NCBI GenBank assembly: GCA_037074705.1 | Contig: CM073596.1 | Location: 58,556,001 to 58,620,000, forward strand | DNA length: 64,000 nt | Direction of reading: 5' to 3' | Source: Zhengitettix transpicula | Taxonomy: Eukaryota > Arthropoda > Insecta > Orthoptera > Tetrigidae | Shown: positions 1 to 64,000 of the stretch, one piece after another | Layout of the letters: the number at the start of each line of letters is the position of its first letter | Numbering within the stretch: position 1 is the first letter of the stretch | Translations under genes and position numbers: made by a program | The notes under the pieces: generated by a model | Seen by the model: the letters and a program-made list of their open reading frames with translations, nothing else | Database searches by the model: none | What the model was told of the DNA's origin: nothing

Positions 1-35
1 AGAAGTAACAGAAAATAAATAAAGGTTAAGTAAAT

Positions 36-345
36 AATAAGAAAGATAGCCAAATTCAGACAGAATAAGTGATAATAAAAATAACACACAACAACGTTTC
101 TGGAATCGTTGTTCCTTTCTTCAGGTGTTACGGAGAGCCTAGAGCGACAAAACTGCACAAGGATCCCAGAAACGTTGAGCACTATTTATATTATCACCTT
201 TTTTTTGTCTGAATTTGGCTATCTTTCTTATTAATATAAATAGTACACAACGTTTCTGGGATCCTTGTTCCTTTCTTCAGGTGCTACGGAGAGCCTAGAG
301 CGACACAACTGCACAAGGATCCCAGAACAAATTTTTCTTATTAAT
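36..345. repeat. PLE-derived fold-back repeat, family 1
   Basis: An inverted pair at 36-61 and 207-232 flanks a unit with an internal acaacgtttctggratc / ggatcccagaaacgttg palindrome. A second unit follows at 240-345. The same sequence recurs at 14641-14760, 17400-17510 and 26068-26212. At 14641 it sits directly behind a GIY-YIG remnant, tying the family to the 3' end of a Penelope-like element. Confidence 0.6.
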
Positions 346-395
346 TATTTTCAATCAGACGTATTTTTTTTTTCATTCTAAAAGTTCCTGAGTGA

Positions 396-473
396 CGGCA
401 ATGCTCCCCTCCACCTTCACCCTTCTACTGCGTGACTTGCTACATCTCGCGACCTATACATATTAGTAGCTAT
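396..473 (+). repeat. Dispersed repeat, copy 1
   Basis: About 78 bp (gctcccctccaccttcaccc ... ctcgcgacctatacatatta) reappears inverted at 4757-4835 with roughly 90% identity by eye. No protein homology is recognised. Part of it (ctcgcgacctatacata) also recurs near 5008. Confidence 0.55.
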
Positions 474-1395
474 AACCATGAAAGTTTAAATGACACCCCT
501 TCAGACCCCATTTTATATCGTAAACCTGTTTTGTGATCCTGCCGAGATGATTTATGGGGACGGCGTCTGCGGTGGTCGGCGTCGTACCGATTTGTTGTTT
601 CATCTTTACACCTCTCTGCTGTCTTCATGATAACTGTTCTTAATACCGGCCTCTCTCTACCTAAGCGGTAAATGGTTTGTTATATTGTCGGTTCTCGTCA
701 TTTTATACTCATTTTCACGTCCTGAAACGCGTCCTTTTCAAAATTACCATTCTAACTGGTTATTTTCAGTAGTTTTTAATAAAAAAAGTCGTTATTATGT
801 GTATGTCTCAATGCTTGTTAGCATCTACTTCATTTGTCCTTTTGTCAGAACCATTCCACATACCAGAAACAGCAAAAAATAAAAAAAATAGAGCAACGGA
901 GGAGGTTCTGGTAATCTGATGAGCCGTTGGTGCATGTTTGTAGAGCTGGAAGGCAAACAGAAGAAGCAGAAGACGGTTAGGTCAACACGTGATGGACTTT
1001 GCTGCGAACGACTGAGGAGATATTACCAGGGCTTCCGGTAATCGGGACAGCTGATTCGTCACAGTGGCGCCTGCTTTTGGCGTTGTAATGGTTTTGTATC
1101 CCCCTCCCGAGAGACTAGGACGGCGACGAATAAAATTGGATGTTATTTGTAACGATATCACGTTGAAAATTTGGGTAACTCTAAAAACTGTACTTCTTAA
1201 ATTGAGCCTCAGTCAAAGCATTGTTTCGTAGAAGAAGAAAAACAGGGTGACCCGGAAATTGAGGGGCTGAGGAAAGGAATAGAATAATTTTGATCCTACT
1301 AGGCCTTCCTCAATTGTAATTATAATAAGAAGAAAAATTAGGGAATATTAAATAGTCGCTGGTTATTTATAGAATGTAATAAAATGTAAAGTCCT
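474..1395. other. No gene recognised
   Basis: Mixed AT-rich and moderately GC-rich single-copy-looking sequence. No exon-like segment, RNA gene or repeat shared with the rest of the window was noticed. Confidence 0.4.
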
Positions 1396-1782
1396 TCAGC
1401 GAGCAGTTTTCCGATGCCCTGAGTCTAGCGTAACAATGCGACGAGGATTGAGGGGGATGTTGTTGAGCACGTGTGTCAAGGTCTGACGAGATGTGTGCCA
1501 CGGTCCATTTAGCGACGGGAAGGAGCGCTTCACCTCCGAACTTGGCCCTGTTCGTGGGTTGCGCCACCCCGTTTCCTGTCTGCGGATCGCGCACATCCTG
1601 CCCCTGGCTGGGACAACCTCAACTCGCCACCAGGTGGGCCCTTGTCTTCCTTGGATTGCAACCAAAATATCTGACAGGACATTGGCTTTTCCTGTGTCAC
1701 CAACCATGATCATCTCCTCACCTTTACGAGTGGACCAGATTGTCTGATATTTGTTGGGATATTTTGCACGTCTTGGAACCAT
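1396..1782 (-). CDS. Unrecognised 128-codon open frame
   Basis: Not recognised. A basic, Trp/Arg-containing 128-residue frame (starts MVPRRAKYPNKYQ) in a GC-richer island. Two overlapping + strand frames are also open here, so GC content rather than selection may explain the openness. No splice partners, membrane segment or domain motif seen. It may be a decayed element protein. Confidence 0.15.
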   Translation of the reverse strand: MVPRRAKYPNKYQTIWSTRKGEEMIMVGDTGKANVLSDILVAIQGRQGPTWWRVEVVPARGRMCAIRRQETGWRNPRTGPSSEVKRSFPSLNGPWHTSRQTLTHVLNNIPLNPRRIVTLDSGHRKTAR

Positions 1783-2032
1783 TTCTCCTTTTACCTTCTG
1801 GTGAGTTGACCAGAATAATAATAATAAAAATTTTCCTCTACAATTTTCTTAGATTTTTACGGTTTATTTCAGTTGTGACCGAGTTGATAAAATCCAAAAA
1901 ATAAAATTAAAATAATTTCCTCAAAATAACTTAAATTATTATTATGAAGATTGTATTTTCACGTCTGCTTATATGAAATAAATAATGCAGGTTTCTGACC
2001 AACACCCAGACAATATTTTTTTTATTACTTAC

Positions 2033-2067
2033 GACAACGTTTCGGTACGTGTTTGTACCGTCCTCAG
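2033..2067 (-). ncRNA. Hammerhead-ribozyme-like motif (copy A, left arm)
   Basis: Reads CTGAGGA, one extra base, stem GGTAC/GTACC, GAAAC, GTT, GTC on the minus strand. This matches the hammerhead core CUGANGA...GAAA...NUH with a very short helix III, as in the minimal ribozymes described from Penelope-like elements. The extra base after CTGAGGA departs from the consensus. Confidence 0.4.
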
Positions 2068-2301
2068 GTCTTACCTGCGGAGAAATTGTACAAAATTAAA
2101 TTGTTGTTATCGAGAAGCCAATGAGTTTATAAAAGTGGTTGAGCAAAGAATATTATACTATTATAGAAACTAAGAAACACTCACCTAAAAACTATTTCCA
2201 TATCCTATTGAAATATATTTTTGTTCAATCCCTTTTATAAATTCAGAGGCCTTCTCTATAACAACAAATTTATTTTTGTACAATTTCTCCGCAGTAAAGA
2301 C

Positions 2302-2337
2302 CTGAGGAAGGTACAAACACTTACCGAAACGTTGTCG
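2302..2337 (+). ncRNA. Hammerhead-ribozyme-like motif (copy A, right arm)
   Basis: CTGAGGA, A, stem GGTA/TACC with an 8-base loop, then GAAACGTTGTC. Same layout as the left arm in opposite orientation. Confidence 0.4.
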
Positions 2338-2423
2338 TAAATAATAAATAAAGATACACTTACCGAAACGTTGTCCTAAATAATAAATAAAGATATTGTC
2401 TGGTATTGGTCAGGAAACTGCAT

Positions 2424-3741
2424 CATTAAATTATTATGACTGTAATTCGTAGTAATGTATTTACATTACAGCCCAGTCAAAAACTGGGCTCAATAAATTA
2501 ATTCAATACATTAATTATAAGGATAAAGAAACTGTTTGATTAGTCAACTATTTTATTACTTATCGTCATGGACCCGTGACGTCATAAACACCGCCCTCTA
2601 TACAGAACCACATCTTGACAATTTTTTAAGGAGTCTATAGAATTCATATATTCCTTGGTTGCAGTTAAAAAATATTTGACAAGGAGCATAGTGCAGTGAT
2701 GTTAGAATCAAAGATAACAAATGGTTAAATAATTCGATTCTTTATTGTTCCAGCGACTACAAACACCGCTTATCGTTTATTTACATACAGCGGTTAGTAT
2801 AATACATTTAATTTATTTACAAACATTTTTATCTTTAAATATCGATCTTAGAAATGTTTATATTTACAAATTAAGGAAATTGATGATGATATTAGTTTAT
2901 GTCTCAAATAATAATTGTATAGGTTGAAAAGATCATTAATTTTTATGTTTTATAATAGAAATATCTTTGGAAATTGACAAACAGCTATTTACTTCAAAAT
3001 TTATAAATGTTTTGAATAAATTTATAAAAAAGGATTTTTATATATTGCTGATTGATAAAAAAAACGGGATTTAATATAAACATATTGTAATTTTATATTT
3101 ATGTTGTAGTAGCTTAACTTGTACAAATTAATTCCAACAAGTAGGAAGAAAAATAAGTTTAAAACAGAGGAATAATTAAAAATCTGGTGAAGCTGCACTA
3201 ATATTTAATTAAAAATGGAGGGACTTCTATTAGTAAGCATATTTTTTTAAAATTAAATCTCGACGTAGAATGCCTTGTTAATTAGCTTTTCTTAGTTAGT
3301 AACTATATAGGTAGAATTTTACATCGCACCGACTAATTGTTGTACAATTAAAATAACTGACAAAGAAAATAAGCGTTGTAAGGTTAATGCACAGTTGGCG
3401 TAATGGGAATGTTCCAGTTCACGGTGTGTTTGGTTCCGTTCCAAGCACTATTATTTTTTTTGTTGCCTAAATTAATCAATTTAGAAGGAAATGCAAGGAG
3501 TAATGCAATTTGTTTATTAATTGGGAACAAATCTAATTTAATAGGAATAGTGAGTTGACGAAATGGTTGAATTCAGTAATAAATTTAAAAAATAACTAAT
3601 GGGGAACTGAAGGAGAAAATAGGGGGGAAAAACGAGGAAAATGTGAGTTGAAGGACTTATGAAAAAAGAGAAGAATTTCATCCAGACGAAACTTGCTACC
3701 GACATAAATATACTAACGTTATCTTTTCTGGTAAACTACTT
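2424..3741. other. AT-rich intergenic DNA, nothing recognised
   Basis: Very AT-rich sequence with short chance frames only. It contains the left copy of the target-site duplication of the SINE-like insertion at 3742. Confidence 0.5.
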
Positions 3742-4133
3742 GGAGGACCTGCGAGGGATGTTCTCTCGCAGGCAGAACCTTGTACGAGAGATACGAAGGA
3801 GCTACCTTTGGGGATGCCCATTGGAAATTGTCGGCCAGCTGCCTCTAATACTGGTCGAGGTACGGAGAAGGGAATGCTGCGTCCCCACAGCAAACTCCTC
3901 TCCCGCTATCGGAAGGGCGTGGGACAAGTACCCAATGCCCGACCTACCTGATGCAGGTTTTTCTAGGGTTTTCCCTGCATTACTTTTAGACGAATGCCGG
4001 GGGCCCTAGTTAACCCTTGGCTACCTTCCTCTACCCTTTCGCATCCCCCCTTTCAAATCCCTTCCTATGCTATTAAAGGGGAGTGGCCCAACGTGAATTA
4101 CCCTCATGTAGCTTGTTGCCCTAAAAAAAACAA
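3742..4133 (+). mobile_element. SINE-like retroposon, copy 1, with 14-bp target-site duplication
   Basis: Flanked by perfect direct repeats CTGGTAAACTACTT at 3728-3741 and 4134-4147. Starts with the ctgcgaggg/ctctcgcag hairpin, lacks about 120 internal bases present in full copies, and ends ttgccctaaaaaaaacaa. Target duplication plus A-rich tail show LINE-type retroposition. No tRNA or 5S promoter boxes recognised. Confidence 0.8.
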
Positions 4134-4147
4134 CTGGTAAACTACTT

Positions 4148-7100
4148 CAGTCGCCTTTCAATTCCCCCCCCCCCTTTCATTATTATTAATAATGATAATA
4201 AATTTTATTTAATACCATTCCGAGACTAAATATTTCCAGTGACAATTTATAAATTACTGAGTCAGTGTATTTGCCTTCTCTACACGCTATTGGCTTAAAT
4301 AGTTCTAAGAAGTGAGGCAGTTTAATTAATTGAAGAAAAATTATTTACAAGATTTTCTTCTCTGAGTTCCGTCTAATGGGTTCTGAATTTATGTATTAGT
4401 TTAAATACAAAAAAAATCTAAGTGTCCGTTTAAAATCTTTTTTTTACACATCCAGTGTTTCCCGTGTATGTACAGCATTTGATTTGTTTTAGAAGAATCT
4501 AGGTCGAGAAGAAACATCTTCCAACTGCCCTTTGTGATCTCGTTAGCCTACTTTGGCCAAAGACGTCACTCGTCTATTGTCCGGTGAAACGCAGTCTTAC
4601 CAGACCAATCTTTTCCCCCACACAAGCATCACGTGCTACTGCCAAATTACTCGAGACTTCAGATGTAGACCACGACGCTGATGAAATTTGGAAAAACTAG
4701 TAGATTTAATCCAACCGAGTTTGAATCATAAGTGTGGTTTTTGTCACATTTGTGGCTGCTAATATGTATAGGTCGCGAGATGTAGCAAGTCGCGCAGTAG
4801 AAGGCTGAAGGTGGAGGGGAGCATTGTCGTCACTTGGGAATTTCTCCTTGCTGGAACTATTCTTAAATACATTAATTATATCATTAAGAACAAGGTAAGG
4901 TCTTTTTATCAGACCCTGCACTTATCATCTCTTAACTTTTAACTGTTAAAACTAAGCTCCGGCCTGCCCCTACAGGGCGGTGCGCCACTGCGCATCTTTT
5001 CTTTACTCGCGACCTATACATAGGTATAAAAAATATATTCTGTCAATACCGTCGTTAGAAAACGTTCTCGTCCTCTTAGAAATCGCTTTTGAGGCCGTAA
5101 AAGTTACCGTACGGGTCCACTGATGTCGCGCCGAGAGCGTAATATTTGCGTGTTAATTTTTCGCCAAGATAAAAACATGTTCATGTTAGGATATCCTAAC
5201 CTTGCAATGGAAACTTTACTAATCCGATAAGATTCTCGACTAGTCGACTGCAGTCTAATTCCGGTGTATCGGAATGTGACAGGTTAAGTTTAAGAGACGA
5301 TATTAATTAATGATAAAAATCTAACAACCTGAATTATATTTATTTGAAATACGGTTGAACGTTGATCATTAATTAAATTAAAGTCAAACAAAGTCGGTGA
5401 AGAGTTTCCAGTGATAATCAACTTCTTCATCTGGGATACAAAGTTGGGCGAATAAGAATGATGACATCACTCACTTGAATCCTTGGTTGAAGGAAAGAAT
5501 GGAAAAGAAAATGCTGAATCAGGGCAGCGGACGTTCTGACACAGATGGCTCCTCAGCATTTCGAAGAATGGATGAGTTGAGGTCACCCACAACCAAGTAG
5601 CAAGTTCTCTTACTGGAAAGCAACCTCCGTCACTGGTGAAAGGAATTACGGCTCCTGGAACAATTACTTCGTTTGGAGAAAACAAATACCGAGAGCACGA
5701 GAAGGAAACGATTTCTTCAAGGACCGAGTACAAGGACCTGAGATCAAGGAAAACAACCACCGGACAAGAGGAACGATGATTATCATAGTAGGAGGATGCT
5801 TTTCAAAGGTCAGAGAGATAACTCCAATTAACAGTCTTCAGTTAACTTAGATTTGATGTTAAAATGGAACGATGATGATGGTTTTTTTTGGAAACGCTGA
5901 CATTGTTCTGTTTCCAGAATTTAATTGACTCAAGTAGGTCCATAACAATGTGCCTGTTTTCTCCAAAGTGTCTACTATTTGAATGAAGACCTCTTCTTCT
6001 TCCGTTACCGACCTTTCTCTTAATTTATATTTCTGTCATCATATTTTTCAGCCACCATTTCTCGCCTCGACTTCATATTGAGAGCTTGATTGGCAGTTTC
6101 CAAATTGGGCAGGACAATTGATTTGCTCCCAGCCGTTGCCTGTTGTTGATTGAGAAAGGGAAATGGTTTTTATTTGTTTCCTTTCCCTGATAACTTCAGA
6201 ATTTTATTAGACTGACGACGACGTTTCCGTCTGATTTCAAAGAAAGTTGAGAAGCATCCGAGAGCTAAAGTTACACAACATTTAGTTACTCAATTACAGA
6301 AATCCTAGGCGCGGCTGCAAGGTTGCTTCATCCATTCCTTGATGCACCTCACTATTTTAATTTTCACGAGCAGTTAATCCGTTCAGTCGTGAAGCCGAGT
6401 CTGATAATGAACTATTCCTAAACATACAGTAGTTACTTTTAACTTCAAATTCAATCAAATAAATTACCGACCCTCTTTTTTTTTATAAATCTTTATTAAA
6501 ATTACCGTTGTTTCAGTTCCAGTTTCTTCTTCCATCCGGTTATGTTTCTACGGTAACTAATTTTTTTTTGCCTTACATAGTTAAATGAAGAAAGAATATT
6601 TAAAACCAGAAGTTTACAACATTTAGTTATTCATATTATTCATAACTAAAACATTATATATACTGTAGTATACAATTTAAAGCCACCATTTATGTATAAA
6701 ATGAAATTTTAAAGAGAAAGATAATGAACAGGATGTTATTACAACTTTTTGAAGATAAAAGGCCAATATTTGTTACAAATTTTCGATTTAATTTAATTTC
6801 TGTACATATTTTAAATTAATGCCACAGCTTTTGATGAAACTCATATCTAATTGGGCCTCTAATAATTATAGGGATTTGCAATTAGCACCAACTTATGTGG
6901 AAATCAAAAGAGTTACACGAGAATACTAATTAAATTTACAATTACAATTTATGTAAAAGAAACTGAATAATTATGAAATCTAGTGAAATTGACAGGAATT
7001 TAAAAGAATCAAAAGAAATCTGACTGGTACTCATTACTATATAAAGGTTTACAGTAGAAGGTTTTTACATACCAGTTTATTAGAGTAGCTCTGGTACCAT

Positions 7101-7275
7101 ATTAATTTTGTTTTTCCCTTTTTAGAAAAATTTATTCAACAGGCCATTACATTGCTCACAATATTCACAATAATATTGAGGAGAAAATACTTAAAGAAAA
7201 ACCTTTCATTACACATTGGTAATCTGCAGCAATATATATTATATAGAATAAACAATATTTAAAAAATACAGTCAT
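4148..7275. other. Intergenic DNA, no gene recognised
   Basis: Holds the inverted dispersed repeat at 4757-4835 and a 97-codon minus-strand frame at 5467-5760 with no recognisable motif. The rest is AT-rich and unassigned. Confidence 0.45.
4757..4835 (-). repeat. Dispersed repeat, copy 2 (inverted)
   Basis: Reverse-complement match to 396-473. The surrounding minus-strand frame (4706-4921) is unrecognised and is probably part of an older element. Confidence 0.55.
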
Positions 7276-7832
7276 AATTTTTCAACATTCTTGCAATTAA
7301 TTAATAAATGTTACCAATCATAAAGTAAATATGCAACTACATTTTAAAAAAAATTAAAATTAAAAATTTATTATAATTTTAAATAAATTATCAGTTTAAT
7401 ATCAATATTACAAATTAATACTGAAAAACTTATTTTTCAATAACCTTAGTTTGAATTTGTCATATTATCAGCCAATAAAAATTTCAGTATAAATTTTTTC
7501 TTTTAACTTATTTAAAATTTTTTTTTTAAAAAATTACAAATAAATGAATATAATTTGGTTTTAAAAAAACAAATAAAAAATTTATACCTTTATAACTTAG
7601 TATGAATTTGTCATATTGTTTGCCAATAAAAATTTAAGTATAAATTTTTATTTGATATTTTTTTAAAATACAAATAATATTTTATTCCCTTATAATATGA
7701 CAAAATTATACTAATTTAAATTTATCATTTATTTTAAAATGAAAATAAAAAAATTTATACTGAAAAATTTGTTTTTCCAAAACCTTAGTATGAAATTCAC
7801 ATATTATTACCCAATAAAAATTTCATTATCAA

Positions 7833-7864
<32 letters not shown>

Positions 7865-8398
7865 AAAAAATTTAAAATAAATAAATCATACCTTCATACC
7901 TTAGTATGAATTTGTCATATTAAAAATTTAAGTATAAAATTTTTAATTATAATTTTTAAAAAATTAAAATAAACATTTATTTGCTGATATGATAACTTCA
8001 TACTAATTATAAATTTATATATATTTTTTAAAAAAAATTAAATTAAAAAATTTATACTGTAATTGATATTGGCTGATAATATGACAAATTCATACTAAGG
8101 TAATAAAAATTATATTTTTCAGTATAAACTTTTTTATTTTAATTGTAATTTTTTTTTAATATTTATAATTAGTATGAATTTGTCATATTTTAAGGGAATA
8201 AATTTTTATTTTAAAAATTGTTATTAAAAATATTATACTGAGATTGTTATTGGCTGATAATATGACAAATTCATACTAAGGTTATTGAAAAATAAGTTTT
8301 TCAGTATAAGTTTGTAATAATGATATTAAAAATTTAGGTGATTATTTCTTTACGATTGGTAACACTTCTTATTAAATTGCAATAATGTTGAAAATTTA
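7276..8398. mobile_element. AT-rich fold-back element with internal subrepeats
   Basis: Outer inverted arms begin aatttttcaacattcttgca at 7276 and end with its complement at about 8398. Inside, a subunit containing ttagtatgaatttgtcatat and aataaaaattt recurs in one orientation across the left half (about 7440, 7590, 7780, 7900). It recurs in the reverse orientation across the right half (about 8070, 8170, 8240). A TA run lies at 7830-7853. No coding capacity. Confidence 0.65.
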
Positions 8399-10432
8399 TT
8401 ATTTCATTTGTTTTATGTTATAAGAAGAACAAATAAATGTTGTAAATTTGTGATTTGAAATATAGTTTGTTCTTTTCCACGGTGTGTGACAGTAAAATTT
8501 GTTTCTGCAGAAACATGACAACTTGATGAATGTGCAAACAGGTCCTGGAGCGTGGAGGTGTTGAATAAAATATTTTAAATTGTCTGTAAAAAAAATAAGG
8601 TTGTAAATTTATTATATTTATATTATTACTAAAACAGACGAAAATTAAGTTATTTATTTTAACTTCGTTTGGGATGAGAGGAATTTAGTGTTGCATAGTT
8701 TTAAATATATTGTAATAATTTATGGCCTTATTACCATATATACAAAAAACTTTATTACATAAAAAAATATATAAAAAATACATAAAATACTTTTTTGGGC
8801 GCCAGCAGCTATACATATAGTCTGCAAAAAATTAACACTAATTATCTCCGGCTTTGTTAATGAAATCCTCCTTCTCTGCAAGGTAATGTGGGCGGCTCGG
8901 TAGCTATTCATGAACAGAGCCTAGTTCCGTACTGTGTAAAAAATCTTTAACTTCTGAAGGCACTTTACATTAATGGTGACCCTTACATTAACTTGTGGCG
9001 TCAGTCGACTAGCAGCGGGTCACTGGTCTTGTGGCACCCCACGATCTACTTCTTCGGCCTCCACGCGATGGACGTCCACACTCCAAAACTTCTGTTTGTT
9101 ACAGCTCGCCAAATTTTGCGCCCTCTCGCCTTTCAGTCCTCTTTGTCTGTCCACTTTCAACCGGGTGCGGAGTATATACCCTTACTCCGCCCCCCCCCAC
9201 AAACGATTAAAAAAAAAGGACACGTACCCTCGGCTTCTTGGGGCCTCTCGGGCGCACGTGGCCGTTTAATTAATTCCTTCTCAGGCCCGCGGACATAGGG
9301 CGGCCACTTACCGATGTTATTCACTACAATATTTTCGTAATTAAATTTGCTTGCTGTATTTCTCTGTCCAGTTTCAAACGTCATTTTCATGAAAGTGATG
9401 ATCGTTAAATGCCTTTATTGAACGTATTAACTCAAAATGGATTTCTAATGATGGTTAACAGTTTTTTTTATTTGTATGTAGTGGCTGGCTGTCACTAAGG
9501 AAAACCAACGTTGTTTCTTTACTGGATGGATAATCTTGGAGGAGTTGTCAGGTGCGTACTAAGAGGTCTGTGATTTTTTATCTGCGATGACAGCGGAGGA
9601 TTAACGAAGCATTACAGTTAATCCTTTCAAGTGTATTATCTGCCTGGTCGTCGTGATATAAATAGCAACATTATTATCGTAGATATAAGCCATTCAAATG
9701 AATGTTTACAAATTAGTTACAGAAACGTTGTGCGGTATTTTATATTATCTTTTCCTTTGTCTTTCTTATTATTAATTTTTAATACCCTTTTCATTTACGT
9801 CTTATATTTCTTTTAACCTTTATGCTGTGTCTTTTCTCAATTATGTTTTTCTCACTATCGGCTTTAAAATATTTACGAAAAAAAATTAGTTATTGCGAAG
9901 ATCCACCTTTAGTTTTTACTTGATTGTAGAAAAAGTCATGTATTTCCAGCTCATTTACAATATAAATTTAATTTAATTCGAAACTTTCATATAAATACAA
10001 TAATCAAAATTAAAATCTCATTTTCATTAAGGTTTCATCCATTAATTTTTCGATTCACACTCAGCAACACCAAAAAAAAGTGTTTATTAACAGCAAAATT
10101 TATGACTGGGACTGTTCCACGGACAATGTTTCCTCTCGTTTGAGCTAGTATCTCTGACACAAATCTTTGCGTATAGCATGGCCTTTGGAACTCGTTATAT
10201 GGCTCGCCAAAGACTACATTTGATATAAATAACTCTTATATGAATGTTTTATCATCTGGAAAGAGATCTGTTGTACTCGATGGAACTATATAAAATTCGT
10301 TTAAGTGCCAAAGATATTATTAATAATAATAATAATAAATCGATTCATGCCAAAGATAGAGTTTAAGTTATTATCCTTATATGAACAAGAATGCTTAATC
10401 TTAAGCTCAGCTCGGAAGCTAAGTGAACTTAA
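8399..10432. other. Intergenic DNA, no gene recognised
   Basis: A GC-richer island at 8970-9300 has several overlapping open frames on both strands, none recognised. The remainder is AT-rich. Confidence 0.4.
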
Positions 10433-10680
10433 TTAAACAATTATACAGACACATTTATTTTTTATTATGACCACGTACTTAAACGACGACTTGTTAACGT
10501 TAAGTGACCCCCGTTCAAAAACTGTGTGAATTCAATAACTTGTTTCGTTTATTTGTGCTAGTTTATTGAGTTAATTTGGAAAATACCTGAAGAAGATGCG
10601 AAAAGGTATCGAAACGTCGTCATAATAATAATAATAATGATAATAAAAATAAAAATGTGTCTGTATAAGGTTTTATTAAT
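10433..10680. mobile_element. PLE-derived fold-back element, family 2, single copy
   Basis: Inverted ends (tacagacacatttattttt / aaaatgtgtctgta) enclose sequence matching the unit repeated at 19968-21570, in the orientation of its fourth unit. It includes the cttgtttcgtttatttgtgc core. One hammerhead-like motif is intact; the left one is eroded. Confidence 0.6.
10587..10621 (+). ncRNA. Hammerhead-ribozyme-like motif, family 2
   Basis: CTGAAGA, A, stem GATGC/GTATC (one G-T pair) with loop GAAAAG, then GAAAC GTC GTC. This is the best-formed copy in the window. The extra A after CTGAAGA is shared with the other families. Confidence 0.45.
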
Positions 10681-10931
10681 TGAAAAACAGACGTTAAATT
10701 AAAACTTCTAAGTGATATCACAGATAAAACTCAGCACAAAGTAGAATCAAAACCCGGTGGCCTCTGCTAAGTCCTGACGAGTTTTTTTAACTCTTACGTT
10801 ATTAATTAAATTTCCCTTCTTGTTCAAATTAGAATTTAATTGGACCTATGACACGAGTCTTAAGTTAGGACATGAGAGAATTTGAATAGTAAATTGTAGG
10901 TTAGTCGGAAATGAAGGCATTTACCAAAAGG

Positions 10932-11015
10932 CGGTAGAGAAGCGTGGGACGGTCATAATCGTTGGAACAACTGGGTACTATGCGGTGGTCCCGGGTTCGA
11001 TTCCCGATCCTACCG
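10932..11015 (+). ncRNA. tRNA-like sequence (tRNA pseudogene or SINE head)
   Basis: 84 nt with an acceptor-like stem CGGTAG/CTACCG, an A-box-like tagagaagcgtgg and a perfect B box GGTTCGATTCC. It is followed by a run of eight T that could end Pol III transcription. The D arm does not fold normally and no anticodon arm is convincing, so it is not called a working tRNA. Confidence 0.35.
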
Positions 11016-11290
11016 AGTTTTTTTTCTGTCTTTCTTTGTTTAATTAACAACCTTTTAATAATATACGAAGATTAAAGATTGAAGTCTTTCCCAGGTGTAA
11101 TTTTTCGATTTAACAGTTCTCGATTCTCATACGGGTATATTATATATTTAAACGCAACGTTTCGAAGACTGAAAGCTCCGTCGTCATCTTCGCCTAGAAG
11201 ATATACCCGTGTGAGGACCAGGAACTGTTTATCGAAAATACGAAGATGATTTTTGGAGCCAACGAAACTCATTTCAGAAACGGTTAAAGA

Positions 11291-11705
11291 AATTTATTAC
11301 ATATAAATAAGTTGATAATAATAATGAGGTGGGTTTATATCTTTGGGTTTGTTTGTAGAGTTGTTTTATCTTTGTTTTGTTAGTTGCTTTGTGGTGATGG
11401 CGATGCATGAACAATAAATTAATTGGTAAAATAAATTTATTACATTTATATTAGTTGATGATAATAATAAGGTGGGTTCATATCTTTGGGTTTGTTTGTA
11501 GAGTTGTTTTATCTTTGTTTTGTTAGTTGTTTTGTGGTGATGGCGATGCATGAACAATAAATTAATTATAATAATAAACTTATTACATTTAAATACGTTG
11601 ATAATTATAATATGGTGGGTTTATATCTCTGGATTTGTTTCTAGGTTTGTTTTATCTTTGTTTTGTTAGTTGCTTTGTGGTGATGGCGATGCGTGAATTA
11701 ATTAA
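11291..11705 (+). repeat. Three tandem copies of a 143-bp unit
   Basis: Unit starts at 11291, 11434 and 11577, each beginning aayttattacat and ending ggtgatggcgatgc. Copies 1 and 2 are nearly identical; copy 3 is more diverged. A related sequence forms the inverted arms at 51866-52015 and 52310-52455. Confidence 0.75.
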
Positions 11706-12559
11706 AGGAGACGGAGTTTATTTATTTAATATGCACACAAGTGAATTGAGCCATGATACAGAAAGTTGAACAATTAATTTAAGAGTTTATTACACTACAG
11801 ACAATAGTGACATCTGGCGGGAAAGACAATTTGATTTATGAAACAGGTATTACAATGACGCCTTCAGAATAGTTACATGTTTTAATATGCAATTAGAACC
11901 TGAAAATAAAATCAATGAGCTGTGGTAGAAAGTGAAAGTTGATCTACAACCAACACTTGGTATGCCATTTTTTTTCTGTCCAGAGTATAATAGTATATGC
12001 GGAGTAATTATTGTCCGAGTCTCGCGGTAATCGTCGCTTGTAACAACGGAGAATTGTGTGGATTTTTGCCAGCTCTGGGCCCCAAGGACTTTTTATGCGA
12101 GCTTCGTCCCTAGTTAATTGGCCAGGTGTTGAGATGGCGACAAGCATGGCCGACACCAGTTTCTCACTTGATTCACGATGCGTGAGAGAAGGTTCTGTCG
12201 TAAAAATGAGGGGTCAGCGTCCTTCATTAATACAGAGTGAGAGAGAGAGAGAGGGGGGGGGGGGGACCGGGAATAAAGAAATGGCCGATTGCCCGGTAGA
12301 AGCGTAGGGAAAATTTAAAAAATAAAACAATAACCATATTCTAAGTTATTATTATGAGTAAAAAAAAAGTCAGAACAGTTAATTAAATTTTAATTGAACT
12401 AATTCAGCTTATTCAGACTTATAAATTCAAATATATTTAAATTACAATTTAATTGCTTCGCTTTTGGCACTTAATTATTCATTTTAAAAATACATTCGGA
12501 CTCTGTATACTGGGACCGCTGTCACTCTAAGGACCAGGTCGAATTTAATAGATCTGCCC

Positions 12560-12880
12560 AACTAATGATGACGAACAGAGTTTTTTTTTTCTGTACCGTT
12601 CGACACGTTGGACCTTCCTTGACGATTTTTCACGTCTTCTCTTTACCCTAACTTGTTTCTTGCACGCTGCCTCTCTATTTCTGTTTTTCTTGTTGTTTTC
12701 TTCGCTTGGAGTGTATCTCTACATCTTTTTTTCTTCTTCTGATCTTCGTGACGATATTTCACGTCGTCTCTTTAACCTGCCTCTTTATTTCTGTTTTTCT
12801 TCTTTTCTTTTTTACTTTTCTTTGCCTTTTTTCACTTTTTCTTTCCCACCTATCTACTCCAAGACAATGGAATAATCTAA
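12560..12880 (+). repeat. PLE-like 3' tail, T/C-rich, copy 1
   Basis: Shares gacgaacagag...ctgt...acacgttgga, the catctt/cacgt...ctttaacctgcctcttt stretch and the closing agacaatggaata with 62895-63120. The leading motif is a mutated CTGAAGA...GAAACGTTG. Long pyrimidine runs give spurious hydrophobic frames. Confidence 0.45.
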
Positions 12881-12958
12881 ATGTTACCTCACCACTGTCA
12901 AAAAAATTTCAAATCCAGATTAAAATATACGGACGTAAAGGAATTACTAAATTAAATA

Positions 12959-13367
12959 ATGCAGGTTTATGACCAACACCCAGACAATTTTATTTATTTA
13001 TTTTCGACAACGTTTCGGTACCTGTTTGTTCCTTCCTCAGGTCTTTCCTGCGGGGAATTTTGTACAAAATAAATTTGTAGTTATCGAGAAGACAATGAAT
13101 TTACAAAAGTGACTGAACAAAGAATATTATACTATTATAGAACCTAAGAAACACTCACCTAAATATGCTAAATGTTCAAAACTATTTTCATATCCTATTG
13201 AAATATTTTTTGTTCAATCACTTTTGTAAATTTATTGGCTTCTCGTTAACAACAAATTTATTTAGTACAAATTCTCAGTAGGAAAGACCTGAGGAAGGAA
13301 CAAATACGTACCGAAACGTTGTCGTAAATAAATAAAAATATTGTCTGGTATTGGTCAGGAAACTGCA
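12959..13367. mobile_element. Fold-back element with terminal hammerhead-like motifs, copy B
   Basis: The same element as 1985-2423, about 90% similar by eye, lacking the internal motif duplication. Motifs at 13006-13040 (minus) and 13289-13323 (plus). The host-side flanks of copies A and B also match each other in reverse orientation (gaagattgt...atgaaataaa), so the element extends beyond the ends given or moved together with them. Confidence 0.7.
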
Positions 13368-14129
13368 TTATTTATTTCATATAAACAGACAATCTTCATA
13401 ATTACTAAATTATTATTGATTCAAATATACCGCCCTTATTTAGTCTATATTATTACCACTGTCTTCTTTTACGAGTCATTCCAGTAACGATGTATAGAAA
13501 ATCTAGTATTTTTCTTATGCTTCTATTTCTACCCTTCAACGCGTCGCTACCTTGTTTCAGTGATTGTTATTCGCAGCCATAGAAGACTTTTTTTTGCAGA
13601 TTACCTTGAATCCTGTATTTCGTGTCATCCGAACGCGAACAATTTGGCATTTCTGCGTCACGACACCTCGGATTTTCCTCCTTTTCACAAAAGAGCGTTT
13701 CCCGCAATTCATCCCATCCAGATCCCCTCCAGGACGTTGTGGAAGGAATAGAAAGGCCATCCACCGGACAGCGTGACTCACAAAATAGCTTCTTCGCCAC
13801 GGTCATCTGTGAGGGGAATTCCTGTTAACACGCGAAGGAACCTCTTTGGTCTCTTCTTGTCCTTGGCCACTTTGGTCAGCCGTGCCCACAAAAAAAGGTC
13901 CGAGTCATCTGTCAACGTTAATTAGAATGGTCGCTGCGCAGCTTTCGCACACGGTGTGTGTCGACGTCCGTCTCACCTCTGGACCACCTCATTATGCACT
14001 CTGCTGCAGTTAATTCTCCCTATAGGAATACATTTACAATATCGAGAAGCCTTTACTGTATTAAGAGTCAAAGAAAAAAATTAACGTAGATGAACGAAGA
14101 TGATTGCACTTGAATAATTAAGACATCAC
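13368..14129. other. No gene recognised; open GC-richer island
   Basis: Between 13560 and 13830 all three + frames and two minus frames are open. One + frame (HPDPLQDVVEGIERPSTGQ) looks protein-like and follows a tttttttgcag acceptor, but no homology or phase partner was found. Confidence 0.3.
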
Positions 14130-14760
14130 AAATTCGTCCAAATTTTTAAAGAATGTCAAACATCCATTATTTACAGATCTACTAAATATACTCTTTCCCA
14201 CTTGATTAAAACTCACAAGGACCCACCTGACACCTACAGCAAACATAGTGTAGTTTACAAAATCTCTTGCTGCTACATAGGGCAAACAAAACGTTCCCTC
14301 AATACCCGCATCAAGGAACATTTGTCTAATATCAAAATTCCCAACGATAAACATATCATCAATTCGAAACACACATTTGTTTGGCGAAACGCTAAGATTT
14401 TACACGACACAATTGCAGAGATGCTTCACATTAAATCAAACATCACAGCTATTAACGTACAAACAGGCAACAATGAAACTCAACAATTGCTACGATCCCT
14501 TATTGTTACGCTAAACCTTCTTCTGTTTTCCCATTGTCGTCGCTCCCTCATTGTTACGCGAAGACTCTTCGGCTCTCCCATTGTCGTTGCGTTTTCCGTA
14601 GCTGTATTAGTGTTTCGTCGACTGACGAGTGTAGTTGTGTCGCTCTAGGCTCTTCTTAACACCTGAAGGAAGGAACAAGGATCCCAGGAACGTTGCAGCG
14701 GTATTTATATTATCATTTATTTTGTCTGTATTTGGCTATGTTTATTATTATTGTTAAAAA
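14130..14760 (+). pseudogene. Penelope-like element: GIY-YIG endonuclease remnant and 3' end
   Basis: The + frame gives YTLSHLIKTHKDPP, then VVYKISC, CYIGQTKRSLNTRIKEHLSN, INSKHTFVW and AEMLHIK. These are the hallmarks of the C-terminal GIY-YIG endonuclease of Penelope-like retroelements, with the Cys-containing insert before YIG shortened. The reading decays after about 14460. The 3' end (14641-14760) is the family-1 repeat with cctgaaggaaggaacaagga and ggaacgttg. The reverse-transcriptase part is missing, so this is a 5'-truncated copy. Confidence 0.75.
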
Positions 14761-15854
14761 TTGTTTGTATTTTGTGAAACCCACAAGCACAGTCTGCTAT
14801 CGACTTCTTCCTCCCGTCGGTTTAACCATTAAATGAAATTAATTATTAATGGTCACGACAAGTTATCAGTTTGTAAGAGGGGAAATATCTTGGGAAAATA
14901 CAGGAATTGGAGTATCGGAGTATATTATATTTATAGGTGAAATCCGTATGGAAAAACTGCCTACAGGTAGGAAAACAACTGTAAAATAATAACTTTAGGA
15001 GTATAGAAACACGGAAAAGTTCACAGAGGGAAAATAAACAAATAGAAAGTTTAATTTCTCCGGTTTGAGTTTCAAGTTTGTAAGTGATTCCCCTGACTGT
15101 CGGCATGAAATTCTATACGTCAAAGAGACATTCCTCCTTAATGGGTGGTAATTGACTCTGCAGCCAGCTTCACCATAACGAGTTAATTTCTGTATCTGTC
15201 CCCTTCCGTTACTTCCAAAGACCCGCATTCCCTTATCATTACTTACCGACCGTGGTCTCCTTCAGGTTTCACACTAATTGACTGATTTCACGTTCCTTAA
15301 TATTTTAGTAGTTTCCAACCGCCTTCGTGGGCAGACGCGGTCACCGCAATTTCTTATTCTGCGAAAGCTCCCAAGTACTACGCACTGATAAACCGGTGCC
15401 TTATAAACCTCAACTAGTTTCTTTCACGGTCATTCCTTAACTTCTATGAAAGTTCTCTTAGACGATCATCTGGCATTTGCTGAGCGATATCTCGTTAGTT
15501 GAAGACCTCAGTGGACCTGCAACGTCACTGATGAGTTTTGTAAAGAAAAATAAGTAAATTCTCGGTAGTAGTTTATTAAGAAACTGTAGAGAAATCGACC
15601 TTGGCATTTCCCCTCTGAATTTTGCTTGGAAAACAGGACTGACGCGTTTCTGGGTTCTTTAGGGGGAAAAAAAACATTCTTCAATTGGAAACCATCCTCA
15701 GTAGATCTGCAGCCATTCAATCCCCCTGCTGGTAGAAATATTGTCTTCGTGTACCGATCAACTACGTATAAGACAAGTGTGTCGTTCTTCCTCTCTCGTC
15801 GTTTCTTGCGCTCTCTGTTCGTGGTTTCCTTGAGGTCCATTAGCCTCGATACAG
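14761..15854. other. No gene recognised
   Basis: Unassigned intergenic DNA. Minus-strand frames at 14846-15228 and 15508-15870 show no family motif. Confidence 0.4.
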
Positions 15855-15944
15855 TTTGCGTTCCTCTCACCGCTTCTTTGGAGCCGACACCCTACGGACG
15901 GCCCGACACAAACACTCGCTTAATCCAGATCCTCCTCCTTCTTG
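15855..15944 (+). CDS. Candidate upstream ine exon
   Basis: A 90-nt segment between acceptor cctcgatacag and donor gtaaga. The frame starting at 15856 is open (RSSHRFFGADTLRTARHKH, then NPDPPPS) and leaves in phase 2, which fits 16503. The other two frames contain a stop or a hydrophobic reading. No homology is recognised. Confidence 0.18.
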
Positions 15945-16502
15945 GTAAGATTAGTGAATTGTTATTGAACTTCAACTAAACACCTCAACATTTTCCCAAG
16001 TAAGATACAATAAGAAGAATGATTGGATTGAAAAAAACCAATCAAGTTTCATATTAAATACTTAACAAAGGGGGTGCTTTTGAGATTGTCTGAGGATTTA
16101 TGAAATGGATTTTTCTTGTAACCTGGAAAATACTCGTATAGTAAACCTGTTTAACGTGCTTTCTCATTAACACACCCATATTAAGGTGTCTGAGAAAGTA
16201 AACAGATTTATGAATGGAAAACCGCAAAATGTTTATTCATACTTTTCTCTAGAAATGTCACTGAATAAACTTGCGCCTTTTAGGGTAAATCTGAGAAAAT
16301 TTTGATGTAGAAAATTTTTTTAACTCTCCCCTACGATCCAAATAAATACTATTTGGTGGTTAAATTCAGTTTCTGATCTCCTTACAGCCACCTAAAATCC
16401 AATCTGGGAATAAGTGTGTTAATACAATTTTATTTATACAACTATTTCCATAATAGTGCAGATACAATCGTAACGGACTTTGCATTTTTTTTTACTGCTC
16501 AG

Positions 16503-16651
16503 TCTTGGATTCATAGTAGTGGCTCGTGCACCACAACAAGCGTGTCGAACTCTGCGAGGGTCAGTTGGATCTCACACTTGTTCGGAGGTGACTATATGGA
16601 CATCAGAAACGGAATTCAAGCGCCGAATGGTTGTTATAATGGATCGTGATG
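16503..16651 (+). CDS. Candidate upstream ine exon
   Basis: An open 149-nt segment between a strong acceptor (a run of T then actgctcag) and donor gtaagg. Incoming phase 2 and outgoing phase 1 match the neighbouring candidates at 15855 and 18709. The frame includes SLGFIVVARAPQQ and ETEFKRRMVVIMDRDG. No family is recognised. It could equally be a chance open frame in a locally GC-richer island. Confidence 0.2.
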
Positions 16652-17159
16652 GTAAGGCAAGGTAATTTGGTTGCAAGTTGTGAGAGGGTGTAATGCGAGT
16701 ATCTCGCGACTGGGAGGAACAGTTGATTCAATAATGAATGGCGGCGGGCTCCATTTGAGACGTGTGGCCTCTACGTGACCTGCAGCCCCAATGTCCGAAG
16801 TGTGCGGGGGACACCGCTGGATCTTGAAGATCTGCCCCTCAGTGATTAAGGTACGGTAGATGCGGATAGTGGAACAACGACCGTTCGGTCGGTCAGTGTT
16901 GTTCATTTACCGCCGTTTTCTGCCAAATCACCCTCAGAAGGACTTTTTTCCGGTGGTCAATTAACTGATCTGTCTTGTAGAGTGAGAGTTCCCCAGTAAC
17001 CAGGCTCTAAATCTTCGACCCAATGTCGTAATCGTCATTATGACGTTTAAACGGATTACATAATTTTTAAATAACATGATTGGGTCCCGATGCAGACCCT
17101 CATCAGGCATATGAAGACTAAACTACTTATTTATGGGGTATAAGGTAGGAATTGGATTT

Positions 17160-17965
17160 TTTTTATTTGATTCGATTTAATTTTATTCCATTAGTCCTCG
17201 TACGAGGACGTCATTACATAAAATTACAATACAATAATTGGATGCTACAATTATAAATAATTAGAAGTTACAATAAAAATACTAAAATATGTGAACACAA
17301 ATTTTCCCGTCCAACATAAGTAAAATAACTATAAAATGAAAAAAATTACGTATGATTGAAAATAAGAATAATAAAGATAGTCAATACATACAAAAAAAAG
17401 GTAATATAAATACCACACAACGTTTCTGGGATCCTTGTTCCTTTCGTCGGGTGCTAAGAAGAGCCTAGAGCGACACAACTGCACTGGTCAGTTGACTACC
17501 TTATTACAAATTTCCACATCACAAACTTGTCCAAATATTCATTAAAATAACTATATTAATAACCACAAAAATAATAATTCTTTAACTATACTAAGGGTAT
17601 AATATAATATTTACAGTCCTCAAAAAAAAATTCGATACGCCCTAGTAAAAAAAATTAATGATTAGAGAATTAACTATCATAAAATATAGAATTACACATC
17701 ACGCAAGAATAAATACGAAAACATGACACATACGCACACACTTGGAGGAAACACAAACGACGGAAACAGAGCGACGAGGAATCTACTAACTCCAGGCCGT
17801 ACATGAAACAAACAGACCAACACAGACTAAGTAAGTTATTATTAGCAACACATTGAACACTTTTGAAGTTTAAAATAAATAAATTATTAGAGGAACGAGC
17901 AAGAAACTCCTGTACTGAGTAAAACAACCGCAGCCTTTCAGTAGAATATTTTTACATTGAATCCC
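17160..17965 (-). pseudogene. LINE 3' end (L2/CR1-type), interrupted
   Basis: On the minus strand the last residues of an RT protein (LFYSVQEFLARSS) are followed by a 3' UTR shared with 22855-23110, then the terminal hairpin at 17194-17209 and an A/T-rich tail. A family-1 PLE repeat (17400-17510) is inserted in the UTR. Confidence 0.6.
17194..17209 (-). other. LINE 3'-terminal hairpin, copy A
   Basis: GTCCTCGTACGAGGAC is perfectly self-complementary. The same position in the other three copies of this LINE tail also forms a hairpin. Such 3' stem-loops are the RT recognition site in L2-type LINEs. Confidence 0.6.
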
Positions 17966-17971
17966 AAAAAC

Positions 17972-18512
17972 CCTTGTAGTTATTATTGTTCTTTACCTCT
18001 GGAGGAAGACTATTGCCCGACCTACCTGATGCAGGTTTTTCTAGGGTTTTCCCTGCATTTCTTTAGGCGAATGCCGGGTAGGATCCTTAAACCATAGCCC
18101 GAGGGCCATAGTAACCCTTGGCTACCTTCCTCTACCCTTCCGCATCCCCCCTTTCAAATCCCTTCCTATGCTATTAAAGGGGAGTTGCCCAATGTGGATT
18201 ACCCTCATGTAGCCTGTTGCCCTAAAAAATAAAAAAAAATAAAAAAACTATTGTATAAAACTATCCCTGAGTGGTGAATACGTCTCTGGTAGAGAGCAAA
18301 GATCTTACACCTCTTGTAGTTATTGTTCTTTGCATCTGGAGGAAGACTACTGTATAAAACTATCTGTCAATGGTGAATACGTCTCTGGTAGACAGCAAAG
18401 ATCTTACACTTCTTGTAGTTATTATTGTTCTTTGCATCTGGAGGAAGACTATTGTATAAAACTATCTGTGAATGGTAAAGACTTCTCTGGTAGAGAGCAA
18501 AGATCTTACACC
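17972..18512 (+). repeat. Three-unit tandem repeat (about 100-bp period) split by a SINE-like copy
   Basis: Units contain cttgtagttat, ggaggaagactattgtataa and tctctggtagasagcaaagatc. Unit 1 is split at 18016-18245. Units 2 and 3 run continuously and keep one frame open with a 34-residue period (HLEEDYCIKLSVNG). No known protein repeat. Confidence 0.7.
18016..18245 (+). mobile_element. SINE-like retroposon, 5'-truncated copy
   Basis: Begins at cccgacctacc in the middle of the family consensus and ends gttgccctaaaaaataaa. The flanking actattg on both sides is probably the target duplication. Confidence 0.75.
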
Positions 18513-18708
18513 TGATCGATTTCTAGTCTCATAATAGTGAGACTTGCCATTCGTTTGAAAAATTAATTACATTATAGTTAGAAAGGAACTGACTTTCCTT
18601 TCGTTCAGCATAAAGAACCATTGTGAATAGTTTTTGGAGAAACATTCCACTGTCTGAAAGGAATTATTTGGTGTACTCTCTGCTCTCCAAACGTCAAATT
18701 TCTTTCAG

Positions 18709-18806
18709 TACTCCCACAGCAGCAGGAGGAAGGCTGCGAACGATTAGACACAAATTTAGAACCGTGGGAGGGTTACCCGTGGCAGTTGAAGGCCCGGGGA
18801 AGCGAG
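18709..18806 (+). CDS. Candidate upstream ine exon (N-terminal extension)
   Basis: An open 98-nt segment after the pyrimidine-rich acceptor aaatttctttcag. It enters in phase 1 and leaves in phase 0, exactly the phase needed to join 18931. It encodes a charged Gln/Glu-rich stretch (LPQQQEEGCERLDTN, later EPWEGYPWQLKARGSE). The donor (GAG|gtccgc) is weak and TAA follows shortly after. No homology is recognised. It is offered because Drosophila ine has a long-N-terminus isoform, and frames were picked with the joining in mind. Confidence 0.22.
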
Positions 18807-18930
18807 GTCCGCTAACCACTTGGCCACACACCTGGTCGTCTTGTTGACGGAGGTGGTGCGCGCGCAGAGCTGCTGGTGACGTCTTCAGCAGGTGAAGAAG
18901 GTGTTAAGTGAGTGTCGTCTCTCCTCACAG

Positions 18931-19025
18931 TCGAGAGACATGACGTTCGAGGTGTTCGAGGTCCAGGAGCCTGGCTTCTTCACCCGGCGGCGACTCGAGA
19001 GCCAAGGTTTCATCCAGATCCGCCC
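18931..19025 (+). CDS. ine: ine exon, N-terminal cytoplasmic segment
   Basis: A 95-nt exon with acceptor ctctcctcacag and donor gtgagt. It enters in phase 0 and leaves with two bases (CC) that the G at 34840 completes, so it joins the TM1 exon in frame and reads through to a PTDDDAST stretch. It encodes an acidic then basic cytoplasmic segment ([12 protein letters not shown], then [15 protein letters not shown]). The ATG at 18940 is the only in-frame Met and could start a short isoform. The good acceptor just before it suggests an internal exon of a longer one. Assignment rests on splice sites, phase and codon-like composition rather than on a remembered homologue. Confidence 0.7.
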
Positions 19026-22000
19026 GTGAGTACTACGGTGTTGCGTAACCTGTCCGTCGACCTCTATTGTTCTGGCCATTAATCTCCATAACCTTCCACC
19101 GTCCATTGTCTCTGTCCCACCAGACGCGTCTATTGCTATTTGTTACCTTCTTCCTTCACGGGAAGTTCTCTCAGGTTCTACTTATACTTTTATGGCTTTA
19201 TAAAAAAAAATTTGATGGGAATGGACTCGGAGGAAAGCTTCAGTGACGGTTACTAGGAGTGCCATTATCATCTTGATAGTCTCTAGTTCCACCTAACGCT
19301 TGTGCCTGATCTCAAAAATCGTTTCAATCTCCGAATCTGATTGCGCTGTTTATTTTTTTTCAGGTTAAATCTTCATTATCAATTTGTTTACATTTGTTTT
19401 CTTATATGACGGTAAAATTTTGCCAAATAGAACGTCTAAAGTTGGACGAAATTTGCACTTCACCTGAGAAAGATGTAAGAGTACGCCTCCGAAACGTCGT
19501 GGCTTACTTTACCCCGGGTGGAGGAAACCGAAGATCTGTTTATCTAAACTTGCAATAATTTTTGTAATGGTGAATATTCTATTTGCGTTCCCTTGGGTGT
19601 ATGTTATTTACGATATGGAGGAAGAACAGTTATTGATCTATAAAAAAGAAGGATTTATCTTACAGTCTACTAAGCCGACTTTATTTTAATAGGTAAATAA
19701 ATTCATGAGCCGTAAATTAAGGGTTGAGTGGAACCATGAGGAGAAAAACATTTATTGCCCATGGAATATAATTAATTTGAGTATTATTAGGAGTGTGTGA
19801 CAGTTCAAAATGTTAATCAAGTACTTTATCCTCAAAAAAAAAATTCTTCTACCTCATCTTCGAGAAAATACGCAATTTTATCGAACAAGGAGAAGAATAT
19901 TGTATTATGACTCCAATGACGTAGTAATAATGTATTAACATATACATAAAACGTCTGTTTTGAATTAATGACCTCATACGGACACTTTTTATTTTCAATT
20001 TTTATCACGACGACGTTTCGACACCATTTTTTTTTGTATCTCCTTCAGAGTGTTTCCCCTATTAACACAATAAACTAGCAAAACTAAACGAAACAAGTTA
20101 TTAAATTCACAACAATGCTTTTTTAACGGGGATCCGAGGCACACTACTCACTTAATACTAACACGGAAAATGCCTGAAGGAGATTAAAAAAAAGGTATCG
20201 AAACGTCGTCATAATTAATTTTTTTTTAAAAAAAAACATTATTAAAAGTGTCTTATAAGGTCATCAATTGCTTTATCATCATCATCATCATCTCTGCTTG
20301 AAGCTGTCCGGCATTGCTGCCAACTGTTCATGAATGCCTTTATACGTTTCAAAAGTTCACCTCTAACAGGCATAGAAATAATAAAACAATTGATGACCTT
20401 ATGACTTTTTATTTTTTATTACGACGACGTTTCGATACCTTTTTTTTGTATCTTCTCCCCTTTTTTTCCCCTATTAACACAATAAAATACCGAAACTAAA
20501 CGAAACAAGTTATTAAATTCACACAGTGCTTTTTAACGGGGATCCGAGGCACACTATAACACGGAAAATGCCTGAAGAGGATTAAAAAAAAGGTAACGAA
20601 ACGTCGTCATAATTAAAATTTTAAATATACAAAGTGTCTTATAAGGTCATCAATTGCTGTATCATCATCATCTCTGCTTGAAGCTGTCCGGCATTGCTGC
20701 CAACTGTACACGAATGCCTTTATACGTTTCAAAAGTTCACGTTTCTCAGGTATAGAAATAAATAATAAAACAATTGATGAACTTATACAAAGACTTTTTA
20801 TTTTTTTTAATTTTTATTACGACGACGTTTCGATACCTTTTTTTTGTATCTTCTTCACATTTTCCCCCCAAATTAACACAATAAACTAGCAAAACTAAAC
20901 GAAACAATTTATTAAATTCACGCAGGTCCGAGGCACACTATTCACTTAACGCTAACACGGAAAATACCCGAAGAAGATACCAAAAAAAAAAGTATCGAAA
21001 CGTCGTCATAATAAAAAATTTAAAAAAATATATAAAAAGTGTCTGTATAAGGTGGTCGATTGTTTTATTATTTCTATATCTGTTAAGCGTGAACTTTTGA
21101 AAAGGTATTCATGGACAGTTGGCAGCAATGCCGGACAGCTTCAAGCAGAGATGATGATGATAAAGCAATTGATGACCTTATAAGACATTTTGTATATTTA
21201 AAATTTTAATTATGACGACGTTTCGTTACCTTTTTTTTAATCCTCTTCAGGCATTTTCCGTGTTATTATTAAGTGAGTAGTGTGCCTCGGATCCCCGTTA
21301 AAAAAGCATTGTGTGAATTTAATAACTTGTTTCGTTTAGTTTTGGTAGTTTATTTTGTTAATAGGGGAAAAAATGTGAAGAAGATACAAAAAAAAGGTAT
21401 CGAAACGTCGTCGTAATAAAAAATAAAAAGTCTTTGTATAAGGTCGTCAATTGCTTTATTATTTCTATGCCTGTTAAAGATGAACTTTTGAAATGTATAA
21501 AGACATTCATGGACAGTTGGCAGCAGTGCCGGACAGCTTCAAACAGAGATGACGTCAGAGTTTATTAGCATGCTTTCATAATAAAAAAATGTTTTACAAA
21601 TCGAACGATACCCCGAGAGGTCCAGAAGGATTTTTTGAAACGTTTCCCGTTTTTATTTCGAATGTTGGTAGTAAAGAGTATACTTGTTTTTTTTCCCCCA
21701 CACACAAGATAAAATAAGTTCACCTCAGATGCCGAGGTAGATAACAATTATTATGGCTGAACCACTTGACGGTATTTTTTTAAAAAAAATTAGAATGACA
21801 CGTCTTTATTTCGGAGGCTTGGCGATTGTTTTTGTTTACAGGTGATGTAAAAAACAATTATCGTAACGGTTATAATTAGAGGAAAATAACTCGCTGCAAG
21901 AGTTGATTAGCAACGCCGTGATGAATACAAATGTGTTCGATGTTGACCAGAGTCACCAGAATTTATGGGCGTCCTTGTAGCAAACGGTGGGTAGGGAAAC

Positions 22001-25000
22001 AAACACTTGTCACTGTGATTACACTTTGCGTGCGTGCGTGCGTGCGTCGGTAATTAAGATCGTGTTGTGTCCTAGACGACGCCTACATTTGGAAGGTGAT
22101 TATTATAAAGGATGCGATGAAGTAGAACAGGATGTTACGTAATTCCCAGAGGATGGGATGGGAGGAGGAGGAGGAGGGGGGGGGGGACGAGTCTTATCAT
22201 TGTAATAGCAAAGTCAAAATTGAGCTGATCAACGAAAACTACCAGCTCAGTGGTTAACACAATTTGGAGGTTATTACACATTTTAAAATAACAAGTGTTT
22301 CTGATGTAGTCATTGCCACGTTCCATCGGGCTGTATTAATTGGTATTTGCTGAGCCAGAAATATACATTGAAATCCTCGGAGTATTGCGTCTGCTATTCT
22401 TAACTACCACCTTAGTAGATTCCCTTGTCGTCGTGAACATTTTCCACGTCGTTGTGACACTGGCGGCGATCACTGAGCTGAAATTAAAAACAATTACCGG
22501 CTCGTTATAAGACAATGGAGTGACGTGTCACGGCCCGGAGGCGCCGCCAGTGTCACCTGCATCATCATCATAACGCTCAAAGCGCAAGGAGACGGATTTA
22601 ATAGCATCTTTGGAGCAAACAAACATAATCTTGCATTCGCATTCGCTCGTCAACGCGGAAACAGCTCGCGCCACAAGAGAAAAAATATTATATATATTCC
22701 TGCTGATGTTGGGTTTTTTTTGTCGTCCGTCGATGACTCACGGTTCTCATTTAAGTTCTGCTTTTCTCTGAATATCTTTCTGGAAGTCCGTTTTGCGCAA
22801 TTAAGTACTGATTTTGTAAGTGAGAGGAAAATAAAGAGTCTAGATGATTTGATTTATTTTATTCCACTAGTCCTCGTATGAGGAAAATAGGATACGTCAT
22901 TACCTAAAATTACAATATAATTATCGGATCCTACATTTAGAAGTTAACATAAAAATAACTAAAAATCGGGAAAACAAATTACCCCGTCCAACATGCGTAA
23001 AATAAGTACATAGTAATAATAATAATTACTTTAACTATACTAAGGGTATAATATAATATTTACAGTACTCAAAAAGAAAATCAAGATGCACTTTAAAGAA
23101 AGGAAAATATATTGGGGATTAACTACTGCTCTACTCCTCGGCGTTACAGTGCGTGCAGGACCTTGGCCTCTGTAACGATCGTAGCCCAATCTTGCCGGTC
23201 CTCTGCTCGCTTCCTCCATCTTCTAACACCCATCTTTCGTAAGTCGTCCTCCACATCGTCCAACCATCGTCTCCCTTTGCATCCTTCTGCCACCTGGATT
23301 TCCTTTGTAGATCTTTTTTTGCCAACCTTGTCTTCTGACATTCGCTCTACATGGGCCCCCAACCATCTCAGTCTGTTCCTCCTTTATTTCCAAAATACAA
23401 TGTCTGCATACCCATACTGTTCCTCCAGTTCCCTATTTCTTCGTGTTCCATTCACTTCCCTGCTTCGTTTACCGCTCCAAAAATCCTTCTTAATATTTTC
23501 CTTTCCCATCTTCTCAAACACTCTTCTTCGGCCGCGGTCATTGTCCATGTTTCCGAGCCGTACATGACCACCGTGACCACTTTGAGAATCTTGATTAGGG
23601 CCCAGTGAGATCTATTTTCTGCTGCAATCCTTGCTTTTATTTCTTCATACTAAAGACGGTTGAAATTAGTTAAGTGTACCTTAAAAATGTCGGACAACAA
23701 CTCTTGCTGAGTGACTCCTCTTGTGGTAACACAAACGTTTCGTTTCCTTCTGTAAATTGCTTTTAATGAAGTGCCAATTCATCTTGAAACATTTTTTATG
23801 ACCGACACACCTTGGCTCTAGTATTAGCTTCTTTAAAAGTAATAGTCCATTTTCCCCTTTGTCCACTTTGCCTTCCTTCGTCACTCTCCCATTTTCAAAT
23901 CTCTTAGGTATTTTTTTTCCCTAATCCTCCGACGGTTTAATTTTTTTTTGACTTGCTTTATTAACCTATACTATCGTCCATATGCAGTCATATTATTTTA
24001 ATATTTGTTGCTCTGTACAAGTTTTGCTGTTCATTATTGAATCTTATTCTCCAACCATCGTTCTCCTTTACTGCTTAATATTTTCCTTTCCCATACGGTC
24101 AAATACATAATCATATCCAATTTTGACGAAGATCCAAGCCTCGCTCTAAATTTAAAAACATGGGTTTTAGGCTGCAATTTCGTCTTTTACCTATTTTTTT
24201 TTTGTTAAGTTATCAAGGACCCAGCATATTTAAAACCTCTATCGTTTTAGTTTATTTTCCTGCACCTGCATTTATTGCAAATTTAATATTTTTTCGCTTT
24301 CTCCAGATTAATGTGCGTGCAACCCTTTTTAATTTTTTTAAAATTTTAATATACAGAAAAATTTTTAATCCGTATATTTTACAATTGTGACACAATATCT
24401 TTTTTATTTGTGTGACCACTTTCTCGACCGCCCATGATTTATTACATATAAATTCACTACATTTGTCACACAACTGTGACTCAACGGGGGAGATGGTCCC
24501 TCCAAACCATTAGGGGGAACCATGAATCTGGCGGATCTCTCTCTCTTAAAAACAATTTTTTTTTACTTTCTCCTTCGCGTGTGTCTACTCCTGACTGGGA
24601 TCGGGATTTCACCAACTCTTGTTGAACACGCAAATATCATGTGACGGAAGTCATGCCAAGTGTTGCAGACTCTCTACTTGCCGATCCAAGGATTCAGACG
24701 TCCGTCAGACACCACTCACAGATATTCATATGAACTGGGACTCAAATTCAGTCCAAAGATGTCAACAGCTGTACAGTTCTCAGCACACACGTTTATATAT
24801 ATAATATTAAAGATATCAACGGGTAAATTCATGAGACTCAGACACGTCATCAACACATGATCAATATCACACAATCAGCGCCTCGAGAATTGATGGTATG
24901 GGTGTATTAAATTGCACAAAGAAAAAAAAACGACCGCTGATATGATAGTCCGACCGTCACAGATCGTGCAGAGTTCTAAGGGACCCGATGGTTGTCGAAG

Positions 25001-28000
25001 TATCTACATTTTTTTTAGGTGTAGACAGGCTACATGAGGGTAATCCAGATGGTGGCAAGTCCCCCTCTTATAGCATAGGAAAAGGAGTGATAGAGGGGAT
25101 GCGGACAGGTAGAGGAAGGTAGCCAAGGGTTAACTAGGGCCCCCGGGCTATGGTTTAAGGATCCTACCCGGCAATTCGCCTCAAAGTGATGCAGGGAATA
25201 CCCTAGAAAAACCTTCATAAGGTAGGTCGGGCATTGGGTACTTGTCCCACGCCCTTCCCTGGATGGCGGGAGAGAGGGGTTTGCTGTGGGGTCTGCTAAA
25301 CTACAATTAAATAGTGCCCCGCGACAAGAAGCGACCAAATGTCCTTAAAGGCTGCAAGTTGTTCCGAAATTAGCAATTCAGCCAGTTACCGTGTTGTTAG
25401 CGCGCGAGCTCAAAGTGGAAATTATGCGGCAAACCAAACTGGGACAATAAGCTCAAGGTTAAAACGAGAAAAGCATACAAACGCACTCAAACACACACGC
25501 ACACACACACACACACGTGCTTCGTTACTCAGACAACGTTGATTCGGGGGAAGAGGTCTGGCTGTGTTGATAAGTAGTGTCCATTGTGAGGCTCTGCTGC
25601 AGTTCTTACGTAACTAGTGGTATCTAGACAATGTAAGAAGCTCTGAAATATCGGAACCAAATAGTTAGTTCAAATATTTCAACACCACTGACACTGACAC
25701 CGAAAAAATCTAGATCAGATTCGAGAGTAAGACGTGCGTCCATTTGCGAGGAAACGTGGCAGATGACTTCCGGTACCGCGGATATCCGCCAGACCTGGAA
25801 CCGTGACGACCTTGCTCGTGGCCTGCATTTTCAACTCAGTCTCTGCGGGGAATTCTCACCGTACCGGTAAACTGGAAAAAAGGCAGATTTATATTCAAAG
25901 ACATGTCTCCCCTTAACACGCGATGAACAATATTTTTTTCATATTTTTTTGGGGGGTGAACAAAATCCCTAGGGTCATAACTTCCCTGAACACATACAGA
26001 ATAATCATAAAACGAGTACAACAACTTATTTTTTGTCCCAAAATTAATAATAATAAAAATATAGCCAAATACAACAAGTGATAATATAAACACCACACGC
26101 TGTTTCTGGGATCCTTGTGCCTTTCTTCAGGTGCTAAGAAGACCCTAGAGCGACACAACTGCACTCGTCAGTTGAAACGTTGTGTGGTATTTATATTATC
26201 ACTTATTGTATTTGACAGCAAACTACGAAGATGAGGTCTGCGAGGGCTATTCTCTCGCAGGCAATACCTGCGAGGGATGTTCTCTCGCAGGCAGAACCTT
26301 TTAGGAGAGATACGAAGGGGCTATCTTTGGGTATGCCTTTTCCTCTCCGTTTTTGAACTAAGGTTCCCACGAGCCGAGGCACCGCGGCCTGTTCTGAGAG
26401 GTGTATGTTCCGGGGTCACAGACCTTGGGCATACGGTAAGAGTTGTCCGCTATTCCCATTGGAATAGTCGGCCAGCTGCCTCCTAAACTGGTCGAGGCAC
26501 GGAGAAGGGAATGCTGCGTCCCCACAGCAAACTCCTCTCCCGCTATCGGAAGGGCGTGGGACAAGTACCCAATGCCCGACCTACCTGTTGCAGGTTTTTC
26601 TAGGGTTTTCCCTGCATTACTTTTAGGTGAATGCCGGATAGGATCCTTATAGCCCGGGGGCCCCTAGTTAACCCTTGGCTACCTTCCTCTACCCTTCCGC
26701 ATCCCCCCTTTCAAATCCTTTCCTATGCTATTAAAGGGGAGTTGCCACCACGTGGATTGCGCTCATGTAGCCTGTTCCCCCCCCCCCAAAAAAAAAAAAA
26801 AAATTGGCTTTTTTTAAATTATTAATTTTCAATCCGACGTATTTTTTTTTCATTCGACCCAATATTGTGCAATTTAAAAATATAAGACAAATTTAAATCA
26901 TAAATAGGATGTACTATTATTATTATTATTATTATTAAGTGCTCTGCTATTGGTAAGTCCTTTAACTTGGCTTTTAAACTTCGTCCTCCACCTTGCTCCT
27001 GTCCCAAGCTTATTTCTTCATCACCCAATATCTTCGTCCTTGTGTGATTTTTAATAATTACCCCCCCCCCAAATTAAATCTAACCCGTAAGATGCCAGCA
27101 AATTTAAATTAACGTAACTAATGAAATAGAATTATAACTTTTCTGCTTCTGAAAACATTTTTATATTTATAAAATTTAATATACTCTGACATTTATCACT
27201 TTATAAATAAATATACAATTCAGTCAACATGTCAGAAAAATTAATTACTTAATTAAACCAAAAAAAAATAATTCAGGTCGTAAGACGTTTCGTCTACAAT
27301 TTTGAGTTTTAATCAGGTTTACAGGTAACATGAAGTTTTGAAACGCCGAATGAACTTTTTTTCTTCTTCGTTGAATTAATTAATAAATATTTCTGTTTTA
27401 TTTATTTCAATATATCGCTTTCTTTCCTTGATGCTGAGGACGAGCTCCGTTGTTGACGTTGATCTGTTTTACCACCGATTTGATTTTTTTTATTAAAAAA
27501 ACAACGTTTCCAATAACTTTTGATCTGTGGCCTCGACTTTTTTTAATTTACTCGAGAAATCAGATGTTGTTGGTCCCACTGAGTACTTTTCAGAGTCAAA
27601 AATTTTTCGGGCTGTGCGCAAAAACTGGATTATATTCTTCTGCTGTTCCCACTGCGGAAATTAGTTACAGCAACACTGTCATTATTTTTTTTTGTCTGAC
27701 CTCGTATCATGACTCTGGCGAACGTGGTGAGAAAATGTTCGTTTAATTTACAGTGTCCATTATTTTATTAACATTTTGAGAAGTTTATGGACGACGGTCT
27801 CGCCTGTGCAATTCGGAGATATTTATATATTGCGGTTGCTTCTACGAATCTCTAACAATACAATATTTGATCACGAATAATCGATACGCTGAAATTTCGA
27901 TTATCTCGACTAAACGCGACACGTAAGTCTAACATAGTCAAGTAGAAATTTGTAGCTAAAATCTCTGGTGTTGGTTACATTGTGTTCTAATAACTCGGGA

Positions 28001-31000
28001 CGAACGCATTTCTCCCAAAGAGATTAACATAGAAGCACAGGGAAAGTCGTTAAAGAACGTCGTTGTAGTATTCCAGGTGTACCAATGTTTCGCGTGAATT
28101 GCGCCGTTCTCTGTCATTACTGGACAATGACCCGACTCTACTTTCGAAGAACGGAAAAAACTCAGGCTTTGAGAAGCGTAATTTACTCCATAGCCTCCAG
28201 GGACACACACACACACACACACACACAGTGGGAGTGACGGGGGCAGGGGGGGGGGGCGGGGTACAGGGGAACAGAGGAAAAAGACCCCACGTAGGTGTAA
28301 ACTGAAGGATCGCTGGTGTGGGCGCTCGAGATCTTAACATCGTATATATTAACACTAATTAAACTTCCCCCCCCCTTCTCTTTCTTGCTTAATTTTTGTG
28401 TTCTTCGTGATCAATTCAGGTTTGAAATACCACAAATTACATGTTATTATTTTAATTTTAATGTCATCATTAGACAGTTTTCATGGACGCTTTTTTATAT
28501 TTTTCTGAGAAAAAAATAAGTCTCCAAAATTACAACAGTAAATTAATTTTTATCTGAAGCTTAAAAGAAAAAAAATGTAACATGCGATTAATGCGAAAAA
28601 GGAATTTTTTACGTAACAAAATGCAAATATTACAAATACCGTAATTGTTTTTAAATAAAATATAAAACTGTAATTGGAAAACTTTGTAATAATAAAATTG
28701 GAGGATTTTATTGGATTAATTTAAAATTGGGCTTTGACTCATTAAAAAACTGTGTAAATATTTCCATGTCATCCCTGATTTTTTTAAGGGGAAAATTAGA
28801 CCGTTTATCTTTGATCAAAGATTTTATTACAATTTACGCCTAACAATTTTTTTTTTCCTTTCAAATTTTTTTTTTATGACAGAATATTAATGCTTTTGTT
28901 GAGGTTCGAGGTTAGGTCATTAAATAAAAAACATACACTAGAATATCCAGCACGTTTCTAATTTCAAATCATTATTTTTGATTTATCATGAAACTTCCTC
29001 GAAATTATTATCTGTAAAAAAAAATGAGGAAAATCTAAACAAGGAACTTGTTTGTCGGGGCGACAGCGTTGCCGGTATCTGAGAATTGACCACCACATCC
29101 GAATAACGTGTTTTTGGACCACGTCTTCGAGTTGAACATCGTAATGAGTGAACTAAGGAGCGACCTTAAATTATAGATACGTGCTGTACGTGACCAGCAG
29201 GAGGAAGGATTGTTACGAGCTACGTGCTGCAGGAAGGTTTCCCTGTGTCCATCACGTATACGATTGACATCCTTCTGTGAAAAATATTAAATGATGACGG
29301 TAACGATAAGCACAGGTCAATCACATACTTAGATATCTTTATTAGGGAACGTATCTGTATCCCGCACGAACGACGACTTGTTGGAACGGAATATAGTAAA
29401 GGACTGTCTTATCATCACAGGTAGATACTTATTGAAAAAACAACTGCTGAGAGAAATTATTACATACTACCGATAATCTTGAATAGTTGGGTAGATCATC
29501 AGGCATTTTAATTTTAGTATCTTACTTGATAATATTCAATAATAGATTGAATTATATGTAGAATAATTAATATTTACAGTATTATATTATGCAGTACGTT
29601 TTAAATTAGTAACGTTAAGTTTTTTTTATAAAACTCATATAAATGCTTCCATATCACATTGACGACAAAGAGTTTTGAAATTCGTACGATTCCTTCCTCT
29701 GAGCCGCTGACAACTGATAACATTGAAACCTTGAATGCGCCTAGTAAGTAGGCTATGCCACGTACACTAGTGTCGGGTGTGTTGCCGTTATCGAAGTGAA
29801 TTGGCAGGCGCATTTCAAAATGCGTACTTGCTGAGGGTTTTTTTTTTATTACACGAAACTGCTTTAAGGATCAAACTTACTTAGTTTCTTTTAACGTACT
29901 CAATTGTGTTTTTTTAAACTTACGTCTGTTTTTAATTGTATGATTAAACGTACTTTATGACCAATCACAGACTGAGGGAATGTTTATAATTACAAGATTC
30001 GTTAATTTTAATAGCTAACGTTTCATTCAGCCACAATATGAAGGAACGTTGTTATTCAAACTTATTTTTGAATAAACTATCTGTTTTATTTTAAATATTA
30101 GTATCCCTTTACACCTGCTTTGCAAGAATATGGCGAATGGACTCAGTCCGCGGTAATAGATAGATAGATAGATAGATAGATTTATTCACCATTAGCCCTC
30201 TAAAGAGGAAATAGGATTCGTCACAAATGTACAGTAGATAAATTGCAAATAAACTTATAATACACAAAAACACACACAAAAATTCATATCTGTTTACATT
30301 AGTCTAGTCACTACAATCATACACACTATTTATAGGAAACACGCACACGACACAAATCTCTTCCTGGTATTAATCTCCTGTCGCTAGGTACGGAGGGATG
30401 TCGTCATAGATATTTACTAAAACAGAAAGCAGAGGCAGGAAAACAGATCCAAAAGGGGAAAGTGGACAAACTATTTACATATATATAGCATATTCGGCAA
30501 TTTTGTAGGCAAGGCAGTTCAACGAATGTCAGACCGATTCAAAAATTCGTGTACGGAGTAATAAGTTCCATTGACAAGGTAAGTTTTACTCTCCTTTACA
30601 AATAAGTTGTAGTTGTTGATGTTCTTTACATGATCAGGAAGGCTGTTAAATAGTGCGATCCCGGAATAATGAACGCTAGACTCATAGAGACTGAGGCTGT
30701 GCTTGTCAGACCTAAGAACTGAACGGTTTCTTGTGTCATAGCCATGATTGTCCCCGTTACTTGCAAAAAGGTTCATGTTGCGTTTAACAAATTTTAGTAT
30801 TTATAATATGTAAGCGCTAGGTAGAGTCAGAATATGGAGTCTTTTGAACAGCGGCCTGCAGCTTTCTCCAGCATCTGAACCTGATATAATTCTAATGGCT
30901 CGTTTTTGCAGTTTGAAAACATCCACACTACGAGAACAATTGCCCCAGTTGGCAATACCGTAACACATATGTGAATGAAAGTAGGCAAAATACCACGGGT

Positions 31001-34000
31001 ACATAAGAACTCGATGCAGATTTTGTCTTTTTCTCTGAGTCTTTAATGGTGTGAGGAGGATCTATCGCAAGGCTGGGCGTAAGGCGTTAACAGGAAAAGA
31101 GTAGTATCATTCTCATCAAATACAGGCATTTAATTATAGTTTCTCGACCTATGTGAATGTGGGAAGTTGGACGACTGAGAGAACAAGGTGGTATTGCGGG
31201 GCGCTTTGTTGAAGAAATTGTCCAACTGAATGTGTTAAGTAACTCCTGTGGGCGGCAGTATTACAATGAGGTACATAAGCTCTGAAAATCACGATGAACT
31301 GTTGAAGTTGAGGAGATGAATGGTTCATCTGGAGAGAACAGAGTAATCACCTCCACTAAATGTTTTACTGCAATAGACATTTGAGTGGGTTTCAATCTTT
31401 TTTTTTACGTTGATTGCAGCTGTGAGCCACAAATCTGGGCCCTAACTGGCGATTTCCTCTGGTCGTTGATACCAAGGAAGTGGTTCATCAGCCGGTCAGC
31501 TGAGCATGGATTCGCCACGCCAACCGTGTGTCTGAAAGATTAATTCGTTACGGAAGTATAGCGACGAGTGACGTGCCCTCGCAAAAGTCAAAGCCGGTAA
31601 AACTGTCAGCATAATATTCATACCGGTCGGCATATTAGCATAAATAAATTAGTTTACTTTGATTTTCACCGAGGTTTAAGGCAGTGTGATTTTTACATGC
31701 TAGGTTACATATAAAGACCGGAATGATAGTTAAATATGTGAAAGTATTTTATCGCAAGACGAGCAACTTGTAGGGACACTTTTCTGGTATTCCGTTGCAT
31801 GTGTCGCGCAGTGGAGTTAAGTTCAAATCAGCTCTTCTGCTTCCAACGTCGAAACTGCTTTGGTAAAGGAACTCAAGTAAATGATTTCCTGGTGTTGAGG
31901 TTTCCTCATGTTACTCAGCGTGTGTGCTTGATATGGCGCCGGGGATGACGACTATTAGAGAGTGAAATACGAGAGCCGTGTTGGCACGCAATTCTCAACA
32001 CGCGCACACGCCAACACGCGTAGTCGTGTCCTGTCCGTGACACTGATGACTTAATAGCCGCGGTAAGACGACACCTCACAGCCTTCTTCCTCCTTATCTC
32101 TCGTCTCCAACTCTGCCCGTCTGTCTAGACAACAGGTAGTCAACTAATAGGAAAAGAACTGACAACCGTATAAAAATGCACGAGCCTACCATTCAGGTCC
32201 GGCAGATTAAAAGTATTAATGAGTTGTCGTGTAGATCAGGGAGAGTTCACATGTAGATATGGCAGTGTGTGGAGCCTCCCCCAGAAATCATCTCGCCAGG
32301 ATCATAAAGCGGGTTAACAGTAGAGGTGCGTTCCATTCAGTTTCTGTAATCCATTTACATCAATTCATGTTAATTTTTAAATTTTGTATTCTTGTAATTC
32401 CACAAAACATGGATGTGCATAAAATAATAGCAAACAATGGTAATTACAATTTCTAATTTAATTACATTTGAAATAAAAAGCGTGTAATAATTTTTTATTC
32501 TCTCTGATTTTGTTGAAATAAATTAAAAGATATATTTTATGTTTTAAAAATGAATTTTTGAAAGTATCTGGTCAACAAACGACTTTTATGTTAAATTTTG
32601 TAAGTGGACATTAAGGAGAAGCGATGGAGCGGAGAGGTTTACAGAATTCAGAGGCGAGGTAATTGCGGGTAATTTGTCCGTGGTTCGCCCACAGTAGCTA
32701 CTCATTTACATGGCTAGAGGTGGTGCTGCTGTCCTTTACAGTCGTAATCATCATATTTCATGTTCCGCGTGATGGAACCACACCTCGCTCCACTTTGCTT
32801 TCGTCTTACTTTTTAAATACATTTCCTCTGCAATCCCAGACTGAAACAAAATTTTTTCAAAAATATTTTAAACCGTTTATACTGACATGCCTGGTATAAT
32901 TATGTATATTCCTTATTTTATCTCCATATGTTTCAACTTATACCATTAATTTTTAATGTCTTAAACTCATTTATCAATTTTTAATTTAGAAGGAACTTTG
33001 GCCAGTCACAGTAATCATCTTCTGAGGTGTAGTCACAGGCTATGTGTAGGGTAATCCACATAGTGGCAACTCCCCTCTTATAGCATAGGAAAGGGATTTA
33101 AAATGGGGGATGCGGAAGGGTAGAGGAACTAGGGCCCCCGGGTTTAAGGATCCTACCCGGCATTCGCCTAAAAGTAATGCAGGGAAAACCTTAGAAAAAC
33201 CTGCATCAGGTAGGTCGGGCATCTGGTACTTGTCCCACGCCCTTCCGATGGCGGGAGAGGCATTTTTCCTGAGAGATATATGTTTGTTTTATGGAAATCC
33301 TGCGAAGTATTATATACTTTACCTTATCTACGGTCCTGACGCAGCTCAATCAAGGAACAGTATCAAATTTAATACTAACAACATTATGTACCGATGGGCT
33401 CAAGACTTAATAATGTTAAATAAGGGAACTCATATTGACACGATGAAGTAATTGAGTTAATTGCTGAAAGCGCCTTTAAATTTAATGATTGCATTTAAGA
33501 AAATAAAAATATGTCAACAAAAAAGACGTTGGGGTCAAATAATAAATAATTCTTAATGTCTTATGGAATTATTTTGGGGTAACTCCACAGGTAAAGTCAT
33601 TCAAGCCCGAAAGTTTGTTATTAGGATTATGTGTCAGGTAAATTCTGGGACTCCATATAGAGAATTATTCAATAAATTAGTTATACTTACTTGTCTAATT
33701 CATTTACTCATTGATGGTATTCGTAATAAATAATTATGGTAAATTTAGTAGCAACTCGGATATGTATCCATTTAATTCAAGAATTAAAAATAATTTACAT
33801 AACAATTATAAGTTACTGTTGGTTGCACAAAAAAAGGGGTGGAATATACAGGAATACCAATTTCTAACAAACTTCCTAATACCATTAAAGAGTTAAGAAA
33901 CACTCGAGTTGCATTCAAAAGTGAGCTTAAAAATTCGTACTCATCAACTCCTACTCAGTTTTTGGAATGTATATATAATGGTGTAAATATTTATCATGAA

Positions 34001-37000
34001 CTATGGGGGTAGCCTTTAATTATTGTATAATATTTTAAGAGTGAAGATAGAAATAACTGCTTAGAAGTTATTGCAGAGGGTCAATATTATTTCGGTTAGT
34101 AAGTTTCCCAGAAAGGTGGCACCCGTCAGGTAAACAGGTAATCAGCAGTCCGCGCAGGCTGTCCAACTTAGCCACGCTCGATTCCCCCACCGTCACGTCC
34201 AGTGTCCGTGAAAGCTCTCCTTGGCTCCGCTTCAACATTCATGAATGTATGTCCTCAGCAAGTTCTGAATTAATCGTCTGAAAAGAAAAAAAACATCTCT
34301 GCTTTACGTAACAACCCAGCTCTTTCGTCATTTTACATATTTTCCTCAGTAATATCTTTTCACGCTGTACTCTATACCACAAATATTTCAGTTATTTTAT
34401 ATAAAATAATTTCAGCAGCAGAAGAAACATATTTTAAGTTTATTATTATTTTAAGTCAACCTATATGTAATGGGGCTTTCTTTGATGCTACAATTATTTT
34501 TTATAGCAATGTTTAATTAAAAATTTAAACTAAGATTAAATGGTAGATCATAAAAATCATATCTACTGTTTCAGGATAGTTTTAAACGCAGGTAAAAATT
34601 AATTAATTAATTTTTCTGCTAACCAATAACATACAGTTCTAATTAAAGCCACAAGGTTGTCTTTAGTTTCCTTGGTACGATAGGTTCTTCATAAAATCAA
34701 CAAAACTAGTATAAAATTCACCGACTAATTAGACGGATTATTGCCACTGCAGTGAATACCCAAAGTATATTTACTTATTAAATAAATACAGAAGTGGAGA
34801 AGTAGTTCTCGATGAATGTTTGTGGTGTGCTTGTTCCAGGCCGACGGACGACGATGCTTCAACGAGCAGTAGCGGCAGCAGCTACTACGACCCTCTGGGC
34901 GAGTACCTCCACCTTCCTCGACGGCAACACTGGGCTAACAAAGTGCAGTTTGTGCTCGCGTGTGTCGGGTACTCCGTGGGCCTCGGGAATGTCTGGAGGT
35001 TCCCCTATCTCTGCTACAAGAGCGGCGGAGGTCAGTCTTAACCATCGATTACATGACGGTTTTCTTCTTCAAGTCCTTCAAAATTGTAATATGGATGGTG
35101 ATTTGTGTTTCTCATTTCAGGTGCTTTCTTGGTGCCATATTTCCTTATCCTCATAATATGTGGGATTCCAGTATTATACATGGAGCTGTCTGTAGGGCAG
35201 TTCACTAGGAGGGGTCCAATCGGAGCATTGGGTCAGATATGCCCTCTTTTCAAAGGTAATGCAATAATTATGTCTTCATTTCTGCAGCAACTTTTTTATT
35301 CATCAATTTCTGTTTGTTGCACAACTTATTGATGCATTATACTTAATGAGAAATGCGAAAGTCTTACTCCATATGGGGTAGAGAATAATTATTTGGAGCT
35401 AACTGGCAAGAAGAAACATATTGAGAAATCCAGGTATAGTTGAGGGGAACAAAAGTGAGGTAATGCAGTGATTGCTGTATATGAATATGATAATACAGAA
35501 ATGTAAAATGAAACAATTACTGTGATATAGTCACTAGGCTAATAACAAAAATAAAACATAAAAACGTTATGGGTATAGTCTTGGTATTGAATGACTATTC
35601 CATACAACATTTATCTGAATTCTTGGGTACAACAGGTAAAATTTGAAAATCTGAATCATAGTTTAATTATATTATTCCTGTTCACAACATTGACCAATTA
35701 TATAGAAATATATTATGGTAAAAAGGAGTGTTGACGTTGACGAGCAGAAAAAACCCAAAACAGTTTTTAATTTTATTAAATAATTAGTCGGAAGCTTAGT
35801 TTTAGAATAGACCTTGTTGAACAACTACATAGTTTTATAGTAGTGACTAAGTACCTATAGGTACTAATATTTTTTAAAGTTATAGTAATTTTAATCATAC
35901 GACAAGAAGGATGATTATAACAAAAGAGTTGAAAGCTTCCAACTAATTATTTAATACTATTAAAAACTTGGAGACTGTTTTTGGTTTTTTATGCTCATAG
36001 AAATATAATAAATTACAAAGTATTTTGGTCAACTAAGGCAATACAAATGTATTTTTATGTGCTTCAAAACTATAATAAAACAACTAACCAGTTTTTAAAA
36101 AATGAACAAAAAGTTATGCTAGAAAAACATTTTACTGTTTCAGGTGCAGGTCTAGCAAGTGTTGTGATATCATTCCTCATGTCAACTTACTATAATGTCA
36201 TTATAGCCTACGCTGTATACTACTTCTTCACTTCATTTAAGTCAGAAATACCTTGGCAGTTGTGTGGAAACCGCTGGAACACTCAGAGCTGCTGGAATTC
36301 AGATACACAAAAGTATAACTTCACAAGGCTAAACAATTCTAAAACACCATCTGAAGAATTTTATGAGTAAGTTAATACTAATACTTTAATCTTTTAATGT
36401 GAACTGTAAATGACTAGGTACTAACAAAACATTAATTTTAATTTATCTATGACATGCAGCAGTCTCTTCCAGTAGAGAGTGAGTAAGATAATTATTCAAA
36501 TTTTATTTAACAATGTATAAATGCATGAAATGTGTGGTACTGGAACACATCAGTAATTTATTAATTATATTCTCATTCTAACTTATATACTATATGCTAT
36601 ACATAGTTGTGCAAGTATCCTATTATCTTATATCATATTATGAATTCTTAATACTTAGTTTTTAACAGATATTTAGTGTTTCAAGTTTCACTATAACATT
36701 TTTTGACAGTCTAATATGAATTCATAATTATTAATATTTGAAGTATTTGTGTAATTCTGTTTAATTAATTTTACCTAGAGTATAATATAACTGTAAACTT
36801 AGTACAAGTCAGTATATAAATTAATGGAGATATTAAAGTATTTATTGTAAAGTATTAATTATTTAATTATTGTTCAGTTCAGGCAATTGTGATGATATTC
36901 TTATGATTAATGAGTTTTAAAAATTAAGTATACACCATAAGCATCTCTCATGAAATGGTAACTATGATGTCTCTCAATTTTCCTTTCTTAATTCATTAAG

Positions 37001-40000
37001 AGTAATGATTATTAACTGTGCAGGATGTTAACTCATTTATATATATAATGTTCATACTATTGTCAATTAAAGTACTTGAAAGAAAAAATACAAATAATAA
37101 ATGCAAAAAACATGTTCTATATGGTATTATGACCACAAATTTAACTCAGTATTATCCATTTGTGTTAATTATATAATAATTACATTCCATGTTTTGCCAA
37201 AAATTGCATAGTGACGTGCAGTTCAATTTTCAGGAACAAGGTCCTGCAAATCAGCAACGGCATTGAATTTCCTGGTGAGATCAGATGGGAATTGGCTGCT
37301 TGTTTGCTCGTTGCCTGGATCCTTGTCTACTTTTCTATTTGGAAAGGAGTAAAATCTTCAGGAAAAGTGCTTTACTTCACTGCTACCTTTCCTTACATTC
37401 TCATAATAGCCTTTCTGTCAACATCTCTCACCCTTGAAGGAGCAAACAAAGGCCTGAGGTTCTTCTTCCAACCCAAATGGCAAGACCTAGCAAACTCTAA
37501 GGTAATTTGAGGCAGTCCTGAACTAAATTAATGATTTTGTTGGCAAATAATGTGAAGCATTGGACAATTACTGTTACGAACATTATTATCGTATATTAAA
37601 AAATGAAATATACAGACACTTCATAGGTCCTATGTCTTTTGCTGTGCTTAATAGCTTTCTTTTCAACACTAAATATTTATGCAGGAATTTAAATATATGT
37701 ATATATTACTGAAAAACAACTAATTCAGGTTTGTCATAGCTTTTGGCATTTCTGCATTTTTCAATACTGTGTTTCTGGACCATTGTAAGTAAATTATTCA
37801 AAATCATAACCAATTTAATAATAAAATTATGTTAATAATGATTGCATACAATTATCTTAAAATATTCAACAATGGATAACTATGTTGGAAAATATAAAAA
37901 AAACTAACTACTAATTTCTAAATTAATTAAAATATATTTTCCATATAATAGAGTGTCAATGTAAAGTAAATTTAAAGTTAATCATTTTCCTCATTGTTTG
38001 TAAATTAATATTAGTTCAAATTAGAAATCCGTAAAAGGTTAAAACAAAAATTGGGAAGCAAAGGGGTGAAGACATTTCTCTTTGCAGATGACAGTGGTGT
38101 AGAGGTTATGAAAATCTGCAGAAATCTAGAGAATATTATCACTGAATATGGAAAAATTAACAAGGAAATTGGGTAGAGAATTCAGCAAACAAATAGGTTT
38201 TAACAGACTGTGAGAGACTTAATGTGTAACAAAGAAGTTCTAGAAGAATGAATGTATTCAGTGTATTGTGCACTGATATTGAAGTATCCAGGAGGAAAGT
38301 AAAATCCAAGCAACCAAAATTAAGTTCCTGAGAGGATTATTAAGAAAGTCACAGAGAGATCAGGTCAGAAATGAGAAAATTAGAGAAAAAACCAGGTTCA
38401 CAAAAATACGAATCAATATAAGAAATACTGAAGGAAGGAAAAGAGTTGTGGAGAAAAAGACAAATGTGGAGGGCCTCGACTCACATCCCAACCCAAAAGA
38501 CTGGAAACAGGAAATGAAGAAGAAGGATATTAATTCATATTAAAAAATATTGAATCAGTTTTTAGTAAAAGGTTATTGGAAAAAATATTTGAATTTAAAA
38601 AAATAATTCCAAAACACTTGAGTATAATGTTGGTAATATTCTTTAAATTTCCAAGAATATTTACTTATTTCCTTTTGTAAAAATTGTATAAGCTTCATTT
38701 TTCATATCAATATTTTTTTTTTTTAGGTTTGGGTGAATGCTCTTGCTCAGAACTTCAATTCTTTGGGAATTGCATTTGGTTCTGTGCTGTCATTTGCAAG
38801 TTACAATAAGTATCACAACTACATTTTGGTTGATACATTGGCCATATCCACCATAAATGCTGTCACTAGCCTTTTAGTGGGGATATTTGCTTTTGCAACT
38901 ATTGGAAACATTGCCACTGAGCTGGGTAGGACAGTTGATGATGTAATATCAGATGGTAAGATTTAGTTTCAGATATAGATTAATCTTTTAATGCATTGTT
39001 TTCAAAATTGAAATTAATAAATTGTGTATATGAATGTGTATAAATTTTTTTTTTCAGGCCCAGGTTTAGTTTTTGTTGTGTACCCACAAGCCATGGCAAA
39101 GATGCCTGTTTCCCAATTATGGGCTGTACTGTTCTTTTTCATGCTATTATGTTTGAGCTTAAACAGTCAGGTGATTATTCTTTAGTTTCATACATTTATT
39201 AATCTTAAGACTTAATTTAATTTTTTTAAATATATATGTTATTTAAAAAAATATAAGATTGAGTATAGTATAATAATGCCAGTAAACATTTAAATAAAAA
39301 TAATTTATTATCTGAATCTCAGTTTGGATTCAGAACTGAATATTCAAATGAGAAGGTCACAAGCACCCTATTAGAACAAACATTAGGTTAATTAAATAGT
39401 AAATGATACTCACTATGAATAATTTGTGATTTCTGTAAAGAAATTGACTGTGTAAATCACAATATTCTACCAGAAGAATATCTTATTTATGGCATAGTTA
39501 TTAATTATCAGGTGTTGGACAGGATCGAGGTCTTTAAATTATCAGAGGCATTAGAGTGCTTTGAGCGGGCCGACCGAAGAGCATCTGTGGAATATGATTC
39601 TATTCAATTCCATTCAATCAAATGCTATCATTTTATTTATCTTTAAGTTATATTTCAGGTTGAATTAAGTTTTCATTTTATAAATTGGTAATAGATATTT
39701 TTTTTAAACTTTATTTTTGTTGCACATTATTTTCTCACCAGTTTGCCATTGTTGAGGTAGTCATCACATCAATTCAAGATGGATTCCCCAAATGGATCAA
39801 GAAACATCTTATGTGCCATGAGATGTTGGTGCTTGTTGTCTGTATTGTCTCTTTCTTGTTTGGTTTACCACATATAACACAGGTAATTATTTATTGTTAC
39901 GATATAGTGCTAATCATGTACACTATTTTATTACCATTTTAAATGTAATGAGTTTAGTTTAATTTTGTTTGACTATATTCTATATTTATAACAGTTCACT

Positions 40001-42316
40001 GTTTTGATTCAAATTCAGGGTGGAATATACTTCTTTCAACTTGTTGACCATTACACAGCATCCATATCAATCATGATACTGGCTTTCTTTGAGGTAATTG
40101 CAATCTCATGGTTCTATGGTGCCCACCGTCTTGCACGAAATGTACAGGACATGACTGGCAGAAACCCATCACTGTATATTAGATTCTGCTGGTGGGTAGC
40201 AGCACCAGTGCTTCTCATGGTATGCTTGCTTTTGTTACATTATTTTCATTTAGCTTAAATTTATATTACTGGAAATTTTGTTACTTTGATATAATAATTT
40301 TTTGGGATATATTGAGTACTTTTGTTTAGAATAGTATTGTTTAATGATGATGAATTTTTCATTTTTGTAGGTTATATATTCTCATTAAAGTTAGTGCACT
40401 ATGTGAAATCAGAAACAATATTTTCTTTTCAGTTTATTGTCTGTTGCATCCATGTCGATTAATTTAATTTAAATTCACATTTATTTTTATGTAGTGGTCA
40501 TGGTGTAAAATGTTTCATACAAGCAAACAAAGGAAAACTATATTAATATATAAATACAAATTTTCATTATTTATTTACATAATTATATGTTCTTTCTTCA
40601 TTTCCTTTCCTATTATAACATTTCATTTATCTTCTTTTACTCACTTTTCTGTTTTGTTTGTTTATTGAAAAATATCAAAATTTAGAACAGAAGTGAATAA
40701 GAAAGATAGCATTTTCATTGCTGCTCTCAACATTGGAGTATTTTATAATTCTCTTTGAACTATCATTTTGCTTATTTCCCTACTAGATGTTGATCCTTCC
40801 CTCAGTTTTATTTGACCTGTTTTAGATTTACTTTTATTGTCTCTGATGATTTTTAATTATGCTGTTTCTACTACTGCTTTCTTTGTAAATTTTATATTGT
40901 TGAATTTTTTTAGCTTCCCTTCTTTGATCTCCTTACTCAGACAAAACCTGATAAATACTTCCATTAATGTTACTATAACATTGCCAACAAATTACAAAGC
41001 TAAGAGTACATTTTGACAAATTTCACATACATGAGTTGCCATGGGGAAGCCTTGTAAGTTTGTTTAAAACATTGTACTTTTATAGTGACCCTTGTGATAT
41101 TCCATTTCATGAGTGTCAGGAGAGTGTGAACCTCCCCTCCTTCTTCAAGGTCTGTGCCACTGGACATTTTTTGAAGTTGTTTGTGCCTTATGAATGGCCC
41201 TGTTGTCAGTTTCATTTTGTCATGCTAATTTATACTTAATTGATTATTTGCGTTGGTATAGTCATTTGAGATTATCTATTTGTATATTTTATATTCTTAC
41301 TGTACCAAAAATAATTTAATTAATGTAAAACAGTAAGAATAATAAACAGAAGTATTACTGTATTTCATCCGCCTGGGATGTAAGCTAAATTTGTTGCCCA
41401 TTTTAACCCAAAATCATCCAAAATTTACAGAAATTCTTAAATAAAAAAGTGCCTCCTGTTGTGGGTCAGCCCAACCATCCCTGCCACACCATGGATAATA
41501 AAAATGTTATAATCTCCTTCTAGATGAATTTTATGTTGGAATTATTTTTCCTGGTACATAATTTATAAGTATGAGATCATTAAAGTGCCATGTAACTTGC
41601 AAGGTTGGGCGTAAATATATACAATATTTTTTAACATGTTACACATTCAGATTTTATGTATTACAGGCTGTGTGGGTGTTTTGCCTTATCGACTATGAAC
41701 CTCCATCATACAACAATGGAGCTTACAAGTACCCCAAGTGGGCAGAAATTTTGGGTTGGATGATAGCGTCTCTGTCATTGGTCTGCATACCTGCTTTTGC
41801 AATTGTTGTAATAGTTCGATCTGAAGGATCAACATTTATAGAGGTAATGATTTAAATACTTACGAAAAGTAAATGTATAATTGACAACCTGCTGATTCAA
41901 AGTAAAATGAATTGAAAATCTGTCATTTTTATTGTTAAAAAAAGTTCAGTCTGATTATAAATACTGCATGGTAAAAAAGATTTACATTGGAAAAAATTAG
42001 TATTCTTTCAATGTATGAGTATTCTTTTGATGTAAAGCAGCATTCTTAGAAAATGTATTTCTTAGATTATTTTTTATACATTTTTACTGTATTTCACTTT
42101 AAGCTTCAAATAATTGCTATCAGTCTAATTATTTTTGTTCACTTATGTAAATGTGTTCATTTTCAGAAATTGCAGAATTCTATCCAGTCTCAAATTCAGG
42201 AATGTGAGAGCTGTGGAAGTGACAGGTGTGAACACTTACGAGTAAACAGGAATGAACCGCAACAGGAGATGAACACACTGTTAACTGAAAAGGTCGTACC
42301 TCTGTCACCATCTTAG
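18940..42316 (+). CDS. ine: Inebriated-type SLC6 Na+/Cl- dependent transporter (eleven recognised exons, joined)
   Basis: Joined exons 18931-19025, 34840-35030, 35121-35255, 36144-36366, 37234-37501, 38727-38955, 39058-39170, 39742-39882, 40019-40219, 41667-41843 and 42167-42316 keep one frame and encode about 637 residues from the ATG at 18940. The product has the SLC6 fold: TM1 with the unwound [14 protein letters not shown] segment (about residues 72-85), a large loop with two Cys and NFT/NNS glycosylation sites after TM3, and twelve membrane segments. At the monoamine-binding Asp of SERT/DAT there is Gly, as in amino-acid and GABA carriers. Chloride ligands (Tyr in TM2; Gln and Ser in AQNFNS of TM6; Asn and Ser in NAVTS of TM7) are present. 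Similarity along the whole length is closest to Drosophila Inebriated, an orphan plasma-membrane transporter needed for neuronal excitability control and for osmotic regulation in Malpighian tubule and hindgut. The substrate is not shown by sequence. The true start could lie further upstream. Confidence 0.93.
20009..20048 (-). ncRNA. Hammerhead-like motif, array unit 1, left end
   Basis: On the minus strand: CTGAAGGAGATAC, A-rich loop, GGTGTC, GAAAC GTC GTC. The stem GATAC/GTGTC keeps pairing through one G-T. Confidence 0.35.
20174..20210 (+). ncRNA. Hammerhead-like motif, array unit 1, right end
   Basis: CTGAAGGAGATT...GGTATC GAAAC GTC GTC. The conserved 3' half is intact; the A after CTGAAG is replaced by G and the stem is weakened. 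The mate at unit 1 left is on the minus strand at 20009-20048. Confidence 0.35.
22855..23110 (-). repeat. LINE 3' UTR (L2/CR1-type), copy B
   Basis: Matches the 3' UTR at 17180-17640, including actatactaagggtataata and the terminal hairpin at 22871-22884 (TCCTCGTATGAGGA, loop-closing G-T pair). It lies directly behind an RT fragment of a different clade. Confidence 0.6.
23118..23640 (-). pseudogene. RTE-like endonuclease/reverse transcriptase, C-terminal remnant
   Basis: Minus-strand frames give [36 protein letters not shown] and a [15 protein letters not shown] end. This is the familiar C-terminal RLRWxGHVxRM...GRPRxRWxDxVExDL pattern of insect RTE-type endonuclease-reverse transcriptases. 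Upstream parts continue in other frames, so frameshifts have accumulated. Confidence 0.75.
23641..25012. other. Intronic DNA, no gene recognised
   Basis: AT- and T-rich; short frames only. Nothing in common with the other repeats was noticed. Confidence 0.4.
25013..25309 (-). mobile_element. SINE-like retroposon, minus strand, tail type 2
   Basis: Starts (in + coordinates) at the poly-T with tagacaggctacatgagg. It is 5'-truncated near the gctgtgggg block. The tail differs from copy 1: gcctgtctacacctaaaa instead of gttgccctaaaa. Confidence 0.75.
26068..26212. repeat. PLE family-1 palindrome
   Basis: Arms 26068-26105 and 26174-26212 (tgataatataaacaccacac / gtgtggtatttatattatca) enclose the tgggatccttgtgcctttct core. 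About 145 bp, non-coding. Confidence 0.6.
26235..26803 (+). mobile_element. SINE-like retroposon, near full length
   Basis: Includes two 5' hairpins (ctgcgagg...cctcgcag type), the aagttcccacgag block, the ggcacggagaagggaatgct block and an A-rich end after a C run. Best template for the family length (about 570 bp). Confidence 0.8.
26804..30159. other. Intronic DNA, microsatellites only
   Basis: Contains a TTA run (about 26916-26938), a CA run (28203-28227) and a poly-G tract (about 28246). No exon or element recognised. A CTGATT...GAAACGTC pair at about 27280-27318 (minus) may be a worn PLE motif. Confidence 0.4.
30158..30181. repeat. (TAGA)n microsatellite, LINE tail
   Basis: About six TAGA units at the 3' end of the minus-strand LINE; tetranucleotide tails are common at the 3' ends of LINEs of this type. 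Confidence 0.7.
30160..31020 (-). pseudogene. LINE (L2/CR1-type) RT C-terminus with 3' UTR and tetranucleotide tail
   Basis: Minus-strand frames give [19 protein letters not shown] and [13 protein letters not shown], then [22 protein letters not shown] and [15 protein letters not shown], ending [12 protein letters not shown]. These are the conserved C-terminal blocks of L2/CR1-type RT proteins in the right order, in two frames. The 3' UTR carries the hairpin at 30197-30208 and a (TCTA)n tail at 30158-30181. Confidence 0.8.
31021..33021. other. Intronic DNA, no gene recognised
   Basis: No motif or shared repeat noticed. The GC-richer stretch 31890-32300 is also unassigned. Confidence 0.4.
33022..33262 (-). 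mobile_element. SINE-like retroposon, 5'-truncated, tail type 2
   Basis: Reverse orientation, tail side at 33022 (aggtgtagtcacaggctatg), ends within the cccttccgatggcgggagag block. Internal small deletions. Confidence 0.7.
33540..34012 (+). pseudogene. LINE RT C-terminal remnant
   Basis: + frames give [61 protein letters not shown] and [18 protein letters not shown], spread over three frames. Same C-terminal layout as the L2/CR1-type RT at 30160-31020, but diverged and on the opposite strand. Confidence 0.7.
34840..35030 (+). CDS. ine: ine exon with TM1
   Basis: Acceptor ttgttccag, donor gtcagt, leaves in phase 1. Encodes a Ser-rich cytoplasmic stretch, the conserved R-x2-HWANK approach and all of TM1 up to the KSGGG turn. 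The in-frame sequence upstream of the acceptor has no ATG, so the coding start lies in an earlier exon. Confidence 0.93.
35121..35255 (+). CDS. ine: ine exon with TM2
   Basis: Acceptor tttctcatttcag, donor gtaatg, 45 codons, phase 1 to phase 1. Encodes [11 protein letters not shown] of TM2 and the conserved [16 protein letters not shown] loop, ending at CPLFKG. The Tyr of VPY is the SLC6 chloride-site Tyr. Confidence 0.95.
36144..36366 (+). CDS. ine: ine exon with TM3 and the large extracellular loop
   Basis: Acceptor actgtttcag, donor gtaagt, phase 1 to phase 2. Encodes [18 protein letters not shown] of TM3, then a loop with two Cys ([13 protein letters not shown], the SLC6 disulfide position) and two N-glycosylation sequons (NFT, NNS). 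Confidence 0.95.
37234..37501 (+). CDS. ine: ine exon with TM4 and TM5
   Basis: Acceptor caattttcag, donor gtaatt, phase 2 to phase 0. Starts [10 protein letters not shown], then TM4 ([14 protein letters not shown]) and TM5 ([14 protein letters not shown]), ending in the [10 protein letters not shown] loop typical of SLC6 members. Confidence 0.95.
38040..38520 (+). pseudogene. RT remnant in an ine intron
   Basis: A frame with [17 protein letters not shown] shows the FADD catalytic motif of non-LTR reverse transcriptases. About 300 bp later [20 protein letters not shown] and [12 protein letters not shown] match the C-terminal part of RTE-type proteins. Many stops. Confidence 0.65.
38727..38955 (+). 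CDS. ine: ine exon with TM6 and TM7
   Basis: Poly-T tract and ttttag acceptor, donor gtaaga, phase 0 to phase 1. Encodes [18 protein letters not shown] (TM6) and [12 protein letters not shown]7 follows with NAVTS, so the Gln, Ser, Asn and Ser chloride ligands are all here. Confidence 0.95.
39058..39170 (+). CDS. ine: ine exon with TM8, first part
   Basis: Acceptor tttttttcag, donor gtgatt, phase 1 to phase 0. Encodes [16 protein letters not shown] and a membrane segment ending LCLSLNSQ, matching the SLC6 EL4/TM8 region. Confidence 0.94.
39310..39510 (+). pseudogene. RT core fragment in an ine intron
   Basis: [20 protein letters not shown] and [15 protein letters not shown] correspond to the SQFGFRxxxST...FxDxxKAFDxVNHxxL blocks of LINE reverse transcriptases. 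The catalytic KAFD is mutated to KEID. Only about 65 codons survive. Confidence 0.65.
39742..39882 (+). CDS. ine: ine exon with TM8 end and TM9
   Basis: Acceptor tttctcaccag, donor gtaatt, 47 codons in phase 0. Encodes [19 protein letters not shown] and the TM9 segment [15 protein letters not shown], ending HITQ. Confidence 0.94.
40019..40219 (+). CDS. ine: ine exon with TM10 and TM11 start
   Basis: Acceptor caaattcag, donor gtatgc, 67 codons in phase 0. Encodes [15 protein letters not shown] and a TM10 segment, then [17 protein letters not shown] and the start of TM11. Confidence 0.94.
41667..41843 (+). CDS. ine: ine exon with TM11 end and TM12
   Basis: Acceptor tgtattacag, donor gtaatg, 59 codons in phase 0. 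Encodes [18 protein letters not shown], the [13 protein letters not shown] start of TM12, and the membrane exit [11 protein letters not shown]. Confidence 0.94.
42167..42316 (+). CDS. ine: ine last exon, cytoplasmic C-terminus and stop
   Basis: Acceptor cattttcag, 49 codons, then TAG at 42314-42316. The tail has a Cys cluster ([11 protein letters not shown]) and ends in a polar stretch finishing LSPS. No membrane segment. The Cys-x2-Cys...Cys pattern could bind metal, but this is inference only. Confidence 0.93.
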   Translation, partial: KLQNSIQSQIQECESCGSDRCEHLRVNRNEPQQEMNTLLTEKVVPLSPS

Positions 42317-43690
42317 TGCAATTAATTGTATTATATTAGAGAAACTTATGTGTGATAATTGAACAAGTGATTCTAATAATTTATTTCCGTGTGGTGATTT
42401 GGTGACTTTGAAATATGAGTACTTTGTATTTTTAATGTCCATGTCAATACGTGAGTGCAGCTGGTCTTTACTCGAAATATTACTTTGTTTGAATGATATT
42501 ATGTAATACTCCAGATCTATTTCCATAGCAGTAGTGTGCAGATTCACCTGTGTATATTAAAAATGCAATGGAAATGATTGTTAAAGATGCAGGTGTTATA
42601 TCACAACAAAGAAAGTGATTGTACTTAGTATTAAATTTTACTTTCAAATATCAAAATATTTGTACAAATGTAAATTAATAACTTTAAAAAGTTTTGTGAT
42701 TTTGATTGTGAGAATTGAGAAATCATTTATATACAGATTTGAGTATACTGAAGCTGCGACACAGAAAAAATTCTTACATGAAACAATGCTTTGCTTGAGA
42801 AAACTTTCCTGCACTATTGAAATAAGATTTCAAAAATTGAAATAAGTTTTCAAAAAAAATCACCAAGTAAAGACTTACATCTGTTTAGATTTATTACCAT
42901 TTTTAATGTTGAAAAAAAATGTAACAGTAATTAAGAAAATATTTTATACAATTCAAGGTAATATGTAAAATGGAATTGTTTTTAAGATGCATGAAAGTTA
43001 CTGGGGTTAAATAATACAATTGAAATTTACTGTGATATTAAGGAAGTCTTATGTAGCTTTAATTAAACACAAATGCTTTACAGTATAACTATTTTCTGTT
43101 CAATCAATGTGATGACAAAGAACCAATTAATTTTAATCAGTGGATAAGTTTTTGACATTACTGAAGAATGCATGTTATATGTAGGCTACGAGTTTATGTA
43201 TGAAATAATGAATGCGTACAGACGCAAATAACAATATTCATTATAAATGATATTGTTTAAACTTGTATATAAATTATGCCATATTTAATTAATTAATTAT
43301 GTCACAAGGAAGTTGTTAAATTCTTAGAGTACAAAACAGAATATTCAGGACAAATGTGGAATAATCTTCTAGCAATATTATATAATAGTTTTTTTCTTCT
43401 GAATATTATTAACTGAGAAAGTCCATTGTTTATTATTGTTTAAATAACATGGGTTTCAGACCTACAAAATTTATCATTTTGAAATGATCTGACGGTTTTT
43501 GGAACTTTTGATTGTAAAGTAATTTAATTATTAATTATTTATGTTGATTTGCTTAAAGAATGTAATATTTTATCATGGTGTTAATAATTTGAGAACTTTC
43601 ATGTAACAATTTGGAACATTGTGTCCAATGCATCTTTCCGTACTATACGCTCAACCTGTACACAAATAAACCTTTTCAGTGTCATTAATG
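42317..43690 (+). other. ine: ine 3' untranslated region
   Basis: AT-rich sequence after the stop with no recognisable repeat family and no long open frame. An AATAAA hexamer at 43665-43670, followed by a GT-containing stretch, is a plausible poly(A) site. Other A/T-rich hexamer-like sites exist further on, so the true end may be later. Confidence 0.5.
43665..43670 (+). terminator. Candidate poly(A) signal of ine
   Basis: AATAAA in the context acacaaataaacc, with a cagtgtc stretch about 10 bases later. It lies about 1.35 kb after the stop codon. Confidence 0.4.
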
Positions 43691-46596
43691 ATTAATTTTA
43701 AATTATAAGTTTTTATTAACTTAACATACTATTGATAAATGCTTAACGACCGTCATTGAGACATTTCGTACACTGTTTTCCACATATAGGATGGGAACTT
43801 TTATCTTTTGAATAACAAAATGCTCATATTAAACAAGTTGAAGGAAACAAAGATAAATAATATCGCATCATCCAAAATTCTGTAATGATACATAAATATT
43901 ATTTCAATTGTTAACATGGAACATTATTTACAGAGAGTAAGCAACATGCTTCGAAGGGATCGCATATGTTGCTGATATACATTTAAACAACGATGTTGAA
44001 ACATTTAGGATACATTTGACTTATAAATAATAAATCACTATTTGTTATTGTTCAAACGGCATATTTGTAATATCAGTTAACACTAAATTGAATGAGTATT
44101 TGCGAGCACGTATAATGTAATATCATATATCGGGGCATTTCTGTCAGAAATTACCACTTTATTGATTTATTATGCAAATTTATTGTGTTTTTGAGTATTA
44201 ATGTTGAAACTGTTTTGTTATAAATACATTTAAATATTAAATTGGATTAAATTTATTGATTTTTTCAAACTTCAAAATAATAGCTTATAATAAAAAGATT
44301 GAGGTGTTAAAAGTATAGGTAAATATAATTTTCTAAATTTGTTTTTAATGACATTTTCTATCCTTATAGGACTTTTTTAAGCTGCTGAAGTATATGAGAA
44401 AATTAAATGTTGCAAAAATATAGATAGAATAATGAGCCGTACCATGGCGAAAAACAATCCATTTTTGTGTATATATTTAAACTGTTTTTGCTATTGAAAG
44501 GTATTCTGTTAATTAATTTTGTTATGCATTGTATCATTGTATCATGAAAATTCTGGCTCAAATTTCTTAGTGAACTGTTAAGAAATTATTTTAATAGCTG
44601 TTCACATGGAAATAGGTCAATTTCAACATTGATATCAATGTGTACAATGGGACTACTGTAAGAAAAGGAAAGGCTATAATAGACAATGATACCATTTAAG
44701 TAAATTATTTAGAAAGAAATTGTTATAGTTATGTGTATTTCTGTATGTCTAAATCTTACGTCTTGAAAAGGGTTTTGACGAGCAAGTCGCATGTTTTGGA
44801 AAATGGTTTTAGGTTCAGCAGCACAGCTTCGCAACCTTTCAAACAAAGCATTTAATATTTATTTTAGAAACGTTTCATGGAATATATTTAAACTTTGTGT
44901 CTTAAGTGGAGTAAATGTTAATATGAATATATTTTTGGCCTGTGCCAGTAGGGATGAAAAGTTTCTTAATAAAAAGTCTCTGCACACACACACACACACA
45001 CACAGGGCTGACATCGGGGCGATATCTATCGGAGAGAAAGTGAATTCCATCACAAGTTCAAAAATATATTCACATGAATTTAGTCGACCGGATCAATATA
45101 TTTCTCTAATTTTTTTTAACTAGGGGTCTATTTTTACGTATTATCATCATTTTAATGGGTATCCACGGTCGTGTTTCGGGGCCCTGGCGCATTCATTCAA
45201 CAGCAGCAGTCCACAGGTAGCAGGAGGAACAGGTGTGTTATCATTTCGTTTTGTTACCCAGTCGAATTATTTATTACTTTGAATGTTCTCACGTGAACAT
45301 GTTTAAATGTAGATTGAAACGGTCTATGCTAATCTACGAGTTCTGTACAAGTGTTTAAGTATGATACTCGGTATCTTTGATAGGAGGACCCATTTCTCTT
45401 CAGGCTTTGTTGGTATTGAACTGCGCGTAGTCGGTTATACGCAGTCTGAGTATCACAGTAGATAACTGTATATAAATATAATATTCCGTTTCGCTCAGCT
45501 TTGAGACATTTTGACACGTCATCAGTTTCAGGCTAATTAAATGATTTACAATAAAATATTATGTATTATAATTTATATTAAAAATACTGAGATGAAATTC
45601 AGTTTATTCAGTTAATTAGGGATTATCAGCATTTAACTTGTTATTCATATATAGACAGATGTGGAGGTATAAAAATCTTAAATTAATCGTCCTTGTTTGA
45701 GGGACTGTCTTTTAACGGTATTTTTTTAATTCCTAACTTTTGTATTTCTAAAAAAATACGCTATATGTATTGTAATAATCAAATGGATGACGTTAATTAA
45801 ATTAAAGGAATGGTTAATTAAGATAATTACAAACGAAATTTGAGATCTGTTCTCTCTGGGCCTTTACTGGGTTTGATAATGAACACACAAAAAAAAAGAT
45901 TTAAAATCTTATTAACAAAACAGTTTACAATTTACCTAAACAACATGGCGCTTGAATGAAAGAAATTAAAAAGTAAAGAAATTAACTTAGATTGGCAATT
46001 AAAAGAGAACAAAATCTGACTTTATCCTTTAAGTAGCGTTTACAATATTATTAAAAATTATGTTACTTACGGACTGTCGGGTCTGGTACCAGAACAATCA
46101 ATTTTACCTCGTTCGGAAACTTTTACACTCTTTAATTATTTAACATCAGGCCTTGGTTTTCACTGATTCTACACTTCACTTTAATATTTGGCAAGATTGT
46201 CTGTATTCCGTTGATTGCTCCGCTCCACAATAATTTATCAATGTTCTCCTGGATTAGTTTCTTCACGAAGATTTTTGGAAAGTTCTATTCTGACGAAAAC
46301 TGCTCTTACTTTCCAATATTTACGCTGCAATACTATCCGTGAATGTTTTTCTTTGTATTTAACTAGTGTACATTAACGATGTCTAGTCTCTGCTCAAGTT
46401 TTATTACTTGTTCTGCTCCTCGTAATGTTTCTCCGCCAACTAAACTATCCTAGTGCTCTCGAGCTTTAGCGCGCATACGCCATTTCGGCATTTTTTGTTG
46501 CTCTGCTCGCCTTACCGCTATAATGGATTTATCAAACAATTCAAATTTTATGTCCAAACAATTAATGGCCTAATTAACTATTGCTACAGTATTTAT
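43691..46596. other. Downstream of ine, no further gene recognised
   Basis: Very AT-rich to 44780, then mixed. A CA run at 44983-45003. A further 3' UTR of ine could extend into the first part. Confidence 0.4.
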
Positions 46597-46651
46597 AAAT
46601 TCCCTTCCTGTACTATTAGAGGGGAGTTACCACCATTTGGATTACCCTCAT
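46597..46651 (+). mobile_element. SINE-like retroposon, 3' fragment
   Basis: Only the aattcccttcctgtactatt / ggattaccctcatgt section near the family 3' end is present. Confidence 0.5.
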
Positions 46652-46860
46652 GTCCACCACACTTCACCGTTTACGAGCTGTACCTTACTGACAGAAGAAA
46701 ACCTCCACCATTAGAACCTTTAAAGAACCATATACAGAGATTCCTCTGATGTTTTTTAAGCTTTTAAAATTTACATTGAATTAGATTTTAAGCTTTTGTT
46801 CTAAAAATTATTAGCAGCTAAGTGTAAAAAAAAATTACAAAAGCAAAAATTCTAAAAAAA

Positions 46861-47443
46861 ATTCACTTTCTTCATCGTCACCAATTTACACCTTCTACAG
46901 TATAATAATTTATAAATTCCTCTCTTTTAAGTATTCACGTTACACTTTTACCTTCCCATATAATGAGGCCACTAATCGATAAAAAGGAGTTTTCCTTTGA
47001 GCAAGTAAATGAATTCACTTACCTCTGGGTCCACAAATAAACAATTTAAATACAATCTCAAACGAAATTAAAACCCGAATAATAAATGGAAATAGATGCT
47101 ATTATGCTATTATTGAGGTCGAAAGTTTTAAATAACAACGGCAAGCTCAAAATATATAAAACCATTATGAGACCGGTTGTGATTTACTGATGCGAGACAT
47201 GGGCAAGTACAGACGAAAAGATGTTGGGTACTTTTGAGGGACGGATCATGAGAAGGAAATACGACCCTAAAAAGAATAGTGAACCATGAGCTGGACAATC
47301 TGATTAATCAAGCAAATATCTTGAGGTACGTGAAGAGTAGACGAATTGCATGGTTTGGACATGTGTGATGAGGATGGGTGAGAACAGAACACGTAAGAAA
47401 ATTATGTTGTGGAAAACCGGAGTGACGAAGGATAAGAGGAAGA
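46861..47443 (+). pseudogene. RTE-like RT C-terminal remnant, left arm of inverted pair
   Basis: + frames include EFSFEQVNEFTYLWVH, KLKIYKTIMRPVVIY, CETWASTDEKMLGTFEGRIM and a weak RLxWFGHV block. These are the C-terminal RT-to-tail blocks of RTE-type elements. The reverse complement recurs at 48518-49089. Confidence 0.7.
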
Positions 47444-48517
47444 GGAAGAAAAAATAATATTTTTACTAATGGGGTACTACAAAATTATTTGCTAATGGTT
47501 TTGTGGAGGAAGGCTGATGGTCGTATTACTGGGAATATGGAATTAAATTTTTAAATATCGGTCAACAGTTTCCAATCTAAATAGATAATTACGGTGGTTA
47601 GAACGTAGCAATGATTGTCAGATCTTTGAGAGTTTTAAATTTCATTCCATAAGCCCATATTTTTAAAATTAAAATATATATTTTGGCGATAATAGTTTCA
47701 CTGGCCTTAAATTCAGCATTTTTTTAATTTCTTGTAATCCTTAGAAAAGAAGGAATAAACATTGGTTTTCTGACAAATATCTCTGGTCAGCGAATAACAT
47801 GAGTAGTATTTATTGAGACAGTTGCCATTCAGTGCATCGATTTTTTTTTGTCATCTACAAACGCGTTTGCAGAACACCGCCAGATATTTTTTGTGAATTT
47901 GATTATGGACTCGTCGTAGAGGCTGCGGTGACCTACACACGAGACCCTGCAGACTTGCGTCAGTGGGTGGAATGTCCTACCTCGTTCTTGGTGACAACAA
48001 TGTGCGTCACAGTTTCTCGTAGAAGCCGATTTACGTCGTTGGCGACGACGACGACGGCGGCGACGTCTGTCTGCTCTTGACAGGCATTTGCGTCGTTGTG
48101 CGTGCAAGGATCCCCCCCACCTAAGCTTCATCACAGACCTGATGACCGTATTACCAGTCCGTAACCCTGTTTTGCTCGAAACTAACCGGTGGGTAACTGG
48201 AAAGGTTAAAGAGGAACTAGTGAAATCACATCATGTTTCCTGTTTTAATTCCTATAGTTGCACTTTGGTTTATGAATTTTTTGAATAATTACTTTCTATA
48301 CTCTGAGGGACGCTCAGCCTGTATGATGATGGCGGATCCTGCCAGAAATAAATAAAAAGATTAATGAAAATGGTGTGGATTTTTATCGATTAGTTCAATT
48401 CAATTCAATTATTGGCTTTACAACCCTGGATGGGTTTATATTATTCCATTCTCCCCTATCATTCGCCAGTCGTCTCCATCCTCGTCCTCAACTCCGTCTA
48501 TCCATCGTAACCGAGGT
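47444..48517. other. Spacer between the inverted LINE arms
   Basis: About 1 kb. A GC-rich part (47830-48130) has open frames on both strands and a run of gac triplets (48044-48063), but no recognisable product. Confidence 0.4.
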
Positions 48518-49089
48518 CTTCCTCTTATCCTTCGTCACTCCGGTTTTGCACAAGATAATTTTCTTAGCTGTTCTGTTCTCACCCATCCTCATCACACATG
48601 TCCAAACCATGCAATTCTTCTACTCTTCACGTACCTCAAAATATTTGCTTGATTAATCAGTTTGTCCAGCTCATGGTTCACTATTCTTTTTAGGGCCGTA
48701 CATCCTTCTCAAGATCCGTCGCTCAAAAGTACCCAACATCTTTGCCCATGTCTCGCATCAGTAAGTCACAACCGGTCTGATAATGGTTTTATATATTTTG
48801 AGCTTGCCGTTGTTATTTAAATCTTTCGACCTCAATAATAGCATAATAGCATCTATTTCCATTTATTATTCGGGTTTTAATTTCGTTTGAGATTGTATTT
48901 AAATTGTTTATTTGTGGACCCAGAGGTAAGTGAATTCATTTACTTGCTCAAAGGAAAACTCCTTTTTATCGATTAGTGGCCTCATTCATTATATGGGTAA
49001 CGTGTAACGTTAATACTTAAGAGAGAGGAATTTATAAATTATTATACTGTAGAAGGTGTAAATTGGTGACGATGAAGAAAGTGAATTTT
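48518..49089 (-). pseudogene. RTE-like RT C-terminal remnant, right arm of inverted pair
   Basis: Near-identical reverse-complement copy of 46861-47443; both end at the same attcactttcttcatcg sequence. The equal outer ends suggest inverted duplication rather than two independent insertions. Confidence 0.7.
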
Positions 49090-50243
49090 TTATATTAAAA
49101 TAAACTTTTGGTCCTGAGAATTACAGTTATGATGATTGAAACGTCATCATAGTGTTTAGAATTTGAAGACGTGGGGTCTTGGATATGACCCTTGTCATTC
49201 CAAGGTGGAGTCGAGAGAAACCGACCAACTTGTTTGCAAGGTGTTAACGAAGGTTTGCCGGCATGGTGCTTGGGAAAGATCTGCTCATCGGGTGTTGTGA
49301 GGTGCAATAGGGAGGTTATGGGGATGAAGTAGTGCCAGTTGGTAGGTAGGGGTAGGGTATCTAGGGAGTGAAGATGTATCGTAAAAATCTTTTCCAATTC
49401 CGCTGTCGTAAGACTGCCTTCTGCTGTTAGATTGTGATGTGTGATGTGTTTGAATACCAATATTTTTCCTGTTACTCTCTCTTTATAAAAGCTTCAGATG
49501 ATTGACTGTCTTTTGGCATAATACCTTGCTCAACTTCAATTCCTGCTTCTTTCAGAGTGTAACATCCCAAACTGCCATCATGTAACACTCCACCACTGTG
49601 AACATGTAACATTCCAGCAGTTGGGAATGGGAAGTCCAGATAGATCGTTCACCAACCGAGCTATACCTCCGTTAGCTCACCTGGCTACCGATCTAGAGGA
49701 TAAAGGAAGAATTAAGAACAGGAAAGTCGGAAACGTGAGGGTTCGGGTTCAACTAATTGAACCTAGGTGTAGTGGTTGGTGTTTCGCTGCACTTCAGTCA
49801 AATAAGAGCTGATGAAGAATAAAAGAGATTTAATAGTTAGAAATAAAATAAAGTAAGACAAACTGGCGGATAGCACCAGGAGCCACCGACCCGTCTGGAG
49901 GTTGGATCACGACTGCCGTTCCCAAGAAGCTCTGAACAATTCGAAGACTCCTGTGCCCCCTCCCTGATAATTTTAAGTCTCCAATGAGAACTCTTACAGG
50001 GTGGAAGATTTCTGCTGCCGTGTGCATGTCTGCATAAGGCACTTAAAATGCTGACTTCATTAGACGCAGCGTTTTCACAGCTGCCTAGGCGGAAGGGGTG
50101 AAGATTTATGTTGTGGTGCGTATCGTTACTCACTATATCTAAAGTGATGTCTTTAACTGCATCAGCGTTCTTGCAGCTGCGCCCTCTTAGGTCCGCTATG
50201 CTGAAGAGACGTTATGATAAGAGGGCACGTGTAGACTATTATA
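49090..50243. other. Unassigned sequence next to the ribD fragment
   Basis: A 121-codon minus frame (49095-49460) and two overlapping minus frames (49830-50133) are open but unrecognised. No further bacterial-looking protein was identified here. Confidence 0.35.
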
Positions 50244-50586
50244 TTACAAGAGCTTTAATGCCTCCACCTGAAACTCTACTATCTTGGTCAATAGTTGCAA
50301 TTACTACCCTTCTTACACCAGCTTTTATGATTTCTGCAATGCAAGGCCCTGTGGCTCCGTGATGACAACATGGCTCTAGAGTGATATATATATATATATA
50401 TAGTTGCACCATGAGTTGAATCCTTTTAGCGTTTTGCAAAGCAGCTGCTTCTGCATGTGGTCGCCCACCAACTCCTCCTGTATGTCCCTTTACAATAACA
50501 CTCCCGACAGCAGGATTTGGTACAACATTTCCAAGATTCTTCTCTGCAAGCTTTAATGCAATTGACATGAAGTGATAGTCTGTCAT
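50244..50586 (-). pseudogene. ribD: Fragment of bacterial ribD (riboflavin deaminase domain), laterally acquired
   Basis: The minus-strand frame from the ATG at 50586 reads as the N-terminal deaminase domain of RibD, which deaminates the pyrimidine intermediate of bacterial riboflavin synthesis. Visible family motifs in order: FMSIALKLAEKNLGN, NPAVGSVIV, GGRPHAEAAAL with the catalytic HAE, TLEPCCHHGATGPC with both zinc-ligand Cys, AGVRRVVIA and SRVSGGGIKAL. Compared with the family, a few residues are missing between VIVK and GHTG. A TA dinucleotide run at 50384-50401 replaces the strand before TLEPC. The frame then stops soon after GIKAL, and no reductase domain follows. About 115 of the usual 350 or more residues remain. 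Animals lack RibD. The AT-leaning sequence and wording look most like Wolbachia/Rickettsiales proteins, but that origin is inferred. A Jockey-like RT tail ends about 15 bp away. Confidence 0.85.
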
Positions 50587-50600
50587 TAGAAAGAAGTCAT

Positions 50601-50915
50601 TTAATAGAGTAAGGTAATTCCAGAGGGATTTAGGAGAGGGGGAAAGATGATGTCAATTTGGGATGTGCGAGTCTTCGGGTTGCTGTAGAAGAGCTCCATG
50701 GCTGGATTTGGGTGGTTGATTGAACAACTTGTTAGGGACTTGGTGGATTTGTAAATTATGGTAGGAATTAGAGGAATTTCAAGGTCGTTGTGGATAACAG
50801 AGTTGCGAAAGTACAAATGGGAATTAGAAATTAATCGGAGAATTATTTTTAACTTTTTTGTGGAGTGGGAATAGGCAGTGTGGATCCCCATATGGCACAC
50901 GAGTATTGACCACAT
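50601..50915 (-). pseudogene. Jockey-like non-LTR retrotransposon, RT C-terminal remnant
   Basis: The minus-strand frame reads LKIILRLISNSHLYFRNSVI followed by a HNDLEIPLIPTIIYK stretch, then HPNP. This is the pattern RxIxxAxxYxRNxxIHxDLxIPxxxxxI typical of the C-terminal end of Jockey-clade reverse-transcriptase proteins. It stops at 50601, just upstream of the ribD fragment on the same strand. The polymerase core is absent. Confidence 0.6.
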
Positions 50916-51644
50916 GGGGCGGATTATGGATAGATGGACAAGTTTATTTAATTTTTAACCCTTGTTAAGTCACGCTATAAACCTGACAATCTGGAACAAA
51001 GAAACGGCCAGCAGCGTGATTTACCCATTAAAAAAATTGCCAAAGTCAATGACAATTTTGGAGGTGTAAAGAAGGGATTTATTCAAAAGTTCAGATTTTT
51101 TTTGTGGTGTCGTTACCCTGGATTTAGTTTGCATTCCTGTATAATATAAAATACATAGAGAATGTAATAAAATAGTGATGACCATTAAAAAACAAAGGGT
51201 GGTTGCTTGATTACGGACTTCTTTCCCTCAGGAGTGAGAAGCCTCCTCGTGTCGTGCAGTCAGCAGACTTCGCGGCGCTGCTTGTTATCGGAAGATGTCG
51301 GCCCTCTTTTTAGCAAAGTTTCACGGAGCCTAATTCTCGTGGGTTATATACTGCGGGTTTCAGAGTCGACGAGAGCTGTAAATCAGAGGAACACGTGGCT
51401 GCTTCTGCTAACTGGGCCACCGGGGAAATGCACCCTTTTCGTTTCATCAGGGGCGACGTAACATCAAATTCGTCTTCACCTCGTTTTGAGGAACAAATGT
51501 TTCCAGTGTCGAAAACCGCTTCATTTCCAGGGATTCATAATCTCTTCTATCCCAGGGGTAAGTTTTTATTATTATCAATCACACCTTATCACACGTTACC
51601 TCAAAAAATATTTTTTACTGATATTTTTTAATTATATTCACAAT

Positions 51645-53150
51645 CTTTTCCCTTTCAGCCGCCATTTTATTAACAACACTAATTAATAATTATGTAAAAT
51701 CTTTAACTATGTTAGTCTGGATCTTTCGGGAATATTGAAAATGAGTTTTAAATAAACACCACGTATTTTTTTTTGTATAGATGATTACCAGAAGCTTCAG
51801 AATATTAAAAAAATTAGGACTCTTTTTATTAAAATGGCGCCTGATAAAAACGTTGGTATCGTAATAAACTTATTACATTTATAAGTTAATAATAATAATA
51901 ATAAGAAGAAGAAGTATGGGTTGTATCTTTGGATTTGCTTTTAGTGTTTTTTGTCTTTGTTCAGTTGTTACGGAGACGGCGTAGCCTGATAAATTAATTA
52001 AACGAAACCGAGTTAATTTTTTTTCTTTTTATAAAGCATGCCCTTCCGTATATTAAAAATGAAATGGTCCTGAATGTGAAAAGTTTAATAATAATTTAAG
52101 AGTTTATCATAGAATAGAATAATAAAAAAGATAAATAAAATGTATGTCAGTTTCATTAAATTGAAGAAAAATTTATTTTTAGGAAAAATGAATATAAAAA
52201 AAAACCAACGTAAATTTAATTAACCGTTAAGTTAACATTGAAAATATTGATACTGAATAGAAACACACTACGGTTTGGACTTCATCACGAAATGCACTGT
52301 TATGTCTCTGCATCGGTTTTAACTACGCCGTTTCCATAACAACTAAACAAAGACAAAGACAAAAAACATTAAAATCAAACCCAAAGATTTAACCCTGACT
52401 TCTTCTTCTCATTATTAACTTATAAATGTTATAATAAGTTCATTACAATACCAACGTTTTTATCAGCGCCATTTTAATAAGAGAAATCAGTTTTCATGTC
52501 GTTAAGACTTCGAAATTCATTTATGCATGGATAAAAATAATTTTATAAATATTATTTCGTTAATAAAGACAAAATAAAATATTTTAAACAGTATCACGCA
52601 TTCTCGTGTGTCTCCCATGGAACTATTACATCAAAACTTTTTTTATCATGGAATTAGAGACACGGAACTTGGGCTGTTCAGAATCTATTTCACAAACCGT
52701 TCGCGTGTTGTATACATTAGTTGAAGGTACTCTGGCGAAGCCGACATAACCTCTGGAGTGCCTCAGGGTTCCGTCTTGGCACCCATTCTTTTCTTCTATT
52801 ACTTCAAAACTTTCTATTATCGATTTAAAGACAAGGAACTTGAGCACAATGTAAATCATCTATACGAAAAAATTGTATTTATTTAAAAACACATTTTCAA
52901 TATCCCGAAAGTTACAGACTTTCAAAGTTAAATATTTTACAAAAATTATTAATTAGTGTTGTTAATAAAATGACGGCTTTATTTTTTTTAAAAAAAAGAT
53001 TTTGGATAGAATTAAAAAAAACCACTAATAAAATTTGTTTTGTGAGGACATACATTTTTTTTATGTTTTTCTGTCCTATCTCAACGTTTTTATCAGGATC
53101 CATTTAAATATAAAAAGACTATTTTTTGTAATTCTGAAGTTTTCGAAAAA
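51645..53150. mobile_element. Nested inverted-repeat cluster
   Basis: Outer arms: 51645-51775 matches 52886-52985 in reverse (cgccattttattaacaacac ... cgggaatattgaaaat). Inner arms: 51832-52015 matches 52310-52478 in reverse and resembles the 143-bp tandem unit at 11291. A ggcgcctgataaaaacgttg motif and its variants recur at the junctions (about 51838, 52463, 53080). Confidence 0.55.
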
Positions 53151-53251
53151 CATCAGTACCAAAAAAAAAATTGTTTTCATCCCCCGTAGGTTATCATTGA
53201 CGTAAGGTTGGCTCAGTTGACTATGGCCTTAAATGCCAGTAGCATCTATTT

Positions 53252-53255
53252 AACT

Positions 53256-53295
<40 letters not shown>
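53252..53295. repeat. (TA)n microsatellite
   Basis: About 22 TA units between AT-rich flanks. Confidence 0.85.
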
Positions 53296-53301
<6 letters not shown>

Positions 53302-53474
53302 ATAAAAAATTGTGGTTGTTGGTTTTTTAATTTCGTTGAACAAATATGAAAATTAATTGGAGGCTACTCAGCACCTTTCTGATTTTGTCCCGTTCAAAAG
53401 AGATGAGTTGTTTATGGGTGTGTGTGTGTGTATTTGATTTTAATAAATTCCCCAGAGGATTGATATCGATCTCT

Positions 53475-53985
53475 TTAGGGTAACAGGCTACATGAGGGTA
53501 ATCCACATGGTGGCAACTTCCCTTTAATAGCATAGGAAGGGATTTGAAAGGGGGGATGCGGAAGGGTAGAGGAAGGTAGCCAAGACTTAACTAGAACCCC
53601 TCGGGCTATGGTTTAAGGATCCTACCGGGCAATTCGCCTAAAAGTAATGCAGGGAAAACCCCTAGAAAAACCTGCATCTGGTTGGTCGGGCATTGGGTAC
53701 TTGTCCCACGCCCTTCCGATAGCGGGAGAGGAGTTTGCTGTGGGGACGCAGCATTCCCTTCTCCGTACTTCGACCAGTTTAGGAGGCAGCTGGCCGAGTG
53801 TTCCAATGGGAATAGTCCCAAGGTCTGTGACCCCGGAACACACACCTCTCAGAACAGGCCGAGGTGCCTCGACTTGTGGGAACCTTAGTTCAAAAACGGA
53901 GAGAGGAAAAGACATCCCCAAAGGTAGTCTCTTCCTGTCTCTCCTTCAAGGTACTGCCTGCGAGAGAATAGCCCTCGCAGACAAT
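53475..53985 (-). mobile_element. SINE-like retroposon, near full length
   Basis: Reverse orientation from the tail at 53475 to the 5' hairpin at 53985. Flanks atcgatctcttt and atcgatatcttt agree in 11 of 12 bases and are a probable target duplication. A GT run (53418-53432) and a TA run (53252-53295) lie beside it. Confidence 0.75.
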
Positions 53986-54854
53986 CGATATCTTTGCTTG
54001 AACTGTTCTTTTATTCTTTGCTTCTTTACTCGCCGCAGATTCCTTTCAATATAGGCTTAATCTGTTGAATTACACGAAGGTCCATCTGAGGGAATACTTA
54101 ACGCCCTCGTATGGTGGAAGACTTAAATGTCAGGTGAGGGATCCGGACCAGTACACGGGTAGGAAGGGAAATCTACATTAGCGTATTAAATGTTCTCCTT
54201 AATGTTTGCTGACGCCACACGTGCGTTCAGATTATTTGCCAATTACATTAACTGCATCCAAGATGGCGTAAATAATGGAGTCTTATAAGCGCACTGGCTT
54301 CTCGGGTGTGGCCACGCTACATTTAGCGCTGCAATTACAAAACTTAGGTACAAGTTTAATTGCCTTCGACGTACTGATATTTTTGGCCCCGGCTATTTTA
54401 ACTCTTCTCCCACTCCGCGCTAGTTTAATTACGAGTGCATCTATATTTCCCCTCCCAGGGTCTACATGAAGATTAAAAATGCCACCGTGTCCTAAATACG
54501 GGGAATTCAATTAAATGCGACCACGACAAAGCGTTTCGATTTCTTTAAACGAATTAAAGACAGTTTCTCCAAGTCTTAAAAAAAATTTTCTTTCGGCATT
54601 TCCCAGTCCTTAAATAGAGAACAAGTAGATTACAACAGACACACGAGGTCAGACAGGGAAAAACAAACAAAAAACACGACACTTGTAACGTGGAAACTAT
54701 TTTTCCCGATACAGTGTTCCAAGTAACCTTACGCGGTGACAATTGAGCTCTTTATTGATCGACTCACTTGCAGTGGGTGAGCGGATGTTTTTACGACGCT
54801 AAGGCGGTCAGTGTCTCTGTATCTGAAGCAGCTAACCTAATTTTATTGGACGAT
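53986..54854. other. No gene recognised
   Basis: Unassigned. A 75-codon minus frame at 54283-54510 shows no motif. Confidence 0.4.
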
Positions 54855-54960
54855 TTATTATTCATTACATTAGTCCTCGGTCGAGGACACGTCATAATAT
54901 AAGATTACATCGAAATAATAATTTATTACAGTTACAAAGTTTTTTTTTAAAAAAATATTG
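54855..54960 (-). repeat. LINE 3' end (L2/CR1-type), copy D
   Basis: Carries the terminal hairpin at 54873-54888 (GTCCTCG GT CGAGGAC) followed by cacgtcataatataagatta as in copies A and B. Only the last 100 bp are clear. Confidence 0.55.
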
Positions 54961-55140
54961 GATTTTACAAAAAAAGAGTATATAATTTAAAACAACGTTA
55001 AAGATATTAATATAATACTGTTGTTGTATTCCCGGAAATAAAGTGGACAGTGGAGGAGCACGTGGTGACTCCACACGTGGTCTTACTTCGATAACGACCA
55101 CCAGTAGCGCCAGGTAAATCAATTAATTTAACCTTTTTTT

Positions 55141-55490
55141 TTTAGGGCAACAGGCTACATGAGGGTGATCCACATTGGGCAACTCCCCTTTAATAGCATA
55201 GGAAGGGATTAGAAAGGGGGGATGCGGAAGGGTAGAGGAAGGTAGCCAAGGGTTAACTAGGGCCCCCGGGCTATGGTTTAAGGATCCTACCCGGCATTCT
55301 CCTAAAGAAATGCAGGGAAAACCCTAGAAAAACCTGCATCGGGTAGGTCGGGAATTGGGTACTTATCCCACGCCGTTCCGATAGCGGGAGAGGAGTTTGC
55401 TGTGGGGATGCAGCATTCCCTTCTCAGTGCCTCGACCAGTTTAGGAGGCAGCTGACCGACTATTCCAATGGGAATAGCTAACCCTTGAGG
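55141..55490 (-). mobile_element. SINE-like retroposon, left copy of a head-to-head pair
   Basis: Reverse orientation, tail type 1 (agggcaacaggctacatgag), 5'-truncated at the tattccaatgggaatagc block. Confidence 0.75.
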
Positions 55491-55523
55491 CTTCATTAAT
55501 TAATTTTAGTTGACAAACTAAGC

Positions 55524-56073
55524 CTGCGAGAGGATTCTCTCGCAGGTAACCTGCGAGGGATTTTCCCTCGCAGGCAGAACCTTGTAGGAGAGATACGAAG
55601 GGGCTACCTTTGGAGATCACTTTTCCTCTCCGTTTTTGAACTAAGGATCCCACAAGCCGAGGCACCTAGGCCTGTTTTGAGAGGTGTATGTTCCGGGGTC
55701 GCAGACCTTGGGCATACGGTAAGAGTTGTTCGCTATTCCCATTGGAACAGTCGGCCAGCTGCCTCCTAAACTGGTCGAGGCACGGAGAAGGGAATGCTGC
55801 GTCCCCACATCAAACTCCTCTCCCGCTATCGGAAGGGCGTGGGACAAGTACCCAATGCCCGACCTACCAGATGCAGGTTTTTCTAGGGTTTGTCCTGCAT
55901 TTCTTAAGGCCAATGCCGGGTAGGATCCTTAAACCATAGCCCGGGGGCCCTAGTTAACCCTTGGCTACCTTCCTCTACCCTTTCGCACCCCCCTTTCAAA
56001 TCCCTTCCTATGCTATTAAAGGGGAGTTGCCCAATGTGGATCACCCTCATGTACCCTGTTGCCCTAAAAAAAA
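55524..56073 (+). mobile_element. SINE-like retroposon, right copy of a head-to-head pair
   Basis: Forward, near full length, from the ctgcgagaggattctctcgcag hairpins to ttgccctaaaaaaaa. With 55141-55490 it forms an inverted repeat with roughly 330-bp matching arms. Confidence 0.8.
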
Positions 56074-56557
56074 TTAATTAATTTTTTTACTCTTGCATGA
56101 CGTTCATTTTCGACCGTGGAAACGTTTTACCGAGTTAGAAAACGAGGGTGTATACGAGACACTTACAAGAGTAGTCTTCCAGTTTGAAGTTGCCCTGATA
56201 AATGGTCATCTGATGGCGTTTCGCAATTATTTCCGTGTATAGAACACTTCCTGGACGTTTAACGTCAGATTAATAATTTCCTTGGGGGTGATAAAACGAT
56301 ATTTCGCTAATGGAGAATAACAGGATGATTTCCCCCTCACAGACTTTCGAGAAGCCAGCAAACCGCAATGTTTGTATTATTATTATTATTATTTTCCTCT
56401 GTTAAATACCTCAGCAGCGTGAAGAAAGGTCGCGGTTTGTCGCCGCTAAAGGTTTCCATTTCCGGCGGACGTTGTGGGGGGTAATGGCGTTCCTCTGTAG
56501 CGAACTACGGGGAGTCTTTTGCCCCCGGCCACAATCGGCTACGCTGATTCTGTGGTT

Positions 56558-56675
56558 ATGGCACGAAAGGTCGTACGGGTCACAGAACCTACGCCAACAG
56601 CACATTCACGAAGAGGAAGGACAGTTAAATCAATTCAAACTGGAAGACGAATTCATTTCCAGCCGGAACGAGAAG
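56558..56675 (+). CDS. Possible short coding exon, unrecognised
   Basis: A frame from an ATG in good context (gttatggc) reads MARKVVRVTEPTPTAHSRRG, then ends in FQPERE at a gtaaaa donor. Basic and polar, no known domain, no partner exon found. It may be chance. Confidence 0.12.
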
Positions 56676-57043
56676 GTAAAATATTAATTGATGGGAAGAA
56701 CAGGTCAATGTTGTTACTTAACGAGGAAGGAACTAGTCAACTTAAACGAAATAATTTGATTCACCCATTTTAAGAACTTGATAATAGAGAGACTGTCGAC
56801 ACGAATAATTATTGAAAACATTAAATAGCAGTTAAATAATTACGTAGTCAAAAAGAGACCAAAAATCTGGTAACAAAAAAATAATAAGACTTTGTTGCTT
56901 GCTGCAGGTGTCGAGAGAGAGAAAAACGCACGTGGCACAGTCCAAGCGAAGTAAAAAAACAACAGGGAGCGATATTAAAGTAACAACCAAAGAAGTTTGC
57001 GTAACAACAAAGGATCACAGTATCTGTTTGTACATTAATTGCA

Positions 57044-57173
57044 TTGTTAATAAATTGAGCACCAGGTTCAGTTTTCTTCAGACGTTGACGTTTCTGCGGT
57101 CATTCTGTACCGGTCGGTCGGTCGGTGTCTTCAGACACTGAAATCTGAACCTGGTTGCTCAATTTATTAACAA
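57044..57173. repeat. Inverted repeat around the PLE motif
   Basis: Arms 57044-57071 and 57145-57173 (taaattgagcaccaggttca / tgaacctggttgctcaattt) flank a 73-bp centre with four GGTC repeats at 57111-57126 and the CTGAAGA...GAAACGTC motif on the minus strand. Confidence 0.65.
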
Positions 57174-57658
57174 TTTACACCGGGAACGTTTACATTAATT
57201 AATTAATTGCATTGATGTTAAATTTTAAAATAAATCATTTTCAACTCTGGTGTCAACGTCTTTGTATTTTTCCAACAAAGAGAATGTTTGAAATTAATAA
57301 AATTTTAGGGAGACGACTGATTGAAACTGTGTATGTATGTTCTTTGATACGGGGTTTAATGACCGCTTTAGTTTGCCCTATGTAGCAGGAGTTACAATCA
57401 CAGGAATAAATGTTTTTATATATATATAAGCTCTTTTTCTTTAACTATAGCAGATTCTTTGATCACGAAGGAAAATATTTTATTTTGTTTGCTTTTGGCT
57501 GTATCATTATTTTATCACGGATAATAATTGAGTAATTTTTGTTTGCTGCAGCTTTGTAATATCTTTGTATTTACTACTATCTTAATTATCTGAATTCCAA
57601 TTATTACAATAATTTAATTATGAGTAACGATAATTCTTTGGCTTTATAATAACTGCAA

Positions 57659-57936
57659 TATTTATTTTGTCTATTTTCTTTTCTTGTACGTCTTAATTTT
57701 AGTGTTATTATTATTCCTTTTTGGCATTGATGTATTTTTCCCTGTTTGTGTACTTTTATTTGACATATTTTCATATTTAAGGATGTTTTAAGGTAGTTCT
57801 ACTTCCTCTGCGTAACATAAATTCTGCTTTCCCCACAAACAATTCCTGTTAATCCTCCTAACTTGGGGTTTATGATTCATTCGACTGGTGACCAATTTGT
57901 GGTAGACACGTAGTTTATGTGAGTTAAGGGATTAAT
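57659..57936 (+). repeat. Left arm of 278-bp inverted repeat
   Basis: Reverse complement of 58542-58818, only a few differences by eye. Contains ttgtacgtcttaattttagt and ggtgaccaatttgtggtaga. Confidence 0.8.
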
Positions 57937-58541
57937 GTGTATAATATATTATATATATATATATATGGATACGAAACGAGCACCGGATTAATGCAAGCAA
58001 ATTCCTTGTGAAGTGACCTCAGACTGACTTTTTTTCTCATCATTCGTGTTTATAAAATTGTCAGTTAATCTTTGTATAATTTACCTTCCTCATTCCTTAG
58101 TTTACCTTCGATTTAAAAAGTCTATTCTTGACTTGTAATTTTTCTCTAGTCAGTAATTATTTTAATCCTAGTAGTCTGTCTGATTTCGTCACGTTTTACT
58201 TTAAAATGTCTTCTTTTCTGGCCTAAGGTTTTTTCTTCCTTGATATACCCTATAAATATTCGACCATTTATTTTTATTTTTTTGCAATATTAATTTTGAC
58301 GTGCCTCGTCAACCAGAGACGTCATTGGTCTCCACTGTTGTGGGCTCAGATTTTTCATCGATGTTATTTGTGTCGACAGCATTACTGTGTGTGTGTGGTT
58401 TTTCGTAGATAAATGATCGTTTTCCGCTCGGCCGTACATCTTGGTTGAACCGTTCACTCGGCGGAGTGCATCCTGACGTACTGGGGTAGAGGACACGAGC
58501 TCCCAAGGGGGGAGAAGGGGGGGAGAAGGAAGGGACGCCAT

Positions 58542-58818
58542 ATTAATCCCTTAACTCACATAAACTACGTGTCTACCACAAATTGGTCACCAGTCGAATG
58601 AATCATAAACCCCAAGTTAGGAGGATTAACAGGAATTGTTCGTGGGGAAGCAGAATTTATGTTACGCTGAGGAAGTAGAACTAACTTAAAACATCCTTGA
58701 ATATGAAAATATATCAACTAAAAGTACACAAACAGGGAAAAATACATCAATGCCAAAAAGGAATAATAATAACACTAAAATTAAGACGTACAAGAAAATA
58801 AAATAGACAAAATAAATA
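58542..58818 (-). repeat. Right arm of 278-bp inverted repeat
   Basis: Pairs with 57659-57936 across a 605-bp loop. Full-length match between arms of equal size. Confidence 0.8.
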
Positions 58819-59802
58819 AAATAGACTGTCTGTGTGTTTCCCGCAGAAAAATCCACACAGGCGGAGAAAAATTTTGGGCCAAATTTCGTAGGCGTGTTCC
58901 TTTTAAAACCGGAAACAAACGCAACAGGGGTGAGACACGACTACCACCCTAACGGGCCGGGGTGGAAATTTTCAAAACAGGATAAAAACGGCTGATATTT
59001 CCGTCGAATAATTTTTTTTCAGGGGGGGGGGGTCAGTGAGGTTGATAGTATTTCTCCCGATGTTGTTTGTGTATAATTTCAACCCCCCCCCCTTTTACGA
59101 GTGGTGGTGGTGGTGGAACGTTGCATCAAAATAACACGTGAAAACTATCGATATTGGATTCAAATCCCGAGGTTATGGATGTCGCTACATTCAACTTTAC
59201 GTAATAATTATTCACTATGTACTTCAAAAATACAATATATTTTTTAAATCATAATAATAATAATATGACCTATACTTTAAAAATATTTTGACAATAATAA
59301 AATAAATGGCTTACATGGGTGAAAAATCTTAGAACTGTATTTTACATCCTTCTTGTACGTTTCCGATATGTTAAAGTGGTTGAAATTAGGAAAAGTTGTA
59401 ATTTAAAATAATGCAATAAAAAATATATTCTTTTTCTCAAGATTTTAATGTCCGGATGTCCTTAAGGTGATAAGAACGCGCACACACGATTAAAATGGCG
59501 CTGTTTTAATTAAATTTAGAGCAGTGGTTAACTTGTGTCAAAGTGAGACGATATAAGGAAAAAAATATTTTAAATAATAAGTACTTTATTTTATAATGAA
59601 GAGGGATTCCATAATTTTTATATTAAAAAAATTCATTACCACACAACAGGATGTTTTTAAATTTTTAAGAATAAATATTCTAAGGTTGGTAGGCTGTTAA
59701 ATACCTTTATTTAGGGACTAATAAATTTATAAAGTTAAAGCGACGTTTTTAAGTGGATTTTTGTTGTTGTTGTTGTTGTTGTAGTATTATGTAGATTTGT
59801 TA
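58819..59802. other. No gene recognised
   Basis: Contains poly-G (59022-59031) and poly-C (59084-59092) tracts, a GGT run (59100-59115) and a TTG run (59760-59782). The stretch 58850-59000 is GC-richer and may be another element but is not identified. Confidence 0.4.
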
Positions 59803-60389
59803 TCTATATAATAAAAAAGGATGTATATTTGTATGTATGTATGTATTTACGTTGTTCTTTATACAAATTTTATCGCGTGGACAGAATGCAACAAAAATTG
59901 GTACACATATTCTTCAAAACACGAGAAACGGTACTGTAAGGGTGAGAAACGTCTAGCATACAAGTGGAAAGAATTATAATTAAAAACCGTGATCATTAAA
60001 TATTAAATTACTGCGCGCCAAGAGACAATGACGTCACGCGAGAGAAAGACGTTACTACGCAACGAACGAAGGAGATTATTAGGAATTAAATAAAGCAGAA
60101 ATATTTTCTTTAAATAAAAAGTATAATTTTGTACAGCAATATTCCATCGAATGATAATAAAGAAGAATACGAATTACTTTACCATCCTTGGGGAAAATGT
60201 AAGTTAATTTTCGCGCTGTATTAGTTGTGAGTCTAGCTAAAAATTTCATCAATGTAATATTTCGTAATGTATGAAGACTGAGTGACGATTATATTCTGAA
60301 ATACTCAAGGAATATATTTAAGTAATCAATTAAATACTCTTTCGAGTTTATATAAATAAGTACACGAGCAACGCCGGGCACCCAGCTAG
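59803..60389 (+). mobile_element. Non-autonomous Helitron
   Basis: Begins TCTATATAATAAAAAAGG and ends gccgggcacccagctag, the 5'-TC and 3'-CTAG termini of Helitrons, with a GC-rich near-palindrome just inside the 3' end. It sits between A (59802) and T (60390), the Helitron target. 587 bp, no Rep/helicase frame. Confidence 0.8.
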
Positions 60390-60988
60390 TGAGGTAATAA
60401 AAAATTAATAGTCATAACAGTTTAGTATGTAAAAATTATAACATTGAAGTGACTAACCGAGAATTAAGGAGGGTATAGAAATTAATTTGTTAAGAAAAAT
60501 TTAAGGAACTGCTGTTGAGAGTTCGGGACCGCATAAAGGGGACAGGATGCGGTAATTAACATCAGTTCAAAGTTACTTTATGGTATTCGGTTACAGGAGT
60601 TTAATTTTAGAGCTTTCTTTCGTACATATCATCATAAGTATTTTTGGTAAAACATTTTTAAAGAGTTTCCAAAGATGATATACGTGCTGATTTACTTACT
60701 AATCTATGATGTTTTCCTGCAAATACAACGTTGCCGCTGGAGTTGGCAACGTAGCCGTTGGGAAATGGTTCTGTGGTGGTGGTGGTGGTGGTGGCGGCTC
60801 CAGAGATCTATATGACTGCTCTTTTTACCACCGAAAAGTAATTGGCGCTCTGCCACCAATGGAGCAATGAACTTTCTCTAATTTCCGGGGGGGGGGGACG
60901 CTGAAGTTTTTATTTGGGTAGTCTAAATTAATAATAATAATAATAATAAAGATATTTAGCTATCTTTCTTATTATTAATTACCAATAA

Positions 60989-61553
60989 TTTTTTTTGGGT
61001 GTAGACAGGCTACATGAGGGTAATCCACATAGTGGCAACTCCCCTCTTATAGCATAGGAAAGGGATTTGAAAGGGGGGATGCCGAAGGGTAGAGGAAGGT
61101 AGCCAAGGGTTACTAGGGCCCCCGGGCTATAGTTTAAGGATCCTACCCGGCATTCGCCTAAAGAAATACAGGGAAAGCCCTAGAAAAACCTGCATCAGGT
61201 AGGTCGGGCATTGGGTACTTGTCCCACGCCCTTCCGATAGCGGGAGAGGAATTTTCTGTGGGGACACAGCATTCCCTTCTCCGTGCCTCGACCAGTTTAG
61301 GAGGCAGCTGGCCGACTGTTCCAATGGGAACAGAGAACAACTCTTACCGTATGCCCAAGGTCTGTGACCAGGAACATACACCTCTCAAAACAGGCCGAGG
61401 TGCCTCGGCTTGTAGGAACCTTAGTTCAAAAACGGCGAGAGGAGAAGGCATCCCCAAAGGTAGCCCCTTCGTATCTCTCCTACAAGGTTCTGCCTGCGAG
61501 AGAACATTCCTCGCAGGTACTGCCTGCGAGAGAATAGCCCTCGCAGACCTCCC
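60989..61553 (-). mobile_element. SINE-like retroposon, near full length, tail type 2
   Basis: Reverse orientation from gggtgtagacaggctacatg to tagccctcgcagacc. Two 5' hairpins are present. Its 5' end abuts the next PLE remnant. Confidence 0.8.
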
Positions 61554-61574
61554 CAACAAGGGGGAGTCGCAGGA

Positions 61575-62060
61575 TTAACGTGGCCTAAGAGTACCCAGGA
61601 GTATTCCACGTGCCTGCGGGTTACAAAGTATATGTAGGACACAGTTGAAGAACGTATAACTGAGCATGAAAGATCTCTCAGACTGAAACAACCAGCTTCG
61701 ATGCTCGGCCCCGAAATAAAATTTAATGAAACTAAGATCCTGAACCAATACTTCTGGGACAGTGTGCTTCTAGAAGCACATTGAAATAAAAACAAATACA
61801 CAGATTAACTTACCAAGGACTGAGAGGCTTTACGGTAAGCAACGGTCCTGGAAAATCCCGCCTTATCACGAATCAGGCCTTTTAAGGTAATAAGCAAGGC
61901 GCGACGAGGTCACGTGATGAGGCACGTGCTGGCGCTGAGCAACTAAAAGTCACCTGATGGCGGAGCCAGGCCACATGACACAGGACTAACAGGAATGCTA
62001 GAAGACAATGGCGGTGAGCGTCATCGAAACGTCGTGAATACAATTGATTACCCGGTTGGA
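61575..62060 (+). pseudogene. Penelope-like element: GIY-YIG remnant and 3' end
   Basis: Frames give IPRACGLQ, then RITEHERSLRLKQPASM and EIKFNETKILNQYFWDSVL. This matches the endonuclease pattern CxCGxxYIGQT...ERIxEHERxxRLxQP...FxETKIL...YxxRxI. YIG itself is mutated (tatgtagga). About 200 bp after the protein part is a hammerhead-like motif (gaagacaatggcggtgag...catcgaaacgtcgtg, about 62002-62036). Confidence 0.65.
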
Positions 62061-62894
62061 AGCAGCCAGAGAAGACTTTGTTCAGTTTTGGTACGTTTAT
62101 AGAATTAATTTCTTTACAAGACGAAAACATTAACAATCTTCCCAGGTATTTATATCAGTTACTGACTTAATCGATAAAACTTGAGGTTTAGAAGCGTCAG
62201 TTGTAACACGTAAAGGTAATGGCGGAGAATTGCCACTAGGATATTCAGTGAGAAGTGTTGAGAGAGTTTTCGTGGCACGAGGTCCTCTTCCTTTTTTTCC
62301 TGGGTTGCTGCTTAAGGTCGAGCAGAGGAGACAAAGGGGAGATAAAATGGCAGGAAGTGGACATTTGGGCTGAGAAAGTGCACGAAGTGTCTTGAGCACG
62401 GAAATGGCGCCGTTGAGACGTTCATCCATTAACAGGAATATTAACTGAGTCGCTTAAGTATCTAAATGTGTTGTAATTGAAAGTTGTTAGTGCTCTAGAG
62501 TCGTTCAACTGCTCCCATTGGAGGATTACTGTAATATTTACATGGGGAAAAAACTGATAAAGTTGGGATCAGTCAAGGAACGTTGGATAAAAAAAATAGT
62601 CATTGTCCGACTGGGTGAGTTTTTTTTTTAAAAAAAATGGAAGTTGTCTGAGCTTCTTGGTTCAGAATCCTCTAGGACTTTGAGGCTAAAATGTTAAATA
62701 AATAAATAATTTTTTTAAATAAATCAGTTAATGACCTTTTACAGGCACTTTATTTTTATTTATAGACGACATTTTCCGGGTATTGCATTGTTGTATAGGC
62801 AAGGCAGTAGAAAAATGGACAAGGAAAAGACAAGGAAAGTTAAAAAAGCTCTATACTGGGAGTGTACGGACTCTCGTGTTGCGTGTCTGAGTGC
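62061..62894. other. No gene recognised
   Basis: A 99-codon minus frame (62130-62429), Pro/Leu/Thr-rich, is unrecognised. The rest is AT-rich. Confidence 0.35.
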
Positions 62895-63120
62895 GATTCT
62901 TCTCCCTGAAGACGAACAGAGTTATCCTTACTGTCGGAAACGTTGGAGTAAATCTCTACATATTTTTCTGAACTTCTAGATGATCTTCCACGTAGTCACG
63001 TTTCTACACTGCCTCTTTCTTCCTGTTTTCCTTTATATTTTTTTCTTTTTCCCCTTTCCCTTTCCCTTTCCCTTTCCTTTTCCTCCCTTACAGAGACAAT
63101 GGAATACCCGAAACAGCTAA
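62895..63120 (+). repeat. PLE-like 3' tail, T/C-rich, copy 2
   Basis: Starts with CTGAAGACGAACAG...CTGTCGGAAACGTTGG, a clear motif of the CTGAAGA/GAAACGTTG class with stem ACAG/CTGT. It then shares the tcttccacgt...ctgcctcttt section and the agacaatggaata end with 12560-12880. A CCCTTT run lies at 63051-63076. Confidence 0.5.
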
Positions 63121-64000
63121 ATAATAAAACTTCATTATCATTATTCCATCTCTACCAACTACCTTAGTCAATGGACCTTTCTTCTGATTACCCCTAAATT
63201 TCGAAAATATTAATCCAGTACCGTACTTGTTGTTCTTTGTATCTCTCCGCACAGCGAGGATGTTCGTCGGGGGGTCTATTTATCATTCAGTTCCAACGTC
63301 TTCCGTTATATATCAATCAGTAGTAGTAGGAGTAGTAGGAGGACGAGATACCGAGACGGGCTTTTCCGTGCCCGGAGTCTTTCACTAAATAAGAAGAATA
63401 CGAGATTGATTGATGAGTTAAACTGACGAAAGTCGTTGTAAGTAGAGGATTAAATGAGGACGCGTCACTCTCAGCTTGAAACACGAACCTTTGTCATGTG
63501 GCCAAAGAGAGGTTTGCTCCAGTTATATGAAATACGAATCACTTTGCGGCAGAATTCGTCCAAAAAAAAAAGGAATACGAAGGAGATTCAATGAAATACG
63601 GGGTAGAAAAGTTAGTGACGACAGTGACCGGATTTGTTACATATTATTCGGATCACTTCAACAGTTTCCCCCCCCCCCTCCCCGGTGTTTTAAACTTGGC
63701 CGGAGTTTAGATGTTAATCTGTGAACCTCGTATCCGCTTTGTCTGGAAGGTGCGAAAGAGAGTTTTACGAGAGGAGCGTCGCGTCTCTCGCGTTGCCATG
63801 GCGACGCAAGCCGTAAAGTAAAACGCTGTGAGGAAAAGCAGAAGACATTATTAGATTACGCGTCACTCCAGTCTCCTCTCTCCATTCCAGCTCGTTGCAA
63901 CGCCTCCTCCTCCCCCCTCTCCCTCTTTTTTTTTTAAAAAAAAGACGACTCATTTTTCAATACGTAACTCGCTCAAATTTCGACCAGAGAAAGAAGCGAC
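63121..64000. other. No gene recognised
   Basis: Mixed composition, poly-C (63670-63678) and T runs. Open frames at 63476-63724 and 63765-63953 (minus) lack recognisable motifs. Confidence 0.35.

Follow-up and report, generated by a model that had tools for sequence, protein, structure and literature searches.

The transfer of Wolbachia DNA to host genomes has been called common (PMC9894559), and such nuclear Wolbachia transfers (NUWTs) are described from 22 genomes of filarial nematodes, many of them derived from a supergroup other than that of the live infection and most of them said to evolve neutrally (PMC12693587). The grasshopper Chorthippus parallelus is reported to carry FISH-verified Wolbachia inserts from supergroups B and F, of at least 448 and 144 kb (PMC4675112), and for Dictyocaulus viviparus a past infection was inferred from the Wolbachia fossils of its genome (PMC4046930). 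The locus analysed here, a piece of the bacterial gene ribD in an animal chromosome, is almost certainly another NUWT, which later decayed and was then split by a host repeat. It resembles the filarial NUWTs as they are described, in that these too are decayed Wolbachia pieces in chromosomes, often of another supergroup than the live infection, but the host, presumably an arthropod, belongs to a different group and a single piece with a later repeat insertion is dissected here (PMC12693587). As in C. parallelus, more than one Wolbachia lineage would have given DNA to one animal genome, although the inserts reported there are large and FISH-verified, whereas ours is a 400-bp piece placed by gene tree (PMC4675112). 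The case of D. viviparus is similar in its short disabled Wolbachia genes assembled with host DNA, with the difference that the infection reported there lay in the past, whereas our assembly includes a Wolbachia contig as well, one that seems to belong to another lineage (PMC4046930). Both this kind of NUWT and the mismatch with the resident strain are thus already in print, going by the account given of the filarial genomes (PMC12693587). No title on this very ribD piece was met in a search of the literature, which was made without the host name and thus says little.

The window, by which we mean the whole stretch of 64,000 nucleotides that was analysed, corresponds to positions 58556001-58620000 of contig C7, itself 76.2 Mb long, in a genome of 993.6 Mb assembled in 337 contigs. 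A sequence-only reading of this DNA had proposed a bacterial ribD fragment in an animal genome, more narrowly that of an insect, and the flanks show the host to be an animal: window positions 35933-37510, about 12 kb from the ribD piece, encode on the plus strand exons of an SLC6 neurotransmitter symporter of animal type (PF00209, E 7.5e-35 and 6.6e-19; PDB transporters also match). Stop-free frames of at least 150 codons make up about 2% of the window, versus 74-83% when C14:1-200000 is taken in four quarters of 50 kb, C14 being the contig of the resident Wolbachia. In a comparison of the window with about 212 kb of this 652-kb resident contig and with eight ribD neighbourhoods, no more Wolbachia DNA was found. 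Three frames of the window (33089-33451, 53617-54054 and 61162-61578) share a repeat-like peptide, about EKPASGxSGIxYLSHALPxAGE; a protein search with the last of them returned no homologs.

The match to RibD lies on a minus-strand frame, 50239-50652, whose Met is at 50586, and is far above chance: the profile search gave TIGR00326 (E 3.9e-25, model positions 1-109 of 343) and PF00383 (E 3.4e-12), and PDB RibD chains were matched with E down to 2.7e-19. The RibD deaminase domain read from the letters of the minus strand is thus real. With intact resident ribD as the query, a second part was found at 49509-49550 (TBLASTN and BLASTN), and it was lengthened to 49557 by matches to other Wolbachia strains. 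On the donor sequence the two parts lie directly next to each other, with four bases duplicated (codons 114-115 overlap), and the Wolbachia DNA amounts in total to about 400 bp, comprising the end of the gene dgt and ribD codons 1-130 (Table 1). The sequence-only reading had the piece start at a Met and end before the reductase domain; the Met is there, but the Wolbachia DNA begins further upstream, in dgt, and the piece does end before this domain (codon 130, versus residue 147 for the beginning of the reductase domain in the resident RibD), but at 49509 and not at 50244. A functional RibD has both the deaminase and the reductase domain, and the nuclear piece has only the former; its TIGR00326 score is 88.8 bits, where the cut-off is 156.35. 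The HAE and PCC...PC zinc-site motifs can still be read, but a deletion precedes them and an out-of-frame stretch separates them; the frame stays open for 115 codons from the Met and terminates inside the inserted repeat.

Table 1. Features of the ribD piece (window positions) and chromosomal matches to the resident Wolbachia contig (contig positions).
Feature	Location	Strand	Identity	Basis
ribD continuation, codons 114-130; first 4 bases are the other target-site duplication copy	49509..49557	-	86-92% to 8 of 9 Wolbachia loci	BLASTN
Target-site duplication AGAG, left copy, ribD sequence	49554..49557	.
Repeat, 691 bp, TG...CA ends (TGTAA...TTACA), inside the ribD piece, read as solo LTR	49558..50248	.		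other genome copies and target-site duplication
Target-site duplication AGAG, right copy, ribD sequence	50249..50252	.
Wolbachia-derived ribD codons 1-115, deaminase domain, with indels; last 4 bases are a target-site duplication copy	50249..50586	-		RibD profile, BLASTN/TBLASTN, DNA alignment
TA tract, grown by 10 bp out of the TA run that the nearest strains have	50384..50402	-		alignment and strings
Place of +2-bp insertion, shifting the frame for 13 codons	50422..50425	-		alignments and strings
Junction where 21 bp flanked by two AGG repeats in the nearest strain were lost, +3 bp just after	50485..50489	-		strings; authors' reading
3' end of upstream Wolbachia gene dgt, 16 bases, overlapping the ribD start	50587..50602	-		Wolbachia locus comparison
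Wolbachia-like match	C2:98248692-98249254		100% (563 bp)
Wolbachia-like match	C3:108949415-108949739		99%
Wolbachia-like match	C3:78664224-78664338		97%
Wolbachia-like match	C4:87734306-87734502		89%
Wolbachia-like match	C2:33481001-33481279		87%
Wolbachia-like match	C7:67386500-67386686		82%
Wolbachia-like match	C2:125668753-125669154		77%

The piece is of Wolbachia origin, the donor that had been proposed. It nests within the diversity of Wolbachia ribD in both the protein and the DNA tree, and it keeps the junction of dgt and ribD. The end of dgt stands directly before the ribD start in all nine Wolbachia loci compared (the resident copy of this gene is a dGTP triphosphohydrolase, NF002326, E 4.6e-43), and the 16 bases that precede the Met in the window are identical in 27 of 34 Wolbachia loci, with one or two changes in the other seven; the junction is absent from the outgroup L019. 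These 34 loci contain duplicates (L011 and L137 are identical, as are L015 and L150), and 33 of the 35 rows of the DNA tree differ. Of the 41 genomes searched within the genus, 35 gave a match to the ribD piece, one of them (G008) by 21 bases only, and the other six gave none; 30 of the 35 matching genomes were turned into loci. The best genome (G006) stands at 84%, followed by G011 and G035 at 83%, and the resident at 75%. The DNA tree, built on 35 rows and 391 columns, places the window with loci L124, L125 and L126 (support 97/96), and within this group with L124 alone (support 91/75). Forcing the window and the resident into a pair costs 71 log units (AU test, p = 0.0002), the pair and not the resident's whole clade being what was tested on DNA. 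In the protein tree (125 rows, 114 columns, with P0141 and P0145 left out as they have no deaminase domain), the window's group has a support of 80, and a place in the resident's clade is not rejected (AU test, p = 0.41). The resident strain is thus rejected as the donor on DNA and not on protein, and it is on DNA only that a donor from another Wolbachia lineage is supported. The resident ribD itself groups in the protein tree with wNo, wVulC and others, a group which we take to be supergroup B.

RibD-like proteins are also recorded for three arthropods. That of the leafhopper Macrosteles quadrilineatus (P0135) is a full-length Wolbachia-like RibD of 359 aa on a 208-Mb contig and looks intact; it may be a gene kept by this insect, unlike the present piece. 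The records of the spider Trichonephila clavata (P0001, 190 aa, ending early in the reductase domain) and of the fly Rhagoletis zephyria (P0123, 360 aa) may be transfers or contamination.

The resident contig is 651,692 bp long and contains an intact ribD, as well as five tRNA genes in the 209 kb scanned; a DNA search of the assembly for ribD gave one nuclear place and the resident gene. This contig is rich in two repeats, one of 1.57 kb (L091 7604-9176) with 18 full-length copies, the query's own included, and one of 1.34 kb (L104 3425-4768) with at least 28 near full-length copies, all at 99-100% identity and with partial copies in addition; both are probably recently spread insertion sequences. 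Two pieces of the contig (9.3 and 10 kb, about 3% of it) match at least seven chromosomal places outside C14, at 77-100% (Table 1), where 40 of 102 and 39 of 89 candidates were scored and the counts are minima; for the second piece they are lower bounds also because the query's own place on C14 is missing among the matches listed. Six of the seven matches fall in parts of the queries that are repeated many times on C14, and since these parts are taken as insertion sequences, the six may come from mobile elements. Taken together, the seven matches suggest a repeated transfer of Wolbachia DNA over a long time. We are evenly divided as to whether the Wolbachia insertions in the chromosomes form a record through time to which two or more lineages contributed, that of an older ribD donor, absent from the assembly, and that of the resident. 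If they do, the repeat inside the ribD piece would give a minimum age for the replacement of one strain by the other, and the resident lineage would be the source of the near-identical chromosomal pieces.

One might speculate that the ribD piece did not come from a past infection but arrived via another organism (a parasitoid, a mite or prey) or via another mobile element. Such a route would be in line with the difference between donor and resident on DNA, and with the spider record P0001, which bears a ribD piece of the same strain group, but an unsystematic look beside the piece recognised no foreign passenger DNA, and the three chromosomal matches elsewhere that are 97-100% identical to the resident suggest that transfer is usually direct. 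We thus regard an indirect arrival as improbable and return to the NUWT, whose later history can be read from the piece itself.

Compared with L124, the nuclear ribD has 34 differences in 391 aligned columns and indels of -21, +3, +2 and +10 bp, of which the aligner draws the 21-bp loss and the 3-bp gain as one 18-bp gap. The small deletion and the TA microsatellite named by the sequence-only reading are both present (21 bp and +10 bp), but its list of indels lacked the 3- and 2-bp insertions. The indels are in frame only as a sum: 13 codons are out of frame because the 2-bp insertion precedes the growth of the TA tract, which restores the frame. Where L124, L125 and L126 agree, the changes found in the window only number 5 of 120, 10 of 120 and 9 of 107 sites at codon positions 1, 2 and 3, a spread that shows no departure from even (p = 0.37), with low power for 24 changes; the comparison of the third-position share gave p = 0.066 for the window versus the resident and p = 0.005 versus L134. 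The pN/pS ratio is 0.38 between the window and L124, and 0.11-0.28 between nine live-strain loci and L124. There is no stop in the nuclear ribD ahead of the repeat; as the chance of this is 0.39-0.52, the open frame says little either way. The frame-shifting indels and the near-even codon positions, at the low power noted, fit the evolution of an NUWT without constraint on the frame. The piece thus appears to have decayed without visible constraint, through substitutions, the 21-bp deletion, frame-shifting insertions and the growth of the TA tract, and it is most likely that it has no function. The host could instead have kept the piece as a small domesticated deaminase, with the HAE and PCC...PC motifs and the 115-codon open frame from a Met as its signs. 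This we consider very improbable, as 21 bp were lost with 3 gained, 13 codons are out of frame, the reductase domain is absent, the frame ends inside the repeat, the codon positions are near even, and a frame would stay open by chance about half the time.

The repeat that splits the piece occurs at 39 other places at 96-97% identity among the 40 scored of 1224 first-look candidates, so that the counts are minima, and these copies are spread over contigs C1 to C7. Eight copies were extracted, that in ribD included: seven have an exact 4-bp duplication, the eighth being altered at one end, and the seven end in TG...CA, or in TG...TA in one case. Such ends, target-site duplications of fixed length and many copies are the marks of a solo LTR. 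Gypsy-type elements commonly make 4-bp duplications and end in TG...CA, and for this reason the 691-bp repeat is read as probably the solo LTR left by an LTR retrotransposon, although it may alternatively be a non-autonomous DNA transposon.

Whatever its class, because this repeat has 39 further scored copies on C1-C7, the DNA that it splits is chromosomal and not contamination: the ribD piece is part of a host chromosome and continuous with host DNA in a 76-Mb contig, with the host repeat inside it and the SLC6 gene in the same window. A misjoin in the assembly of bacterial DNA, for instance from the resident Wolbachia, to host DNA can be rejected as having a negligible probability, for although C14 with its intact ribD is in the same assembly, the piece is broken, only 75% identical to C14, and contains a host repeat with its target-site duplication. 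The proposal that the piece has been evolving as nuclear DNA is borne out by its decay within the host contig and by this insertion. A host repeat was inserted into ribD, and therefore the ribD piece was already part of the host genome; the repeat insertion came after the transfer of the Wolbachia DNA. The copy in ribD shows 6 private changes among 683 columns, or about 0.9%, while the branch to the window's ribD in the DNA tree has a length of 0.093 per site, and on this basis the transfer would clearly be the older event. It looks roughly ten times older than the repeat, on the two assumptions that the rates are alike and that the branch is mostly nuclear.

The history of the NUWT is best pictured as follows. 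About 400 bp of Wolbachia DNA, with the end of dgt and ribD codons 1-130, was inserted into an animal chromosome, going by the DNA tree from a donor strain of a lineage other than that of the present resident. Wolbachia is found in the germline, and breaks in chromosomes can trap stray DNA from bacteria. We infer that the piece came in by such a capture at a break in a germline chromosome; its ends, one inside dgt and the other inside ribD, fit the capture of a random fragment. Entry may also have been through an RNA intermediate, given that the overlapping genes dgt and ribD could be transcribed together. After the insertion, the piece decayed by the substitutions, the 21-bp deletion, the frame-shifting insertions and the TA growth described above, and at a later time it received the host repeat, which is probably what remains, as a solo LTR, of an inserted LTR retrotransposon.

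Alone, the piece is of little weight, being one more decayed Wolbachia fragment. It carries a warning, in that no riboflavin gene should be annotated in this animal from it. Through the host repeat that it contains, events can be put in order, and its use is that of a fossil, which suggests that the host line has met a Wolbachia lineage other than the current one.
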